Part shown: in pieces, positions 1-64,000 of the stretch | How the letters are laid out: the number at the start of each line of letters is the position of its first letter | How positions within the stretch are numbered: the first letter of the stretch is position 1 | NCBI GenBank assembly: GCA_019689555.1 | Contig: JADGHE010000004.1 | Coordinates: 1 to 64,000, forward strand | Direction of reading: 5' to 3' | Origin: Variibacter sp. | Lineage (GTDB): Bacteria > Pseudomonadota > Alphaproteobacteria > Rhizobiales > Xanthobacteraceae | DNA: 64,000 nucleotides | Notes under the pieces: generated by a model | The model's input: the letters and a program-made list of their open reading frames with translations, nothing else | What the model was told of the DNA's origin: nothing | The model's database searches: none | Position numbers and translations under genes: made by a program

Positions 1-40
1 CTTCGTGCCGCTGCTGCGCGGGCAGGCCCGCGAGCTGTGA
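1..40 (+). CDS. pcm: 3' end of probable protein-L-isoaspartate O-methyltransferase (partial)
   Basis: From base 2 one frame reads FVPLLRGQAREL and stops at 38-40. That tail resembles the C-terminus of alphaproteobacterial Pcm proteins, and pcm commonly lies just upstream of the LysM/M23 lipoprotein gene that follows here. Twelve residues are too few to prove homology, so the call rests mainly on gene order. The rest of the gene is outside the window. Confidence 0.45.
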   Translation, partial: FVPLLRGQAREL

Positions 41-93
41 TGCCTCTCGGCGCGATGCGAAGGGCCGGGACGGCGCGTAATTTTTCGTCAAGG

Positions 94-147
94 TTTAAGG
101 CGATTCACCACGCTTAAAGCCTTATTTACTCGGTGCGTGTTTACTCG
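94..147. promoter_or_regulatory. Inverted and direct repeats upstream of the nlpD/dipM-like gene
   Basis: In the relatively AT-rich leader there is a hexamer inverted repeat, TTTAAG at 94-99 and CTTAAA at 113-118 with a 13-base spacer. Two direct copies of TTTACTCG follow at 125-132 and 140-147, 15 bases apart. The block ends about 35 bases before the ATG. It looks like a promoter/operator region, but I cannot name a regulator. Confidence 0.25.
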
Positions 148-182
148 CCGCTCAAGTTCTCGAGTCGTGTGCGAGTGCCACA

Positions 183-1412
183 ATGATTTCCTTCGTCGAG
201 TCCTCCCGGGCGCGGATGGTGTCGCGCCTGGCTGCCGTCGCAGCGATCTCGGCGGGCATTGCCGGCTGTAGTTCGGACATCGGCCGCTTCAATGACAATC
301 CATTGACTGGCACAGTCGCGACCTCGACCACGCCCCCGGCGCCGGTCGGCGGAGTCGCTCCCGCCTCGTACGGCGCTCCGCCCGCCTATGGAGCCCCGCC
401 GTCCTACGGAGCGCCGTCTTACGGAGGGGCGCCCGCGCGCGTGGAATCTCAGCCCCTACCGCCGGCGCCGGCCGTGAGCGCGGTTCCGCCGCCTCCCGCG
501 CCCTCCTACCAGGCCCGGCAGAGCGTGCCGGCGGCCGCTCCGGCTCCGCGCGTTGCCGCGGCCCCCGCGCCGACGGCGGCCCGCGGCGCGGGCGTCCATG
601 TCGTCGCCCGCGGCGAGACGCTGACCGGCATCGCCCGGAAGTACGGCAAGTCCCGCGCCGAGATCGCTCAGGCGAACGGCATTGCGCCCGATGCCGTCGT
701 CCGGGTCGGGCAGCAGCTCGCGATCCCCGGGGTTGGCCAGGAGCGCATCAGAACCGCAGCGGTCGCGCCGAGCATGCCCGCCGCCCCGGCGCCCGCTTCG
801 GCGCCGGCGGCCGCGTCGCCGCGCGCTGCCGCGCCCGCCTCCCGCACCGCGGCCCAGCCGGTGTCCGCGCCGGCTTCGCGCGCGCCCGAGCAGACGCCCG
901 CGGCGGCTCCGGCGCCCGCTCCTGCGCGCACCGCCGCCCTTGAGCCCAGCAGGGAGACGGCCCGCCTGTCGACGCCCGCCACGGACGCCGCGGAGGACGC
1001 CAAGGCGGACCAGCCCTCGGCCACCGGCGCGGTCACGTCCTTCCGCTGGCCGGTGCGCGGCCGCATCATCGCCGGCTTCGGACCCAAGCCGAACGGCCAG
1101 CAGAACGACGGCATCAACCTCGCCGTGCCCGAGGGGACGTCGATCAAGGCGGCCGAGGACGGCGTCGTCGCCTACGCCGGCAACGAGCTGAAGGGGTACG
1201 GCAACCTCGTTCTGGTGCGGCACGCCAACGGCTATGTCACCGCCTATGCCCATGCGAGCGAGCTCAAGGTGAAGCGCGGCGACAAGGTGAAGCGTGGCCA
1301 GATCATCGCGCTCGCCGGACAGACCGGCGACGTGACCTCGCCGCAGCTCCATTTCGAGATCCGCAAGGGCTCGACGCCGGTCGATCCCCTCCAGTACATG
1401 TCGAACAACTGA
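183..1412 (+). CDS. nlpD: LysM and degenerate LytM (M23) domain lipoprotein, NlpD/DipM type
   Basis: This is a predicted outer-membrane-anchored envelope protein that binds peptidoglycan and probably regulates septal amidases rather than cutting the wall itself. A signal sequence ends in a lipobox with Cys29. A Pro/Ala/Tyr-rich linker with YGAPP-like repeats follows, then one LysM domain (about 135-182), a second Ala/Pro-rich linker, and an M23 domain (about 286-405). The M23 metal site is incomplete: where active enzymes have His and Asp ligands this protein reads NDGINLA, while the later His of YAHAS and of LHFEIR is kept. The same loss is known in NlpD, EnvC and DipM, which activate amidases. 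Start chosen at the ATG that gives the complete signal peptide. A 9-bp hairpin follows the gene. Confidence 0.85.
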   Translation: MISFVESSRARMVSRLAAVAAISAGIAGCSSDIGRFNDNPLTGTVATSTTPPAPVGGVAPASYGAPPAYGAPPSYGAPSYGGAPARVESQPLPPAPAVSAVPPPPAPSYQARQSVPAAAPAPRVAAAPAPTAARGAGVHVVARGETLTGIARKYGKSRAEIAQANGIAPDAVVRVGQQLAIPGVGQERIRTAAVAPSMPAAPAPASAPAAASPRAAAPASRTAAQPVSAPASRAPEQTPAAAPAPAPARTAALEPSRETARLSTPATDAAEDAKADQPSATGAVTSFRWPVRGRIIAGFGPKPNGQQNDGINLAVPEGTSIKAAEDGVVAYAGNELKGYGNLVLVRHANGYVTAYAHASELKVKRGDKVKRGQIIALAGQTGDVTSPQLHFEIRKGSTPVDPLQYMSNN

Positions 1413-1435
1413 CCGGACTTTCGGCCGGAAGGGCT

Positions 1436-1457
1436 CCGCCGCCCCTGCGGGCGGCGG
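1436..1457. terminator. Hairpin between convergent nlpD-like and DUF815 genes
   Basis: CCGCCGCCC (1436-1444) pairs perfectly with GGGCGGCGG (1449-1457) across a 4-base loop, and TTCTCT follows on the plus strand. It sits between two convergent genes and probably ends transcription of the first. The T-tract is weak. Confidence 0.5.
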
Positions 1458-1496
1458 TTCTCTACCCCGGCCGATGCGCCTCGAATCGAGAGCGAA

Positions 1497-2396
1497 TTAG
1501 GCCGCGCTCGCGGTGAGCGGTACGCCGAGCCGTCCCGCCAAATCCTGCACGTACTGCCACGCGACGCGGCCGGAGCGGGAGCCGCGCGTCGTCGCCCATT
1601 CGAGCGCCTCGGCGCGCAAGGTCTCCGGGTCCACGGGGATGCGGAAATGGTTCACGTAGCCTTGGACCATCGCCAAATATTCGTCCTGCGTGCAGCGGTG
1701 GAAACCGAGCCACAGGCCGAACCGGTCGGAGAGCGAGACCTTCTCTTCGATGGCTTCGCCGGGATTGATCGCGGTCGCGCGCTCGTTGTCCATCATCTCG
1801 CGCGGCATCAGGTGCCGCCGATTCGACGTGGCGTAGAAGATGACGTTTTCGGGCCGTCCTTCGATGCCGCCCTCGAGCACCGCCTTCAGCGACTTGTAGG
1901 TCGTATCGGCTCCGTCGAACGACAGGTCGTCGCAGAAGACGATGAAGCGGTGGATGCTGCCGCGCAGCAGCGCCATCAGGTCGGGCAGGCTCTCGATGTC
2001 CTCCCGGTGGATCTCGATGAGCTTGAGCCGCCCGCCGCCGGCGGCCGTGACCGTCGCGTTGACGGCGGCGTGCGCCGCCTTGACCAGCGACGACTTGCCC
2101 ATCCCGCGCGCGCCCCACAGAAGCGCGTTGTTGGCCGGCAGGCCGCGCGCGAAACGCTCGGTGTTCTCGACCAAGGTGTCCCGCACGCGATCGATCCCCT
2201 TGAGGAGCGACATGTCGACGCGGTTGACGCGCGGGACAGGCGCAAGCTCGCGGGTCGCCGGATGCCAGACGAAGGCATCGGCCGCGTCGAAATCGGGCGC
2301 GGAGGCGGCGCGCGGCACGAGCCGCTCGAGCGCGTCCGCGATGCGTTGGAGCGAGCTGATCAAGGCGGAATCGACCAGTTCAGGCTTCGGATTCAT
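1497..2396 (-). CDS. DUF815-family P-loop ATPase
   Basis: Predicted AAA-type ATPase of the DUF815 family (COG2607), cytosolic, with no established substrate. The Walker A motif GARGMGKS lies at residues 95-102 and the Walker B-like FIVFCDDLSF around 151-160, in a protein of 299 residues, which is normal for the family. The ATG at 2394-2396 is the only reasonable start. The gene is divergent from the yajC-secDF cluster, an arrangement often seen in alphaproteobacteria; a functional link to protein export is conceivable but not shown. Confidence 0.85.
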   Translation of the reverse strand: MNPKPELVDSALISSLQRIADALERLVPRAASAPDFDAADAFVWHPATRELAPVPRVNRVDMSLLKGIDRVRDTLVENTERFARGLPANNALLWGARGMGKSSLVKAAHAAVNATVTAAGGGRLKLIEIHREDIESLPDLMALLRGSIHRFIVFCDDLSFDGADTTYKSLKAVLEGGIEGRPENVIFYATSNRRHLMPREMMDNERATAINPGEAIEEKVSLSDRFGLWLGFHRCTQDEYLAMVQGYVNHFRIPVDPETLRAEALEWATTRGSRSGRVAWQYVQDLAGRLGVPLTASAA

Positions 2397-2494
2397 GCAC
2401 AGGACCCCAAGAAACGCCGGGGTTCCTTAGCGGCGCGGGGCGGCGTGGGCAAGCGCCCGCGCATGGCCGCCCGCCCGGCGGCCGCTGCGCGACA

Positions 2495-2522
2495 TTGCAA
2501 TTGAAGCCGCGGCCGGTATAGT
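2495..2522 (+). promoter_or_regulatory. Candidate sigma-70 promoter for yajC-secDF
   Basis: TTGCAA at 2495-2500 and TATAGT at 2517-2522 are separated by 16 bases, about 90 bases ahead of the yajC start codon. The -10 matches the consensus at five of six positions and the -35 at four of six. This is the best promoter-like pair in the divergent DUF815/yajC gap. Confidence 0.4.
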
Positions 2523-2613
2523 CCGCGCCAATTTCGGCGGCCGGCCTTAAAAAAGCTCGCGCCGCCGCGCCCGCGCGTCGTGCGGCCAGCGGCCACTTCA
2601 AGGAATCCTGTGA

Positions 2614-2952
2614 ATGTTCATCTCGCCGGCATATGCGCAAGGAACCGGAGGGGGCGGCGACCTCCTCATGTCGCTCGTGCCCTTCATCCTGATTTTCGTG
2701 ATCATGTACTTCCTGATCCTGCGGCCCCAGCAGCGGCGGGTGAAGCAGCATCAGGAAATGGTGAAGAACCTGCGGCGTGGCGACACCGTCATCACCTCCG
2801 GGGGGCTGATCGGCAAGGTCACCAAAGTGGTGGACGACGAGCAGGTCGAGGTCGAGATCGCCGAGGGGGTGCGCGTGCGGCAGATGCGCGGCATGGTGTC
2901 CGACGTACGCGCGAAGGGCGAGCCGGTGAAGGACGAGGGCGGATCGAGCTGA
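2614..2952 (+). CDS. yajC: Preprotein translocase accessory subunit YajC
   Basis: Small inner-membrane partner of SecDF in the Sec holotranslocon. The 112-residue protein has one membrane segment near residues 18-38 followed by the family motif LRPQQRR and a cytoplasmic basic domain with the conserved GDTVITSGGLIGKV stretch. Length and order yajC-secD-secF are canonical. secD starts 24 bases downstream, so the three genes are probably one transcript, driven from the divergent gap upstream. Confidence 0.95.
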   Translation: MFISPAYAQGTGGGGDLLMSLVPFILIFVIMYFLILRPQQRRVKQHQEMVKNLRRGDTVITSGGLIGKVTKVVDDEQVEVEIAEGVRVRQMRGMVSDVRAKGEPVKDEGGSS

Positions 2953-2976
2953 CGCGGCGTCCGGACGCCTGACCCC

Positions 2977-4581
2977 ATGCTGTATTTTTCGCGCTGGAAG
3001 ATCATCTCCATTCTGCTGACCGTGGTGGTGGTCTGCGGCTTCGCCGTGCCCAACTTCTTCCCGCAGGAGGTGGTGCAGCGCTGGCCGAAATGGGCGCAAC
3101 GTCACATCGTCCTGGGGCTCGATCTCCAGGGCGGTTCGCATCTGCTGATGGAGGTGGACTCCGGCGCCGTCCGCAAGGAGATGCTGGAGACGCTGCGGGA
3201 CGACGTGCGCCGCGTGCTGCGCGAGGCGCGGGTGGGCTACACCGGTCTTTCGATCCGCGGCAACGGCGTGGAGGTGCGCCCGCGCGAGGGCACCGACTTG
3301 GCGCAGGTCATGGCCAAGCTGAGGGAGCTCTCCCAGCCGATCGGGGGCCTGCTGGGCGGCACCGGTCAGCGCTCGCTCGAGATTTCCGAGACCGGCGGAG
3401 GGGTGATTCGGCTGACGCTGACCGAACCGGCGATCAACGAGCGCATCCGCCAAGCGGTCGACCAGTCGATCCAGATCGTCGAGCGCCGCGTCAACGAGCT
3501 CGGGACGGTCGAGCCCTTGATCCAGCGTCAGGGGACGGACCGCATCCTCGTCCAGGTGCCCGGCCTCGGCGATCCCCAGCGCCTGATCGATCTCGTCGGC
3601 AAGACCGCCAAGCTGACCTTCCGGCTCGTCGACACGTCGATCTCCCCGGAGCAGGCCGAGCAGGGGCGGCTGCCGCTCGAGTCCGAGCTGGTGCGGGGCT
3701 CGAAGAAGGAGGGCGGCCACCTCTACGTGCTCGAAAAGCGCGTCATGGTTTCGGGTGAGGACCTCGTGGACGCGCAGCCGGGCTTCGACCAGCGCACCGG
3801 CGAGCCGATCGTGACCTTCCGCTTCAACAGCCGCGGCGCCCAGGCCTTCGCGCGCGCGACGCAGGAAAACGTCGGCCGCCCCTTCGCGATCGTGCTCGAC
3901 AACGAGGTGATCTCGGCACCGGTGATCCGCGAGCCGATCATCGGCGGCTCCGGCCAGATCTCCGGCAACTTCACCGTCGAGCAGGCGACCGATCTCGCGA
4001 TCCTGCTGCGCGCCGGCGCGCTGCCGGCGCCGCTGACGGTCGTCGAGCAACGCACCGTCGGCCCGGGCCTGGGGCAGGACTCGATCGAGAAGGGCAAGCT
4101 CGCCTCCTACGTCGGCTCCGGCCTCGTGGTTCTGTTCATGCTGGTGACGTACGGGCTGTTCGGGGTGTTCGCGAACATTGCCGTGGCCGTCAACGTCGCG
4201 ATGATCTTCGGCATCCTCTCGATGCTGAATGCGACGCTGACGCTGCCCGGTATCACCGGCATCGTGCTCACGGTCGGGATCGCCGTCGATTCCAACGTGC
4301 TCATCTATGAGCGCATCCGCGAGGAGGTGCGCGCCGGCCGCTCGCCGATCAACGCCATCGACGCCGGCTTCAGCCGCGCGCTCGCGACGATCCTCGATTC
4401 GAACATCACCACCTTTATCGCGGCCGCCGTGCTGTTCTTCGTCGGAACCGGCCCGGTGCGCGGATTCGCCGTGACGCTCGGGATCGGAATCGTCACGACC
4501 GTGTTCACTGCGTTCACGCTGACCCGGCTGATCGTGGCGCTCTGGGTGCGCTGGCAACGTCCACAATACGTGCCGATATGA
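2977..4581 (+). CDS. secD: Protein translocase subunit SecD
   Basis: Membrane subunit that uses proton-motive force to pull exported proteins out of the SecYEG channel on the periplasmic side. At 534 residues it has the N-terminal membrane helix, the large periplasmic P1 region, including LDLQGGSHL near residue 48, and a C-terminal bundle of membrane helices with the conserved VGIAVDSNVLIYERIREE stretch. Its last four bases overlap the secF start (ATGA), indicating translational coupling. Confidence 0.97.
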   Translation: MLYFSRWKIISILLTVVVVCGFAVPNFFPQEVVQRWPKWAQRHIVLGLDLQGGSHLLMEVDSGAVRKEMLETLRDDVRRVLREARVGYTGLSIRGNGVEVRPREGTDLAQVMAKLRELSQPIGGLLGGTGQRSLEISETGGGVIRLTLTEPAINERIRQAVDQSIQIVERRVNELGTVEPLIQRQGTDRILVQVPGLGDPQRLIDLVGKTAKLTFRLVDTSISPEQAEQGRLPLESELVRGSKKEGGHLYVLEKRVMVSGEDLVDAQPGFDQRTGEPIVTFRFNSRGAQAFARATQENVGRPFAIVLDNEVISAPVIREPIIGGSGQISGNFTVEQATDLAILLRAGALPAPLTVVEQRTVGPGLGQDSIEKGKLASYVGSGLVVLFMLVTYGLFGVFANIAVAVNVAMIFGILSMLNATLTLPGITGIVLTVGIAVDSNVLIYERIREEVRAGRSPINAIDAGFSRALATILDSNITTFIAAAVLFFVGTGPVRGFAVTLGIGIVTTVFTAFTLTRLIVALWVRWQRPQYVPI

Positions 4582-5573
4582 TCTTCTACACGGATTCCGC
4601 GGGCCGCAGGCGCGTGCGCCTGCTCCGCATCGTTCCGGACGACACCAAGTTCGACTTCATGCGGTTCCGCCGCATCAGCTTTCCGCTGTCGGCGCTGCTG
4701 TCGATCCTGGCGATCGTGCTCTACTTCGCGCACGGCCTGAACTTCGGCATCGACTTTCGCGGCGGCACCCTGATCGAGGTGCAGGACAAGTCCGGCATCG
4801 CGGACCTCAGCAAGATGCGCGCGACCATCGCCGGGCTCAATCTCGGCGACTTCCAGCTCCAGCAGTTCGGCGGACCGGCGAACGTTCTCATCCGCGTGGC
4901 GCAGCAGCCGGGCGGGGAGGCGGAGCAGCGGCAGGCCGTGCAGAAGATCCAGGCCGCGCTCGGCGACGGCGTGGAGTACCGGCGCGTCGAGGTCGTCGGG
5001 CCGCGCGTTTCCGGCGAGCTTCTGTCCTACGGGATGCTCGGGCTGATCTTCGCGATCTTCGGTATCCTCGTCTATCTCTGGTTCCGCTTCGAGTGGCAGT
5101 TCGCGCTCGGCGCCATGATCGCGAACGTGCACGATCTGGTGCTGACCATCGGGTTCATGTCGATCGCGCAGATCGACTTCGACCTGACCAGCATCGCGGC
5201 GCTGCTGACGATCCTTGGCTATTCGCTCAACGACACGGTGGTGATCTACGACCGCATCCGCGAAATGCTGCGCCGCTACAAGCGGATGCCGATGGCGGAC
5301 CTCTTGAACGTCTCGGTCAACTCGACCCTGTCGCGCTCGATCATCACGCACGTCACGGTGACGCTCGCGCTGCTCGCCTTGCTCCTGTTCGGCGGGCGGG
5401 CCATCCACAGCTTCACCGCGACCATGATGTTCGGCGTCGTGCTGGTGGGCACCTATACGTCGATCTTCATCGCCGCGCCGATGCTGATCTATCTCGGCGT
5501 GGGCTTCGGCCGGGCGGAGCAGCCCGGCGCCATCGAGCCCGAGCCGGAAGAGCGGGTTCCGGCGCGCCCCTGA
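4578..5573 (+). CDS. secF: Protein translocase subunit SecF
   Basis: Partner of SecD in the SecDF export motor. The 331-residue protein carries the SecF signature GIDFRGGTLIEV in its periplasmic part and SLNDTVVIYDRIRE in its membrane part. The first 25 residues before the first membrane helix are cytoplasmic. The gene starts inside secD and its stop codon overlaps the start of the next gene (TGATG), so the operon continues without a gap. Confidence 0.97.
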   Translation: MIFYTDSAGRRRVRLLRIVPDDTKFDFMRFRRISFPLSALLSILAIVLYFAHGLNFGIDFRGGTLIEVQDKSGIADLSKMRATIAGLNLGDFQLQQFGGPANVLIRVAQQPGGEAEQRQAVQKIQAALGDGVEYRRVEVVGPRVSGELLSYGMLGLIFAIFGILVYLWFRFEWQFALGAMIANVHDLVLTIGFMSIAQIDFDLTSIAALLTILGYSLNDTVVIYDRIREMLRRYKRMPMADLLNVSVNSTLSRSIITHVTVTLALLALLLFGGRAIHSFTATMMFGVVLVGTYTSIFIAAPMLIYLGVGFGRAEQPGAIEPEPEERVPARP

Positions 5574-5950
5574 TGGCTCCCGTTACGCCGCATCTGCCGC
5601 GCCAGGTCCCGATCGAGGCCTATGGGAACGGCGGTTTTCGCTTCGCCGACATGTCCCATCGCGGCTCGCTGCTCAGTCTGCCGAGCGGCCTGTGGGCGTG
5701 GGACCCGAGGCGGCCCGAGGACATCGACGAGGCGGCGCTGGCGCGCGTGGCGGCGGAGGCGTCGGCGATCGACATCTTCATTCTGGGCACGGGGCCGAGC
5801 ATCTGGGCGATGCCCGAATCGCTGCGGTGGCACCTGCGCGACCTGCGCGTCGGCCTCGAAATCCTGTCGACCGGCGCGGCAGTGCGCACCTACAACATTC
5901 TGCTCGGCGAGCGGCGGCGGGTCGCGGCCGCCTTCATCGCGGTGGATTGA
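5573..5950 (+). CDS. Mth938-like protein, homologue of complex I assembly factor NDUFAF3
   Basis: A 125-residue DUF498/Mth938-like protein. The ATG overlaps the secF stop (TGATG) and gives a product starting MAPVTPHLPR. Family hallmarks are IEAYGNGGFRF near the N-terminus, DIFILGTGPS in the middle and TGAAVRTYNILLGERR near the end. Human NDUFAF3, needed to assemble respiratory complex I, belongs to this family; the bacterial role is less clear. Placement directly behind secF suggests a role linked to membrane protein biogenesis. An NDUFAF6-like gene follows 20 bases later. Confidence 0.85.
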   Translation: MAPVTPHLPRQVPIEAYGNGGFRFADMSHRGSLLSLPSGLWAWDPRRPEDIDEAALARVAAEASAIDIFILGTGPSIWAMPESLRWHLRDLRVGLEILSTGAAVRTYNILLGERRRVAAAFIAVD

Positions 5951-5970
5951 CCGGCACGGGATGTGCGGCG

Positions 5971-6825
5971 ATGCCGGCCGTCTTCGACCATTGCGAACGC
6001 CTGGTGCGCGAGGGCGACATGGATCGCTTTCTCGCGGCGCTCTTCGCGTCGCCCGAGCGCCGGCCTCTGCTCCATGCGGTCTATGCGTTCGACATCGAAA
6101 TCGCGGCCATCGGCCTGCGCGTCCATGAACCGCTGGCCGGCGAAGTGCGCCTGCAGTGGTGGCGCGACGTCATCGCCGGGGAGCGTCCGGGCGAGGCCGC
6201 GGCGTCGCCGGTCGCGGCCGCTCTGCTCGCCGCGATCGACGCGGCGGGGCTCGATCGCGCGCCCTTTCTCGCCGCGCTGGACGCGCGGAGCTTCGACGTC
6301 CATCGCGAGGCGATGCCGACCCTGGAAGAGCTGCGGCGCTACGCGGCGGACGCGGCGGGAAGCGTGATGCGGGCGGCCGCGGCCGTCCTCGGGGCGGACG
6401 ATGGTGGGCGGAGCGAAGACCTCCTCGCTGATGCGAGCCTGGCGGTGACCGCGGCCGGCGCCCTGCGTCAGTTCGCGCGGCAGGCCTCGCGCGGGCGCCT
6501 GCTCGTCCCGACGGAGGTTCTTGATCGCCACGGCGTCGACCCCGGCGAGGTGCTCGCGGGGCGAACGAGCCCCGCCTTGCACGCGGCCCTCGCCGAGTTC
6601 GGCGCGCTCGCGCGCCGCCACGCGCGGCGAACCATGGCCCAGCTCGCCGAGAAGGCGCCGGCGGCCGCCTGGCCGGCCTTTCTCCATGTGGGGCTCGTGC
6701 CGCTCTATCTCGATCGCATGGAACGCGGGGGCTACGACCCGTTCGCGACCGCGCTCGACGTGCCGCAGTGGCGCCGCCAGTGGCGCCTGTGGCGGCTCGC
6801 GCGTTCGCTGAGGGAGCCGGGCTGA
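5971..6825 (+). CDS. Squalene/phytoene synthase-fold protein, NDUFAF6-like
   Basis: A 284-residue member of the squalene/phytoene synthase superfamily. It carries AVYAFDIEIA and VRLQWWRDVI, typical of the NDUFAF6 (C8orf38) branch, and ASRGRLLVP in place of the second active-site block. The aspartate-rich DDxxD-type motifs of true prenyl-condensing enzymes are missing, so terpenoid synthesis is unlikely and a complex I assembly role is the better inference. Start set at the ATG at 5971; the same frame is open further upstream but reads through the preceding gene. Confidence 0.75.
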   Translation: MPAVFDHCERLVREGDMDRFLAALFASPERRPLLHAVYAFDIEIAAIGLRVHEPLAGEVRLQWWRDVIAGERPGEAAASPVAAALLAAIDAAGLDRAPFLAALDARSFDVHREAMPTLEELRRYAADAAGSVMRAAAAVLGADDGGRSEDLLADASLAVTAAGALRQFARQASRGRLLVPTEVLDRHGVDPGEVLAGRTSPALHAALAEFGALARRHARRTMAQLAEKAPAAAWPAFLHVGLVPLYLDRMERGGYDPFATALDVPQWRRQWRLWRLARSLREPG

Positions 6826-6867
6826 GGCGCCGCGCCGGGCGCGCGCGCTCGGCCCCGGAGTTCGCGC

Positions 6868-8004
6868 TCAGGGCGCCTGGAGATTGAACCGGTCGAGCAG
6901 ATTCTTGCGGCCCGCCACGATGCGCGCGACGACGAGGCGCTCGGCCTCCGTCATCGGCATCTCCGCCACGAGGTCCATCTGATTCATGGCCACGAGAGCG
7001 AGGATTTCGGTTCGCACTGCGTTGTCGGCACGGCGCGGCAGGGCCTCGACGACCTGCAGCCGCTCCGGCGGCCGCACGCCCCCGCATTCCGCGGCAAGGA
7101 AGCTCTGAAGCTCGGATTCGGCGACGCTGGCCTCGACGAAGGCATAAAGGCCGGTCCCCATGCGGCGATCCGGGAAGGGGAGGATGACGGCGTCGCGAAC
7201 CCGCGGATGCTCCTTCAGGCGCTTCACGATCACCGGGGCGTCGTTGACGAGGCGCGGCCCGGCGCCCTCGCGATCCGTGAAGTTGAACAAGCCGCGCGTG
7301 ATCCAGACATAAAGCCGCTTGCCGGTGAGGAGCCACACCCGCGCGATCCAGCTCTTGCGCCTGAGCACGCGCCGCTCGCTGGCGGTCAGCGCCTCGGGCG
7401 CATAGCGGCGCTTGTGCTTGAGGAGGTGCCGCAGGTCCTCATAGGCCGCGAGGCGAAACAGCGCGCTGCGGCGGGAGAAGCGGACGGCGAGCTGGAAGTC
7501 GGTCAGATAGGCGCGTCCGTCGCTGCCGCGCAGCCAGTTCTGCTCCTTGGCGAGATCGTTGTGGCTGATCCCGGCGCGGTGGAGGCTGCGCAGCGCCGCC
7601 TTGGCCGAGCGGAAATAGGCCCGGTCGCCGGTCGGCTTGGCGATGTGCATGGCGATGCCGTCGATCCAGCTCCGCACCAGCACGGACGGCCCCCGCCACA
7701 GCACGTGCGGCGCGATGCCGAGCGGCCCGGCCACGGCGAGCGCCCGCGCCTCGCGGCGGAGGAAATGCTTGGCGAGGGGGCGGCTCCACCACGGGACCTC
7801 ATCGAGCCGCCGGAGCACGGCCTCGACCTCCCCGTCGGGTCCGCGGAAGGTGCCGCGCTCGACGGTCGAAAACACGTCGCGCTTGAGCACCGTCGAAGGC
7901 CGCCACCTGTCGCCGAGTTCCGGCACCTCGGCGGGAACGGCGGTGCGCTTCGTCGAAGCGACCGCAGACGGAGCGGATCGGCTCGGGACGGCAGGCTCGA
8001 ACAT
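6868..8004 (-). CDS. Kinase-fold protein with a C-terminal ANL (AMP-binding) subdomain
   Basis: Product of 378 residues starting MFEPAV, two bases after the trmFO stop. Residues about 35-200 look like a small-molecule or lipopolysaccharide kinase fold: the catalytic loop HNDLAKEQN (148-156) and TDFQ (168-171) stand for HxDxxxxN and DFG. Residues about 255-335 resemble the small C-terminal domain of acyl-CoA synthetases (HPRVRDAVILPFPDRRMGTG, then LPRRADNAVR). The catalytic lysine of that domain is replaced: the usual GK reads Asn328-Ala329. Function unknown; the combination suggests ATP-dependent phosphorylation of an unknown target. It shares a transcript with trmFO. The frame extends further upstream but inside trmFO. 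Confidence 0.65.
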   Translation of the reverse strand: MFEPAVPSRSAPSAVASTKRTAVPAEVPELGDRWRPSTVLKRDVFSTVERGTFRGPDGEVEAVLRRLDEVPWWSRPLAKHFLRREARALAVAGPLGIAPHVLWRGPSVLVRSWIDGIAMHIAKPTGDRAYFRSAKAALRSLHRAGISHNDLAKEQNWLRGSDGRAYLTDFQLAVRFSRRSALFRLAAYEDLRHLLKHKRRYAPEALTASERRVLRRKSWIARVWLLTGKRLYVWITRGLFNFTDREGAGPRLVNDAPVIVKRLKEHPRVRDAVILPFPDRRMGTGLYAFVEASVAESELQSFLAAECGGVRPPERLQVVEALPRRADNAVRTEILALVAMNQMDLVAEMPMTEAERLVVARIVAGRKNLLDRFNLQAP

Positions 8005-8006
8005 GG

Positions 8007-9422
8007 CTACTCCGCGGCGAGGGCCGGAGGCGCGCCGGCGATCCATCGCTCGAGATCGGCGAGCGCCCGCGCGCACAGCGCCCGCCTTTTCGCGATGGTC
8101 TTGGTCGCGCCCCGCAGCCGCGCGCCATCTGCGTCGCGGGCGGGGACCCGCTCGAGGGGCGGAAACAGACCGAAGTTGACGTTCATAGGCTGGAACGAGC
8201 GCGGCCCGGCCTCGGCCGCCTCGATGTGGCCGCCGGTGATGTGCGCGAGCAGCGCGCCGTGGGCGGTGGTCGCCGGCGGGGGCACCACGGGCTTTCCCAG
8301 CCGCTCCGCCGCCGCAAAGCGGCCCGCCATCAACCCGACGGCGGCCGACTCGACATAGCCTTCGCAGCCCGTGATCTGACCGGCGAACCGCAGGCGCGGC
8401 ATCGCCTTGAGCCGCAAGGTCGCGTCCAAAAGCTTTGGCGAGTTGAGGAAGGTGTTGCGGTGCACGCCGCCGAGGCGCGCAAACTCCGCCTTTTCGAGGC
8501 CGGGTATGGTACGGAAAATGCGGATCTGCTCCCCGTGCTTCAGCTTCGTCTGAAAGCCCACCATGTTGAAAAGCGTGCCGAGCTTGTTGTCCTGGCGCAG
8601 CTGGACCACGGCATAGGGCTTCTCGCCGGGGCGGTGCGGATTGGTCAGCCCGACGGGTTTCATCGGACCGTGACGCAGCGTGTCGCGGCCGCGCTCGGCC
8701 ATCACCTCGATGGGGAGGCAGCCGTCGAAATAGGGCGTCGAGGCCTCCCAGTCGTGGAAGGCGACCTTCTCGCCCGCCAGCAGGGCATCGACGAAGGCCT
8801 CATACTGCTCCCGGGTCATGGGGCAGTTGATGTAGTCGGCCCCACCGCCGCCGGGCCCGGCCTTGTCGTAGCGCGACTGGAACCAGGCGACCGACATGTC
8901 GATGGAGTCGCGGTAGACGATGGGCGCAATCGCGTCGAAGAACGCCAGATCGGCCTCGCCGGTGAGGGCGCCGAGCGCCTCCGAGAGGGCGGGGGAAGTC
9001 AGCGGCCCGGTCGCAATGATGACGGAATCCCAGTCCGCGGGCGGGAGGCCGGTGACCTCCTCGCGGCGCACCTCGATCAGGGGATGGGACGAGATTGCCG
9101 CGGTGACGGCTGCGGCGAAGCCCTCGCGGTCGACGGCGAGCGCACTGCCCGCCGGGACCTTGTTGGCGTCGGCGGCCCGCATGACGAGCGAGCCGAGCCG
9201 CCGCATTTCGGCGTGCAGGAGCCCGACGGCGTTGTTCTCGGCGTCGTCGGAGCGGAACGAGTTGGAACAGACCAGCTCGGCGAGCGCCTCGCCTTTGTGC
9301 GCCGGGGTGGATCGCAGTGGCCGCATTTCGTGCAGCACGACGGGGACGCCCCGGCTCGCGATCTGCCAGGCGGCCTCGCTGCCGGCGAGACCGCCCCCGA
9401 CGATGTGGATCGGTTCCCTCAT
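8007..9422 (-). CDS. trmFO: Methylenetetrahydrofolate-tRNA-(uracil-5-)-methyltransferase
   Basis: Flavoenzyme that makes ribothymidine at position 54 of tRNA using methylenetetrahydrofolate and FADH2. The product of 471 residues begins [19 protein letters not shown], a dinucleotide-binding glycine motif, and contains [15 protein letters not shown] and [15 protein letters not shown], both typical of the family. The start at 9422 was preferred over in-frame starts further upstream because family members begin immediately before the FAD motif. The kinase-like gene follows after two bases. Confidence 0.95.
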
Positions 9423-9552
9423 GCCTCGCATTTGTTGGTCCCGATCACGCCCGTCAAGCCGGACACCGATCCCTTCCAACTATTCCATGCCGCCCTTGGA
9501 TATACGCGGCCTGTGGACACCGCTTCCGCCGGGATTGGCAAGCCGCAAAAGG

Positions 9553-9580
9553 AAAACGCCCGCCGGGGGCGGGCGTTTTT
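9553..9580. terminator. Strong bidirectional hairpin terminator
   Basis: AAAACGCCCGCC (9553-9564) pairs perfectly with GGCGGGCGTTTT (9568-9579) across three bases, and the plus strand ends in a T-run. On the minus strand it follows the DUF1127 gene and precedes trmFO, so it probably insulates the two. Confidence 0.8.
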
Positions 9581-9604
9581 CCACGACCGACGGACCGAAC
9601 CGGA

Positions 9605-9772
9605 TCAGGCCGATTCGGCGGCCTCCGCCGCGGCCCAGGCCGCTGCGGGAATTTCGCCTCGGCTGAGACCGATATCGGCGAGCGCGCGGTCGTCGAGCTG
9701 GGAGAGCTCGCGTACGGACTGGTTGTACCGCCGCCAGCTCCTCAGGAACCGGATCAATTGAGCGAGGAACAT
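9605..9772 (-). CDS. DUF1127 small protein
   Basis: A 55-residue protein starting MFLAQLIRFLRSW and containing the DUF1127 core, RELSQLDDRALADIGLSRGE at about 21-40. Such arginine-rich small proteins are abundant in alphaproteobacteria; some are linked to RNA turnover or to phosphate and carbon metabolism, but I cannot assign a role here. The start at 9772 has AGGTGCG upstream as a plausible ribosome-binding site. A strong terminator follows. Confidence 0.85.
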   Translation of the reverse strand: MFLAQLIRFLRSWRRYNQSVRELSQLDDRALADIGLSRGEIPAAAWAAAEAAESA

Positions 9773-10128
9773 CTTTCGCACCTGTTGTTCGCTGAAGGTC
9801 GACCTGACCTTTGCCCGCAAGATAGGGGCCGATGGTGCAGTGCGAAAGGGTATTTGCTGCGATGCAGCGTTGCGCGAATTGCATGAATCGATGCACGAAT
9901 TTTTAAACCTTTTCTCAAGACCCTGGAAAGGCCTCGTTAACCCTTTGGGCGGCGCAGGCAGCAAGGCTGCGAGGGCTTCGCGTTTGGGGGGCCGGCCGGG
10001 GGCGCAGGGCCCCCGGGGCTCCTTCGCGCGCGCCGCAGCCGGCCGTCGAAGCCGTCCCGCCGGACGCAGAGGCAACCGCGGCCGGGAACCGGGCCGCACC
10101 CGCCGCGGGCGGCGGGTCGCGGCGCGAC
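9773..10128. other. Intergenic region upstream of the DUF1127 gene
   Basis: No gene is seen here. The part nearest the DUF1127 gene is comparatively AT-rich (9890-9960) and should hold its promoter, read leftwards. Further right is a GC-rich block with a hairpin, CCGGGGGC (9996-10003) pairing with GCCCCCGG (10009-10016). A second hairpin, 10120-10139, has an 8-bp stem with CTTA loop and overlaps the stop of the next pseudogene. Confidence 0.6.
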
Positions 10129-11110
10129 TTATCGCGCCGTCTCCCAGTCCTTGCCGTAGTGCCTCACGGTCGGTCGCGCCGGGACGCCAGGGCGGTCCGG
10201 CGGAATGACCGGCAGCAGCAAGAAGGCCTCCCGGCCGGGTCCCGTGTGCAGGGTCGTCTCGCCGCCGAAGATCGCCGCAGGGCGATCGTACGGATCGTCA
10301 TGGATCCAAGGGCTCGAGCCGCGCGAGCGGAACGCCGGATTGCTGTCGCCGCCCGGTCGCTCGAAATCCTTGCCCGCGATGTTCACGGCCAGCCTGAACC
10401 CGACCGGAAGGACGATGCAGGTCGGCCAGATTTCGACGTCGACCTCGTAGACCTAGTCCGGCGTCAACGGCTGCTTGTCGTCGTGGGTGTGGTACGGGCG
10501 GTAGGGCAGGGACTTCGCCGGGTCGAGCTTGCGGTGCGAGGCGCGCAGCCAGCCCTGGGCGAGCGGCGTGTGCGGATCGACCGTCCCCTGGAACTCGACC
10601 TCGCGCCCGTCCGGCGCGAAGGCCTGCACGGTGACGAAGAGGTCCGCGTCCGTCGTGGAGGAGGACACGAACAGCTTCAGCGCCATCGGGCCGGTGATCT
10701 CGGTCTCCTCTTCGAGCGGAGGCGACATCCACCGGACCCCGCCGCCCAGGGCCGAGAACGTCGCCGCGCCTTCGGAGGCCGGCGCCCGCCAGTCGAGCCT
10801 GCCGGATTGCGCGTCCAGAAACAGCATCGTCCAGCGGGTGCCGGCGAGCGGCCACTCGTTCTCCTTGCGCAGCTCGAATTCCGGACTGAACGGGCGTCGC
10901 AGGTTGAGCCAGACCCGCGGCTCCTCGTCCCAGCCGTTGGCCTCGCCCTTGAGATAGAAGTCGAAGAAGCGCTTCTGCAGCGCCATGCCGTAGGGCAGGT
11001 AGAACCACTCCTCATGCCGACCGAGATGGCCTTCGAGCCATTTGTGTTTTGACGCGGCCTGCGTGAACGCCTCGAAATTGCCGCGCGGATGCAGGCCGAA
11101 ACGGCAATCT
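10129..11110 (-). pseudogene. Broken CocE/NonD-type (X-Pro dipeptidyl-peptidase, S15) hydrolase
   Basis: Only the C-terminal half of an esterase/peptidase of the CocE family is present. Homology-like sequence begins near 11110 (FGLHPRGNFEAF), runs through ALQKRFFDFYLKG, and reaches LTPD before an in-frame TAG at 10453-10455. The same frame then continues VYEVDVEIWPT to a natural stop at 10129. The family normally reads PGE at the break, so a GAG-to-TAG change is plausible. The N-terminal alpha/beta-hydrolase domain with the catalytic serine is absent. Upstream, 11111-11215 holds only a signal-peptide-like fragment (CGIANAQARP). This is decaying DNA. Confidence 0.7.
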
Positions 11111-11274
11111 CAGGGCGGGGGCGCGCCTGGGCGTTCGCGATCCCGCATCGAACGAGGGCGACCGCGCCTGCGGCCACGACGCTCGGGGACACGGCGACGG
11201 GAAACTGCTAGCTAAGCGATGGCCGGGCCCGGCCGAGCACGCGGCGCAAGCCCGGGAAGCGTTGGAGGAAAGGC

Positions 11275-11571
11275 ATGTCCGCAGACGGCACCTGGAGCAT
11301 CACCGTCGACACGCCGATGGGGCAGCGGCAGGCGACTCTCGAATTGTCGACCGCCGGAGAAACCTTGACCGGCACGCACTTTGCCGACGGCAGTTCCGGG
11401 CCCATCATGGATGGCGCCCTGAGCGGCAACGAAGTGGCATGGAAGGTCGACATTGTCGATCCGATGCCGATGCGGCTGGAGTTTGCCGGCACGATCGAAG
11501 GCGACACGATCTCCGGCAATGTGCGGGCAGGAACGTTCGGCAGTTTTCCGTTCTCTGGCCGCCGCATCTGA
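11275..11571 (+). CDS. Conserved hypothetical beta-rich protein
   Basis: A 98-residue protein without signal peptide or membrane helix. It is built from alternating strands with repeated Gly-containing turns (TLTGTHFADG, GALSGNEVAW, GTIEGDTISG), suggesting a small beta-barrel or sandwich. Similar short proteins occur in proteobacteria, but I do not recognise a function. GTTGGAGGAAAGGC just ahead of the ATG at 11275 supplies a good ribosome-binding site. The Ntn-hydrolase gene follows on the same strand 78 bases later. Confidence 0.7.
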   Translation: MSADGTWSITVDTPMGQRQATLELSTAGETLTGTHFADGSSGPIMDGALSGNEVAWKVDIVDPMPMRLEFAGTIEGDTISGNVRAGTFGSFPFSGRRI

Positions 11572-11649
11572 ACGGCCGCTGCGCGGCCGAGCGCAACGGG
11601 CGCGACATGCGAGCGTGGGCGGCGGGCGCTCGCCGCAGCATTGGACGCG

Positions 11650-12777
11650 ATGACTGAGGAGACGAGCGCGCTCCCTGCCGTTCCGATGGTCGATGTGCGC
11701 GCGGGCGGGGCGCTGCGCCACGCGCTCGAAGGCCGCGCGGAAGCGCTGGCGCTGCGCGACGATTGCCTGTCCGTCTTTCCGCGCGGCACCGTCGCTGCGA
11801 TGCCGCTTCTTGATCGGCTCGCGCGGCGGTGGCTCGTGCGCTCGCGCGCGCCTTACGTCGCAGAGATCGAGACGATGGCCCGCGCGCTCGGCTTTGCAGG
11901 CGTGTGGTTCCTCAACGGCTCCTATCAATGGGGCTGCACGTCGCTCGCGCGCGAGGAAGAGGGCGCGCTTTGGCTCGTGCGCACGCTCGACTGGCCGTTT
12001 CCCGGCCTCGGCCGGCGCGTCGCCGTCGCGCGCATGCGCGGGCCGGCGGGCGAGTTTTTCAGCGTCACCTGGCCCGGCTATGTCGGCGCGTTGACCGCGA
12101 TGGCACCCGGGCGCTTCGCCGCCTGCATCAACCAGGCGCCGCTGCGGCGGCGCACGCGGCATCCCTGGTTGCGCCTCTGCGACATGGCGGCGAACGCGGC
12201 GAACACCTGGATTCATGTGCGGCACATGCCGCCGGATCAGCTTCTGCGACTGGTGTTCGAGACCTGCGGCGACTTCGCCGCCGCACGAAAAGCGCTCGAA
12301 CGGACTCCCGTCGCGCGCCCGGTGATCTACACGCTCATCGGCTGCGCGCCGGGCGAACGCTGCGTGATCGAGCGCACCGAGGAGGCTTACGAAACGCGCT
12401 GCGACGACACCGCCGCCGCCAACGATTGGGGCGCGCGCCGTCCGGGCTGGGAGGCGCGCATCGCCGCGCGGCATTTCTTCACGCTGTCGTTCGCCGAAGC
12501 CGCGGAGAACAGCCGCGCGCGGCGGGCGGCGCTCGCCGCCTGGCCGGGCCCCATCGCCGGCGACGACTTCGACTGGGTCGCGCCGCCGGTGCTCAATCCG
12601 TACACGCGCGTCGCGGTCGCGATGTCGGCGGCGCGCGCCGTCTTGCGCGTCGCGGGCTACGAGATGACGCCGGCCCACGCGCTCCCGCAGCGGGCGACGC
12701 AGGCGAGCAGTTTCGGCCCGAATGTCAGTCCCCCGGCGGGCCGGCGGCGATGCGACCGTGCCGCGGCGGTGTCATAA
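11650..12777 (+). CDS. Predicted Ntn hydrolase of the acid ceramidase/NAAA/C45 type
   Basis: A 375-residue protein. Residues near 94-115 read WGCTSLAREEEGALWLVRTL followed by DWPF, matching the Cys-Thr-Ser and Arg-x-Leu-Asp pattern of choloylglycine-hydrolase-type amidases (acid ceramidase, NAAA, isopenicillin acyltransferase); Cys96 would be the nucleophile. Here the cysteine is internal, so maturation by cleavage would be needed, as in acid ceramidase. A likely substrate is an N-acyl amide, but which one is unknown. No signal peptide is apparent. Start at the ATG at 11650; a TTG nine bases upstream is an alternative. Confidence 0.6.
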   Translation: MTEETSALPAVPMVDVRAGGALRHALEGRAEALALRDDCLSVFPRGTVAAMPLLDRLARRWLVRSRAPYVAEIETMARALGFAGVWFLNGSYQWGCTSLAREEEGALWLVRTLDWPFPGLGRRVAVARMRGPAGEFFSVTWPGYVGALTAMAPGRFAACINQAPLRRRTRHPWLRLCDMAANAANTWIHVRHMPPDQLLRLVFETCGDFAAARKALERTPVARPVIYTLIGCAPGERCVIERTEEAYETRCDDTAAANDWGARRPGWEARIAARHFFTLSFAEAAENSRARRAALAAWPGPIAGDDFDWVAPPVLNPYTRVAVAMSAARAVLRVAGYEMTPAHALPQRATQASSFGPNVSPPAGRRRCDRAAAVS

Positions 12778-12846
12778 TGCCGGCGGATAAAGACCGCGCG
12801 GGCGCGGGCCTTCGCCCAGCGCCGCGTTTTCTGAGGAGGAAGGATC

Positions 12847-13092
12847 ATGAAGGCAATTCTGTTGGCGGCGGCGTTGGCCGTGGGCGCGTTGACCGTTCCG
12901 GCGCAGGCGGCAAGCTGCAAGGCGCAGGCCGCGGAGAAGAAGCTCGCTGGTGCGGCGCTCAACAGCTTCATGAAGAAATGCGAGACCGATGCGACGAAAA
13001 CCTGCGAAGCCGATTCCCAGGCGAAGAAGCTTTCGGGCGCGGCCAAAAGCAGCCACATGAAGAAGTGCGTCAGCGACGCCGTGGGGTCCTGA
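12847..13092 (+). CDS. psiF: PsiF-repeat exported protein
   Basis: An 81-residue secreted protein. A signal peptide ends at AQA-AS, and the mature part has two copies of the PsiF repeat, each with a lysine-rich KKL(A/S)GAA segment and ending MKKC. Four cysteines could form two disulfides in the periplasm. In E. coli PsiF is phosphate-starvation inducible, but its activity is unknown. A strong GAGGAGGAAGG lies just before the ATG, and a hairpin terminator follows. Confidence 0.85.
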   Translation: MKAILLAAALAVGALTVPAQAASCKAQAAEKKLAGAALNSFMKKCETDATKTCEADSQAKKLSGAAKSSHMKKCVSDAVGS

Positions 13093-13132
13093 TCCGCTCT
13101 TGCCGCCGGCGAGCGCGACATCGCCGGAGCGG

Positions 13133-13168
13133 GCCGGCCCTCTCCCCGCACGGCGGGGGAGGGCCGGC
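13133..13168 (+). terminator. Hairpin after the PsiF gene
   Basis: GCCGGCCCTC (13133-13142) pairs with GAGGGCCGGC (13159-13168). After a one-base bulge, CCCC (13144-13147) pairs with GGGG (13155-13158). The 14-bp stem starts about 40 bases after the psiF stop. No T-run follows, so it may act as a mRNA 3' stabiliser as well as a terminator. Confidence 0.5.
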
Positions 13169-13184
13169 GGGAGCCGCGCAAAAA

Positions 13185-13327
13185 CGTCGTGCTGATGTGC
13201 GAGCGAACCGGGCCGCGAAGGACGACGGATCGCAGCATTGCGAAAGCGGCGGGACGAAACCTTGCGGGCGCGGCGCCGTCGCCCTTCGAGGGCCGCGGGG
13301 CGCGCGGCCGCCTCGGGGTGACGGCGC
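13185..13327. repeat. Two-hairpin intergenic repeat, copy 1 (degenerate)
   Basis: Bases 13185-13232 match 38729-38776 at 43 of 48 positions by my count. This first module forms a hairpin closed by CGTCGT/ACGACG. About 40 bases on, a second module (13273-13327) folds on itself, GCGCCGTC pairing with GACGGCGC and GGCCGC with GCGGCC inside. The element lies between convergent psiF and DUF4242 genes. It resembles REP/BIME-type repeats of Hyphomicrobiales. The rest of the 13093-13456 gap shows no gene. Confidence 0.7.
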
Positions 13328-13456
13328 AAACCGGGTTGGACTGACGCCGTTCGCGCCGCGCCGCACGCGAAACGCGCCGGCACGCGGATTCCGCCCATGG
13401 GAATCCGCTCCTCGCGAGAGTTCGACTGCGCGTTTTCGCTGCGATTGGCCCGCCGC

Positions 13457-13732
13457 CTAGGCCGCGGCGACGGTCGGGTCCATGATGCGTTTTACCTCGG
13501 TGATTTTGTCGGCGGGGAAGCCGCTCATGTCCGCGTGCTTGCGCACCAAGGACTCGTCCTTGGCCAAATAGACGCAATAGACCTTGTCGTCCGTGACATA
13601 GGACTCGACCCACTGCACATCGGGGGCGAGCTGTGCAAGCGCCTCGTTGGATTTCTGCGCCGCCTCCCGGAACTGTTCGCGCTGAGCCAAGCCGATGCCC
13701 GGCATTTCACGTTCGATGATGTATCGCTTCAT
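13457..13732 (-). CDS. DUF4242 domain protein
   Basis: A 91-residue single-domain protein starting MKRYIIEREMPGIG, with the DUF4242 pattern of an alpha/beta ferredoxin-like fold (WVESYVTDDKVYCVYLA, then MDP near the end). A nickel-binding protein of Streptomyces belongs to this family, but the conserved function is unknown. The protein is cytoplasmic as judged by the lack of a signal. GGAGG lies a few bases upstream of the start. Confidence 0.8.
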   Translation of the reverse strand: MKRYIIEREMPGIGLAQREQFREAAQKSNEALAQLAPDVQWVESYVTDDKVYCVYLAKDESLVRKHADMSGFPADKITEVKRIMDPTVAAA

Positions 13733-14008
13733 GGCAACGTTCCTCCCTGCATTTTTGTTGGCACGCGGCAGGCGTCGAATGTAGCAGAACGGGCCGCAGG
13801 CGGGAACGGCGGAGCGAGGGGGGGCATCCGTTCCCGGCTCAGATCGCCCAGGTGCTCGGCCTTCGATTTAATCTGCGAAACAAACGGCTTCGACCCGGCT
13901 TGCGTGAATCGCCGCGCACGTTATTGGAAACGCGCGCGGCCTGCCCGGCGCTATTCCTCTCGCGCCCGGCCGAGTCTTGCTTCGCGAGGCCTCGCTCTCC
14001 GTGCGTCT

Positions 14009-14188
14009 TCAGCCGTGCGGCTCATTCCGCGTCCGCCGCTCGCTGCGGCAGCCCTGACCGGGCTTGCAGTGCTCGCACCATCGGCCGGCGGGCTTCGCCA
14101 GCGCGCGCACGGTTAACACCTTGCAGCACATGGTGCAGCCGCCGCATTCCCTGGCGGGCCGTGTGGAGTCTTGCGCAGCGGCGCTCAC
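14009..14188 (-). pseudogene. Truncated YkgJ-type cysteine-cluster protein
   Basis: A 59-residue frame starting at GTG 14188, sixteen bases after the glutathione transferase stop. It reads ECGGCTMCCKVLTVRALAKP and then WCEHCKPGQGC, the first half of the zinc- or iron-chelating CxxCxxCC domain (YkgJ family). Full members continue for another 70 or more residues with further cysteines, but here a stop comes at NEPHG. I see no continuation in other frames down to 13733. Either a decayed remnant or a functional short metal-binding peptide. Confidence 0.5.
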
Positions 14189-14204
14189 GTTTGTCCGCCG
14201 TCCG

Positions 14205-14822
14205 TCAGGCCGCCGCGAGTTCCCGGTCCTGCGCCTCGGCGCGCTGGAGCGCGGGACGTTCCGCGAGCCGCGCAGCATAGGCGACGAATTCCGGCCGTTC
14301 CGGCAAAAGCTTGAAGCGCAGGCCCCAGCGGATGGTTGAGCCGATCACCACGTCCGCGGCGGTGAACTGCGTGCCCATCAGGTACGGCCCCTCGGCGACC
14401 GCTTTCGCGAGGTGGTCGAGCACCGCCTCGTAGCTGCCGTAGCCGAGCGCGGTCACCGGCGGTTGTTCCTTGCGGGGGAAGGCGCGGTCCATCATCGCCT
14501 GCTCGACGCAGCTCGGCCCAAAAAAGAGCCACTTGAAGTAGACGCCACGCCGCGGATCGCCCACGGGAATGTTGAGCTCTGCGTGCGGAAACGCATCGGC
14601 GAGATAGGCGCAGATCGCGGCGGCCTCGGTGATGACGACGCCCTCGTGGCGCAGCGCGGGCACTTTGCCCATGGGATTGACCGCGAGGTACTCGGGCGCG
14701 CGGTTTTCGCCTCTTTTCAAGTCGACGACGCGGATCTCGTAGGGCTCGCCCACCTCTTCGAGCATCCAGTGCGCGATGGAGGACCGTGAAGGCACACTGT
14801 GATACAGCGTCATCTTGGACAT
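14205..14822 (-). CDS. Glutathione S-transferase family protein
   Basis: A 205-residue cytosolic transferase. The N-terminal thioredoxin-like domain runs to about residue 80 and contains the cis-proline segment GKVPALRHEG and the gamma-glutamyl-binding ITEAAAICAYLAD. The C-terminal helical domain has the usual FTAADVVIGSTI. The likely catalytic Ser/Tyr lies in LYHSVPSRSS near residue 10. The start MSKMTLYHS is preferred: the frame is open far upstream on this strand only because of base composition. Divergent from the DUF2189 gene. Confidence 0.88.
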   Translation of the reverse strand: MSKMTLYHSVPSRSSIAHWMLEEVGEPYEIRVVDLKRGENRAPEYLAVNPMGKVPALRHEGVVITEAAAICAYLADAFPHAELNIPVGDPRRGVYFKWLFFGPSCVEQAMMDRAFPRKEQPPVTALGYGSYEAVLDHLAKAVAEGPYLMGTQFTAADVVIGSTIRWGLRFKLLPERPEFVAYAARLAERPALQRAEAQDRELAAA

Positions 14823-14951
14823 TCCGGTATTCCTTCCTATCTCCAGCCCCGCGACAAGCGCCGGCCGTCGGCGTAGACTTGCCATCCATAGCAGGTCGCG
14901 GGCTCGGCGTGAGTAGCCTAAGACTGCTCCGCGTCTCGAGAAACGCGGCCG

Positions 14952-14970
14952 CTTGAACCGCCGGTTCAAG
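14952..14970 (+). promoter_or_regulatory. Perfect inverted repeat touching the Shine-Dalgarno of the DUF2189 gene
   Basis: CTTGAACCG (14952-14960) and CGGTTCAAG (14962-14970) form a perfect 9-bp dyad around one base. Its last three bases are the first three of the ribosome-binding site AAGGAGG at 14968-14974. It could be a DNA operator for the divergent GST/DUF2189 pair, or, less likely with a one-base centre, an RNA fold affecting translation. Confidence 0.4.
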
Positions 14971-14981
14971 GAGGTAGGACC

Positions 14982-15881
14982 ATGGCGCCTCGAGACCTTG
15001 CCTTCGTCGCCCAAGACGCCCCCGCGCTGCCGGAAATCCGCAAGATCGGAGCCGGCGACGTGTTCGACGCGCTCAAGCGTGGCCTCGACGACTTCCGCGC
15101 CATGCCGACCACGCATGTGATCTTTCTGAGCCTCATCTATCCGATCGTCGGCCTCGTGCTCGCGCGGCTGACCTTCGGCTACGACGTCGTGCCGCTGCTC
15201 TATCCCATCCTTGCGGGGTTCGCCCTGGTGGGCCCGTTCGCGGCGGTTTGGATCTACGAGCTCAGCCGCCGGCGCGAGGCGGGCCTCGACGTCGCCTGGC
15301 ATCACGCCTTCGACATCGTGCACGCGCGCTCGTTCGGCGCCATCCTCGTGCTGGGCTTCCTGCTGATGGCGCTCTTCGTGATCTGGCTTGCGGTCGCGCA
15401 CGCGATCTATGTGGCGATCGTCGGCTACGGGGCGCCCGTATCGCTCGGCTACTTCATCAATCAGGTGTTCACGACGCCGGAAGGCTGGCTGCTCATTCTG
15501 ATCGGCAACGGCGTCGGCTTCCTGTTTGCCGTGACGGCGCTGGCGATCAGCGTCGTCTCGTTCCCTCTGCTGCTCGAGCACAATGTCGGCGCGATGGCGG
15601 CGATCGCGACCTCGGTGAAGGCCGTGATGAAAAACCCCGCCGCGATGGCGCTGTGGGGCCTCGTCGTCGCGGCCGCCTTGGCGGTCGGCTCGATTCCGTT
15701 CCTGTTCGGACTCGCCGTCGTCATGCCGGTGCTGGGGCACGCGACCTGGCACCTCTACCGCAAAGTGGTCGACGCGCAGACGAGTCCGCCGCAGGAATAT
15801 CGCGAGCCCGAAAAGCGCGTGCGCTATGCAGCCGACTTTCCTGCGGCCCTTTTCCCGGTCTCCACCGACCGGCGACCATAA
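14982..15881 (+). CDS. DUF2189 integral membrane protein
   Basis: A 299-residue inner-membrane protein of the DUF2189 family. A cytoplasmic start of about 35 residues (IRKIGAGDVFDALKRGLDDF) leads into about six hydrophobic segments spread over residues 45-255, then a polar tail with HATWHLYRKVVD. No transport or catalytic motif is recognisable and the role is unknown. AAGGAGG sits seven bases ahead of the ATG, overlapped by a perfect inverted repeat. Confidence 0.85.
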   Translation: MAPRDLAFVAQDAPALPEIRKIGAGDVFDALKRGLDDFRAMPTTHVIFLSLIYPIVGLVLARLTFGYDVVPLLYPILAGFALVGPFAAVWIYELSRRREAGLDVAWHHAFDIVHARSFGAILVLGFLLMALFVIWLAVAHAIYVAIVGYGAPVSLGYFINQVFTTPEGWLLILIGNGVGFLFAVTALAISVVSFPLLLEHNVGAMAAIATSVKAVMKNPAAMALWGLVVAAALAVGSIPFLFGLAVVMPVLGHATWHLYRKVVDAQTSPPQEYREPEKRVRYAADFPAALFPVSTDRRP

Positions 15882-15970
15882 ACCTCGGCGTGGTTTTCAG
15901 GACGGCGCCGCGGGAGCGCGAGCCGCGCCCCCGCGGTGGTTCTGCGAGCGCGTCCGCCGCCCGAGCGGCG

Positions 15971-16099
15971 TCATTCCGCCGGCGGGTAGAAATGCGGGCT
16001 GATGTTGCGGGTGCGGCGCTCGGCCCAGGCGAGGACGGCGGCAAAGAACGCGAACGCGACAAGAATGGCAGAGACGACGATAACCGTTTCGGTTGGCAT
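15971..16099 (-). CDS. Small single-pass membrane protein
   Basis: A 42-residue ORF starting MPTETVIVVSAILVAFAFF, with one membrane helix and the charged tail WAERRTRNISPHFYPPAE. TTGGAGCC about six bases upstream is a good ribosome-binding site. An upstream in-frame ATG at 16171 would add 24 non-hydrophobic residues and is less likely. Short proteins of this pattern occur in Hyphomicrobiales without assigned function. Confidence 0.6.
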   Translation of the reverse strand: MPTETVIVVSAILVAFAFFAAVLAWAERRTRNISPHFYPPAE

Positions 16100-16185
16100 G
16101 CCGAGGCTCCAAGATCTTTCGAGAAAGGTCCGGGAAAGGCCCGGGAAAGGCATCGGGAACCTAGCGGCCATGATTTGGGTTCGAT

Positions 16186-16199
16186 TTGATTTGAATCAA
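16186..16199. promoter_or_regulatory. AT-rich inverted repeat upstream of the lytic transglycosylase
   Basis: TTGATT (16186-16191) and AATCAA (16194-16199) are perfect inverted copies two bases apart, inside an AT-rich patch that contrasts with its surroundings. The spot lies between the divergent starts of the small membrane protein and the transglycosylase, where an operator would be expected. No regulator can be named. Confidence 0.25.
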
Positions 16200-16339
16200 T
16201 CGGGGGTTTGACGCGGCCGCGGGGAGGGCCGCGCCGCCCTTGCGGCCTCGCACGCCGTCGCCATTCGAATGCCGCGAAGGTGACGCTCTCTTGCGCGCGG
16301 CGAGGCCGGAAGTCTCGGTCGCCGTCGAGCGGAGCCCGG

Positions 16340-17233
16340 ATGCGTTGCGCCTCTGCCGGTTTTGCGCTGCTTTTCGTCGCGGCCACGGTGTGCGCGCACG
16401 CGGCGCGCGCGCAGGAACAACAGGCCGCCGACACGGACGACTCCGTCTGCCTCATGGTGGAATCGGCGGCACGGACGCATGACCTGCCGCTCGAATTCTT
16501 CGCCCGGGTGATCTGGCGCGAAAGCCGCTTCAACGCCGAGGCGGTGGGGCCGGTGACGCGCAGCGGCGCGCAGGCGCTGGGGATCGCCCAGTTCATGCCC
16601 GGCACGGCCGCCGAGCGCGGGCTGCTCGATCCGTTCGATCCGGTGCAAGCGCTGCCGAAGGCCGCAGAGTTTCTCAAGGAGCTGCGGGCCGCGTTCGGCA
16701 ATCTCGGCCTTGCCGCGGCGGCCTACAATGCGGGCCCGCGCCGGGTGCAGGAATGGCTGGCGGGCACAGCCACGCTGCCCGCCGAGACGCAGGACTACGT
16801 GCTCGCAGTCACCGGCCGCCCGGCGGAGGAATGGGCGGAAGGGGGCGAGGCCGACTTCTCCGCCCCGCCGACCACCTGCCGCGAGCTGATGGCGCTGCTC
16901 AAGCGATCGCCGAATCCGTTCGTGGCCGCGCTCGAGCGCCGCGTGCGGGAAGGGGCGGCGCGGCCCTGGGGCGTACAGCTCGCCGCGGGATTTTCCCGCG
17001 CCCGCGCGCTCGCGAGCTATGGCCTGGCTCTGAAGCAGCTCTCCGGCGTGCTCGGCGAGCACGATCCGACGATCCTCAGCACGCTGTTGCGGAGCCGCGG
17101 CACGCGCACCTTCTACCAGGTGCGGGTGGGCGCCGACACGCGGCCCGCGGCAGAAAAGCTTTGCGAACGCATCCGCGGCGCCGGCGGTGCCTGCCTGGTG
17201 CTGCGCAACCGGCCCGCCCCGCGCAGACCCTGA
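16340..17233 (+). CDS. SLT lytic transglycosylase with C-terminal SPOR-like region
   Basis: Periplasmic enzyme that cleaves peptidoglycan glycan strands. A signal peptide ends near ARAQ (residue 25). The SLT domain carries catalytic Glu61 in WRESRFNAEAVGP, then GIAQFMPGTA and AAYNAGPRRVQ. Residues about 262-297 (FYQVRVGADTRPAAEKLC) resemble a SPOR domain, which binds denuded glycan at septa. The ATG at 16340, with GGAG upstream, precedes a proper signal peptide; an earlier in-frame start adds 44 basic residues without one. 297 residues in this reading. Confidence 0.85.
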   Translation: MRCASAGFALLFVAATVCAHAARAQEQQAADTDDSVCLMVESAARTHDLPLEFFARVIWRESRFNAEAVGPVTRSGAQALGIAQFMPGTAAERGLLDPFDPVQALPKAAEFLKELRAAFGNLGLAAAAYNAGPRRVQEWLAGTATLPAETQDYVLAVTGRPAEEWAEGGEADFSAPPTTCRELMALLKRSPNPFVAALERRVREGAARPWGVQLAAGFSRARALASYGLALKQLSGVLGEHDPTILSTLLRSRGTRTFYQVRVGADTRPAAEKLCERIRGAGGACLVLRNRPAPRRP

Positions 17234-17338
17234 GGCAAGGCCGGCGCACCGGCGCCTTTGGCCGTGCAGACAACGAGCGGATGGTGAGGCGGACCCGGGA
17301 TCGCCGGGAGCCGGCGCGACGTCTGGCGCGGCGGCGCG

Positions 17339-17512
17339 TTACGCCAGGAACAGGAGCGCCAGCACCACGATCCCGACCAGACCGGCGATGAAGATGATGC
17401 GGCGGCTGCGCGCGCCCAGAATGATCTCCCCGCCGCGCGCCTTCTCGGCCGGATAGGGCTCGGGTTCCTTCGGCGGCGGCGCCGGCTGCGCGGGTCCTTC
17501 CCGAACGGGCAT
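17339..17512 (-). CDS. Small C-terminally anchored membrane protein
   Basis: A 57-residue ORF, too short for most gene callers. It starts MPVREGPAQP, continues with a proline-rich cytoplasmic part, then EKARGGEIILGARSRRIIF and a single membrane helix ending LALLFLA. AAGGAGG lies a few bases ahead of the ATG, and codon use matches real genes here. Similar tiny proteins are common in Hyphomicrobiales and are often misannotated as transporter parts. Function unknown. It converges on the transglycosylase and diverges from the DUF502 gene. Confidence 0.6.
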   Translation of the reverse strand: MPVREGPAQPAPPPKEPEPYPAEKARGGEIILGARSRRIIFIAGLVGIVVLALLFLA

Positions 17513-17646
17513 GATCGCCTCCTTGCCGAAGCAAAGCGCGATCGGCTGAAATGTTCCTGCCCGGGGGCGCGAGGGCGGGCGTCCCCTGGCGCCTTGGCGC
17601 CGAAAACCCGATATACTAGCGCCGTTATCGTCCGCTAAGGCTCACA

Positions 17647-18405
17647 ATGAACGCCCCGACCCCGCCAGGCGCGCCGCCTCCCGCCACCGATGCCACCGAG
17701 CCCATCGCGCATCACGGCGTCGGCAGCCGTATCCGCAAATACTTCCTGACCGGCCTCGTGGTGGCGGGGCCCGTCGCGATCACCTTCTATCTCGTCTGGT
17801 CGTTCGTCACCTGGGTCGACGATCTGGTGCGGCCGTTCATTCCCGTCGCCTATCGGCCGGAGACCTACCTGCCGGTGAATGTGCCGGGGCTCGGGCTCAT
17901 CATCGCGTTCCTCGCCCTGACGCTGCTCGGCTTTTTCACCGCCAACCTCGTCGGCCGTACCCTCGTCGAGGCGGGCGAGAAGATTCTCGAGCGGATGCCG
18001 GTCATCCGCGCCGTCTACCGCGGCCTCAAGCAGGTCTTCGAGACGCTGTTCTCGCAGACGGGTTCGAGTTTCCGCAAAGTCGGCCTCATCGAGTTCCCGG
18101 CGCCCGGCATGTGGTCGCTCGTCTTTCTCTCCACGCCGCCGAGCGCCGAAGTGAGCGCCGTGCTGCCGCCCGAGGAGCACGTCTCGGTGTTCATGCCCTG
18201 CACCCCCAACCCGACGACGGGCTTTTTCTTCTACCTGCCGCGCCGATCCGTGATCGAGCTGGACATCCCGGTCGAGGCGGCTGCGAAGCTCATCATGAGC
18301 GCCGGCTTGATTCAGCCGGGCAGCGGGGATTCGCAGCGGGCGCTCTCGGTGCTGGTCGAGCAGGCGCGCGCCGCCCGGTCCCGTTCGCAGGCGCCGGCGA
18401 AGTGA
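17647..18405 (+). CDS. DUF502 family membrane protein
   Basis: A 252-residue inner-membrane protein. Two hydrophobic segments lie near residues 35-58 and 80-105, separated by the family motif for this region (WVDDLVRPFIP). A soluble part follows, with ERMPVIRAVYRGLKQV, FMPCTPNPTTGFFFYLPR and SAGLIQPG, all characteristic of DUF502. Role unknown. A TATACT hexamer at 17612-17617 may be its -10 element. It converges on recG, with about 60 bases between. Confidence 0.88.
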   Translation: MNAPTPPGAPPPATDATEPIAHHGVGSRIRKYFLTGLVVAGPVAITFYLVWSFVTWVDDLVRPFIPVAYRPETYLPVNVPGLGLIIAFLALTLLGFFTANLVGRTLVEAGEKILERMPVIRAVYRGLKQVFETLFSQTGSSFRKVGLIEFPAPGMWSLVFLSTPPSAEVSAVLPPEEHVSVFMPCTPNPTTGFFFYLPRRSVIELDIPVEAAAKLIMSAGLIQPGSGDSQRALSVLVEQARAARSRSQAPAK

Positions 18406-18466
18406 GGCGGCCTGTCGGGCGGGTAGGTCCGGCGGCTTCCATGTCCCTCTCGCCGCGCCGCCCGCG

Positions 18467-20599
18467 CTAGCCTGCGCGCAAAAGGCGGATCGCCTCGTCG
18501 CGCTCGAACAGATAGAGCAGGAGCCGCAGGGCCTGCCCGCGCGGCGTCTCGAGGTGCGGATCGCGCGCGAGCGCGAGCGCGGCGTCGTCGCGCGCCGCCT
18601 CGATCATCGCGCCGTGCACATCGAGCCGCGCGAGGCGGAAGCCCGGCATGCCGCTCTGGCGCGTGCCGAGCACGTCGCCTTCTCCGCGCAGCCGCAAATC
18701 CTCCTCGGCGATGCGGAAGCCGTCGTCGGTCTCGCGCATGATGGCAAGCCGCGCCTTGGCGGTCGCGCCGAGCGGCGCCTTGTAAAGCAGAAGGCAGGTG
18801 GAGCGCTTCGCGCCGCGGCCGACGCGGCCGCGCAGCTGATGCAGCTGCGCGAGCCCGAAGCGCTCGGCGTGCTCGACGACCATGACGGTCGCCTCGGGCA
18901 CGTCGACGCCGACCTCGATCACCGTCGTGGCGACCAGCACGCGCGTTTCGCCGGCGGCGAAGCGGGCCATCGCGGCGTCCTTGTGGGCGCCCTTCATCCG
19001 TCCGTGCACCAGGTCGACGGCCCTGCCGAAACGGGCTTTCAGCGCGGCGAAGCGCTCTTCGGCCGCGGCGATGTCGATGCTTTCGGACTCGGCGACCAGC
19101 GGGCACACCCAGTAGACCCGCTGTCCCTCGTCGATGGCGCGCCCCACCGCCTCCACGACGTCGTCGAGACGCGAGAGCGGAACGGCGCGCGTATCGATGG
19201 GCTGCCGCCCCGCCGGCTTCTCGCGCAGCTGCGAGACGTCCATGTCGCCGAAATAGGTGAGCACGAGCGTGCGCGGGATCGGCGTCGCGGTGAGCACCAG
19301 CACGTCCACGGCCTCGCCCTTGCGCGCGAGCGCGAGGCGCTGATGCACGCCGAACCGGTGCTGCTCGTCGATGATGGCGAGGCCGAGATCCTTGAACGCC
19401 ACGGTCTCCTGGAACAGCGCATGCGTGCCGACGGCGAGATCGATCTCGCCCTCGGCGAGCGCGCGCTCGGCTTCGGCGCGTTCGCGGCCGCGCTCGCGCC
19501 CCGTGATGAGCGCGACGCGCAGGCCCGCGGCCGCGGCGAGCGGCGCGATCGTCGCATAGTGCTGACGGGCGAGAATTTCCGTCGGCGCCATCAGCGCCGC
19601 CTGACGGCCGGCCTCGACCACGGCGGCGGCGGCGAGCAGTGCCACCACCGTCTTGCCGGAGCCGACATCGCCCTGCAGCAGGCGCAGCATGCGCTCGGGC
19701 TTGGCGAGGTCGGCGGCGATGTCGTCCACGGCTTTCCGTTGCGAAGCCGTGAGCGCGTAGGGGAGGGAGGACACGATGCGCGCGCGCAAGCGTCCGTCCC
19801 CGACATTGCGGCGGCCGCGCGGGCGTCGCACATGGGCGCGCACCAGCGCCAGCGCGAGCTGGCTCGCGAGCAGTTCGTCATAGGCGAGGCGTGACCACGC
19901 CGGGCTTTCGGGCGCGGCGGCGGCGGGGCTTTCGGGCCGGTGCACGGCCCTCAGCGCGTCGGCGAAGGACGGCCAGCGCCGCGCCGCGAGCCATCGCGGC
20001 TCCTGCCACTCGGGCAGGCTCGGCAAGCGCGCAAGTGCCGCTTCGACGGCGCGGCCGACCTGCCGCCCGCTCAAGCCCTCGGTCAACGGATAGACCGGCT
20101 CGACGAGCGGCAGCCTGTCGAGCTCACGCTCCTCGACCACGCGGTCGGGATGCACCATCTGCAGCATTCCGTCCCACAGCGTCGCGACGCCGGAGACGTG
20201 GCGCAGCGCGCCCACGGGCAGGAGCTTCTCGAGATAGCCGCGCGGCGCATTGAAGTAGGTGAGCACGATGTCGCCGGTCGCGTCATGGGCGTAGATGCGG
20301 TAGGGGGCGCGCGTCCGCCCGGGCGGCGGCGCGCGATGCCGGTCGATCGTCACCGCGACCGTGACGGTCTCGCCCGGCACGACGTCGCGCAAAAGCGGCC
20401 GCTTGCTGCGGTCGATCGTTGCGGACGGCAGGTGGAACAGGACGTCGAGCACGCGCGCAGACGCGCCGCCTCGCCCCGTGAGGCGCGCGAACAGTGCCTC
20501 CTGCTTCGGTCCGATGCCGGGCAGGCTGCCCACGCCGGCGAACAGCGGATCGAGCAGGGAAGGACGCACGGGGAATCTCTCCAAATCGCGGGCCTTCAT
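18467..20599 (-). CDS. recG: ATP-dependent DNA helicase RecG
   Basis: Helicase that remodels stalled replication forks and recombination intermediates. The N-terminal wedge/OB domain (SLPGIGPKQEALF near residue 25) precedes a superfamily 2 motor with Walker A GDVGSGKTVVALL, the DEQH box in DEQHRFGVHQR and motif VI HQLRGRVGRG. Length 710 is slightly longer than usual, so the GTG at 20569 (VRPSLLDPLF), which matches relatives better, may be the true start. It is divergent from sdhE. Confidence 0.93.
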   Translation of the reverse strand: MKARDLERFPVRPSLLDPLFAGVGSLPGIGPKQEALFARLTGRGGASARVLDVLFHLPSATIDRSKRPLLRDVVPGETVTVAVTIDRHRAPPPGRTRAPYRIYAHDATGDIVLTYFNAPRGYLEKLLPVGALRHVSGVATLWDGMLQMVHPDRVVEERELDRLPLVEPVYPLTEGLSGRQVGRAVEAALARLPSLPEWQEPRWLAARRWPSFADALRAVHRPESPAAAAPESPAWSRLAYDELLASQLALALVRAHVRRPRGRRNVGDGRLRARIVSSLPYALTASQRKAVDDIAADLAKPERMLRLLQGDVGSGKTVVALLAAAAVVEAGRQAALMAPTEILARQHYATIAPLAAAAGLRVALITGRERGRERAEAERALAEGEIDLAVGTHALFQETVAFKDLGLAIIDEQHRFGVHQRLALARKGEAVDVLVLTATPIPRTLVLTYFGDMDVSQLREKPAGRQPIDTRAVPLSRLDDVVEAVGRAIDEGQRVYWVCPLVAESESIDIAAAEERFAALKARFGRAVDLVHGRMKGAHKDAAMARFAAGETRVLVATTVIEVGVDVPEATVMVVEHAERFGLAQLHQLRGRVGRGAKRSTCLLLYKAPLGATAKARLAIMRETDDGFRIAEEDLRLRGEGDVLGTRQSGMPGFRLARLDVHGAMIEAARDDAALALARDPHLETPRGQALRLLLYLFERDEAIRLLRAG

Positions 20600-20653
20600 G
20601 CTTGCGCGCGCGCCGCGGCGTGACAACAACGCGCCGGCCGTTCGCCTCAACCG

Positions 20654-20682
20654 CTGACAAACGGCGCGCCGCCGACTAGATA
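20654..20682 (+). promoter_or_regulatory. Weak sigma-70-like promoter for sdhE-mfd
   Basis: CTGACA (20654-20659) and TAGATA (20677-20682) are 17 bases apart, 50 bases before the sdhE start. The -35 is good and the -10 poor. It lies in the gap between divergent recG and sdhE. Confidence 0.25.
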
Positions 20683-20731
20683 GGGGCGGCGCCCGGCCCG
20701 TCCGGGCTTTCGGCATTGAACGGGGAGCGGA

Positions 20732-21010
20732 ATGACCGGAACCACGCTATCGAGCGAGGGGTTGGACATGCGGCGGCGCCGGCTGCTGTTTCGCGCCTGG
20801 CACCGGGGCACTCGCGAGATGGACCTCATCATGGGCCGCTTCATGGATTCCGTGATTTCCGACCTCAGCGAGGCCGAACTTAGCGAATGCGAGAGGTGGA
20901 TCGAACTCCCTGACCCCGACCTCTATCTCTGGGTGACCGGCGAGGAGCCTGTGCCGCGCGAATTCGATACCCCGCTGTTCCGCCGTTGGCGCGCCTTCCA
21001 TCGAGGTTGA
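20732..21010 (+). CDS. sdhE: FAD assembly factor SdhE (succinate dehydrogenase assembly factor 2)
   Basis: Small cytosolic protein that promotes covalent flavinylation of SdhA, homologous to mitochondrial SDHAF2. The 92-residue product has the defining RGxxE-type segment HRGTREMD and the conserved ending LYLWVTGEEPVP. The ATG at 20732 and a nearby ATG at 20768 (MRRRRLLFRAWHRG) are both possible; the longer form is within the family range. mfd follows after four bases, so the two are co-transcribed, as is usual in alphaproteobacteria. Confidence 0.93.
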   Translation: MTGTTLSSEGLDMRRRRLLFRAWHRGTREMDLIMGRFMDSVISDLSEAELSECERWIELPDPDLYLWVTGEEPVPREFDTPLFRRWRAFHRG

Positions 21011-21014
21011 GCCG

Positions 21015-24000
21015 ATGGTGCGCTCGCCTGCGGAAAGACTGGCGCCCGGCCGCCGGTTGATGCTTGCGCGCGTCGCCGACGGCGCGGAAGGGCTCGCGGT
21101 CGCCGATCTTGCGCGCGCCGTCGCGGCGCGGCCGGACGCGCCGGCGATCGCGCTGCTCGGCATCTGCCGCGACGGGCCGCGCATGGCTGCGCTCGCGCGC
21201 GCGCTCGCCTTCTTTGCGCCGGAGATCGCCGTCCTGGAATTTCCCGCCTGGGACTGCCTCCCGTACGACCGGGTCTCGCCGCACGCGGCCGTGGTCGCCC
21301 AGCGCATGATGACCCTGTCGCGCCTCGCGCGCATGAAGGGCCACAGCCAGCCCACGGTGCTTCTGACGACCGTCAACGCCGTCCTGCAGCGCGTGCCCGC
21401 GAAGGCGTTCACCGCGCGGCAGTCGCTCTCGGCGGCGCCCGGCAACGTCCTCGACATGGAGGGCGTGGTGAAGTGGCTGGAGCTCAACGGCTACGTCCGC
21501 GCCTCGACCGTGCGCGAGGCGGGCGAATATGCGGTGCGGGGCGGCATCGTCGATCTTTATCCGCCGGGGCTCGATCTGCCGATCCGGCTCGATTTCTTCG
21601 GCGACACGCTCGAATCGATCCGCAGCTTCGATCCGGAGACCCAGCGCACCGTCGGCCAGCTCCGCAGCCTCGACCTCGTTCCGGCGGCGGAGTTCCAACT
21701 CACCACCGCGACGATCCGCAGCTTCCGCCAGGGCTATACGGAGGCGTTCGGCGCGCCGGCGCGCGACGACGTGCTCTACGAGGCGGTGAGCGAGGGGCGG
21801 CGCCACCCCGGCATGGAGCACTGGCTCCCGCTCTTTCAGCCGAACCTCGAAACCCTGTTCGATTACGTTCCCGGCACGCCCGTGCTGCTCGAACCGCTGG
21901 CGGAGGATGCGGCCGACGAGCGGCTGGCGCAGATCACCGACTATTACGAGGCGCGCCGCGCGGCGCTCGAGGAACCGCATGGGGGCGCGCCCTATCATCC
22001 GCTCCCGCCCGACCGGCTCTATCTCACCGGGACGGAATGGCGGGACCGCCTCGCCGCGGCCGCACTCGCGGTGCTCACCCCCTTCGGGGTGCCCGAGGGC
22101 GACGCCGACGTCGTCGATCTCGACACGCGGCAGGCCCGCAACTTCGCCGCCGAGAGGGCCGAGCCGAACGCGAACGTGTTCGAGGCCGTGGCGAGGTACG
22201 TCGAGGCGCTGCACGCGGATCGCAAGCGCGTCGTCATCGCGCTGTGGAGCGAGGGCTCGCGCGAGCGCATGAAGCACGTGCTGGCCGAGCACGGGCTCAG
22301 CAATCTCACGGAGGTGAGGTCCTGGCCCGAGGCTCTGGCGCGCCCGCGCAGCGAAGTCGCCCTGGCGGTGCTCGGGCTCGAGCACGGCTTCGAGACGGCG
22401 GATGCGGCGATCGTCAGCGAGCAGGACATTCTCGGCGACCGCCTCGTGCGGCCGCGTCGCGCCGCGCGCCGCGCGCAGGACTTCATTGCCGAGGTCACGA
22501 GCCTGACCGAAGGCGACCTCGTGGTCCACGTCGATCACGGCATCGGACGTTTCGCCGGCCTCAAGGCGATCGAGGCGGCGGGCGCGCCGCACGACTGCCT
22601 CGAGATCCACTATGCCGGCGGCGACAAGCTCTTTCTGCCGGTCGAGAACATCGAGCTCTTGAGCCGCTACGGCTCGGAAGAGACGAACGTCCAGCTCGAC
22701 CGGCTCGGCGGCAGCGGATGGCAGGCGCGCAAGGCGCGGATGAAGAGCCGCATCCGCGAAATGGCCGGCGAGCTCATCAAGATCGCGGCGGAGCGGCAGC
22801 TCCGCGAGGCGCCGCGCCTCACCGTCGGTCCCGGGCTCTACGAGGAGTTCTGCGCCGGCTTCCCCTACGAAGAGACCGAAGACCAGCGCGCGGCGATCGA
22901 CGCCGTCATCGACGATCTCGCCTCGGGCCGGCCCATGGATCGCCTGGTGTGCGGCGACGTCGGCTTCGGCAAGACGGAGGTGGCGCTGCGGGCGGCCTTC
23001 ATCGCGGCGATGAACGGCAAGCAGGTCGCCGTCGTCGTCCCGACGACGCTGCTCGCGCGCCAGCACGCGAAGACCTTCACCGAGCGTTTCCGCGGCTTTC
23101 CGGTGCGGGTCGCGCAGGCCTCGCGGCTCGTGCCCGCAAGCCAGCTGCGCGAGGTGAAGCAGGGGCTCGCCTCGGGCGCCATCGACATCGTCGTCGGCAC
23201 GCACGCGCTGCTCGGCAACACGGTCCGCTTCAAGGATCTCGGGCTCCTCATCGTCGACGAGGAGCAGCACTTCGGCGTCGCGCACAAGGAGAAGCTGAAA
23301 CAGATTCGCGCCGAGGTGCATGTGCTCACGCTCACGGCGACGCCCATCCCGCGCACGCTGCAGCTCGCGCTCACCGGCGTGCGCGAGCTCTCGATGATCG
23401 CGTCGCCGCCCGTGGACCGGCTCGCGGTGCGCACCTTCGTTTCGCCGTTCGACGAGCTCGTGGTGCGCGAGGCGCTCCTGCGCGAGCGCTATCGCGGCGG
23501 GCAGGCCTTCTATGTTTGTCCGCGCATCGAGGATCTCGCCGAGGCCAAGGAATTCCTCGACAAGGCCGTGCCGGAGGTACGCGTCGCGGTTGCCCACGGG
23601 CAGATGCCGGCGGGGCAGCTCGAGGACATCATGTCGGCCTTCTACGACGGCAAGTACGACGTGCTGTTGTCGACGGCCATCGTGGAATCCGGTCTCGACA
23701 TCCCGACCGCCAACACGCTGATCGTCCACCGCGCTGACCGCTTCGGGCTCGCGCAGCTCTATCAGCTTCGCGGCCGCATCGGGCGCTCCAAGCTGCGCGC
23801 CTATGCGCTGTTCACGCTGCCGGTCGACAAGAAGATCACGCCGCAGGCGGAGCGGCGGCTCAAGGTGCTGCAGTCGCTCGACTCCCTCGGCGCCGGCTTC
23901 CAGCTCGCCTCGCACGATCTCGACATCCGCGGCGCCGGCAACCTCCTCGGCGAAGAGCAGTCCGGCCACATCAAGGAGGTCGGCTACGAGCTCTACCAGC

Positions 24001-24524
24001 AGATGCTGGAGGAGGCGGTGGCGAGCCTCAAGGCCGGCATCGCCGAGCCGATCGCCGACCGTTGGTCGCCGCAGATCACCATCGGGACTCCGGTGCTCAT
24101 TCCGGAAAACTATGTCTCCGATCTCGCGGTGCGCCTCAGCCTCTACCGTCGGCTCGCCGACATGGAGGACGAGCGCGAGATCGAGTCCTTCGGCGCCGAA
24201 CTCGTGGACCGCTTCGGGCCGATGCCGGACGAGGTGAAGCACCTGATGAAGATCATCGTGCTCAAGGCGCTGTGCCGCCGCGCCAATGTCGAGAAGCTCG
24301 AGGCCGGCCCGAAGGGCGCCGTGCTCGCCTTCCGCGACAACGCCTTCGCCAATCCGGACGGGCTCGTCGGCTTCATCCGCGAGCAGGGGCCGGCGGCGCG
24401 CGTGCGCCCGGACATGAAGGTCGTGTTCTTCGCCGACTGGGAGCGGCCCGAGCAGCGGCTTGACGGCGCGATGCGCATCATGCGCCGCCTCGTCGGCCTC
24501 GCCGAGCGCGCCAAGGCGGCGTGA
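21015..24524 (+). CDS. mfd: Transcription-repair coupling factor Mfd
   Basis: A 1169-residue DNA translocase that removes stalled RNA polymerase and recruits UvrA to transcribed-strand lesions. The UvrB-like N-terminal part contains EYAVRGGIVDLYPPG near residue 172. The RNA polymerase interaction domain is around residues 490-570 (VHVDHGIGRFAGL). The motor has Walker A GDVGFGKTEVALRAAF, the DEEQ box in VDEEQHFGV, and YQLRGRIGRS. A TRCF C-terminal domain ends the protein. Full length, start four bases after sdhE. Confidence 0.97.
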   Translation: MVRSPAERLAPGRRLMLARVADGAEGLAVADLARAVAARPDAPAIALLGICRDGPRMAALARALAFFAPEIAVLEFPAWDCLPYDRVSPHAAVVAQRMMTLSRLARMKGHSQPTVLLTTVNAVLQRVPAKAFTARQSLSAAPGNVLDMEGVVKWLELNGYVRASTVREAGEYAVRGGIVDLYPPGLDLPIRLDFFGDTLESIRSFDPETQRTVGQLRSLDLVPAAEFQLTTATIRSFRQGYTEAFGAPARDDVLYEAVSEGRRHPGMEHWLPLFQPNLETLFDYVPGTPVLLEPLAEDAADERLAQITDYYEARRAALEEPHGGAPYHPLPPDRLYLTGTEWRDRLAAAALAVLTPFGVPEGDADVVDLDTRQARNFAAERAEPNANVFEAVARYVEALHADRKRVVIALWSEGSRERMKHVLAEHGLSNLTEVRSWPEALARPRSEVALAVLGLEHGFETADAAIVSEQDILGDRLVRPRRAARRAQDFIAEVTSLTEGDLVVHVDHGIGRFAGLKAIEAAGAPHDCLEIHYAGGDKLFLPVENIELLSRYGSEETNVQLDRLGGSGWQARKARMKSRIREMAGELIKIAAERQLREAPRLTVGPGLYEEFCAGFPYEETEDQRAAIDAVIDDLASGRPMDRLVCGDVGFGKTEVALRAAFIAAMNGKQVAVVVPTTLLARQHAKTFTERFRGFPVRVAQASRLVPASQLREVKQGLASGAIDIVVGTHALLGNTVRFKDLGLLIVDEEQHFGVAHKEKLKQIRAEVHVLTLTATPIPRTLQLALTGVRELSMIASPPVDRLAVRTFVSPFDELVVREALLRERYRGGQAFYVCPRIEDLAEAKEFLDKAVPEVRVAVAHGQMPAGQLEDIMSAFYDGKYDVLLSTAIVESGLDIPTANTLIVHRADRFGLAQLYQLRGRIGRSKLRAYALFTLPVDKKITPQAERRLKVLQSLDSLGAGFQLASHDLDIRGAGNLLGEEQSGHIKEVGYELYQQMLEEAVASLKAGIAEPIADRWSPQITIGTPVLIPENYVSDLAVRLSLYRRLADMEDEREIESFGAELVDRFGPMPDEVKHLMKIIVLKALCRRANVEKLEAGPKGAVLAFRDNAFANPDGLVGFIREQGPAARVRPDMKVVFFADWERPEQRLDGAMRIMRRLVGLAERAKAA

Positions 24525-24540
24525 GCGAGGGCGCGGGACT

Positions 24541-25230
24541 TCAGCCCGCACCCGGCCCCGCGGCGTGCGGCGGCTCCGCGCCGGCGCGCCGGGCGCGCTC
24601 GGCCACGGCGCGGTCGATCACGCCCGCGAGAAAGTCGGGCGCCTGCGCGCCCGAGACCGCCAGCACATTGCCGACGATGAAGCAGGGCACGCCGTCGATG
24701 CCGGCGCGCCGCGCCTGCTCGGCCGCCTGCGTCACGGAATCGACGTCCGTATCGCTCGCGAGCAGCGCGCGCACGCGCTCCCCGTCGAGCCCGCAGTCGA
24801 CCGCCGCCCGCACGAGCACCTCGCGGTCCGACAGATCGGCCCCCTCGGTGAAGTAGAGCTCCATCAGGCGCTGCTTCATGCGCCCGGCGTCGCCGCTCTC
24901 GCCGGCCCACAGGATCAGCCGGTGGCAGTCGAGCGTATTGGGCTGGCGGGAGATCTTGTCGAGCCGGTAGTCGAGGCCTTCCTCCGCGGCCGCGGCGATG
25001 ATGCGCGTCGCCATCTGCCTGTAGCGCTCGACCGAGCCGAACTTGATCGTCAGATAGTCGGTGCGGGAGATGCCTTCGCGCGGCACCCAGTCGTTCAGGA
25101 AATAGGGATGCCATCGCACCTCGACCGGCACGTCCGGCCGCATGGCGATGGCCTTCTCGAGCCGACGCTTGCCGATGAAGCACCACGGGCACACCACGTC
25201 GGAGACGACGGTGATCGGAAGGGGTTCCAT
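24541..25230 (-). CDS. DsbA family oxidoreductase, FrnE type
   Basis: A 229-residue thioredoxin-fold protein starting MEPLPITVVSDVVCPWCFIG. The active site is CPWC near residue 14, with the helical insertion and the cis-proline segment GIDGVPCFIVG typical of the FrnE branch. There is no signal peptide, so it is probably cytosolic, as FrnE proteins are. The ATG at 25228-25230 with AGGAGGACC upstream is clearly better than the longer alternative. It converges on mfd with a gap of about 15 bases. Confidence 0.9.
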   Translation of the reverse strand: MEPLPITVVSDVVCPWCFIGKRRLEKAIAMRPDVPVEVRWHPYFLNDWVPREGISRTDYLTIKFGSVERYRQMATRIIAAAAEEGLDYRLDKISRQPNTLDCHRLILWAGESGDAGRMKQRLMELYFTEGADLSDREVLVRAAVDCGLDGERVRALLASDTDVDSVTQAAEQARRAGIDGVPCFIVGNVLAVSGAQAPDFLAGVIDRAVAERARRAGAEPPHAAGPGAG

Positions 25231-25354
25231 GCGCGGTCCTCCTCTTTCCCGACGCTGCTTTGCCGACGCTTTGCCGTGCGCCCGCGAGCCTAGCACACCG
25301 GTCGGAGCAGCGGCCATTGCGCGCTTGCGGGAGGCGAAACGGGGAAGCGCGCGC

Positions 25355-26860
25355 TCACCCCGCGCGCCTCGTGCGGAAGGCTGCGCCCACGAGCGGGCTC
25401 ACGCCTCGCGCGGCGAGCGCCCGGCGGATGGCGTCGAGATCGGGGCCCGCGCCTGCGAGCTTCTGGCCCGCCAGGAGATCGGGGAGGGCGGTGAGCACGC
25501 TGTCCGGCGCGATGGCGCCGACCACGTCGTGCAGCTCCCCGAGGGCGAAGCGATAGCCCCCGACGGTCACGACCCCGGCGGGCGGGCCGCTCAGCGTCAG
25601 CGCGCCGGTCGCCGCGTCGATGCGGCAGGGAAAGCCGGTGTCGGTGGAAAGCGCCGCCGGCGCGTCCGCTTCGCCCGCCCCGCAGCGCTGCGGCGTCATC
25701 GGTCCGCCGAAGGCGAGCGTTCCCGCGGCCGTGCGCGCGAGCGTGCCCACGACGATCCCATCGGCGGCGCCCGCAGGCGCAACGATGGGCCCTGCCTTCA
25801 AGACGGCGGGCCGCCCGTCCGGCGGCCTGCGGAGCGCAACCAGTCCGGCTTCGCCGAAGGCGAGCACGTCGATGAGTGCGGAGCGACCCCGCCAAAGCGG
25901 GCTCGCCGGCTGCCGCTCCGGCGAGCGCCAGAGGCCGATGATCGCGGCCGTGTGGGTGCCGCCGATCACGCCCGCCTCGGCGAGCGGCGCGGCGAGCGGC
26001 CCGGGCAGCACCGCGGCGTCCGCCCGCGCCTCGGCGAGCAGCGCCGCGAAGGTCTCCACCTCCAAGGGCTGATGCAGCGCCAGCCGCCCGCCGGTCAGCA
26101 GCCACGGCATCAGCGTCGTCGCCAGCACCGCGAACGAGGAGGGGAGCATCGTGCCGACGAGAGAGGCGCGCCGCTTCAGCCCGGCCTCGAGCACGACCGC
26201 CGTTCCGCCGACCATCAGCGCCGCATGGCTGCGCGGGCAGGGCACATGCCCCTCGGGCCCCGTCTCGAAGGTGATGACGGCCGGCGCCGCCGCGTTGTGC
26301 GCGCACTCGAGCGCGGCTGGCTCGGCCGGGGCGTTCCCGAACGGATCGCCGAGCGGCACGAGGCCGTCCGCCACGGTCTCGCCGAACCCGCAGACGTGGC
26401 GGATGCTGAAGGTTTTGGCCGCGATGCCGAGCGCCACCCCCTCGGCGTCCGGCACCGCATGCGGGGCCGCCGCGATCAGGGCCCGCGCCTCGACGGCGGC
26501 GAGCGCCGCGGCGGCCTCGGCGTGCCGCCAGAGCAGCGGGATCGGCGCGGCGACGAGGCCCGCGCGCAGAATGCCGAGCAGGCCGACGACGCTCTCGATC
26601 GTGTTCGCCGCCTGCACCGCCACGACCGCGCCGCGCGCAAGCCCGAGACCCCGCAGGCGCGCCGCGACCCGGCTCACGGCCCGCTCCGCCTTGCGATAGG
26701 TGAGCAGCCGAGAGGCGCCGACGGGAAGCCGGACGAGATCGAGCAGCGCGACCGCCTCGGGCGTGCGGCGGGCGTTGCGGCTCAACAGATCGTCGAGCGT
26801 CGGCCACTCCTGCACGGCCTCGGGGCCGCGTGAGGCGGACGGGTCGGCCGGTGCGGTCAC
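25355..26860 (-). CDS. Degenerate ANL-family adenylate-forming protein
   Basis: A 501-residue relative of acyl-CoA synthetases starting at GTG 26860, seven bases after the upstream gene. The fold is recognisable from LTYRKAERAVSRVAARL and VTVGGYRFALGELHDV (the hinge). Key motifs are weak: the phosphate-binding loop reads FETGPEGHVPC instead of a TSGTTGxPKG pattern, TDTGFPCRID replaces TGD, and the C-terminal lysine motif is missing. Either it binds an acyl-adenylate without full catalysis or it is a divergent ligase. Co-transcription with a peptide-binding protein is likely. Substrate unknown. Confidence 0.65.
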   Translation of the reverse strand: MTAPADPSASRGPEAVQEWPTLDDLLSRNARRTPEAVALLDLVRLPVGASRLLTYRKAERAVSRVAARLRGLGLARGAVVAVQAANTIESVVGLLGILRAGLVAAPIPLLWRHAEAAAALAAVEARALIAAAPHAVPDAEGVALGIAAKTFSIRHVCGFGETVADGLVPLGDPFGNAPAEPAALECAHNAAAPAVITFETGPEGHVPCPRSHAALMVGGTAVVLEAGLKRRASLVGTMLPSSFAVLATTLMPWLLTGGRLALHQPLEVETFAALLAEARADAAVLPGPLAAPLAEAGVIGGTHTAAIIGLWRSPERQPASPLWRGRSALIDVLAFGEAGLVALRRPPDGRPAVLKAGPIVAPAGAADGIVVGTLARTAAGTLAFGGPMTPQRCGAGEADAPAALSTDTGFPCRIDAATGALTLSGPPAGVVTVGGYRFALGELHDVVGAIAPDSVLTALPDLLAGQKLAGAGPDLDAIRRALAARGVSPLVGAAFRTRRAG

Positions 26861-26867
26861 GGCGTCC

Positions 26868-28706
26868 TCATTGCGGCTGCGGCTCCCGCCACCAGGTCTC
26901 CGGCAGATAGCCGTGCAGGGAGGTCGCCTGCGGGCGCCGGATGTGCGACCAGCGCGCGACCCACTGCGTCGGCGCGTAGAAGAGCGGCACGACGTAGAAG
27001 CCGGAGAGCAGCACGCGGTCGAGCGCACGCGTCGCCGCAACGAAGCTCGGCCGATCGCGCGCCGCCAGCATGGCCTCGATCATCGCGTCGACGGCCGCAC
27101 TTTTCAGGCCCATGTAGTTGCGCGTGCCCGGCGTGTCGGCCGCCGCCGCCCCCCAATAGAAGCTCTGCTCGTTGCCGGGCGACAGCGAGACGCCCCATTC
27201 GTACTGCAGCATGTCGAAATCGTAGGTCTGCCTGCGGCGATCGTACTGCACGGCGTCGACGAGGCGCACGCGGGCCGTGATGCCGGCGCGCTTCAAGTCG
27301 CGCTGAAAGACGAGGGCTAGACGCTCTTGATCTTTCGTCGTCACCAGGATTTCGAAGGCAAACGGACGGCCGGTGCGGTCGCGCAGCTCCGTGCCCTCGA
27401 TCTCCCAGCCGGCCTGGGCGAGAAGCGCGAGGGCGCGCCGCAGGCCCTTGCGGTCCCGTCCCGATCCGTCGGAGGCCGGGGGCGACCAAGCGCCCGCGAG
27501 AATGTCGGGGCGCACGGCGCCGGGAAACGGCGCGAGCAGCGCGCGCTCGGTCGCATCCGCCGCGCGGCCGTGCGACGACAGTTCGGAGCCCGCGAAGTAG
27601 CTGTCGATCCGCCGGTAATGGCCGAAGAAGAAGTTGCGGTTGACCCAGTCGAAGTCGAACAGCATCGCGATCGCCTCGCGCACGCGCACATCCGCGAACA
27701 GCGTCCGCCGCGTGTTGAACACGAAGCCCGACATCCCCTGCGGAACGCCGGTCGCGAACGTCTCCTTGACGATGCGGCCGTCGCGCACGGCGGGAATGTC
27801 ATAGCCCGTCTCCCAGCGGGCGGCGTCGCTTTCCGCGCGCACGTCGCACAGGCCCTTCTTGAAGGCTTCGAACTGGGCGTTGGCGTCGCGATAGAAGTCG
27901 AACCGGATCTCGTCAAAGTTCCACAAGCCGCGATTGACGGCGAGATCGCGGCCCCAGTAGTGCGGGTTGCGCTTGAGCGTGACCCGCTCGCCGGGCGCGA
28001 CTTCGGCGACGACGTAGGGGCCGCTCCCCAGCGGCGCGACGAACGAGGTCCTCTCGAAGGCCTCGGGATCGGTCGCGTGTTTCGCGAGCACCGGCATCAG
28101 GCCGAGGATGAGCGGCAGTTCGCGGTCCGCCGCCCCGCCGAAGTCGAACCGCACCGAGCGCGGCCCCACGATCTCGGCCCGGGCCACCTTGGAATAGTAG
28201 GCGCGGTGATTCGGCCGCCCCTTCTCGCGCAGGAGCGCCCAGGAAAAGACGACGTCTTCCGGCGTGACCGGGGTGCCGTCGGAGAATCGGGCAGCGGGGT
28301 CGAGCGTAAAGGTCACGTAGCTGCGCGCCGAATCGGTCTCGACGCTGCGGGCGAGCAGGCCGTAGAGCGTGAACGGCTCGTCGTAGCCGCGCACGAGCAG
28401 GCTCTCGACCACGTAGCCCCTGACTTCCTGCAGGGGCAGGCCGTTGACGATGAAGGGATTGAGGCTGTCGAACGTGCCGAGCATCGCGAGCGTGAGCCGG
28501 CCGCCTTTCGGCGCAGCCGGATTGACGTAGGGGAAGTGATCGAACCCCTCGGGCAGCGCCGGCTCGCCGTGCATGGCGATGGCGTGGCGCGCCGTGGCGT
28601 GCGCGCACGCGGGATACGCGAGCGCGCCGGCGAGTGCCGCGACGATCAGCCTCCTGCGTGCGATCGCGCGGCCCGTTCCGCCGACGCTCGAGTGCAGCGA
28701 TCGCAT
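26868..28706 (-). CDS. ABC transporter substrate-binding protein, YejA/family 5 type
   Basis: A 612-residue periplasmic solute-binding protein of the SBP_bac_5 class. A signal peptide with a run of arginines (ARRRLIVAALAGALA) ends near residue 38. The mature part opens HAIAMHGEPALPEGFDHFPY and has the family landmark FSDGTPVTPEDVVFSW. The YejA branch binds oligopeptides, including microcin C. No permease or ATPase gene is nearby, so partners must be encoded elsewhere. The following gene starts seven bases after its stop. Confidence 0.88.
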   Translation of the reverse strand: MRSLHSSVGGTGRAIARRRLIVAALAGALAYPACAHATARHAIAMHGEPALPEGFDHFPYVNPAAPKGGRLTLAMLGTFDSLNPFIVNGLPLQEVRGYVVESLLVRGYDEPFTLYGLLARSVETDSARSYVTFTLDPAARFSDGTPVTPEDVVFSWALLREKGRPNHRAYYSKVARAEIVGPRSVRFDFGGAADRELPLILGLMPVLAKHATDPEAFERTSFVAPLGSGPYVVAEVAPGERVTLKRNPHYWGRDLAVNRGLWNFDEIRFDFYRDANAQFEAFKKGLCDVRAESDAARWETGYDIPAVRDGRIVKETFATGVPQGMSGFVFNTRRTLFADVRVREAIAMLFDFDWVNRNFFFGHYRRIDSYFAGSELSSHGRAADATERALLAPFPGAVRPDILAGAWSPPASDGSGRDRKGLRRALALLAQAGWEIEGTELRDRTGRPFAFEILVTTKDQERLALVFQRDLKRAGITARVRLVDAVQYDRRRQTYDFDMLQYEWGVSLSPGNEQSFYWGAAAADTPGTRNYMGLKSAAVDAMIEAMLAARDRPSFVAATRALDRVLLSGFYVVPLFYAPTQWVARWSHIRRPQATSLHGYLPETWWREPQPQ

Positions 28707-28933
28707 CGTCGAACCGCATCGATTCGTGGCGCCGCGGCGAATCTAGCACAGGCGCCGAATCGACGCCTGCGACGCCGCAATTCCGCGCTTGAAACCGGTG
28801 AACGGCGCGCTCCGCGGCAATGAGGGTTTACGGCGTCACGCTGTTGCCGTATTTGACGCGGAGACAGCCCGCGAACGGGGGGTGCGTTCGCGCGCGCCGT
28901 TGCGCGTACGCCGGCTTGAGAGGAATGGAATTC

Positions 28934-29749
28934 ATGCGTTTTGTGACCGTAAGCGTGCCGGCTCGGTCGGCGCGAAGGGCGCCTGGATTAGCCGCGGTGG
29001 CGGGCGCGCTGGCGCTGCTCGCCGTCGAACCCTCTGTGGCGCAGCAGGCGACGCCACCGCAGAAGCAAGCGCAGGCGCAGTCGCAGCCCCGCCAGAATCA
29101 GCAGCGGGCCCAGCCGCAACAGCGGCCCGCGCAACAGTCGCAGCCTTCGCAGGCTCCGGCCGGCGCCCCGGCGACCCCTCCCGTGGCCGCGACGCCGCCG
29201 CTCATCTACTCGCCGTGGACCAAGGTTTGCGGCAAGGAGGGGCCGCCGAACAGCCCCAACGAGCAGAAGCAGGTGTGCTTCACCATCAAGGAGGCCCGGC
29301 TCGACACGGGGCAGTTCGTCGCCTCGGCCGGCCTCATCGAGCTCGACGGCGAGCCGAAGAAGATCCTGCGCGTCACGCTTCCGCTCGGCCTGCTGCTGCG
29401 GCACGGCACGCGCATGATCGTCGACTCCAACCAGCCGATGATGGGCGTGTACAATTTCTGCCTCCCCAACGGCTGCTGGGCCGACTTCGAGGTGAACCAG
29501 GACTTCGTCGGCACGCTGAAGAAGGGGCAGAACCTCGTTCTGCAGGCCTTCAACCTCAACGGCCAGGTCGCGAGCTTCACATTCCCGCTCACCGACTTCG
29601 CCAAGGCGAACGAAGGTCCGCCGACCGATCCGAAGGTGCTCGAGGAGCAGCAGAAGAAGCTCCAGGAGGAGCTGCAGAAGCGGGCCGAGGAGGCGCGCAA
29701 GAAGCTCGAGCAGCAACAGCAGCAGGGCCAGCCGCCGAAAGCGCAGTGA
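28934..29749 (+). CDS. Invasion-associated locus B (IalB) family protein
   Basis: A 271-residue secreted protein. After a signal peptide (cleavage near VAQQ) comes a Gln/Pro/Ala-rich linker of about 60 residues. The IalB domain includes WTKVCGKEG, QVCFTIKEARLDTG and FCLPNGCWADFEV with paired cysteines. A charged Gln/Glu/Lys coiled-coil tail rich in EEQQKKLQEEL ends it. IalB was named for erythrocyte invasion by Bartonella, but the family is general in Hyphomicrobiales and probably concerns the envelope. Start MRFVTV was chosen for its spacing from AGAGGA; ATG at 28925 is possible. Confidence 0.85.
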   Translation: MRFVTVSVPARSARRAPGLAAVAGALALLAVEPSVAQQATPPQKQAQAQSQPRQNQQRAQPQQRPAQQSQPSQAPAGAPATPPVAATPPLIYSPWTKVCGKEGPPNSPNEQKQVCFTIKEARLDTGQFVASAGLIELDGEPKKILRVTLPLGLLLRHGTRMIVDSNQPMMGVYNFCLPNGCWADFEVNQDFVGTLKKGQNLVLQAFNLNGQVASFTFPLTDFAKANEGPPTDPKVLEEQQKKLQEELQKRAEEARKKLEQQQQQGQPPKAQ

Positions 29750-29773
29750 GCGGCCCTGATTTTTGAGAATACG

Positions 29774-29800
29774 AGAGGCGCGTCATCGGCGCGCCTCTTT
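29774..29800. terminator. Hairpin terminator between convergent ialB-like and hspQ genes
   Basis: AGAGGCGCG (29774-29782) pairs perfectly with CGCGCCTCT (29790-29798) across seven bases, and TT follows on the plus strand. It stands between convergent genes and may serve both. Confidence 0.65.
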
Positions 29801-29840
29801 GCGGCTGCGCCGGCTCTGTCGCCGCGCCGGATTCTCCCGA

Positions 29841-30173
29841 TCAGTTCAACGGGCAGCGGCGCAGGCGGTAGCGGCCCGTGGCGTCGCGCTCGAAGGCCTG
29901 CGCCACCTGCGGATGGCGCAACGGCTCGCCCGACGTGTCGGGCAGAAGGTTCTGCTCGGAGACATAGGCCACGTATTCCGTCTCCGCGTTCTCGGCGAAC
30001 AGGTGATAGAATGGCTGATCCTTGTGCGGCCTGACCTCGGGCGGGATCGCCAGCCACCATTCCTCGGTGTTCGAGAATGTCGGATCGACATCGAAGATGA
30101 TGCCGCGGAACGGAAACACGCGGTGTCGCACCACATCCCCGATATTGTACTTGGCGATCCGTGTCTTGCTCAT
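29841..30173 (-). CDS. hspQ: Heat shock protein HspQ (hemimethylated-DNA-binding YccV type)
   Basis: A 110-residue protein starting MSKTRIAKYNIGDVVRHRVF, with GIIFDVDPTF and QPFYHLFAEN, signatures of the HspQ/YccV family. In enterobacteria HspQ binds hemimethylated DNA and adapts substrates to the Lon protease. The longer in-frame start three codons upstream is less likely. It is divergent from the AEC transporter gene, separated by a 200-base gap in which I see no clear promoter. Confidence 0.88.
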   Translation of the reverse strand: MSKTRIAKYNIGDVVRHRVFPFRGIIFDVDPTFSNTEEWWLAIPPEVRPHKDQPFYHLFAENAETEYVAYVSEQNLLPDTSGEPLRHPQVAQAFERDATGRYRLRRCPLN

Positions 30174-30372
30174 GGCTCGCAAGGGTGGCGGCGTTTGAGC
30201 CGAAGGGCAGTCCGCTTCTCGGGAGCGCGCAAGGGCCGCCCCGGGGCGACCGGCGCCGAGGCCGCATCGCGAGCCCGCTCGGCGCCGCGACCGCGTGCGC
30301 GATTGTTGACGCTGCCTTCCGCGGCGACTCGCCGGGGCTCGCCCAAGCCGCAGACCCCCTCAGCGTGACCTG

Positions 30373-31335
30373 ATGCTCGACGTCATCAATCTGGCGCTGC
30401 CCTTCTTCGGACTGATATTTCTTGGCTACGTCTGCGGAAAACTCAAGCCGATTCCCGACGCCGGCCTCGCATGGATGAACTTCTTTCTCATCTATGTGGC
30501 GCTGCCGGCGCTGTTCTATCGCATACTGGCGAAGACGCCCTTCGAACAGCTCGCGAATATTCCCTTCATCGTCGCGACGACGCTCGCGACCTTCTGCGCC
30601 TTCACCCTGGCGTTCGCGGCGGCCTTGATCGTTCGCCACGGCAAGGTCCGGCCGTCGGTGATCGCCGCGCTCGCCGGAAGCTACGGAAACATCGGCTATA
30701 TGGGGCCGGGGCTCGCGCTCACCACGCTCGGCGCGGAGGCGGCGGTGCCCGTCGCGCTCATCTTCTGCTTCGACAACATTCTCCTGTTCTCCCTGGCCCC
30801 GCTGCTGCTCGCGCTGTCGGACTCCCGTCGCAAGAGCCTCGGCGCCGCGGCGCTCGACGTTGCGGGAAGCATCGCGAGCAATCCGCTCATCATCGCCACC
30901 GCCGCGGGCGTCGCTGCGGCGGCGCTGCGGTTCGAGCCGCCGGTCGCGCTCGATCGTCTGCTGCTCTTTCTGCAGAACGCGGCTGCGCCCTGCGCCCTGT
31001 TCGCGCTCGGCGTCACCGTCGCCCAGCGCGTTTTCGAGAGGACGACGTGGGACGTGCCGCTCGTCGTCCTTGTCAAACTGGTCGTTCATCCCGCCGCGGC
31101 GCTCCTGCTGCTTTCGGCGCTCGGGCCTCAGCCCCAGGCGTGGCTGGGAACGGCCGTTCTGATGGCGGCGCTGCCGCCTGCGCTCAACGTGTTCATCATC
31201 GCGCGCCAGTACGACGAGGGCGTTGCCCAGGCCTCGAGCGCGGTCCTGCTCGGCACGGTGCTCTCGGTCGTTACGCTGACGACCGTCATGTGGCTGGTGA
31301 AGAGGCAGCAATTGCCGCATGCTCTGTTCGATTGA
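30373..31335 (+). CDS. AEC family transporter
   Basis: A 320-residue inner-membrane permease of the auxin efflux carrier (AEC) family with about ten hydrophobic helices. The order GYVCGKLKPIPDAG, then SYGNIGYMGPGLAL in the middle and AALPPALNVFIIARQY near the end is characteristic. Bacterial members such as MdcF move malonate or other organic acids. The CoA-transferase gene follows 26 bases later, so substrate and enzyme may be linked, though the acid transported is not identifiable from sequence. Confidence 0.88.
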   Translation: MLDVINLALPFFGLIFLGYVCGKLKPIPDAGLAWMNFFLIYVALPALFYRILAKTPFEQLANIPFIVATTLATFCAFTLAFAAALIVRHGKVRPSVIAALAGSYGNIGYMGPGLALTTLGAEAAVPVALIFCFDNILLFSLAPLLLALSDSRRKSLGAAALDVAGSIASNPLIIATAAGVAAAALRFEPPVALDRLLLFLQNAAAPCALFALGVTVAQRVFERTTWDVPLVVLVKLVVHPAAALLLLSALGPQPQAWLGTAVLMAALPPALNVFIIARQYDEGVAQASSAVLLGTVLSVVTLTTVMWLVKRQQLPHALFD

Positions 31336-31361
31336 GGGCCTCGAAGGGTAGCGGCCGCGCC

Positions 31362-32510
31362 ATGACCCAACCGCTCGCCGGCGTCACCGTGCTGGACTTC
31401 ACGACCCTGCTGCCCGGGCCGCTCGCGACGCTGATGCTGGCGGAAGCGGGCGCCGAGGTGATCAAGATCGAGCGCCCGGGCGGGGAGGAAATGCGCGCCG
31501 CACGCCCGCAGCGGGACGGCGTCTCCGCCGCCTTCGCGATGCTCAACGCCGGCAAGCGCAGCGTGGAGATCGACCTCAAGCGCGCGGCGGAGCGCGAGCG
31601 CCTCGCGCCGCTGATCGCCCGCGCCGACGTGCTGGTCGAGCAGTTCCGCCCCGGCGTCATGGACCGTCTCGGCCTCGGCTACGAGGCGGTGCGGGCGAAG
31701 AACCCGCGCATCGTGTACTGCTCCATCAGCGGCTACGGGCAGACCGGCCCGCGCGCCGGCGAGGCCGGCCACGACCTCAACTATATCGGCGCAACGGGCC
31801 TGCTCGCGCTCAATCCGGGGCCTGCGGAGGCGCCGACGGTGCCGCCCGCGCTCGTCGCCGACATCGCCGGGGGCTCGATGCCGGCGGTGATCAACATCCT
31901 GCTCGCGCTGCGCCGGCGCGATGCGACCGGCGTCGGCTGCCGTCTCGACATCGCGATGACGGACGCCATGTTCACCTTCGCCTGGCATGCGCTCGCCGCC
32001 GCGGGGGCGCACGGGCGCCTGCCGGCCGCCGGGGAGGCCCCTTTGTGCGGCGGCTCGCCCCGCTACCAGCTCTATCCGACGGAGGACGGACGACTCGTCG
32101 CCTGCGCCGCCCTGGAGCAGAAGTTCTGGCTGACTTTTTGCGCCGCGATCGGCCTTCCCCCGGCGCTCGCGGACGACGCCGCCGATCCCGCCGCCACGAA
32201 GCGGGAGGTGGCCCGCATCATCCGCGGGCGGCCGGCCGCGCATTGGCGGCCGATCCTCGCGGCCGCGGACTGCTGCACGACCATCGTCGCCTCGCTGGAA
32301 GAGGCCCTGGCGGACCCTCACTTCGTGGCGCGCGGGCTGTTCGCCCACCGGATCGCGCCTGCGGCGGACAAAGCCGCGTCACCCGCTCTGCCCCTCCCGC
32401 TTGCGCCTCTCTTCCGCGAGCCTCCCGGCCCTCCGAAGCGGGTGGCGACGCTCGGCGCCGACAATGATGCCCTTCTCGCGGGGCCGCCTACAGAGCCATC
32501 CCGCGCATGA
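31362..32510 (+). CDS. CaiB/BaiF CoA-transferase family protein, AMACR-like
   Basis: A 382-residue class III CoA-transferase fold protein. The N-terminal Rossmann domain begins LAGVTVLDFTTLLPGPLAT. His137-Asp138 in AGHDLNYIGATG correspond to the catalytic region of alpha-methylacyl-CoA racemases rather than formyl-CoA transferases. The enzyme would therefore invert or transfer a 2-methylacyl-CoA group. Start at the ATG at 31362; the open frame further upstream lies in the transporter gene. Its 3' end overlaps the convergent hydroxylase gene by 23 bases. Confidence 0.85.
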   Translation: MTQPLAGVTVLDFTTLLPGPLATLMLAEAGAEVIKIERPGGEEMRAARPQRDGVSAAFAMLNAGKRSVEIDLKRAAERERLAPLIARADVLVEQFRPGVMDRLGLGYEAVRAKNPRIVYCSISGYGQTGPRAGEAGHDLNYIGATGLLALNPGPAEAPTVPPALVADIAGGSMPAVINILLALRRRDATGVGCRLDIAMTDAMFTFAWHALAAAGAHGRLPAAGEAPLCGGSPRYQLYPTEDGRLVACAALEQKFWLTFCAAIGLPPALADDAADPAATKREVARIIRGRPAAHWRPILAAADCCTTIVASLEEALADPHFVARGLFAHRIAPAADKAASPALPLPLAPLFREPPGPPKRVATLGADNDALLAGPPTEPSRA

Positions 32511-33723
32511 GCCTCGGGGTTTCGCCCCGGGGCCCGAGCCCCTCGCGCATGAGCGCGCGGCGCAGGGGGCCGACGCTGTCGAGCAGCGCGACGCCGAAGC
32601 CGCGCAGCGCCTGCACGGGCGCAAGATCGGTGAGCAGGCTGCGGTTCAAGAGGTCGACCGCGAGGGCGCGGCTTGCCGTATCGGCGCGCCGCGCCGCGTC
32701 GAAACGGTCGAGCAGGGCCGGCGCGCCCGGGTCGGCGCCGGCGCGCACTGCCTCGGCCGCAAGCTCCGCGACGGCGACGGCGTCGCGCAGCCCGAGATTG
32801 AACCCCTGCGCGCCGATCGGCGGGATGACGTGGGCCGCTTCCCCGATGAGCGCGATGCGGTTGGCGGCAAAGGGCTGCGCGGTCATGCCGACGAGCGGAA
32901 ACAGGCCGCGACCCGGCTCGACCGCGACCTTGCCCAGAATGGAATGGGAGCGCCGCTCGATCGCGAGCGAAAGCGCCGCGTCGTCGAGCGCCGCCAGACG
33001 CTCCGCGTCCTCCGGCTCCGTGACCCAGACGAGGCTCGAGCGTTCGCCGGCGAGGGGAACGAGCGTGAAGGGACCCGCCGGCGTATGAAATTCCGTTGAA
33101 ATATTTTGATGTTGCCGACGATGTTTAAGATTGCAGGTGAGGGCGGATTGCGGATAGCGCCATTCCCGTGTGGCGATCCCCGCCGCCTGCCGGCACAGCG
33201 AGTTGCGCCCGTCCGCCCCGACGACGAGCCGCGCCTCGACGCGCCCGCCGCCGGCGAGCGCGACGCTGGCGCGCCGTTCCCCGGCGGACACGGCGACGGC
33301 GGGCGTCGTGACGATGCGCAGAGCCGGCAGCTCGGCCGCGCGGGCCGCCAGCCCCGCGATGAGATGGCGGTTCTCGACATTGTAGCCGAAGCATTCGAGC
33401 CCGATCTCGTTCGCCTCGAAGACGACTTCGGGGGCGCGCAGCAGGCGGCCGGTGTCGTCGACGAGGCGGATGGCCCGCAGCGGCGCGGCCTGCGCGCGGC
33501 AGCGCTCCCAGACCCCGAGCGTTTCGAGCGCCGCGACCGAGCCGCCCAGCAAGGCCGTCGTCCGGTTGTCCGGGCGGTAGGGCGGGGCGACGAGGAGGGT
33601 GTCGATATGGGCGCTCGCGAGCGCGACCGCGGCGGTGAGGCCGGCGAGCCCTCCGCCGACCACGGCAATGTCGCAGATCAAGGCGCCGGCGGGTTCCGTG
33701 TGCATGTTCTCGAAAATTCCCAT
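32488..33723 (-). CDS. UbiH/UbiF/Coq6-type FAD-dependent hydroxylase
   Basis: A 411-residue flavin monooxygenase. FAD motifs are VVGGGLAGLTAA (22-33), VGADGRNSLCR and GEAAHVIPPIGAQGFNLGLR. NRTTALLGGS is typical of ubiquinone-ring hydroxylases. It probably adds a hydroxyl group to the quinone ring at the membrane surface, but which ring position cannot be told. A short AT-rich stretch at about 33090-33130 codes for NLKHRRQHQNISTEF, which fits the family despite unusual base composition. The gene converges on and overlaps the CoA-transferase. Confidence 0.85.
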   Translation of the reverse strand: MGIFENMHTEPAGALICDIAVVGGGLAGLTAAVALASAHIDTLLVAPPYRPDNRTTALLGGSVAALETLGVWERCRAQAAPLRAIRLVDDTGRLLRAPEVVFEANEIGLECFGYNVENRHLIAGLAARAAELPALRIVTTPAVAVSAGERRASVALAGGGRVEARLVVGADGRNSLCRQAAGIATREWRYPQSALTCNLKHRRQHQNISTEFHTPAGPFTLVPLAGERSSLVWVTEPEDAERLAALDDAALSLAIERRSHSILGKVAVEPGRGLFPLVGMTAQPFAANRIALIGEAAHVIPPIGAQGFNLGLRDAVAVAELAAEAVRAGADPGAPALLDRFDAARRADTASRALAVDLLNRSLLTDLAPVQALRGFGVALLDSVGPLRRALMREGLGPRGETPRLMRGMAL

Positions 33724-33836
33724 AGCCTTGCGGGGCCGGCGGGACGCTGAAGCGGCCGAACTTTGCGGCCTCTTCGGGGTTTCCGGCGGCCGCCGCGTCC
33801 GCTATGCCGGACCGAAGGTGAACGCGCGAGCCGACG

Positions 33837-34760
33837 ATGCGCCAGACCGACGCCCCTGTTTACGGGCGCAGCATAGCGCCGAGCGGGCCTGTCGTGCGAG
33901 CTTTGGCCCGCCCGCGCGCTCTCGTGATCGCCTGCGTCGGCGCGCTCTCGCTCGCCGCCTGGCTCTATACCGGCCTCATGGTTGCGTCCGCCGTCGGCGC
34001 CGGCGAGGCGGCGGCGCTGGGTCCTGGCATGGGCGTCTTTTCGCGGTTCGTCGACCCGGGAAGCGCCGCCGCGGCCTGGATCAGCGCGATCTGCGCGACC
34101 CCGCTCGGCGAGTCCGCGTCCGCCGCATCGCCGGGGTCGGCGTTCGCGCTCGTTCTCGCCATGTGGGGGGCGATGACGCTTGCGATGATGCTGCCGACCG
34201 CGGGACCGATGCTCGCAACCTATGCCGAGCTTGCCGAGTCGGCCGCGCGGCGGAACGAGGTGACGCCGTCGCCGCTGATCCTCGCAGCCGGATACGGTGC
34301 CGTCTGGCTCGGCTTCGCGCTCGCCGCCGCGCTCGTCTCCGCCGGCCTGCGGGCAGGCGGGCTCGTCTCGGCGCATGCGGCGCCCGCGGGCCCGTGGCTT
34401 GCGGGGCTCATTTTCCTCAATGCCGGTCTCTACCAGTTCTCGGCGCTCAAGCACGCCTGCCTGCGCGCCTGCCAGCGGCCGGCCCCGTTCTTCTTCGCCA
34501 ATTGGACGACGCGCGCGGCCCGCCTCTTCAGGCTCGGCCTTCGCCAGGGGCTGCTGTGCCTCGGCTGCTGCTGGGCGGCGATGCTGATCATGGTCGCGGT
34601 CGGGACCATGAACGTCATCTGGATGGCCGGCCTCGGCATGGTGATGGCGATCGAAAAGGTGCTGAGCACGGGGCGCTTCAGCCGGGTCGTCGGCGCGGTC
34701 TTTCTCGTCATCGGCGCCGGCCTGATGGTCTCGGTCGCCGCGGCCAGGCTCGGCGGGTGA
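33837..34760 (+). CDS. DUF2182 predicted metal-binding integral membrane protein
   Basis: A 307-residue inner-membrane protein of the DUF2182 family with about seven hydrophobic segments. Family marks are MWGAMTLAMMLPTAGPM, YQFSALKHACLRACQRP with a CLRAC cysteine pair, and CLGCCWAAM. The cysteines and methionines suggest metal binding, but no substrate is known. It precedes pcs on the same strand by about 160 bases that contain no gene. Confidence 0.85.
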   Translation: MRQTDAPVYGRSIAPSGPVVRALARPRALVIACVGALSLAAWLYTGLMVASAVGAGEAAALGPGMGVFSRFVDPGSAAAAWISAICATPLGESASAASPGSAFALVLAMWGAMTLAMMLPTAGPMLATYAELAESAARRNEVTPSPLILAAGYGAVWLGFALAAALVSAGLRAGGLVSAHAAPAGPWLAGLIFLNAGLYQFSALKHACLRACQRPAPFFFANWTTRAARLFRLGLRQGLLCLGCCWAAMLIMVAVGTMNVIWMAGLGMVMAIEKVLSTGRFSRVVGAVFLVIGAGLMVSVAAARLGG

Positions 34761-34923
34761 GGGACGTGCCTCACGCGAAGTCCCGCCGGAAGCGGTCGGC
34801 GCCGGGGCCTCAAGATTGCACGGCCGTCCGTGGCGTCGCTCGCCACTGGACTTTGCCGGCGTCTCGGCGGAACTCTGGTGTTTCGACGGGGGCAACCGAT
34901 GGTGAGGCAATTGATCGCGGCCG

Positions 34924-35649
34924 ATGAGCTCTGACGACGAGAACGCCGGGTTCGGTCGTCTGCGGCGCGTATCGGCGTTCGGCGTCCATCTGCTGACGGT
35001 GTCCGGCGCGGCCTTTGCGCTGCTCGCCCTGCTCGCGGCGATCGACAAGCGCTGGACGCTGATGTTCGCCTGGCTCGGCTGCGCGCTGGCCGTCGACGGC
35101 GTCGACGGAACCATCGCCCGCCGGCTTGAGGTGCGCCGGGCCCTGCCTCGATGGTCCGGCGACGTTCTCGATCTCGTCGTGGACGTGCTCACCTACGTGT
35201 TCGTTCCCGCCTACGCGATCGCCGCGGGCGGGCTGCTTCCCGATCGGGCGGCGGTGCTCGCCGGCCTGCTCGTCGTCTGCACGGGCGCGCTCTATTTCGC
35301 CGACCTCCGCATGAAGACGGCGGACAACTATTTCGTCGGATTTCCGGCGAGCTGGAACGTCGTTGCGTTCTATCTGTTCGTCGTGCGGCCGGACCCGTGG
35401 CTGGCGCTCGCGGTGGTGGTGGGCCTCTGCGCGCTCACCTTCCTGCCGATCCCGTTCGTGCATCCGCTGCGCGTGGCCCGCCTGCGGGCGCTCAACGTCG
35501 TGCTGCTCGTGGCATGGTCCGCGCTTGCGGGCGCGACGCTGGCGAGCGGGCTTGGCCCGCCCGTATGGGTGGTCGTTCTGCTCTGCGTCATCGGCGTCTA
35601 TTTTCTCTTCGCCGGATTTTTGCGCGGGCGCAACGGAGCCGAGCCATGA
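34924..35649 (+). CDS. pcs: Phosphatidylcholine synthase
   Basis: Inner-membrane enzyme that joins choline to CDP-diacylglycerol to make phosphatidylcholine in one step. The CDP-alcohol phosphotransferase motif is present with the longer spacing typical of Pcs: D58, D61-G-T-x-A-R, then G79, D83 and D87. Several membrane helices follow; KTADNYFVGFPASWN is another Pcs hallmark. 241 residues, normal for the family. Its stop overlaps the start of the TerC gene (ATGA), implying coupled translation. Choline-dependent lipid synthesis is typical of host-associated and soil Hyphomicrobiales. Confidence 0.92.
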   Translation: MSSDDENAGFGRLRRVSAFGVHLLTVSGAAFALLALLAAIDKRWTLMFAWLGCALAVDGVDGTIARRLEVRRALPRWSGDVLDLVVDVLTYVFVPAYAIAAGGLLPDRAAVLAGLLVVCTGALYFADLRMKTADNYFVGFPASWNVVAFYLFVVRPDPWLALAVVVGLCALTFLPIPFVHPLRVARLRALNVVLLVAWSALAGATLASGLGPPVWVVVLLCVIGVYFLFAGFLRGRNGAEP

Positions 35650-36386
35650 TCGAACTCTTGACGGATCCTCATGCCTGGGCGGCGCTGGTGACGCTCACGG
35701 CGCTCGAAATCGTGCTCGGCATCGACAATGTGATCTTCATTTCGCTGTTGGTGTCGCGGCTCGACGCCGGCAAGGCGCGGCGCGCCCGGCAGATCGGGCT
35801 TCTGCTGGCGTTCGTGTTCCGCATCGCGCTGCTGGCGAGCCTCACATGGCTGATGGGTCTGACGGCGCCGGTGGTCACGATCTTCGCCAATGCACTGTCC
35901 TGGCGCGACATCATTCTCATGGCCGGCGGCCTGTTCCTGATCGCCAAGGCGACGCACGAGATCCACCGGGAGGTCGAGGTGGCCGGAGCGGAGGAGGAGG
36001 CGGCGCCGGGCACGCGCGGAATGACGTTGGTGGTCGCCCAAATCGCGCTCATCGACCTCGTCTTCTCGATCGACTCGATCATCACGGCGATCGGCCTTGT
36101 CGAGCAGATCGAGATCATGATCGCCGCCGTCGTGATCGCGATGGTCGTCATGTACGTGGCGTCCGATCCGGTGTCCGCCTTCATCGCGCACTATCCCACT
36201 ACGAAGATGCTGGCGCTCGCCTTTCTTGTCCTCATCGGCGTCGCGCTCGTGGCGGACGGATTTGATGTTCACATCCCGCGCGGATACGTCTATTTCGCCA
36301 TGGCCTTCGCGGCGTCGGTCGAGTTCTTCAATGTGCTCGCGAGCCGCAATCGCCGCAAACGCCACGCCCTACAACGGAAGGAATAA
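35646..36386 (+). CDS. TerC family integral membrane protein
   Basis: A 246-residue membrane protein with about seven helices. Acidic membrane motifs LEIVLGIDNVIFISLL near residue 21 and DLVFSIDSIITAIG near 140 define the TerC family. Relatives export manganese or help load metals onto secreted proteins. The ATG overlaps the pcs stop codon. A yybP-ykoY riboswitch, common upstream of such genes elsewhere, is not possible here because there is no leader. A basic tail (NRRKRHALQRKE) is cytoplasmic. Confidence 0.9.
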   Translation: MIELLTDPHAWAALVTLTALEIVLGIDNVIFISLLVSRLDAGKARRARQIGLLLAFVFRIALLASLTWLMGLTAPVVTIFANALSWRDIILMAGGLFLIAKATHEIHREVEVAGAEEEAAPGTRGMTLVVAQIALIDLVFSIDSIITAIGLVEQIEIMIAAVVIAMVVMYVASDPVSAFIAHYPTTKMLALAFLVLIGVALVADGFDVHIPRGYVYFAMAFAASVEFFNVLASRNRRKRHALQRKE

Positions 36387-36398
36387 GGGGGAATTCGA

Positions 36399-37139
36399 AT
36401 GGCCACAGCGCCCGTGCTTCTCATCACCGGCGGCAGCCGCGGCCTCGGAGCCGCAACGGCGCGGCTCGCCGCCAGGCGCGGCTTCGACGTCGCCGTCAAC
36501 TACAGAACCGACGCACAGGCCGCCGAGCGGGTCGTCGCCGATGTGCAGGCGGCGGGTCGCCGGGCGGTCGCCATCCAGGCCGACGTCGCGCAGGAGCACG
36601 AGGTCGAGAAGATGTTCGAGAAGGTGGACGCCACGCTCGGGCGGCTCACCCACTTCGTCTACAGCTCCGGGATCACCGGCCCGGTCTCGCGCGTGGAGGA
36701 CCTGAGCGGCGCCGACATCCGGCAGGTGATGGACATCAACGTCGTGGGCGCCTTCTACTGCGCGCGCGCCGCGATCCGCCGCATGTCGACGAAGCATGGC
36801 GGGGCAGGCGGGGCCATCGTGCTCTTGTCCTCGATCGCCTCCGTGCTCGGCGGCGGCGGCGAATACGTTCTCTATGCGGCGTCGAAGGGGGCGATCGACT
36901 CCCTGACGGTCGGGCTGGCGCGGGAGGTCGCTGGCGAGGGCATTCGCGTCAATGCCGTCTCCCCCGGCCTCATCGATACCGAGATCCAGCCGCCCGGGCG
37001 GGTGGAGCGCGTCGGCCCCACGGTGCCCATCGGCCGCGCCGGCAAGGCCGAGGAGGTGGCGGAGGCGATCGTCTTTCTCCTGTCGGAGGCGGCTTCCTAC
37101 GTCGCTGGCGCGAATCTGCGCGTCTCCGGCGCGCGCTGA
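36399..37139 (+). CDS. SDR family NAD(P)-dependent oxidoreductase
   Basis: A 246-residue short-chain dehydrogenase/reductase. The cofactor loop is TGGSRGLGAATARLA near residue 10, the catalytic Ser and Tyr-x-x-x-Lys lie in LLSSIASVLG and YAASKGAIDS, and RVNAVSPGLI follows. It looks like the FabG/glucose-dehydrogenase branch; RTDAQ after the second strand suggests NADPH preference. The gene starts 12 bases after the TerC gene, so probably ends the pcs-terC transcript. A hairpin follows. Confidence 0.88.
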   Translation: MATAPVLLITGGSRGLGAATARLAARRGFDVAVNYRTDAQAAERVVADVQAAGRRAVAIQADVAQEHEVEKMFEKVDATLGRLTHFVYSSGITGPVSRVEDLSGADIRQVMDINVVGAFYCARAAIRRMSTKHGGAGGAIVLLSSIASVLGGGGEYVLYAASKGAIDSLTVGLAREVAGEGIRVNAVSPGLIDTEIQPPGRVERVGPTVPIGRAGKAEEVAEAIVFLLSEAASYVAGANLRVSGAR

Positions 37140-37145
37140 ACGGGC

Positions 37146-37163
37146 CGGACGCGCTTGCGTCCG
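37146..37163 (+). terminator. Small hairpin after the SDR gene
   Basis: CGGACGC (37146-37152) pairs with GCGTCCG (37157-37163) around GCTT, seven bases after the SDR stop. There is no T-run; a weak terminator or 3' processing signal. Confidence 0.4.
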
Positions 37164-37328
37164 CTCGAGGGACTTCTATCATGCCCCGCCCGCCGTGTTC
37201 AGCGGGCGCATTCGCCGCCGGGACCACCGGGCGGGAGGATTCATCCGCTCTATCCCAATTTCGCATGATGCAGCGGGAAGGGCAGGCGCCGCTTTTCGCG
37301 ATCATGCGGCAGCACGAGGAGTAGCGTC

Positions 37329-38303
37329 ATGGTCGCAGTGGTGCGCATACACAAGACCGGCGGGCCGGAGGTGCTCACCTACGAGGACATCGAACTGCCC
37401 CCGCCCGGCCCGGGGCAGATCCGCATCAAGCAATATGCCTGCGGCGTGAATTTCATCGACACCTACTTCCGCACCGGGCTCTATCCGCCGCCGTCGCTGC
37501 CCTTCGTCAACGGCAGCGAGGGCGCGGGCGAGGTGATCGCGGTCGGCGAGGGCGTGACCGAATTCAAGGTCGGCGATCGCGTCGCCTATACGCATGCCCA
37601 CAACGGCTACGCCGCGGAACGGCTGCTGCCGGCCGACCGCGCGGTCAAGCTGCCCGACGCGATCTCCTACGAGCAGGCCGCCGGCATGATGCTCAAGGGC
37701 ATGACCGTGCAATATCTGCTGCGCCGCACCTTCCGGGTGGAGAAGGGCGCGACCGTGCTCATCCACGCGGCGGCCGGCGGCGTGGGGCAGATCGCCTGCC
37801 AATGGGCCAACCATCTCGGCGCCACCGTCATCGGCACGGTCGGTTCGGACGACAAGGTGAAGATCGCCAAAGACGTCGGCTGCCACCATGTCATCCAGTA
37901 CCGCAGGGAGGACTTCGTCGCCCGCGTGAAGGAGATCACCAAGGGCGCGCTCTGCGACGTGGTGTACGACGGCGTCGGCAAGGCGACGTTCCCGGCCTCG
38001 CTCGACTGCATCCGCCCGCTCGGCATGTGGGTGAGCTTCGGCAACGCCTCGGGCCCGGTGGACAACTTCAATCTCGGCCTGTTGTCGCAGAAGGGCTCGT
38101 TGTTCTGCACGCGCCCCACGCTCGCTCACTACATCGCCAAGCGCGAGGATCTGCTCGCGACCGCCAAGGACCTCTTCGACGTGGTGATTTCGGGCGCCGT
38201 CAAGATTCCGGTGAACCAGAAGTATGCGCTCAAGGACGCCCAGCAGGCGCAGCGCGATCTCGAGAGCCGCAAGACGACCGGTGCATCCATTCTGATCCCG
38301 TGA
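37329..38303 (+). CDS. NADPH-dependent quinone oxidoreductase (zeta-crystallin type)
   Basis: A 324-residue medium-chain dehydrogenase/reductase without structural zinc. It starts MVAVVRIHKTGGPEVL. The cofactor loop is AAAGGVGQIACQWA, and NFIDTYFRTGLYP is the family signature near residue 40. It reduces quinones or other activated double bonds with NADPH in the cytosol. GAGGAGTAG precedes the ATG. The 190-base gap upstream may hold its promoter. Confidence 0.92.
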   Translation: MVAVVRIHKTGGPEVLTYEDIELPPPGPGQIRIKQYACGVNFIDTYFRTGLYPPPSLPFVNGSEGAGEVIAVGEGVTEFKVGDRVAYTHAHNGYAAERLLPADRAVKLPDAISYEQAAGMMLKGMTVQYLLRRTFRVEKGATVLIHAAAGGVGQIACQWANHLGATVIGTVGSDDKVKIAKDVGCHHVIQYRREDFVARVKEITKGALCDVVYDGVGKATFPASLDCIRPLGMWVSFGNASGPVDNFNLGLLSQKGSLFCTRPTLAHYIAKREDLLATAKDLFDVVISGAVKIPVNQKYALKDAQQAQRDLESRKTTGASILIP

Positions 38304-38331
38304 GGATCGACGCCGAAGGGGGGCGACGCCG

Positions 38332-38682
38332 ATGCGCATTCACCACCTGTACGCCGACGAGACCGGCGAGTCGCATTTCCGCGACATCGAGGTCGAATGG
38401 GTGGAGGAGCGGCGCGGGAGCAAATTGTCCGCGCGCCTGCCGGCGACGGGAGTCATCTTCCGCCAGTCGAAGGCCGACCACGACCTCGATTGGCATACGG
38501 CCCCGCGCCGGCAGTACATCGTCAATCTCGACGCCGGCGTGCAGATCACCGCGAGCGACGGCGAAAGCCGCTTCATCGGCGCCGGCGAGGTGCTCCTGGT
38601 CGAGGACGTGACGGGAAAAGGCCATCTCTCGAAGCACATCGAGGGCAAAATCCGCCACTCGATCTTCATCCCGATCGACTAG
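38332..38682 (+). CDS. Single-domain cupin protein
   Basis: A 116-residue cupin with a compact beta-barrel pattern: HDLDWHTAPRRQYIVNLDAG then GAGEVLLVEDVTGKGH. His residues in the second part could bind a metal, but the first cupin motif lacks the usual HxH. A dioxygenase or sugar-binding role is possible, not assignable. It starts 28 bases after the oxidoreductase gene and probably shares its transcript. A two-hairpin repeat follows. Confidence 0.8.
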   Translation: MRIHHLYADETGESHFRDIEVEWVEERRGSKLSARLPATGVIFRQSKADHDLDWHTAPRRQYIVNLDAGVQITASDGESRFIGAGEVLLVEDVTGKGHLSKHIEGKIRHSIFIPID

Positions 38683-38727
38683 ACCGCGCCGAAGGTCTCC
38701 GGGAATGATGGCGCCCGCGCAAAAAGA

Positions 38728-38886
38728 CCGTCGTCCTGAGGTGCGAGCGAAGCGAGCCTCGAAGGACGACGGATCGAAGGACGACGGATCGAGACCTCGA
38801 AAAAAATCGTCGCGGGAGGCGTTGCCGGCGCGAGGCCGTCGCCCTTCGAAGGGCGCGCGGGCGCTCGCCCGCCGCAGGGCGACGGC
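38728..38886. repeat. Two-hairpin intergenic repeat, copy 2 (well preserved)
   Basis: Module A: CCGTCGTCCT (38728-38737) pairs perfectly with AGGACGACGG (38763-38772), with GAGG/CCTC inside. A 15-base unit, AAGGACGACGGATCG, is duplicated in tandem at 38762-38776 and 38777-38791. Module B: GCCGTCGCCCT (38835-38845) pairs with AGGGCGACGGC (38876-38886), with an inner hairpin GCGGGCG/CGCCCGC. The element fills the gap between the convergent cupin and rimO genes and corresponds to the copy at 13185-13327. Confidence 0.8.
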
Positions 38887-38928
38887 GCAGAAAAGCAGAA
38901 ATCTTTCGCCGCGGGCGCGGGGGGGCCC

Positions 38929-40254
38929 TCAGTACCCCACGACGACGCCGTGGAGATCGTAAGCGTCGGCGCGCTCGATCTTGACCTTGGCGATTTCGCC
39001 GACGCGCAGCGGCCGCCGGCTCGCGATATGGACGACGCCGTCGATCTCGGGCGCGTCGCCCTTGCTGCGCCCCTTGGCTCCGTTGGGGCCGACCTCGTCG
39101 ATAATGACGTCGAGGCGCTGGCCGACATGCCGCTTGAGCCGGCGGGCGGAGATCGCCTGCTGGCGCTGCATGAAGCGATGCCAGCGCTCCTCCTTCACCT
39201 CGTCGGGCACGGGATCGGCAAGGTCGTTGGCGGCGGCGCCTTTGACCGGCTCGTAGCGGAAGCACCCGACGCGGTCGAGCGCGGCCTCCTCGAGCCAGTC
39301 GAGGAGCCGCGCGAAGTCCTCCTCCGTCTCCCCGGGGAAACCGACGATGAAGGTCGAACGCAGCGTCAGCGACGGGCACATTTCGCGCCAGGCGCGGATG
39401 CGTTCGAGCGTCTTCTCCTGCGCCGCGGGGCGGCGCATGCGCTTGAGCACGGCCGGGCTCGCGTGCTGAAACGGAATGTCGAGATAGGGCAGCACCTTGC
39501 CTTCCGCCATCAGCGGGATCACGGCATCGACGTGCGGATAGGGATAGACGTAGTGCAGCCGCACCCAGACGCCGAGTTCGCCGAGGCTGCGGGCGAGATC
39601 GACGAAGCGCGCCGGCACCTCGGCGCCGCGCCAGAGGCTCGGCGCGTATTTCAAGTCCACGCCGTAGGCCGAGGTATCTTGCGAGATGACCAGAAGCTCC
39701 TTGACACCGGCGGCGACGAGCCGCTCCGCCTCGCGCAGCACGTCGGCGGCCGGCCGCGACACGAGCCTGCCGCGCAGCTTCGGGATGATGCAGAAGGTGC
39801 AGGCGTTGTTGCAGCCCTCGGAAATCTTCAGATAGGCGTAGTGGCGCGGCGTGAGCTTGATGCCCTGCGGGGGCACCAGGTCGACGAAGGGGTCGTGCTG
39901 CGGCGGCGCGGCGCGATGCACCGCCTCGATCACGCTCTCGTACTGCTGCGGCCCAGTGATCGCCAGCACCTGCGGAAAGCGCTCGCTGATCTTTTCCGGC
40001 TCCGCGCCCATGCAGCCGGTGACGATGACCTTGCCGTTCTCGTTGAGGGCCTTGGCGATGGCGTCGAGCGACTCGGCCTGCGCGCTGTCGAGAAAGCCGC
40101 AGGTGTTGACGATGACGAGGTCGGCGCCCGCATGACTGCGCGCGAGCTCGTAGCCTTCGGCGCGCAGCCGCGTGATGATCCGCTCGGAATCGACGAGCGC
40201 CTTCGGGCAACCGAGCGAGACGAACGATATTTTGGTGGCCGCCGTGGAGGCCAT
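38929..40254 (-). CDS. rimO: Ribosomal protein S12 methylthiotransferase RimO
   Basis: Radical-SAM enzyme that adds a methylthio group to an aspartate of ribosomal protein S12. The N-terminal domain carries three cysteines in [23 protein letters not shown] and [10 protein letters not shown], binding one iron-sulfur cluster. The radical-SAM motif is CNNACTFC in [24 protein letters not shown] domain ends the 441-residue protein. The [16 protein letters not shown]-type start distinguishes RimO from MiaB. Divergent from the glutaminyl cyclase gene. Confidence 0.96.
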
Positions 40255-40369
40255 TGTGATCCTTGAGGCTCAGGATTGCGGGGGGCTTGCGGGCCGCTAG
40301 GTAAGGTGCGAAAGCAGCGCCGACAAGCGAATTTTGCGCCCCGAAACCCTGCGCGCCCCGAGAATCGCC

Positions 40370-41224
40370 ATGGCTGCGAGACCGCCCGCAAGACACGGCC
40401 GTTTCTCCATGAGCCAGGCCCGCGCCTGGGCGATTGCGGTCGCCGCTTCGCTCGCGCTCGGCAGCGCCTCGGCGCGCGAGGCGAGGGCCGAATGCGCGCC
40501 GCCGGCTTCCCTTCGGTTCGAGATCGCCGATACGATCCGCCGCGACAAGCTCGGCCTGACCCAGGGCTTGGAGTTTCGCGACGGCAAGCTCTACGAAAGC
40601 ACGGGCCGCATCGACGGCACGACGCAGGTCAACGTCATCGACCTGCAGGGCCGCGTGACCACCCTCGTCGAGCTCGGGACCAAGGTCTTCGGCGAGGGGC
40701 TCACGATCCTCGACGACGAGATCGTCCAGCTCACCTGGCAGGAGCATCTGGTCTTCGTCTACGACCTGAGCGGCCGGCTCAAGCGGACCATGCACAATCC
40801 CCGCCTCGGCTGGGGCCTTTCCAACGACGGCCGGCAGCTTCTCTTCAGCGACGGCGCCGGCGCCATCTATTTCGCCGATCCGAAGACCTTCGCCATCGCG
40901 CGGTCGGTTCCCGTGCGATCGGTCGAGCGGGAAGGGGTGCCGGGCCTCAACGAGCTCGAAATGGTCGACGGCCGGCTCTACGGCAACATCTTCCAGACGC
41001 GGCAGATCGTGCGGCTCGACCCTTCGAGCGGCTGCATCGAGGCGACGGCCGACCTCTCGCCGCTGTGGGCGGCGATGGACGAGCCCGAGCGCCGGCGCAT
41101 CGACGGCAACCTGCAATACGTGCTCAACGGCATCGCCTACGATCCGCGCACGCAGCTCTTCTATCTGACCGGCAAGCGCTGGCGCTACATCTTCGCGGGG
41201 CGCTTCGTCCCGGCGACGCGCTGA
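40370..41224 (+). CDS. Glutaminyl-peptide cyclotransferase (bacterial/plant type)
   Basis: Predicted secreted enzyme that cyclises N-terminal glutamine to pyroglutamate. The protein has the five-bladed propeller pattern of the plant/bacterial QC family: LTQGLEFRDGKLYESTG, VFGEGLTILDDEIVQLTWQE, LNELEMVDGRLYGNIFQT and YVLNGIAYDPRTQLFYLTGK. The signal peptide begins near the inner ATG at 40409 (MSQARAWAIAVAASLALG), which may be the true start; 40370 was kept because it has a GAG-containing site ahead. The tRNA-Ser gene lies just downstream on the other strand. Confidence 0.88.
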   Translation: MAARPPARHGRFSMSQARAWAIAVAASLALGSASAREARAECAPPASLRFEIADTIRRDKLGLTQGLEFRDGKLYESTGRIDGTTQVNVIDLQGRVTTLVELGTKVFGEGLTILDDEIVQLTWQEHLVFVYDLSGRLKRTMHNPRLGWGLSNDGRQLLFSDGAGAIYFADPKTFAIARSVPVRSVEREGVPGLNELEMVDGRLYGNIFQTRQIVRLDPSSGCIEATADLSPLWAAMDEPERRRIDGNLQYVLNGIAYDPRTQLFYLTGKRWRYIFAGRFVPATR

Positions 41225-41403
41225 GCGGCGTTCCGGATGAGCAGCCGGCCGGCGGCACGGCCGCGCTACGGCCTTCCTTCGCGCTCGCCGGCGGGAAGGC
41301 CAACCGCTGTTGGCGGGCGGGGAGGGGACGCCGACCTGCCCGGGATGCGAGGTCGCAACGCGAGCCCGCTCGACCGTGCGCGGGAGCCGACGCCCCGGAA
41401 AGC

Positions 41404-41493
41404 TGGCGGAAGGGGTGGGATTCGAACCCACGAGGGGCGTGAACCCCTGGCGGTTTTCAAGACCGCTGCCTTAAACCGCTCGGCCACCCTTCC
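41404..41493 (-). tRNA. tRNA-Ser (anticodon UGA)
   Basis: The minus strand folds as a class II tRNA with a long variable arm. The acceptor GGAAGGG pairs with CCCTTCC, followed by G and an encoded CCA. The anticodon loop reads CTTGAAA, giving anticodon TGA, which decodes UCA serine codons. The T-arm contains GGTTCGAATCC. Total 90 bases including CCA. Confidence 0.95.
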
Positions 41494-41929
41494 TCATGCT
41501 TCTGAATGAGGAATGCTGCGCGCAAATGCAAGAATTTGCCCCTGTCCCCGCACGAACAGGGGAGGCCGCGACGAAGCGCCGCGCGCAAACTCAAGCGCGC
41601 TGCGCGAAGCGCGTGACAAAGCTGAAACGCCGCGGCCGGCCGGCGGAAGCCCGAGTGAGAGAGTCGCGTCGGCGTCGGCCCGAAAAGCCGCGCAAGCGCG
41701 CATTGGACAAAGCCCATCGCAAGCGCCCATTAACCATGCCTAACGGGTTTCGTTTAAGTGTGACTAAATTGCCGCTAGTTTGACCGCCCTACAGTGGACG
41801 GAACTGCCGCGGCGCGAGCCGGATGCGGCAGTTGCGCGCGGCGGGGGTTTGCGAGGCCGGCGCATCGGAGGTCTTTAAGACCTCGGATGGCCTGCAGGCG
41901 GCCGCCGCGGAGACAGGTCGGGGCGGTTG
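41494..41929. other. Intergenic region between tRNA-Ser and rlpA
   Basis: No gene is evident in these 436 bases. The left part should carry the leftward tRNA-Ser promoter. The right part, about 41725-41775, is AT-rich and holds the probable rlpA promoter with a CtrA-like motif. Open frames here do not resemble proteins and have no ribosome-binding sites. Confidence 0.6.
41730..41744 (+). promoter_or_regulatory. CtrA-like binding motif upstream of rlpA
   Basis: TTAACCATGCCTAAC matches TTAA-N7-TTAAC at all but the second half's spacing, having TAAC in place of TTAA. TTAACCAT is itself a known half-site for CtrA, the cell-cycle regulator of alphaproteobacteria. It lies about 190 bases ahead of a septal-protein gene. 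Confidence 0.35.
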
Positions 41930-43000
41930 ATGCGGCAGTTCGGTCCTTGCGTATCCCGTTTCACGGGAATGGGCGTCGTCGTCATCGGTTGCCTGCTCCT
42001 CGCCAACTGTACGACCGGCCACAAAAGCGCGAGCCGCATCGACCCGCGCTACGGGGTCGCGGCGAGCCCGCGGGTCATTCCGCCGGGCCAGCCGATCCCG
42101 AAGGGCGGCGGCACCTACCTCGTCGGCAAGCCCTATGTGGTGGCCGGCCGCACCTACTATCCCGCGGAGAACAAGCGCTATCGGCGCGAAGGCATCGCCT
42201 CCTGGTACGGGGAGGACTTCCACGGCCGGCTCACCGCCAACGGCGAAATCTACGACATGAACGCCATCTCGGCGGCGCATCCGACGCTGCCGATTCCGAG
42301 CTATGCGCGCGTCACCAACCTGCACAACGGTCGCTCGCTCATCGTGCGCGTCAACGACCGCGGCCCGTTCCACGACGACCGCGAGATCGACCTGTCGAGC
42401 AAGGCGGCCGAGCTGCTCGGCGTCCGCAACCGCGGTGTCGCGCGGGTGCGGGTGGAATATGTCGGTCCGGCCGCGCTCGAAGGGTCCGACGACCGCAAGC
42501 TGATGGCGACGCTGCGCGAGGGCGCGCCCGCTCCCGCGCCCTCCAAGGTCATGGTGGCCTCCGCGGAGCCTTACGTTTCGCCGGCGGCCGCGCCGGGCGG
42601 CCGGCGGCCGGCGGCCGAGGCTCCGCCGGCGCGCCGCGCATCGCCGCCGCCGGAGCGCGCGGCTTCCGAAGACGACGAGCCCACACGGGCGACGGCCGAA
42701 CGCCGCCCCGCAGGCGTGGTCGCCGAGCCTCTGCCGCCCGCGCGCAAGGTCGCGGAGGCGCGAGCCGTCGCGGCAGCGCCGGCGCCGCCCGCCCAGCGCG
42801 CCGCGCCCGTGGCCGCCGAACCGCTGCCCGCCCCGCGCAGGGTCGCGGACGCCGGGCCTTCGGCCGGCGAACGGGGCACGCCGGACCACCCGCGCCTCGT
42901 CTGGCAGGTCGGCCCCGCTCCGGCGCGCATCGCCCCGGCCGGCAGCCATGCGCCGGCGGACGCCGGCCACGGCATCGCCACCGGCCGCGGCCTCTACTGA
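41930..43000 (+). CDS. rlpA: Septal ring lytic transglycosylase RlpA family lipoprotein
   Basis: A lipoprotein of 356 residues with a double-psi beta-barrel that cleaves peptidoglycan strands lacking stem peptides. The lipobox LLANC gives Cys27. The RlpA domain shows IASWYGEDFHGRLTANGEIY and VRVNDRGPFHDDREIDLS, with the catalytic Asp in the latter. The long C-terminal part is Ala/Pro/Arg-rich and shows no SPOR domain, unlike E. coli RlpA. Start at the ATG at 41930. The carboxypeptidase gene follows, giving an envelope-maturation pair. Confidence 0.9.
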   Translation: MRQFGPCVSRFTGMGVVVIGCLLLANCTTGHKSASRIDPRYGVAASPRVIPPGQPIPKGGGTYLVGKPYVVAGRTYYPAENKRYRREGIASWYGEDFHGRLTANGEIYDMNAISAAHPTLPIPSYARVTNLHNGRSLIVRVNDRGPFHDDREIDLSSKAAELLGVRNRGVARVRVEYVGPAALEGSDDRKLMATLREGAPAPAPSKVMVASAEPYVSPAAAPGGRRPAAEAPPARRASPPPERAASEDDEPTRATAERRPAGVVAEPLPPARKVAEARAVAAAPAPPAQRAAPVAAEPLPAPRRVADAGPSAGERGTPDHPRLVWQVGPAPARIAPAGSHAPADAGHGIATGRGLY

Positions 43001-43133
43001 CCGATCAAAGGCGTCAAGGGCGGGCCGGCGCCCGCGCCGCGCCTGCCGCTCACGCTGCGGTGAGTTCGCGCCGCCGCGTTATTGATTCACGCCTGTGCGG
43101 CGACTAAGCATCGAGCCACAGCGGAGCCGCACG

Positions 43134-44381
43134 ATGAGACGCCTCCTTGCTTCGTTCATCGCCCCTGCGGCGACCGGCGCCACATGGGGCCGCCTGCGCG
43201 TCCTCGCCGCTTGCGCGCTCGCAGGCATGCTCGCGGGCCTTCCGGCAGGCCCGGCAGGGGCGCAGGGCGCCAACAAGGGCGAGTTCCAGACCTCGGCCCC
43301 CTTCGCGATCCTGATCGAGGCCGATTCGGGCGCCGTGCTGTTCGAGAAGAACGCCGATCAGCTCATGTACCCGTCGAGCATGGCGAAGCTGATGACGGCG
43401 GAGTACGTCTTCCACGAGATCGCCGAAGGGCGGCTCTCGCTGTCGGACGAGGTCACCATCAGCGAGAACGCCTGGCGCAGGGGCGGCGCGCCCTCCGGCG
43501 GCTCCACCATGTACGCGGCCGTCCACAGCCGGGTGAAGGTCGAAGACCTCATCAAGGGCATGGTGATCCAGTCGGGCAACGACGCCTGCATCGCGCTCGC
43601 CGAGGCGATCGCCGGCAGCGAGCCCGCCTTCGCGACGCTGCTCACCAAGCGCGCGCGCGAGCTCGGGCTCACTAAGTCCACCTTCGCCAATTCCACCGGC
43701 TTGCCCGATCCCGACGGGCAGGTGACCGCGCGCGAGCTCGCGAAGCTCGCCGCGCACATCATCCACACCTATCCGCAGTTCTATCCGCTCTACCGCGAGC
43801 GAGAGTTCACCTGGAACAAGATCCGGCAGTCGAACCGCAACCCGCTGCTCGCCATGGGCATCGGTGCGGACGGCCTCAAGACCGGCTACACCAAGGAGGC
43901 GGGCTACGGCCTCGTCGGCTCCGCGGTGCAGAACGATCTGCGGCTCATCGTGGTGGTGAACGGGCTCAAGACCGCCAAGGAGCGGGCGGACGAGGCGCGC
44001 AAGCTGCTCGAATGGGGCTTCCGGGCCTTCGAATCGCGCCTCCTGTTCGCGGAAGGCGAGACCATCGGCGAGGCCAAGCTCTACGGCGGCGAGAAGGGCT
44101 ATGTGCCGCTCGTCGCGAAGGGGCCGGTTCGGCTGCTCCTGCCGCGCGGCAGCAGCGAGAAGATCGTCGCCCGCATCGTCTATACCGGGCCCGTGATGGC
44201 GCCCGTGGAGCAGGGCGCGCAGATCGCCACGCTCAAGGTCTGGCGCGGGGACCACCTCACGCTGGAGGTTCCCTTGCAGGCCGCCGAGAGCGTCGCCAAA
44301 GGAACCATCACCCAGCGCGCTTTTGACGCCGCCACCGAACTCGTGATCGGGTTGTTCCGCGCCGCCGCACAGCGCATATAA
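43134..44381 (+). CDS. dacA: D-alanyl-D-alanine carboxypeptidase (PBP5/6 class)
   Basis: Periplasmic penicillin-binding protein that trims the terminal D-Ala of peptidoglycan stem peptides. The signal peptide ends near PAGAQG. Active-site motifs are SMAK (Ser82 and Lys85), SGN in VIQSGNDACIAL, and KTG in GLKTGYTKEAG. A C-terminal beta-domain and amphipathic anchor (ATELVIGLFRAAAQRI) follow, as in PBP5. GGAG lies just upstream of the ATG at 43134; a GTG at 43095 would add 13 residues. tmk starts 27 bases later. Confidence 0.94.
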   Translation: MRRLLASFIAPAATGATWGRLRVLAACALAGMLAGLPAGPAGAQGANKGEFQTSAPFAILIEADSGAVLFEKNADQLMYPSSMAKLMTAEYVFHEIAEGRLSLSDEVTISENAWRRGGAPSGGSTMYAAVHSRVKVEDLIKGMVIQSGNDACIALAEAIAGSEPAFATLLTKRARELGLTKSTFANSTGLPDPDGQVTARELAKLAAHIIHTYPQFYPLYREREFTWNKIRQSNRNPLLAMGIGADGLKTGYTKEAGYGLVGSAVQNDLRLIVVVNGLKTAKERADEARKLLEWGFRAFESRLLFAEGETIGEAKLYGGEKGYVPLVAKGPVRLLLPRGSSEKIVARIVYTGPVMAPVEQGAQIATLKVWRGDHLTLEVPLQAAESVAKGTITQRAFDAATELVIGLFRAAAQRI

Positions 44382-44408
44382 AAGCGACAAGCGGCGCGAA
44401 GGGCGCGG

Positions 44409-45077
44409 ATGCGCGGACGTTTCATCACATTCGAAGGCGGCGAAGGAGCCGGCAAGTCCACTCAGGTGCGCCTGCTCGCCCAGCGCCTGCGGGCGCGCGG
44501 CCTCGAGGTCGTCACGACGCGCGAGCCGGGGGGCTCGCCCGGCGCCGAGGCCATCCGCCACATCCTCCTTTCCGGGGCGGCGAAGCCGCTCGGGCCCTAT
44601 GCGGAGGCGATCCTGTTCGCGGCGGCGCGGGACGACCATGTGCGCAGCGTGATCGAGCCGGCGCTGGCGCAGGGCCAATGGGTGCTGTGCGACCGCTTTG
44701 CGGATTCGACGCGGGTCTATCAGGGCGTCCTCGGCGATGTCGACCCGCGGGTGATCAACGCTCTGGAGCGGATCGCCGTCGGCCCCGCGCGGCCCGATCT
44801 CACCGTGATTCTGGACGTGCCGCCGGAGATTGGCCTCGCGCGCGCCGCGCTCCGCCGCGGCCGGGAGGCGCCTGACCGCTTCGAGGCGGAGACGCTCGAG
44901 GCCCATGCGCGCCTGCGCGCCGCCTACCGGGCGATCGCCGAGCGCGAGCCCGAGCGCTGCGTTCTCGTGGACGCGGCGGGCGATCCCGAGCACGTCGCCG
45001 AGGCGGTCTGGGCTCACGTGGCCGAGCGCTTCGCGCTCACGACGCCGGGCCGGCAGCGGGCGGTTGCCGCGCTGTGA
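44409..45077 (+). CDS. tmk: Thymidylate kinase
   Basis: Phosphorylates dTMP to dTDP. The 222-residue protein starts [19 protein letters not shown] with the P-loop GGEGAGKST, and has [14 protein letters not shown] and the DR(F/Y) motif [13 protein letters not shown]. The LID-like region [13 protein letters not shown] is present. holB overlaps its end by four bases (GTGA), the classical tmk-holB pair. Confidence 0.97.
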
Positions 45078-46108
45078 CACGGGCCGCGGAGGACGAGGCG
45101 CCGGACGTCCGCCACCCGCGCGAGACGTTCGATCTGTTCGGCCATGCGGAGGCCGAGCGCACGGTGCTCGACGCCTATCGCAGCGGGCGCATGCCCCATG
45201 CCTGGCTGATCGGCGGTCCCCCCGGCGTCGGCAAGGCGACGCTCGCTTATCGGATCGCGCGTTTCGTCCTTGCCCACCCGGACCCGCGGGCCGTCGCGGA
45301 CGCGCAATCGCTCGCCGTCGATCCCGGCCATCCGACGGCGCGGCGCATCGCCGCCCAAGCCCATCCCGATCTGCTCGTTCTGCGCCGCACGGAGGGGGAG
45401 AGCGGGGCGCTGCGCGCGGTCATCACGGTGGGAGATGTGCGACGCACCATCGGCTTCTTCGGCTCGACGGCCGGAGAGGGGGGCTGGCGCGTCTGCATCG
45501 TCGATACCGCCGACGAGCTGCAATACCCGCAGGCCGCCAACGCCCTTCTGAAGATCATCGAGGAGCCGCCGGCGCATTCGCTGTTTCTGCTGCTGAGCGA
45601 CGCGCCGGGCCGGCTGCTCGCGACCATCCGCTCGCGCTGCCGCCGCATCAGCCTGCGGCCGCTCGGGCGCGAGGACGTGATCCGCGCCGCCGCGGCGGCG
45701 ACCGGCCGGCCCCCCGACGATCCCGACCTCCTCGCCGCGGCGGACGCCGCGGAAGGCAGCGTCGGCCGCGCCGTGGGCCTGCTCGACGGGCAGAAGCTTG
45801 CGCTGCTGCAGCAGATCAATGCGCTGCTCGCGCGCCTGCCCGCGGTCGATCCGCGCGCGCTGCATGCGCTCGGCGAAAACCTCGCCGCCGGCGATGCGGG
45901 CGCGCTCGCGACCTTCGTCGAAGCCGTCCAGGACTGGCTTTCGGCGCGGCTGCGCGCCTCCGACGGCAGCCTGCATCGCCTTGCGCAGGTGGCCGAGGTG
46001 TGGGAAAAGGTCGCGGCCGCCGCGCGGGACGTGGAAATCTACAATCTGGAGCGAAAGCCGCTGGTCTTCAGCGTGTTCGGATTGTTGGCCGACACGGCGC
46101 GCCGCTGA
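45074..46108 (+). CDS. holB: DNA polymerase III subunit delta'
   Basis: Part of the clamp loader that places the beta clamp on DNA. The 344-residue AAA+ protein has [18 protein letters not shown] as a modified Walker [18 protein letters not shown] (sensor region) and [15 protein letters not shown], which contains the conserved SRC motif. It starts at GTG 45074, inside the tmk stop. metG starts 35 bases after its stop. Confidence 0.95.
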
Positions 46109-46143
46109 CGGGTCGGCCGGATTTCCGAGAGTGTGTCACGCCC

Positions 46144-47703
46144 ATGGCGAAGCCGCGCTACTACGTCACCACCGCGATCGCTTACCCGAATGGCAACCCG
46201 CATATGGGGCATGCCTACGAGGCCATTGCGACCGACGCCATCGCGCGCTTCATGCGGCTCGACGGCTACGACGTGTTCTTCCTCACGGGCACGGACGAGC
46301 ACGGCCAGAAGATGCAGCAGACGGCGACGCGGCAGGGGATCACCCCGGCCGAGCTGCTCGCGCGCACGGTGCCGCGCTTCCAGGCCCTGCTCGAGCGCAT
46401 GAACTGCTCGAACGACGCCTTCATCCGCACGACCGAGGAGCGCCACCACCGCGCCTCGCAGGCGATCTGGGAGCGCATGGCGGCCTCCGGCGACATCTAC
46501 CTGTCGAAATACGCCGGCTGGTACTCGGTGCGTGACGAGGCGTTCTACGGCGAGGACGAGATTACGGTCGGGGAGGGGGGCGCGCGCTTCGGTCCCACGG
46601 GATCGCCGGTCGAATGGATGGAGGAGGAGAGCTACTTCTTCCGCCTCTCCAAGTATCAGGACAAGCTTCTCGACCTCTATCGCCGGCAGCCGGATTTCGT
46701 GCTGCCGCAGGCGCGCATGAACGAGGTGGTGAGCTTCGTCCGCGGCGGGCTGCAGGATCTGTCGATCTCGCGCACCACCTTCGACTGGGGCATTCCCGTT
46801 CCCGGCGACTCCAAGCACATCATGTATGTGTGGGTGGATGCGCTGACGAACTACATCACCGGCGTCGGCTATCCGGACACCGAGAGCGAAAGCTTCCGCC
46901 GCTACTGGCCGGCCGATCTCCACGTCATCGGCAAGGACATCCTGCGCTTCCACGCGGTCTATTGGCCGGCCTTCCTGATGTCCGCCGGGCTCGAACTGCC
47001 GCGCCGGATCTACAGCCACGGCCACGTGCTGAACCGGGGCGAGAAGATGTCGAAGTCGGTCGGCAATGTGGTCGACCCCTTCGACCTTGCGGACACCTAC
47101 GGCGTCGACCAGATCCGCTATTTCCTGCTGCGGGAGGTGCCGTTCGGGCAGGACGGCAACTACAGCCACGAGGCCATCGTCAACCGCATCAACGCCGACC
47201 TCGCCAACGACCTGGGCAACCTCGCGCAGCGCTCGCTGTCGATGATTGCGCGCGGCCGCGGCGGCGTGCTGCCGCAGCCCGGCGCCCTGACCGAGGCCGA
47301 CCGGCAGATTCTCGCGGCCGCCGACGGGCTCATCGCGACCGCCCGGGAGGCGATGCGCACGCAGCAGCTCCACCAGGTGCTCAACGCCGTGTGGAGCGTC
47401 GTGGCGGAAGCCAATCGCTACTTCGCCGCCGCCGCGCCCTGGGCGCTCGCCAAGACCGATCCGGAGCGACAGGGCACGGTGCTCTACGTCACGGCCGAGG
47501 TGCTGCGCCAGGTCGGCATTCTCGCCCAGCCGTTCATTCCCGCGGGAGCCGCGAAGCTGCTCGATCTCCTGGGCATCCCGCCGGAGGAACGCGATTTCAC
47601 CCGGCTGGGCGGCGCCCACCGCATCGCCGCCGGGGTGGCGCTGCCGGCGCCCACGCCCGTCTTCCCCCGCTACGTCGAAGCCGGCCCCGACACCGCCGGC
47701 TGA
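46144..47703 (+). CDS. metG: Methionyl-tRNA synthetase
   Basis: Class I aminoacyl-tRNA synthetase. The HIGH-type signature is PHMGH (residues 19-23), and the KMSKS loop is present as EKMSKSVGN. At 519 residues it is the short form without the C-terminal dimerisation (EMAP-like) domain. Placement between holB and tatD is typical of alphaproteobacteria. Start ATG at 46144. Confidence 0.97.
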
Positions 47704-47720
47704 CCCCGTCCGCACGCATC

Positions 47721-48515
47721 ATGCTGGTCGACAGCCACTGCCACCTCGACTTTCCGGTTTTCGCGGACGAGCTGGACGAGGTGGTCGCCCGCGCGCGGGC
47801 CCGCGGCGTCGGCCGCATGGTGACGATCTCGACGCGGGTGCGCGCGCATGCGCGCGTGCTGGAAATCGCCGAGCGCTTCGACGACGTCTTCTGCTCGGTC
47901 GGGACGCACCCGCATCATGCCCACGAGGAGCTTGACGTCACGGCCGAAGAGCTCGCGGCGCGCTGCGCGCATGCCAAGGTCGTGGCGATCGGGGAGGCGG
48001 GGCTCGACTACCACTACGATTCGAGCCCCCGCGCGGCGCAGGAGCGGGGCCTGCGGACGCACATCGCCGCCGCCCGCGCGACCGGGTTGCCCCTCGTCAT
48101 CCATAGCCGCGACGCCGACGAGGACATGGCGCGTATCCTGCGCGAAGAGATGGCGGCCGGAACCTTTTCCGCCGTGCTGCACTGCTTCACCGGGAGCGCA
48201 AGACTCGCGCAAGAGGCCGTGGAACTCGGGTGCTACATTTCCTTTTCCGGCATCCTCACGTTCAAGAAATCCGGGGCGCTGCGCGAGATCGCGGCCGGCC
48301 TTCCGGCCGACCGCATTCTGGTGGAGACGGACGCGCCCTATCTCGCGCCGGATCCCTTCCGCGGAAGGCGCAACGAGCCCGCTTACGTGGCCGAGACCGC
48401 CAGGGTCCTGGCCGCGCTGCGCGGGCTTTCGCCGGAGGCGCTCGCGGCGCAGACAAGCGCCAATTTCTTCCGCCTGTTTAGCAAGGTTCCACAAGAGATT
48501 GCCGGCGGATCATGA
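47721..48515 (+). CDS. tatD: TatD family metal-dependent hydrolase
   Basis: A 264-residue TIM-barrel metal-dependent DNase-like protein. Metal ligands are HCH in VDSHCHLDF, the Glu in IGEAGLDYH, and the His and Asp in VIHSRDADED and ILVETDAPYLAPDPFRGR. TatD has 3'-5' exonuclease activity in E. coli. It starts 17 bases after metG and its last four bases overlap the next gene (ATGA). Confidence 0.94.
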   Translation: MLVDSHCHLDFPVFADELDEVVARARARGVGRMVTISTRVRAHARVLEIAERFDDVFCSVGTHPHHAHEELDVTAEELAARCAHAKVVAIGEAGLDYHYDSSPRAAQERGLRTHIAAARATGLPLVIHSRDADEDMARILREEMAAGTFSAVLHCFTGSARLAQEAVELGCYISFSGILTFKKSGALREIAAGLPADRILVETDAPYLAPDPFRGRRNEPAYVAETARVLAALRGLSPEALAAQTSANFFRLFSKVPQEIAGGS

Positions 48516-49345
48516 CACTGCGGTTCACGATTCTGGGCTGCGGCTCCTCGGCCGGCGTGCCGCGCCTCGGGTCGGGCTGGGGCGCCTGCGACCCGTCCAA
48601 TCCCAGAAACCGGCGGCGGCGCTGCTCGCTGCTCGTCGAGCGCATCAGCGACTCCGGGATCACGCGGGTGCTGATCGACACGGCGCCGGACCTGCGGGAG
48701 CAGCTCCTCGATGCCGAGGTGACGCATCTCGACGGCGTGCTTTACACCCATGCGCATGCCGACCACACCCACGGCATCGACGACCTTCGCGCGCTCGCCC
48801 TGCATCAGCGGAAGCGCATCGACGTGTACATGGACGAGCCGACCGCGCGCTCGCTGCGCACGCGCTTCGGCTACTGCTTCGAGACGCCGCCCGGAAGCTC
48901 GTATCCGCCGATCCTGCGCGAGCATCGGCTGGAGCCCGGGACGCCGGTCGCGATCGAAGGGGCAGGGGGCGCGGTGATCGCCCGGCCGTTCCTGCAGGCG
49001 CACGGGGACATCACCTCGCTCGGCTTTCGCATCGGCAACCTCGCCTATTCCTGCGACGTGAACGGCCTGCCCGACGAAAGCGTTGCCGCGCTTGCCGACC
49101 TCGACGTCTGGATCGTCGACGCCTTGCGCTATGCGCCGCATCCGAGCCACTGGACCGTCGGCGAGACGCTGAACTGGATTGCGCGCCTCAGGCCGCGCCG
49201 CGCGATCCTCACCAACCTGCATGTCGACCTGGATTACGAGACGCTGCGGGCCAAGCTGCCGCCGCGGGTCGAGCCCGCCTTCGACGGCATGCGGGTGACC
49301 CTGCCGGCCGTCTCGGCGCTTCAGCCCTCGGCCGCAAGCACTTGA
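48512..49345 (+). CDS. MBL-fold metallohydrolase, PhnP-like
   Basis: A 277-residue metallo-beta-lactamase-fold enzyme. It starts MTLRFTILGCGSSAGVPRL, and the metal motif is HAHADHTHGIDD, followed by a GDITSLGFRIGNLAYSCDV segment and a late His in ILTNLHVDLDY. This form resembles PhnP-type phosphodiesterases, acting on cyclic ribose phosphates or other phosphodiesters. The gene is coupled to tatD. Substrate in this organism unknown. Confidence 0.85.
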   Translation: MTLRFTILGCGSSAGVPRLGSGWGACDPSNPRNRRRRCSLLVERISDSGITRVLIDTAPDLREQLLDAEVTHLDGVLYTHAHADHTHGIDDLRALALHQRKRIDVYMDEPTARSLRTRFGYCFETPPGSSYPPILREHRLEPGTPVAIEGAGGAVIARPFLQAHGDITSLGFRIGNLAYSCDVNGLPDESVAALADLDVWIVDALRYAPHPSHWTVGETLNWIARLRPRRAILTNLHVDLDYETLRAKLPPRVEPAFDGMRVTLPAVSALQPSAAST

Positions 49346-49407
49346 CTTCACGGCAGAAATCCACAGCAGCCGGCCGCGGCCCCGGACGGTTCGAGGCAAA
49401 AATGTTC

Positions 49408-49423
49408 CATAATATCTCTTATG
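49408..49423. promoter_or_regulatory. CATAA-N6-TTATG dyad upstream of mazG
   Basis: CATAA (49408-49412) and TTATG (49419-49423) form an inverted repeat inside an AT-rich patch (TTCCATAATATCTCTTATGC), within the otherwise empty 217-base gap between the MBL gene and mazG. GntR-family and other repressors bind comparable sites, but I cannot assign one. Confidence 0.3.
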
Positions 49424-49562
49424 CGAATCGCGAGCCGGGGGACGGAGGCCAGCGGCGGCCCGTCCGCGGGACCGAGGCCCTTGGACGCGCGGTCCATGGA
49501 ATCGACGAGCCCCCGCGCCAGCATGAGGCGCGCCCCGCCCACCCGCGCGCGCGAGAAAACCC

Positions 49563-50384
49563 ATGAAGCCGAGCCGTGACATCTCGGACCTGATCGCGAT
49601 CATGGCCGCGCTGCGGGATCCGGAGCGCGGCTGCCCGTGGGACCGCGTGCAGACGTTCGCGACCATTGCCCCCTACACCATCGAGGAAGCCTGCGAGGTC
49701 GCGGACGCGGTCGCGCACGGCGATCTGGACGAGCTGCGCGACGAGCTCGGCGACCTGCTGCTTCAGGTCGTCTTTCACGCGCGCATGGCCGAGGAAGCCG
49801 GCGCCTTCGATTTCGGCGGCGTGGTCGAGGCGATCACCGCCAAGCTGCTGCGGCGGCACCCGCACGTCTTCGGGGATGTCGGCGCGCTGTCGGCCGAGGA
49901 GGTCGGCGACCTCTGGCGGCGGATCAAGGCCGAGGAGAAGGCCGAGCGCGCCGCAAGGCGCGGTCCTGGCGCGAGCGCGGCGGACGGGGCGCTCTCCGGC
50001 GTCCCGGCCGGGCTCCCTGCCCTGGCGCGCGCGTTGAAGCTCCAGACCAAGGCGGCCGCCGTGGGCTTCGACTGGGGCGAGCCCGGGCCCGTGGTGGCGA
50101 AGATCGCGGAGGAAGCGGCGGAGATCGCCGCCGCGGCCGCCGCCGGCGACAAAAACGGGATCGCGGACGAGATCGGCGATCTTCTGTTTGCCGTGGTCAA
50201 TCTCGCCCGCCACCACGCGGTCGATCCGGAGATGGCCCTGCGGGCGACCAACGCCAAGTTCGAGCGGCGTTTCAAGGCAATTGAGGACGCCCTCGCCGCT
50301 TCCGGCAAGACGCCGAAGGACGCCACCCTCGCCGAGATGGACGCCCTGTGGGAAGCCGCCAAGCAGGCGGAACGCTCAGGCTGA
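49563..50384 (+). CDS. mazG: Nucleoside triphosphate pyrophosphohydrolase MazG
   Basis: House-cleaning enzyme that hydrolyses NTPs to NMP and pyrophosphate. The 273-residue protein has two MazG domains. The first has CPWDRVQTFATIAPYTIEEA and LRDELGDLLLQVVFHARMAEE; the second has EEAAEIAAAAAAGDKNGIADEIGD-type metal-binding acidic repeats. It converges on hflX and overlaps it by nine bases. Confidence 0.95.
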   Translation: MKPSRDISDLIAIMAALRDPERGCPWDRVQTFATIAPYTIEEACEVADAVAHGDLDELRDELGDLLLQVVFHARMAEEAGAFDFGGVVEAITAKLLRRHPHVFGDVGALSAEEVGDLWRRIKAEEKAERAARRGPGASAADGALSGVPAGLPALARALKLQTKAAAVGFDWGEPGPVVAKIAEEAAEIAAAAAAGDKNGIADEIGDLLFAVVNLARHHAVDPEMALRATNAKFERRFKAIEDALAASGKTPKDATLAEMDALWEAAKQAERSG

Positions 50385-51776
50385 TTTGCGGCGCGGCACG
50401 CCTTCCAGGTGGAAGCGCCGGGCCACCTGGCCGGCCTTGCTGGGATCGACCCGCACCCGCAGCGCGACCGCGCCGTCGGGCCGGCTCGCGCGCTCCAGAA
50501 CCTCGGCATGACGATAGAGCCAGCTCAAGCTCGCGCCGTCCTCGGGCGGCACCGTCAGGTCGACGGTCACCCGGGTGTGGGCGAGCCGGTCCTCGATGAC
50601 CGTGGTGAGCTTCTCGAGCCCCTCGCCCGTCAAGGCGGAGGCAAGAACGACCGGAGGCGCGTCGGGCCCCCGGCGCGCGGCCGTGTTTTCGACTCGCGTG
50701 CGAGCGTCATCTCTTAAGCTGTCGATTTTATTCCAGATTTCGATGACGCGCCCGGCCGCTGGGTCAATCCCGAGCTCTTCCAGGACGCGCGCGACATCCT
50801 GCGCCTGCGCATCGGTGTCGGGGTGAGAAATGTCGCGCACGTGGAGGATGATATCGGCCTCGATCACCTCCTCGAGCGTGGCGCGGAAGGCGGCGATGAG
50901 CAGCGTCGGCAGATCGGAGATGAAGCCGACCGTGTCCGAGAGAATGACCGTCGCGCCCTGCGGCAGCTTGACCGCGCGCAGGGTCGGGTCGAGCGTCGCG
51001 AACAGCATGTCGGCCTCGAGCACCTGCCCGCCGGTCAGTCGGTTGAACAGCGTCGATTTGCCCGCATTGGTATATCCGACGAGCGCCACGATCGGGTACG
51101 GCACCCGCCGCCGGCCGACGCGGTGCAGCGCGCGGGTGCGCTTCACCCCTTCGAGCTCGCGCTCGATGCGGGCGAGCCGTTCCTCGATCGCGCGCCGGTC
51201 GGCCTCGATCTGCGTCTCGCCCGGGCCGCCGAGAAAGCCGAAGCCGCCGCGCTGGCGCTCCAGGTGGGTCCAGGAGCGCACCAGCCGGCTTTTCTGGTAG
51301 GTCAGATGGGCGTGCTCGACCTGCAGCGCGCCCTCGCGCGTGCGCGCGCGCTGCCCAAAGATCTCGAGAATGAGGCCGGTGCGGTCGAGCACCTTGGCGC
51401 CCCACGCCCTCTCGAGGTTGCGCTGCTGCACGGGCGAGAGGGCGCAGTCGAGGATGACGAGGCCCGCCTCGCACGCCTTCACCAGTCCGGCGATCTCGCC
51501 GACCTTGCCTTTGCCGATATAGGTCGCGGGCGTGATGGCGCCGAGCGTGACCACACCCGCATGGACGACTTCGAGGTCGATGGCCCGCGCGAGCCCGACC
51601 GCCTCCTCCAGCCGCGCCGCCACGCTGCGCGCCGCGACGTGGCCCCGCCCGCCCGGGCGCCCATCAGGCGGCCGGCGGAGATAGGGGCCGAGGACGATAG
51701 CGCGCTTGGTGGCCGCCGGCGTTATGCCTTCCGGCGACGGGTGGTGGAATCGCGGGTTGCGCGCGGGCAGTTCCAA
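50376..51776 (-). CDS. hflX: GTPase HflX
   Basis: Ribosome-associated GTPase that splits stalled ribosomes. The 466-residue protein has the N-terminal HflX domain with [14 protein letters not shown] and [20 protein letters not shown], then a G domain with [19 protein letters not shown] and NKID. Its start codon immediately follows the hfq stop, and it ends over the mazG 3' end. The order hfq-hflX is widely conserved. Confidence 0.95.
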
Positions 51777-52037
51777 TCAGGCCTTCTCTCCCGTTGCGCC
51801 GTCCTCACCCCCCTCGAAGAGCTGAATGGGGTGGCCCGGCATGATGGTTGATATAGCGTGCTTGTAGACGAGCTGGGAGTGGCCGTCGCGCCGCAAAAGC
51901 ACGCAGAAATTATCGAACCATGTGACAACGCCCTGGAGCTTCACTCCATTCACGAGGAAAATCGTGAGCGGTGTCTTGTTCTTCCGAACATGGTTGAGAA
52001 AGGTATCTTGAAGGTTTTGTGGACGATCGGACGCCAT
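51777..52037 (-). CDS. hfq: RNA-binding chaperone Hfq
   Basis: Hexameric Sm-like protein that pairs small RNAs with mRNAs. The 86-residue protein starts [20 protein letters not shown], with Sm1 [20 protein letters not shown] and Sm2 [10 protein letters not shown]. In nitrogen-fixing relatives Hfq is needed for nifA expression. The start at 52037 is the standard hfq start; longer in-frame starts are not conserved. hflX follows immediately. Confidence 0.97.
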
Positions 52038-52517
52038 TGCCGCTGTTCCGTTATGCGCCCGCGGGTGTGCCGACCTTGAACGGTCGTGCATCCTGATCTG
52101 TGGCGACCGGCCTCAGCCCCCGCAAGCTCGTGGCCCGCCATTAGATGGCACGCCAAGCAGCTGCGCAAGCCCATCTTGTCCGCATTCACACGTGCAGCGT
52201 GCTTGCGCCGCAGGCGCCGCCCGCACGACGCGGCTCTGCCGGTTGCAGCAGGTCCGAACGTCCGTACGTCGTCGGCAAAACCCGCCGGGCGGGCCACAGA
52301 CTCAACGCGCGGGAGTGCCAACGCGTGCCACGAGATCATGAAAATCCGGCACCTCTTTGGCGCGGCAGCCTTGGCGCCTTCATGGGCGGGCCTGCCGGGG
52401 GCGAATCAGGGGAGCTGTGACGCGGGTCCGCGGGGGGCGAGGCCCCCTCCCTGACGGCGACCGTTTCGCCCTCGCCTTTCGGGCACCCCGGCGCCGCCGG
52501 AGGGCGGGCCGGCGCGC
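52038..52517. other. Intergenic region upstream of hfq
   Basis: About 480 bases between hfq and dat, both on the minus strand. The hfq promoter should be here. No convincing gene is seen. A 38-codon plus-strand frame (52338-52454) reads like a decayed lipoprotein signal (MKIRHLFGAAALAPSW) but has no lipobox or downstream protein. A small RNA cannot be excluded. Confidence 0.55.
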
Positions 52518-53375
52518 CTAGCCGATTTCCGCGAAGCGGTGGAAGTCGCGGCGCAGCACCGTGGCGATCATGCCGGGCGCGCCGTTGGCGACCGGGCGGC
52601 CGTCGATGCTGACGACCGGCATGACGATCTGGCTCGCCGAGGTGATGAAGGCCTCGCGCGCCGCATAGGCCTCGGCGACGGTGAACGGCCGCTCCTCCAG
52701 CTCGAGGCCGTTGGCGGCGAGAACGTCGAGCAGAACGGTGCGGGTGATGCCGCGCAGGATCGCATGATCGGCGGGGCGGGTCACGACCTTGCCGGAGGCC
52801 GTGACGATCCAGGCATTGCTCGACGAGCCCTCGGTCACGGTGCCGTCGGGCGCGACGAACCACGCCTCCTTGGCGCCCTGTTCGCGCGCCGCCTGCTTCG
52901 CGAGCACGTTCGGCAGCAGCGCGATCGACTTGATGTCGACGCGCGGCCAGCGGTTCTCCGGCACCGTGATCACGGCGATGCCTTCGGCGGCCGCCTTTTC
53001 GAGGCGCTCGCGATCGAGGCTGCGCGCGGTCACCACGACGCTCGGGCGCGTTCCCGCTGGCGGAAAGGCGTGGTCGCGCGGCGCGACGCCCCGCGTGATC
53101 TGCAGATAGACGATGCCGTCGCGCACGCGGTTGCGGCGCACCGTCTCGCGCAAAACCATGCCGAGCGCCTTGAGGGGCATCGGCGCGGCGATGCGCAGCT
53201 CAGCAAGCGAGCGCTGCAGCCGCTCCATGTGGCGCCGCTCGTCGACGAGGCGCCCTCCCCGCACCTCGCAGACCTCGTACACGCCGTCGGCGAACTGATA
53301 GCCGCGGTCCTCGACGTGCACCGTGGCGCGCCGGTGGGGAACATAGCGGCCGTTGACGTAAGCGACGCGGGACAT
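52518..53375 (-). CDS. dat: D-amino-acid transaminase
   Basis: PLP-dependent class IV aminotransferase that interconverts D-alanine and D-glutamate with their keto acids. The 285-residue protein starts MSRVAYVNGRYVPHR. The PLP lysine lies in VDIKSIALLPNVLAK, the DIKS context being typical of D-amino acid transaminases rather than IlvE. The substrate/phosphate region shows TEGSSSNAW and GITRTVLLD. It sits between ntrX and hfq, a common position in Hyphomicrobiales; the link to nitrogen control may be amino-group metabolism. Start at 53375 with AGGAGCG upstream. Confidence 0.9.
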   Translation of the reverse strand: MSRVAYVNGRYVPHRRATVHVEDRGYQFADGVYEVCEVRGGRLVDERRHMERLQRSLAELRIAAPMPLKALGMVLRETVRRNRVRDGIVYLQITRGVAPRDHAFPPAGTRPSVVVTARSLDRERLEKAAAEGIAVITVPENRWPRVDIKSIALLPNVLAKQAAREQGAKEAWFVAPDGTVTEGSSSNAWIVTASGKVVTRPADHAILRGITRTVLLDVLAANGLELEERPFTVAEAYAAREAFITSASQIVMPVVSIDGRPVANGAPGMIATVLRRDFHRFAEIG

Positions 53376-53424
53376 CGCTCCTCCTTGCAAACCCCGCCGC
53401 GCGGTGCGCCGGCGGACAATCCGT

Positions 53425-54789
53425 TCACCCGACGCCGAGCGCCTTCAGCTTGCGGTGCAGCGCCGAGCGCTCCATGCCGACGAACTCGGCGGTGCGCGAG
53501 ATGTTGCCGCCGAAGCGGCTGATCTGCGCCACGAGATATTCGCGCTCGAACACCTCGCGTGCCTCGCGCAGCGGCAGCCCCATGAGGTGCTCGCCCCCGT
53601 TGCCGTTGGGCATGCTCGGCACCATGGAGCCGACATCCTGCGGCAGCATGCTCGCCGTGATGACGGCGTCCGGGTCGCCGCCGGCCAGAATCATCAGGCG
53701 TTCGACGTTGTTGCGGAGCTGGCGAACATTGCCCGGCCAGTTGTGCGACTGCAGAACCGCCATCGCGTCCTCGCCGATGCGCCGCTTGGGCAGCCCCGTC
53801 GACTGCGAAATCTGATCCATGAAGTATTCGACGAGCTCCGGAATGTCCTCGCGGCGCTCCGCGAGCGGCGGCACTCGGATCGGCACCACCGAAAGCCGGT
53901 GGTACAGGTCCTCGCGGAAGCGGCCGGCGGCGATCTCCGCCTCCAGATTGCGCGCCGTCGAGGAGATGATGCGCACGTCGACGCTCACCTTCTGGCTTCC
54001 GCCGACGCGCTGGAAGGTCTGGTCGACGAGGACGCGGAGGATCTTGTTCTGCGTCTCCCGCGGCATGTCGGCAATTTCGTCGATGAACAGGGTGCCGCCG
54101 TGCGCCTCCTCCAGCGCGCCGACCTTACGGTTTTCCGAGCCGTTCGGCTGCTCGACCCCGAACAGCTCCACCTCCATGCGCTCCGGCGTGATCGCGGCCG
54201 CGTTGATGACCACGAAGGGGCCGTTCGCCCGCTCGGAGAGGCTGTGAATGGTGCGGGCCGTCAGTTCCTTGCCGGCGCCCGAGGGCCCGACGATCATGAT
54301 CCGGCTGTTGGTCGGCGCCACCTTCTCGATCACCTGCCGGAGCTGGTTCATGACCGGCGAGCGGCCGATCATCGTGGTCGGCGCGAGCTGCTTGAGCGCC
54401 TTCACCTCGCGCCGCAGCTGCGAGGTCTCGAGCGCCCGCGCCGCGACGAGCACCAGCCGGTCGGCCTTGAACGGCTTCTCGATGAAGTCGTAGGCGCCGC
54501 GCTTGATGGCGGAGACGGCGGTCTCGATGTTGCCGTGCCCCGAGATCATCACGACGGGGAGCTCCGGATGCCGCTCCTTGATGGCGTCGAGCACCTGCAG
54601 CCCGTCGAGCCGGCTCCCCTGCAGCCAGATGTCGAGGAAGACGAGGTGCGGCCGCCGCGCCGCGACCGCCGCCAGCGCCTCGTCGCTGTTGGCGGCGACG
54701 CGAGGGCTGTAGCCCTCGTCCTCCAGTATTCCCGAGACGAGATCGCGAATATCGGCTTCGTCGTCGACGACAAGAATATCGGGCCCCAT
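53425..54789 (-). CDS. ntrX: Two-component response regulator NtrX
   Basis: Response regulator partner of NtrY. Receiver domain at residues 1-120 with the phospho-acceptor Asp in LVFLDIWLQG. The AAA+ domain has GPSGAGKELTAR (Walker A) and GTLFIDEIADMP (Walker B), and a Fis-type helix-turn-helix ends in LHRKLKALGVG. The sigma-54 contact loop GAFTGA is absent: the segment between ELFG and GALEEAHGG reads VEQPNGSENRKV. It is therefore unlikely to activate sigma-54 promoters directly, as reported for NtrX of Brucella and relatives. ntrY lies six bases upstream. Confidence 0.95.
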   Translation of the reverse strand: MGPDILVVDDEADIRDLVSGILEDEGYSPRVAANSDEALAAVAARRPHLVFLDIWLQGSRLDGLQVLDAIKERHPELPVVMISGHGNIETAVSAIKRGAYDFIEKPFKADRLVLVAARALETSQLRREVKALKQLAPTTMIGRSPVMNQLRQVIEKVAPTNSRIMIVGPSGAGKELTARTIHSLSERANGPFVVINAAAITPERMEVELFGVEQPNGSENRKVGALEEAHGGTLFIDEIADMPRETQNKILRVLVDQTFQRVGGSQKVSVDVRIISSTARNLEAEIAAGRFREDLYHRLSVVPIRVPPLAERREDIPELVEYFMDQISQSTGLPKRRIGEDAMAVLQSHNWPGNVRQLRNNVERLMILAGGDPDAVITASMLPQDVGSMVPSMPNGNGGEHLMGLPLREAREVFEREYLVAQISRFGGNISRTAEFVGMERSALHRKLKALGVG

Positions 54790-54795
54790 AATGCT

Positions 54796-57048
54796 TCAAG
54801 TCCCAACGTTTTGTTCGGCGGCGCCCTCCGTGGGCTCGCCGGTTCGCGCGGCGTTGGCGGAAAACCGCAGCCGCATCCATGCCCCCCGCCCGCCCGACGC
54901 CACCGCCGGGGCGTCGTTGAGCTCGATTCGTCCTCCGTGTTCGTCCAAGATCCGTTCGACGATGGCGAGACCGAGGCCGGTGCCCTTCTCCCGCGTCGTC
55001 ACATAGGGCTCGAGCAGCCGGCTCCGGTTCTCCTTCGGCAGACCGATGCCGTTGTCGATCACATCGATGACGATCTCGTCGTCCACGCGCGCCGCCTTCA
55101 CCTCGATCCGCCCCTTGCCGAGTTCGGCCGGCGGGACGGCGGCGATCGCCTCCGTGGCGTTCTTGACGATGTTGGTGAGCGCCTGCGAGATCAGCCGGCG
55201 GTCGAAGCGGGCCGCCATCGGGTCCTCCGCGAGATCGACGACGAAGTCGATCTCCGGGTGCGCGACCTGAATGAGGAACACGACCTGGCGGACGGTGTCG
55301 GCCACGTCCTCGCTCTCGATCACCGGTTTCGGCATGCGCGCGAAGCGCGAGAACTCGTCCACCATCCGCTTGATGTCGTCCACCTGGCGGATGATCGTGT
55401 CCGTGCACTGCTCGAACACGCTGCGATCGTCGGTGAGCACCTTGCCGTATTTGCGCTTCAGCCGCTCGGCCGAGAGCTGGATCGGCGTCAGCGGGTTCTT
55501 GATCTCGTGGGCGATGCGGCGGGCGATGTCGGCCCAGGCGCTGCTGCGCTGGGCGGCGACCAGCTCGGTGATGTCGTCGAGCGTGATGACGTAGCCGTGC
55601 TCGGACTCGGGCGCCTGCTCGGTGGTCACGCGGACCGAGAGATTGCGCTCGCGGCCCGCGCGGTTGATGGTGACCTGCCCCTGCACGAGGCGCTGGTTGC
55701 CCGCGCGCGCCGTCTCGAGGAGCGGCGCAAGCTCCGGCACGACCTCGGCGACCGGCCGCCCGAGAACGTCGGCCTCGGCGTGCCCGATCAGCTTCTCGGC
55801 GGAGCGGTTGAGGATGCTGACGCGCCCCTCCGCGTCGACGCCGATGACGCCGGCGCTCGCGCCCGCGAGCACGGCCTCGGTGAAACGGCGGCGCCGGTCG
55901 ATCAGGTCGCGCGCGCGCAGAAGATCGTCACGCTGGGTGCGCAGCTCCTGCGTCATCTTGTTGAAGGTCTCGCCGAGGCGCGCGAGATCCCCCTCGCGCC
56001 GGCGTACCGGCACCTGGACGTGCAGGTTCCCGGTCGAGACGAGGTTCGCCGCGCCGATGAGCCGGCGAATGGGTGCGACCAGCGCATTGGCGAAATTCAG
56101 CCCGATCCACACCGCAGACAAGAGCACGATGAGTGCGATCACCGTGTACATCAGCGCGAACGCGACCTGCACGCCCGTGCGGCGCGCTTCGAGGTTCGCA
56201 TATTCGGCGACGCTCGCCTGCGTCTCGCGCAGCTGCTCCAGCACGCGCGGCACCAGGGGGCGGGAGACGTAGAGGTAGTAGTCGTCGAAATTGTTGAGCT
56301 TGATGACGGCCGCCACCTCGTCCGTGTCCGGCACCAGCGCGATGCGGGGGGCGGCCGGGGTGATCTGCTCCAGGGTCTCGGGGGGCGGCAGCGAGTACTC
56401 CTTGTCGGGCTTGACGCCGAACTGCTCGATCCGATGGCGGTTCTTGTCGATGATCATCGCCGTCGGCAGCCCGCGGACGGAAGCCTGCGCGGAGAGGAAC
56501 TGGCGGAACCGCTCGCGGTCCTGGTCGAACAGCGGCTTGGCGCGCGAAACGTCGAAGGCCATGGCGACGATGTCGCCGCGGATCATCTCGGCGTGCTCGC
56601 GCACATAGGCCTCGGCGACGCTCAGCGAGTTCGCGATCACCGCCCGTGTGCGGGTCGAGAACCAGCGGTCGAGCCCGCGATCGAGCGTGATGCTCGCCAC
56701 GACGGCGACGAGCACGGCCGGAACCACCGCGATCACCGAGAACAGGCCGACGATGCGCACATGCAGCCGCGCGCCGGCGCGTCCGGCCCGGCGCGCCTCG
56801 ACGATCTTCCACAGCTCCCACCCGATGATCGACACGAGCACGATCACGGCGAGCGCGTTCGCGAGCAGCAGCGTGACGACCACTTCGTGGGTCGGCAGGA
56901 TGGGCGTGAGCCCGGTGAGGACGAGGAAGGTCACCAGCGCCGAGATCAGCGCGAGCCCGATCGCGACCGGACCGAGAAGGCGGGTTCCGAGTCGGGGCGG
57001 AGCGGCTCCTCCGCGGTCTGCCGTGGCGACGTCTTCCAGCGTGGTCAC
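54796..57048 (-). CDS. ntrY: Sensor histidine kinase NtrY
   Basis: A 750-residue membrane-bound kinase. Hydrophobic segments lie near residues 28-50, 55-80, 95-120 and about 295-320, flanking a periplasmic sensing region. HAMP follows (LIGAANLVSTGNLHVQVPV), then a PAS domain (GVDAEGRVSILNRSAEKLIG), the phospho-accepting His in [15 protein letters not shown], and a HATPase domain with VKNATEAI and GIGLPKENR. It phosphorylates NtrX in control of nitrogen, redox and envelope genes in alphaproteobacteria. Confidence 0.95.
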   Translation of the reverse strand: MTTLEDVATADRGGAAPPRLGTRLLGPVAIGLALISALVTFLVLTGLTPILPTHEVVVTLLLANALAVIVLVSIIGWELWKIVEARRAGRAGARLHVRIVGLFSVIAVVPAVLVAVVASITLDRGLDRWFSTRTRAVIANSLSVAEAYVREHAEMIRGDIVAMAFDVSRAKPLFDQDRERFRQFLSAQASVRGLPTAMIIDKNRHRIEQFGVKPDKEYSLPPPETLEQITPAAPRIALVPDTDEVAAVIKLNNFDDYYLYVSRPLVPRVLEQLRETQASVAEYANLEARRTGVQVAFALMYTVIALIVLLSAVWIGLNFANALVAPIRRLIGAANLVSTGNLHVQVPVRRREGDLARLGETFNKMTQELRTQRDDLLRARDLIDRRRRFTEAVLAGASAGVIGVDAEGRVSILNRSAEKLIGHAEADVLGRPVAEVVPELAPLLETARAGNQRLVQGQVTINRAGRERNLSVRVTTEQAPESEHGYVITLDDITELVAAQRSSAWADIARRIAHEIKNPLTPIQLSAERLKRKYGKVLTDDRSVFEQCTDTIIRQVDDIKRMVDEFSRFARMPKPVIESEDVADTVRQVVFLIQVAHPEIDFVVDLAEDPMAARFDRRLISQALTNIVKNATEAIAAVPPAELGKGRIEVKAARVDDEIVIDVIDNGIGLPKENRSRLLEPYVTTREKGTGLGLAIVERILDEHGGRIELNDAPAVASGGRGAWMRLRFSANAARTGEPTEGAAEQNVGT

Positions 57049-57180
57049 AGGCGGCCTGGTGGTTTGAGACTCGGGGCGATCCGGTCACGCGGCGGAATCA
57101 CCGCGCTGAGGCATTTCTACAACAATGTTGCGGAATTGCGACGATTCCGCGGCGCGCCGTCCCGGGATCGCCCGCCGTCC

Positions 57181-58620
57181 TCAGCCGCCCCCGCGAAACA
57201 CCTGGATGTCGAGGTCGCGGATCTTCTTGCGCAGCGTGTTGCGGTTGACGCCGAGCAGATCGGCGGCGCGGATCTGGTTGCCGCGGGTCGCCGCCAGGGC
57301 GGCGGAGAGCAGCGGCTGCTCCACCTCTCGCAGGATCCGGTGATAGAGGCCGGGCGGGGGCAGCCGGCCCTGGAAGCCGGCGAAATAGCGGGCGAGGTGC
57401 CGCTCGACGGCGGCGGTGAGGCTCTCCTCCGGCTCCGGGCTGGCGGCGGGCGTCGGCACGGGCTGGTTGAGCTCGGCGTCGATCGCGGCCGCCGTGATGA
57501 CCTCGTGGGGATAGAGCGCCGCGAGCCGGCGCGCGAGGTTTTCCAGCTCGCGCACATTGCCGGGCCAGCGGTAGCGCTTGAGGCGTTCGAGGGCCTCGGG
57601 ATCGATTCGCTTGGGCGGCAGCCCCTCCCGCTCCGCCTGCGCGAGGAAGTGGCGCATGAGGTCCGGCACGTCCTCGCTGCGCTCACGCAGGGGCGGCAGG
57701 CGCAGCGGCACGACGTTGAGGCGGAAGAACAGATCCTCGCGAAAGAGGCCCTGCTGGATCAGCAGCCGGAGGTCCTTGTTGGTCGCGGCGATGATCCGCA
57801 CATTGGCCTTGATCGGCGTGCGGCCGCCGACGGTGGTGTATTCGCCCTGCTGCAGGACCCGCAGCAGCCGCGTCTGCGCCTCCATCGGCATGTCGCCGAT
57901 CTCGTCGAGGAAGAGCGTGCCCCCTTCCGCCTGCTCGAAGCGGCCGGCGCTGCGCGAGGTGGCCCCCGTGAACGCGCCCTTCTCGTGGCCGAACAGCTCG
58001 GACTCGATGAGGTCGCGCGGGATCGCCGCCATGTTGATGGCGACGAAGGGGCCGGCGCGGCGCTTGCCGTAGTCGTGCAGCGCGCGTGCCACGAGCTCCT
58101 TGCCGGTGCCGGACTCGCCGGAGATCATCACGGTCAGGTCCGTCTGCATGAGTTTCGCCAGCACGCGGTAGATTTCCTGCATGGCGGGCGAACGGCCGAC
58201 GAGGGGGATGGATTCCATCTCCTCCGGCTTGGGGGCCGGGCGCGGGCGCTCGCGCGGCTCGGAGAGGGCGCGGCCGACGATGGCGATGAGTTCCTTGAGG
58301 TCGAACGGCTTCGGCAGGTACTCGTAGGCGCCGCGCTCGGACGCCCGGATCGCCGTCATGAAGGTGTTCTGCGCGCTCATGACGACGACGGGAAGCTCCG
58401 GTCGAATCTTCTTGATGCGCGGCAGAAGGTCGAAGGCGTTCTCGTCGGGCATCACGACGTCGGTGATGACGAGATCGCCCTCGCCCTGGCTGATCCAGCG
58501 CCAGAGCGTCGCGGCGTTTCCGGTCGAGCGGACCTCGTAGCCCGCCCGCGACAGCGCCTGATTGAGCACGGTGCGGATTGCGGTGTCGTCGTCGGCCACC
58601 AGTATGCTCGCCGCTGGCAT
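57181..58620 (-). CDS. ntrC: Nitrogen regulation protein NtrC (NR(I))
   Basis: Sigma-54-dependent activator of nitrogen-limitation genes. Receiver domain with Asp in [18 protein letters not shown]+ domain with [12 protein letters not shown], the sigma-54 contact loop GAFTGA in [14 protein letters not shown], and [13 protein letters not shown]-terminal Fis-type helix-turn-helix ending [17 protein letters not shown]. 479 residues, standard. ntrB lies twelve bases upstream, and ntrY starts 132 bases downstream, the gap showing no gene. Confidence 0.97.
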
Positions 58621-58632
58621 GACCGTCTTCTC

Positions 58633-59757
58633 CTATGGGCCGGCCGTCTCGCCGTCGCCGGCGTACATCGGCATCAGCACGCGGAACGTGGTGCGGCGCG
58701 GCTGGGATTCGCACTCGATGATGCCCCCGTGATCGCCGACGATCTTGGCGACCAGCGCAAGGCCGAGGCCGCTGCCGCTGGGTTTGGTCGTGACGAACGG
58801 ATCGAACAGGTGCGGCATCAGGTCCTCGGGAACGCCCGGCCCGTTGTCCTTGACGCAGAACTCGAGCGGCAGCGACACGCGCGCCTTGCTCCCGGGCAGG
58901 GAGAGGCGCACGCCGGGCCGGAAAGCGGTCGTCAACTGGATCTCGCCGTCGGGGGCGTCGCCGATCGCCTCGGCCGCGTTCTTCACCAAGTTCAGGAACA
59001 CCTGGATGAGCTGATCGCGATTGGCGTAGACCGGCGGCAGCGACGGGTCGTACTCCTCGACGAAGGCGATGTGCCGCGCAAAGCCGGTCTGAGCGAGCTT
59101 CTTCACGTGTTCGAGCACGACATGGATGTTGACCGGCTCCCGCTCGACGGGGCGGTCGTCGCCGAACACCTCCATGCGCTCGACGAGCTTCACGATGCGG
59201 TCGGCCTCGTCGCAGATGAGCCGCGTGAGGGTACGGTCCTCGTCGGCGACCGACTGCTCCAAAAGCTGCGCGGCGCCGCGGATGCCCGACAGCGGATTCT
59301 TGATCTCGTGCGCCAGCATGGCGGCGAGCGCGATGACGGACCGGGCTGCGCCGCGATGGGTGAGCTGGCGGTCCATCTTGTCCGCGCGCGTGCGCTCCTG
59401 CAGCATCACGACGACCTGGTCGGAATTTTCCGACAGCGGCGCGACATGCAGATCGACGATGCGCTCGCCGGGATTGCGCGGCGTGCCGAGATCGACCCGG
59501 TATTCGTTCACCGCCGCGCCGCGCGCCCTCACCTGCTCGATGAGGCCGAGCAGCGGGCTGCCGAACGGGACGAGGTCGCGCACGAAGTGGCGGCGCAGCA
59601 CGGGCGCCGAGGTCGCGAAGAAGGCCTCGGCCGCCGTGTTGGCCTCCAAAATGCGCCCGTCGCTCGCCACGATGAGGATCGGGTGCGGCAGCGCGTTGAT
59701 CGCGGCATCGGCAGGCGAGCGGTCGATCAGCGTATCCGTCGTCTCGGCGCGGTTCAT
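58633..59757 (-). CDS. ntrB: Nitrogen regulation histidine kinase NtrB (NR(II))
   Basis: Cytosolic kinase/phosphatase of NtrC, controlled by PII proteins. The PAS domain ([20 protein letters not shown]) precedes the His box [16 protein letters not shown], the N box [13 protein letters not shown] and G boxes [10 protein letters not shown] and GSGLGLAL. 374 residues; the ATG at 59757 overlaps the dusB stop by four bases. A longer in-frame start exists but lies in dusB. Confidence 0.96.
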
Positions 59758-60809
59758 GCCGCCATCCTCTGTTGGGCCGCGTCGTAGAGATCGTGGATGT
59801 GGCGGACGACGGCCGCAGGATCGTCCGCCGTCAGCAGCGCCATGCGCGTGCGGGCAAGCACGGGCTCGTCCGCCGCCGCGGCGCGGCGGGCGATGCGGTC
59901 GGCCGCGGCCTTGAGGTGCTTGCGCGCGTGGCGCAGCCCGACCGCCCGGCCGTAATGGCGAAGAATGTCGTCGTGCAGATGCAGAAGATGCACCTTCTGT
60001 GCCTCGAGGGGCGGCTCGTCCAGGACGACGCCGTCCGCGAGAAAGCGGGCGATCTGACCGGCAAGCCACGGCTGCGCCACCGTCGCGCGCCCCACCATCA
60101 CGGCGTCCGCGCCGGACTGCGCGAGCGCCTCGGCCGCGTCGGCGCAGCTCGCGATATCGCCGTTGACGACGACCGGGATGCTGACCGCCCGCTTGACGGC
60201 GCCCACCGCCGCCCAGTCGGCGCGGCCCTGGTAGAACTGGCAGCGCGTGCGGCCGTGAACGGTGATCATGCGCACGCCCGCAGCCTCGGCCCGGCGGGCG
60301 AGCTCGGGCGCATTCACCGACTGCGCGTCCCAGCCGAGCCGCATCTTCAGCGTGACGGGCACGCCGACCGCCTGCACCGTGGCCTCGATCAGCGACACGG
60401 CATGGTCGAGGTCGCGCATCAGCGCCGAGCCGGCATAGCCGTTGGTGACCCGCCGCGCCGGGCAGCCCATGTTGATGTCGATGATGTCGGCGCCGGCCGC
60501 CTCGGCGATTCGGGCCCCTTCCGCCATCCAGCGCGCTTCGCAGCCGGCGAGTTGGACGACGCGCGGCCCGGCGCCGCCGCTCTCCGCGCGCAGGCGTGCC
60601 CACGCCTCCCCGGACGCCAGCGCCTCGCTCGCGGTCATCTCGGAGACCACGAGCCCCGCTCCCAGCCGCCACACCAGGCGCCGGAACGGCGCATCGGTCA
60701 CGCCGGACATGGGCGCGAGAAGCACCGCATTGCGCAGCGGCAGGTCGCCGACCGGCGGAAGCTTTACCCGAGGGGAGACGGAGCGGTTGTCCGGACCAGC
60801 GTTGCACAT
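59754..60809 (-). CDS. dusB: tRNA-dihydrouridine synthase (NifR3/DusB)
   Basis: FMN-dependent enzyme reducing uridines in the tRNA D-loop, historically named NifR3 because it lies ahead of ntrB. It has [15 protein letters not shown], the catalytic Cys in [16 protein letters not shown] and VNGDIAS. The ATG at 60809 ([11 protein letters not shown]) is preferred, but GTG at 60836 would give a version starting [14 protein letters not shown] with a repeated MCNA, reflecting a 27-base direct repeat at the start region. 351 residues from the ATG. Translationally coupled to ntrB. Confidence 0.93.
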
Positions 60810-60879
60810 GAAATAGGCGACCGAGGCGTTGCACACACTTTAGCCATGCTGCATTGCGGTGGCAAGAGTGCAGTGCAAC
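60801..60879. promoter_or_regulatory. GTTGCAC repeats in the dusB/ispDF divergent region
   Basis: GTTGCAC occurs at 60801-60807 and 60828-60834, and its inverse GTGCAAC at 60873-60879. The spacing of 27 bases between the first two is close to 2.6 helical turns. The GCAC core recalls NtrC half-sites (TGCAC), which would make sense ahead of an ntrB-ntrC operon, but the match is weak. Confidence 0.3.
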
Positions 60880-60968
60880 ATCCTTGAGGTCCGGAATGAA
60901 CTCTGGAATTGTCGCGCACGAAAGCCCAAGACGGCTTGAAAACCCGTCCCGAGAGGTCCCCGCGCGCC

Positions 60969-62156
60969 ATGCCGCCTGCCAAGGTTGCCGCCGTCTTGGT
61001 CGCCGCGGGCCGGGGCATGCGCGCAGGCGGCGACGTGCCGAAGCAGTATCGGCAGGTGGCCGGCCGGCCGGTCCTTCGCATGGCGCTCGAGCGCCTGCTC
61101 GGTCACCCGCGGGTCGCGCTGGTGCAGCCGGTGATCCATCCCGACGACCGGCCGCTTTATGCCGACGTGACGGCGGGTCTCGCTCCGCTGCCGGCGGTTG
61201 AAGGGGGCGGAACCCGCCAGGAGTCCGTGCGCGCCGGGCTCGAGGCGCTTGCGGCGCTCAAGCCCGACATCGTGCTCGTGCACGATGCGGCGCGACCGTT
61301 CCTCTCAGGCCGGCTGATCGACCGCGCGATCGAAACCGCGGCCGCCGCCGCGGCCGCGGTGCCGGGCCTGCCAATATTCGATGCCGTCAAGACGGTCGAC
61401 GCCCAGGGGCGCGTCACCGGTTCCGTGGATCGCGCCGCGCTGCGGACGGTGCAGACGCCACAGGCCTTCGCCTTCGAGAGGCTGCTTCAAGCGCACCGCC
61501 TTGCGGAGGCCGCGGACCTCCGCGACTTCCCCGACGACGCGGCGCTCGCAGCCTGGGCCGGCCTGCCCGTCAGCGTGTTCGAGGGCGAGCCGGAGAACGT
61601 GAAGTTGACGACAGAGGAAGATTTCAAGCGCGCCGAGAGGACAGCTCTCCTGCGCCACACGGACACGCGCACCGGCACCGGATTCGACGTGCACGCCTTC
61701 GGCGAAGGCGGCGACCACGTGATGCTCGGCGGCGTGCGGATCCCGCACGACCGCACGCTCAAGGGCCATTCGGACGCGGACGTGGTGCTGCACGCGCTCA
61801 CCGACGCCGTGCTCGGCGCGGTCGCCGAAGGCGACATCGGCGAGCACTTCCCGCCGAGCGATGCGCGCTGGCGCGGCGCCGCCTCCGATCAGTTCCTGGC
61901 CTTCGCGGTGGCGCGCGTGCGGGCGCGGGGCGGCGTCATCGCCCTGCTCGACGTCACCCTCCTGTGCGAGGCGCCGCGGATCGGTCCGCACCGGGAGGCC
62001 ATGCGCGCCCGCATCGCCGAGATCGCCCAGATCCCGGTGTCGCGGGTGGCCGTCAAGGCGACGACCACGGAACGCCTCGGCTTCCTCGGGCGCGGCGAAG
62101 GCATTGCGGCGTTGGCGACAGCGACCATACGCCTCCCGGAGGGTAGCGATGATTGA
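60969..62156 (+). CDS. ispDF: Bifunctional IspD/IspF enzyme of the MEP isoprenoid pathway
   Basis: Fusion of 2-C-methyl-D-erythritol 4-phosphate cytidylyltransferase (residues 1-230) and 2-C-methyl-D-erythritol 2,4-cyclodiphosphate synthase (about 235-395). The first half shows [13 protein letters not shown] with PKQYRQVAG and the cytidylyl-binding VHDAARPF. The second half shows [23 protein letters not shown] and [11 protein letters not shown], with the metal-binding Asp and His. Fusion of ispD and ispF is typical of alphaproteobacteria. Start [10 protein letters not shown] at 60969. cinA overlaps its end. Confidence 0.95.
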
Positions 62157-62652
62157 GGATCAACTGCGCGCGCGAGCGCATGCCGTGCTCGACGCCTGCC
62201 GCGCGCGCAAGCTGATGGTGGCGGCGGCCGAATCCTGCACGGGAGGGCTCGTCGCCGCCTGTCTCACCGACATCGCCGGCTCGTCCGACGTCTTCGATCG
62301 CGGTTTCGTCACCTACTCCAATGCGGCCAAGCGCGAGATGCTGGGCGTGCCCGCCGAGGTGCTCGACCAGCACGGCGCGGTGAGCAGCGCCACCGCGCAG
62401 GCGATGGCACAGGGCGCGCTCGACCGCTCGCGCGCGCACATCGCCGTCGCGATCACCGGAATCGCCGGGCCGAGCGGCGGCAGCATGGAGAAGCCGGTGG
62501 GGCTCGTTCATTTCGCGGCCGCCTCGCTCAATGGGCGAACGCTGCACCGCGAGCGCCGCTACGGGCCGATCGGCCGCGCCGGCGTGCGCCAGCATTCGGC
62601 GCTCGAGGCGCTGGAGATGATGCTCGAACTCGCCCTCGACTATCCGCGCTGA
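62149..62652 (+). CDS. CinA-family nicotinamide-nucleotide amidohydrolase
   Basis: A 167-residue single-domain protein equivalent to the C-terminal half of CinA, known as PncC: deamidates nicotinamide mononucleotide in the NAD recycling pathway. Motifs are [20 protein letters not shown] with the catalytic Ser, and [17 protein letters not shown]. The ATG overlaps the ispDF stop by eight bases (ATGATTGA). Its 3' end overlaps ratA by 13 bases. Confidence 0.93.
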
Positions 62653-63110
62653 GCGCGCGGACCGGCATAGAGTTCGTCCGCCCGCCGCTCGAAGGCCGCC
62701 GCAAAGCGGCGGAAGGCCGTGTCGAAGACCGTGCCCATGACGAAGCTGAGCGCGCGGCTTCGGAACTCGTAGGCGATGAAGAACTCGACCTCGCACTCGT
62801 TCGCCGAAAGCGCGTGGAAACGCCAGCGGTTGTCGAGATGGCTGAAGGGGCCGTTGAGGTATTCGACGAAAATGAGCAGGCGCGGCCGGTCGAGCGTCAC
62901 CTGGCTCGTGAACGTCTCCCGCAGCAGCTTGTAGGCCACGGTCATGTCGGCCGTGAGCACCTCGACCCCCTCCCCGCTGGCGGCGCGCCGGCGCACTTTC
63001 AGGGATTCGCACAGGGGCAGGAATTCCGGGTAGCGTTCGACGTCGGCCACGAGGTCGAACATTTCGGACGCGGCGTGGCGCACCCGGCGGGTCGTTTGGA
63101 ATAGGGGCAT
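62640..63110 (-). CDS. RatA/COQ10-type START-domain protein
   Basis: A 156-residue lipid-binding fold protein. The family landmarks are FDLVADVERYPEFLPLCES near the N-terminus and FIAYEFRSRALSFVMGTVFD near the end. Relatives are yeast Coq10, which handles ubiquinone in the respiratory chain, and E. coli RatA, reported to block 70S assembly. In alphaproteobacteria a Coq10-like role is more probable. lipA ends six bases upstream, so both are on one transcript. Confidence 0.88.
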   Translation of the reverse strand: MPLFQTTRRVRHAASEMFDLVADVERYPEFLPLCESLKVRRRAASGEGVEVLTADMTVAYKLLRETFTSQVTLDRPRLLIFVEYLNGPFSHLDNRWRFHALSANECEVEFFIAYEFRSRALSFVMGTVFDTAFRRFAAAFERRADELYAGPRAQRG

Positions 63111-63116
63111 CGATCG

Positions 63117-64000
63117 TCAGCGGCTGCGCTGTGCGTCCCGCGCCGCACGCAGGCGGGCGAAGTCCTCGCCGGCATGGTGCGACGAGCGCGTGAGGGGCGA
63201 GGACGAAACCATCAGAAACCCCTTCGCATAGGCGATGGTCTCGTAGGCCTTGAATTCCTCCGGCGTCACGAAGCGCACGACCGGATGGTGCTTGCGTGTC
63301 GGCTGCAGATACTGGCCGATGGTGAGAAAGTCGACCCCGGCGCTGCGCAGGTCGTCCATGACCTGAATGACTTCGTGCCGCTCCTCGCCGAGCCCGACCA
63401 TGATGCCGGACTTGGTGAACATCGCGGGGTCGATCTCCTTCACCCGCTGCAGGAGCCGCAGAGAGTGGAAGTAGCGGGCGCCCGGGCGCACCGTGAGATA
63501 GCGCGAGGGCACCGTTTCGAGGTTGTGGTTGAACACGTCCGGCCGGGCGGCCACGACGGTCTCGATCGCCCCCGGCTTGCGCAGGAAATCGGGCGTCAGC
63601 ACCTCGATGGTGATGCCCTTGCAGCGGGCGCGGATCGCCGCGATCACGGCGGCGAAGTGGCCCGCCCCGCCGTCGGGCAGATCGTCGCGATCGACGGAGG
63701 TGACGACCACGTGCGACAGGCCGAGCTGCTCCGTCGCAGCCGCTACCCTTTCGGGCTCGCCCGGGTCGAGCGGGCCGGGCAGCCCGGTCTTGACGTTGCA
63801 GAAGGCGCAGGCGCGGGTGCACGTGTCGCCCATGATCATGAAGGTCGCGTGCTTCTTCTCCCAGCACTCGCCGATATTGGGGCAGCCCGCCTCCTCGCAC
63901 ACCGTGACGAGCCGGTTCTCGCGCAGCGTGCGGTTCGTTTCCGCAAAACCCCGCGACGTCGGCGCGCGCACCCGGATCCAGGCGGGCTTGCGCAGGATCG
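63117..64000 (-). CDS. lipA: Lipoyl synthase, 5' end outside the window
   Basis: Radical-SAM enzyme that inserts two sulfurs into octanoyl groups to make lipoate. The frame is open to the edge, where [13 protein letters not shown] reads as the start of the conserved core, so about 20-30 N-terminal residues are missing. The auxiliary cluster cysteines lie in [14 protein letters not shown], the radical-SAM CxxxCxxC in [11 protein letters not shown], and the C-terminal [16 protein letters not shown] carries the conserved RSSY-like serine as RSSH. It is co-transcribed with ratA. Confidence 0.96.

Follow-up and report, generated by a model that had tools for sequence, protein, structure and literature searches.

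On the reverse strand of the window, a stretch of 64,000 nucleotides from Variibacter sp., positions 6868..8004 (ATG start, stop codon included) encode a 378-aa protein that joins a kinase domain to an acetyl-CoA synthetase (Acs)-type tail. This two-domain architecture is real and conserved, and the family to which it belongs is named but undescribed. With moderate confidence, we read the protein as an active, atypical kinase whose Acs tail may have been repurposed for docking or regulation, a reading based on sequence comparison and predicted structures. The open reading frame, its length, and the motifs quoted in the original prediction were found as claimed, with HNDLAKEQN at residues 148-156, TDFQ at 168-171, HPRVRDAVILPFPD at 266-279, and LPRRADNAVR at 322-331.

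The protein is a member of the already named full-length family NF006620/PRK09188 ("serine/threonine protein kinase" in NCBIfam), scoring 505.2 bits against a cut-off of 490, with residues 25-377 aligned to positions 11-364 of the 365-position profile. The original prediction had treated the architecture as one it did not know to be described, and had named a standard family covering the whole protein as evidence against its reading; NF006620/PRK09188 is such a family, since its match spans the full length of the protein. No description of the fusion or of its function was found in the literature. PRK09188 and PRK12274 occurred in none of the papers covered, a search for fusions of AMP-binding_C with kinases returned unrelated papers only, and a joint search for acetyl-CoA synthetase, protein kinase, and trmFO retrieved nothing relevant. 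In Pfam, the window protein gave two weak matches, AMP-binding_C at residues 263-324 and Pkinase at 128-206, both below the gathering score.

The tail occupies residues ~250-372 (6889..7257, reverse strand), a span that includes the Acs-like segment after the A10 motif. When folded alone with AlphaFold2, it adopted the ANL C-terminal fold (pLDDT 84.6), as the original prediction had proposed for this part of the protein. The structural search with the tail returned acetyl-CoA synthetases in all of the top 32 rows by Z (best Z 14.1 over 131 residues), and 4u5y, in which the C-terminal domain of Acs stands alone and is bound to a Pat GNAT domain, matched with Z 13.7. Acetyl-CoA synthetases also came first when the tail profile was compared with the PDB (E 7.1e-08, profile positions 19-124 aligned). 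The tail of one homologue, from genome G087, was 41% identical to the AcsA tail of this genome over 122 residues (E 9e-29); the tail of the window protein was 27% identical to AcsA of this genome (E 1e-10). The segment typical of Acs after A10 (e.g., NEHDALGDTSTLADPxVVxDL) was kept in an altered form. Because the profile matches in the PDB, the Acs-only top structures, the 41% identity between the G087 tail and AcsA, and the retained post-A10 segment all point to Acs itself, the origin of the tail is acetyl-CoA synthetase specifically, not acyl-CoA synthetases generally. The layout originally ascribed to acyl-CoA synthetases was thus right as to the ANL C-terminal domain and is corrected as to its source. 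The Pfam search proposed at the same time gave a divided result: AMP-binding_C (PF13193) matched 41 of the 41 aligned homologues at E <= 0.01 (best E 1.9e-12) and scored 23.7 bits for the window protein alone, just below the gathering score of 24.5, and the Kdo and RIO1 families were unmatched in the window protein.

The ANL N-terminal adenylation domain is missing, and the kinase domain occupies its place. With no N-terminal ANL domain to work with, the tail would be unable to adenylate. The A10-like motif LPRRADNAVR at residues 322-331 (7012..7041, reverse strand) has Ala at codon 329 (7018-7020) in place of the adenylation lysine. The loss of this lysine, stated in the original prediction, applies to the window protein and to most of the divergent members; in Bradyrhizobium and Nitrobacter, the lysine is mostly kept within PX4GK. 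Position 329 was Glu in nine, Ala in eight, Lys in three, Ser in two, Gly in two, and Val, Met, or Thr in one each of the 27 sequences of a non-redundant set, and the tail of G087, the most Acs-like one, also has Ala there. Of the sequences sampled, 43 of 47 from Bradyrhizobium, all four from Nitrobacter, and six of 20 unassigned ones had the complete PX4GK motif, as did the outlier G341 and the genera g243 and g248. A quickly built tree of 95 sequences requires about six changes of the lysine/PX4GK label. Judged from these sequences, the word "inactivated" fits the window protein, but across the family the lysine did not disappear in a single, final loss.

PX4GK is the acetylation motif used by Pat-type acetyltransferases, and within Acs the tail is a movable domain that contacts the N-terminal domain of the enzyme, CoA, and the pair of Pat and CobB. 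The fused tail might be an acetylation-responsive switch: acetylation of the tail lysine in Bradyrhizobium and Nitrobacter would tune the kinase, the acetyl-CoA status would control target phosphorylation by a kinase made with TrmFO, and the lineages with Ala or Glu, including that of the window, would be locked in one state. We consider this quite unlikely. Acetylation is not predictable from sequence alone (PMC4053389). As a function of the window protein itself, a Pat switch was ruled out, as position 329 is Ala.

Conservation was lower in the tail than in the active site of the kinase. The tail could be a neutral relic of a fusion, attached to an ordinary protein kinase, in keeping with the NCBI family name (serine/threonine protein kinase) and with the drift of the lysine position among Glu, Ala, Lys, Ser, and Gly. 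That would leave L286, Y287, A288, F289, E291, Q317, P323, R324, and R331, all invariant or nearly so, and the presence of the tail in all close homologues sampled to be accounted for, and we regard a relic as very improbable. In two genomes, one open reading frame of about 474 aa contains the Acs-derived tail twice in succession (G296, L142:8764-10176; G309, L143:8981-10384), and both copies are without the A10 lysine.

The kinase-like domain spans residues ~30-246 (7267..7917, reverse strand) and is homologous to the kinase-only family PRK12274. AlphaFold2 modeled the full protein with a mean pLDDT of 86.6 (41 homologues in the input), and the structural search of the model found the two-lobe fold of the protein-kinase-like superfamily, so that the kinase fold originally predicted for the first half was borne out. 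The best structural match of this half was RIO2 (1tqi; Z 18.6, rmsd 3.2, 182 residues aligned), and further matches were obtained with RIO1 and with the kinase domain of a class III lanthipeptide synthetase (CurKC, 7wj6; Z 17.7). ArkI (7vnx, Z 15.8) and PRPK (Z 15.4) followed amid many ordinary protein kinases. RIO1 and RIO2 thus rank first structurally, yet they lie within 1-2 Z of other kinases, and the window protein has no Pfam RIO1 match. By sequence, Pkinase (PF00069) reached 20.3 bits against a gathering score of 31.7, and the kinase profile retrieved only ordinary Ser/Thr kinases from the PDB, with modest E values and no closer named relative. No match of the window protein to the Kdo/WaaP kinase family (PF06293) was obtained at E <= 1, or to choline kinase families in Pfam and NCBIfam.

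Across 101 sequences, K41, D43, R65, E85, H148, N149, D150, K153, N156, D169, F170, and Q171 were invariant, and the same held for the 27-sequence non-redundant set. The equivalent of the glycine loop, LKRDVFSTVERG (residues 40-51; 7852..7887, reverse strand), contains the invariant K41 and D43 and coincides with the modeled beta strands 34-42 and 47-55. Glu85, the helix-C glutamate (7750..7752), lies in helix 75-95; the catalytic loop HNDLAKEQN (7537..7563) supplies Asp150 and Asn156; and the metal-binding DFQ comprises residues 169-171 (7492..7500), all on the reverse strand. By strand order in the model, the position of the beta-3 (VAIK) lysine on the third strand (58-66) would be taken by the invariant Arg65 (7810..7812, reverse strand). 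In addition, the spacing from Asp150 to Asn156 is six instead of the canonical five, a feature invariant in both the PRK09188 fusion family and PRK12274, and the catalytic chemistry may therefore differ from the canonical one.

The replaced beta-3 lysine and the unusual spacing in the catalytic loop would be in keeping with a catalytically dead pseudokinase, acting as a scaffold with the tail as a second protein-binding domain. Such a protein would not be expected to keep the catalytic Asp150, the Asn156, and the metal-binding Asp169, which are invariant in every homologue, the kinase-only branch included, and a dead enzyme is unlikely. Loss of the lysine at its usual position is also known from other kinases: in choline kinase, it is replaced by Arg, a change that is compatible with activity and is compensated in the glycine loop and DFG, and in Wnk kinases, the ATP-binding lysine is relocated to the glycine loop (PMC1821047). 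From its sequence and its model, the kinase half is most likely an active but atypical kinase, probably nearest in fold to the RIO kinases.

Besides the genome of the window, 36 genomes of its family were covered, and 19 of them carry the fusion; of 24 genomes that represent the remaining families of the order, one does. An evenly drawn set of 289 genomes from the class gave full-length matches only in the genome of the window and in G087, which is from another order and carries the sole full-length fusion found outside the order of the window. A scan of named genomes gave 249 loci, and the best 80 of the 249 came from Bradyrhizobium, Nitrobacter, Afipia, Tardiphaga, Rhodoplanes, and Pseudorhodoplanes, among others. 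In a second proteobacterial order, 43 of the 150 genomes sampled gave a match to the kinase-only PRK12274 (NF008910) at E <= 1e-15; PRK12274 ends where the Acs tail begins in the fusion. One genome (G534, L165:8466-9332) encodes a 289-aa protein with a weak PRK12274 match (E 1.6e-18) and a Pfam RIO1 match, and this protein possibly links the PRK12274 kinases with the RIO kinases.

Directly upstream of the kinase gene and on the same strand lies trmFO (8007..9422, reverse strand; PRK05335, 683 bits), the stop codon of which precedes the kinase ATG by two bases. A squalene/phytoene-synthase-like gene (5971..6825, forward strand), resembling HpnD (TIGR03465; 122 bits against a cut-off of 279), is convergent and ends beside the kinase gene. 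Of the 79 loci that could be tested, 78 have trmFO immediately before the kinase gene in the same orientation, with a median gap of four bases (some gap values are negative, as start codons were picked by rule), and the squalene/phytoene-synthase-like gene was convergent in 68 of 77. A conserved secD-secF-PSY arrangement was observed convergent to trmFO and the kinase. In the outlier G341, trmFO is near the kinase in a different gene order. The link with trmFO noted in the original prediction is therefore well kept where the fusion occurs; its conservation across Hyphomicrobiales, also raised there, did not hold, as both the link and the fusion itself characterize a single family (that of the window, with Bradyrhizobium, Nitrobacter, Rhodoplanes, and their kin), apart from one outlier elsewhere in the order and one fusion outside it.

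The conserved and almost overlapping pair of genes could mean that the protein is a tRNA kinase or a tRNA-modification partner coupled to TrmFO. The kinase half is very basic (pI 11.4) and resembles in structure RIO1/2, PRPK/Bud32, and ArkI, a tRNA kinase of archaea (7vnx, Z 15.8), but RIO and ordinary protein-kinase structures score at least as high as ArkI. The hallmarks of ArkI are an HGQ catalytic triplet and a DFE metal triplet (PMC9095486), which are HND and DFQ in the window protein; on this ground, membership in ArkI, considered for the sake of trmFO and the structural match, was ruled out. Moreover, no trmFO lies near the fusion of G087, and no trmFO-like neighbour was recognised alongside the kinase-only relatives. 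A role in tRNA modification is consequently improbable. Since the kinase domain is also found away from trmFO, the link probably represents co-expression or lineage-specific use, and it may reflect merely a convenient promoter.

The neighbours of the more distant relatives bear on a further explanation, in which the protein is a lipid, glycolipid, or small-molecule kinase acting on a lipid A/LPS-type or choline-like acceptor, with the Acs tail contacting an acyl-CoA or carrier substrate. The fusion of G087 (L141:8784-14079) adjoins lpxB-like, lpxD, acyl-carrier-protein, and fabF genes, with a PAP2 phosphatase near, and this neighbourhood is possibly a lipid-A-like cluster. In five loci (L163:8415-11207, L178, L179, L180, and L182), the PRK12274 gene is divergent to a gene for a VTT-PAP2-LssY membrane protein. 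One member of the family also matches Pfam Kdo, and the Arg at the beta-3 position is shared with choline kinase (PMC1821047). The HND of the window protein likewise resembles choline kinase. These points are offset by others. The kinase-only relatives have mixed neighbours, which include short-chain-dehydrogenase-like, DUF456, reductase-like, and VTT-PAP2-LssY genes (the dehydrogenase and reductase names come from reading the sequences, not from a search), and the VTT-PAP2 link occurs in five kinase-only loci while others adjoin DUF456 or a reductase. Neither the window gene nor its near relatives have lipid A genes beside them, their neighbours being trmFO and the squalene/phytoene-synthase-like gene, and 40 of the 41 members are without a Kdo match. 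As the context of G087 is not common to the kinase-only relatives, a lipid A kinase is kept as a rival only, and a lipid or small-molecule substrate is possible, though on the unlikely side.

The favored explanation, in which an atypical kinase is active and has put an Acs tail to a new use, would run as follows. A PRK12274-type kinase would have acquired the Acs C-terminal domain by gene fusion. Arg65, the glycine-loop Lys41, or both would stand in for the usual beta-3 lysine, so that the kinase would be active and move phosphate from ATP onto a target. The tail would serve for docking or regulation, either by binding a partner of the Acs type or a regulator of Acs or by sensing a ligand, and the activity of the kinase would be adjusted in response; co-translation with TrmFO would fix the dose of the kinase. 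Binding modules are often duplicated in tandem, and the tandem tail in two genomes, together with the conserved tail residues, fits a docking or sensing domain. A regulatory or binding module is thus the most plausible role of the tail, as the original prediction had suggested.

If the tail does control the kinase, the moving domain of a metabolic enzyme would have been detached and reused to regulate phosphorylation. The donor enzyme, the kinase-only relative, the most Acs-like intermediate in G087, and the tandem-duplicated forms would then all be available for comparison, and a function would be given to a family that occurs in many Bradyrhizobium and Nitrobacter genomes and is so far called just "serine/threonine protein kinase".

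Compared with known systems, the NF006620/PRK09188 entry covers the same full-length span and carries the kinase name only; it describes no tail derived from Acs and no substrate. NF008910/PRK12274 has the same kinase domain as the fusion protein, with the HNDLAKExNWL and DFQ motifs and the C-terminal helix, but it is a kinase-only family without the Acs tail, and its gene neighbours differ. The C-terminal domain of AcsA (4u5y chain D, 8w0h, and 1pg3) shares fold and sequence with the tail, the post-A10 segment included; unlike AcsA, the window protein lacks the N-terminal ANL domain, has its catalytic lysine replaced, and is attached to a kinase. The choline kinase branch of the CAK family (PMC1821047) has in common with the window protein the Arg for the beta-3 Lys and changes in the glycine loop and DFG, which is DFQ in the window protein and DFE in choline kinase. 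RIO1/RIO2, Bud32/PRPK, and ArkI are among the nearest kinase folds, from which the window protein is set apart by the predicted Arg at the beta-3 Lys, by DFQ, and by HND with an Asp-to-Asn spacing of six. The fusion is thus an unusual pairing of two known kinds of domain rather than a new system.
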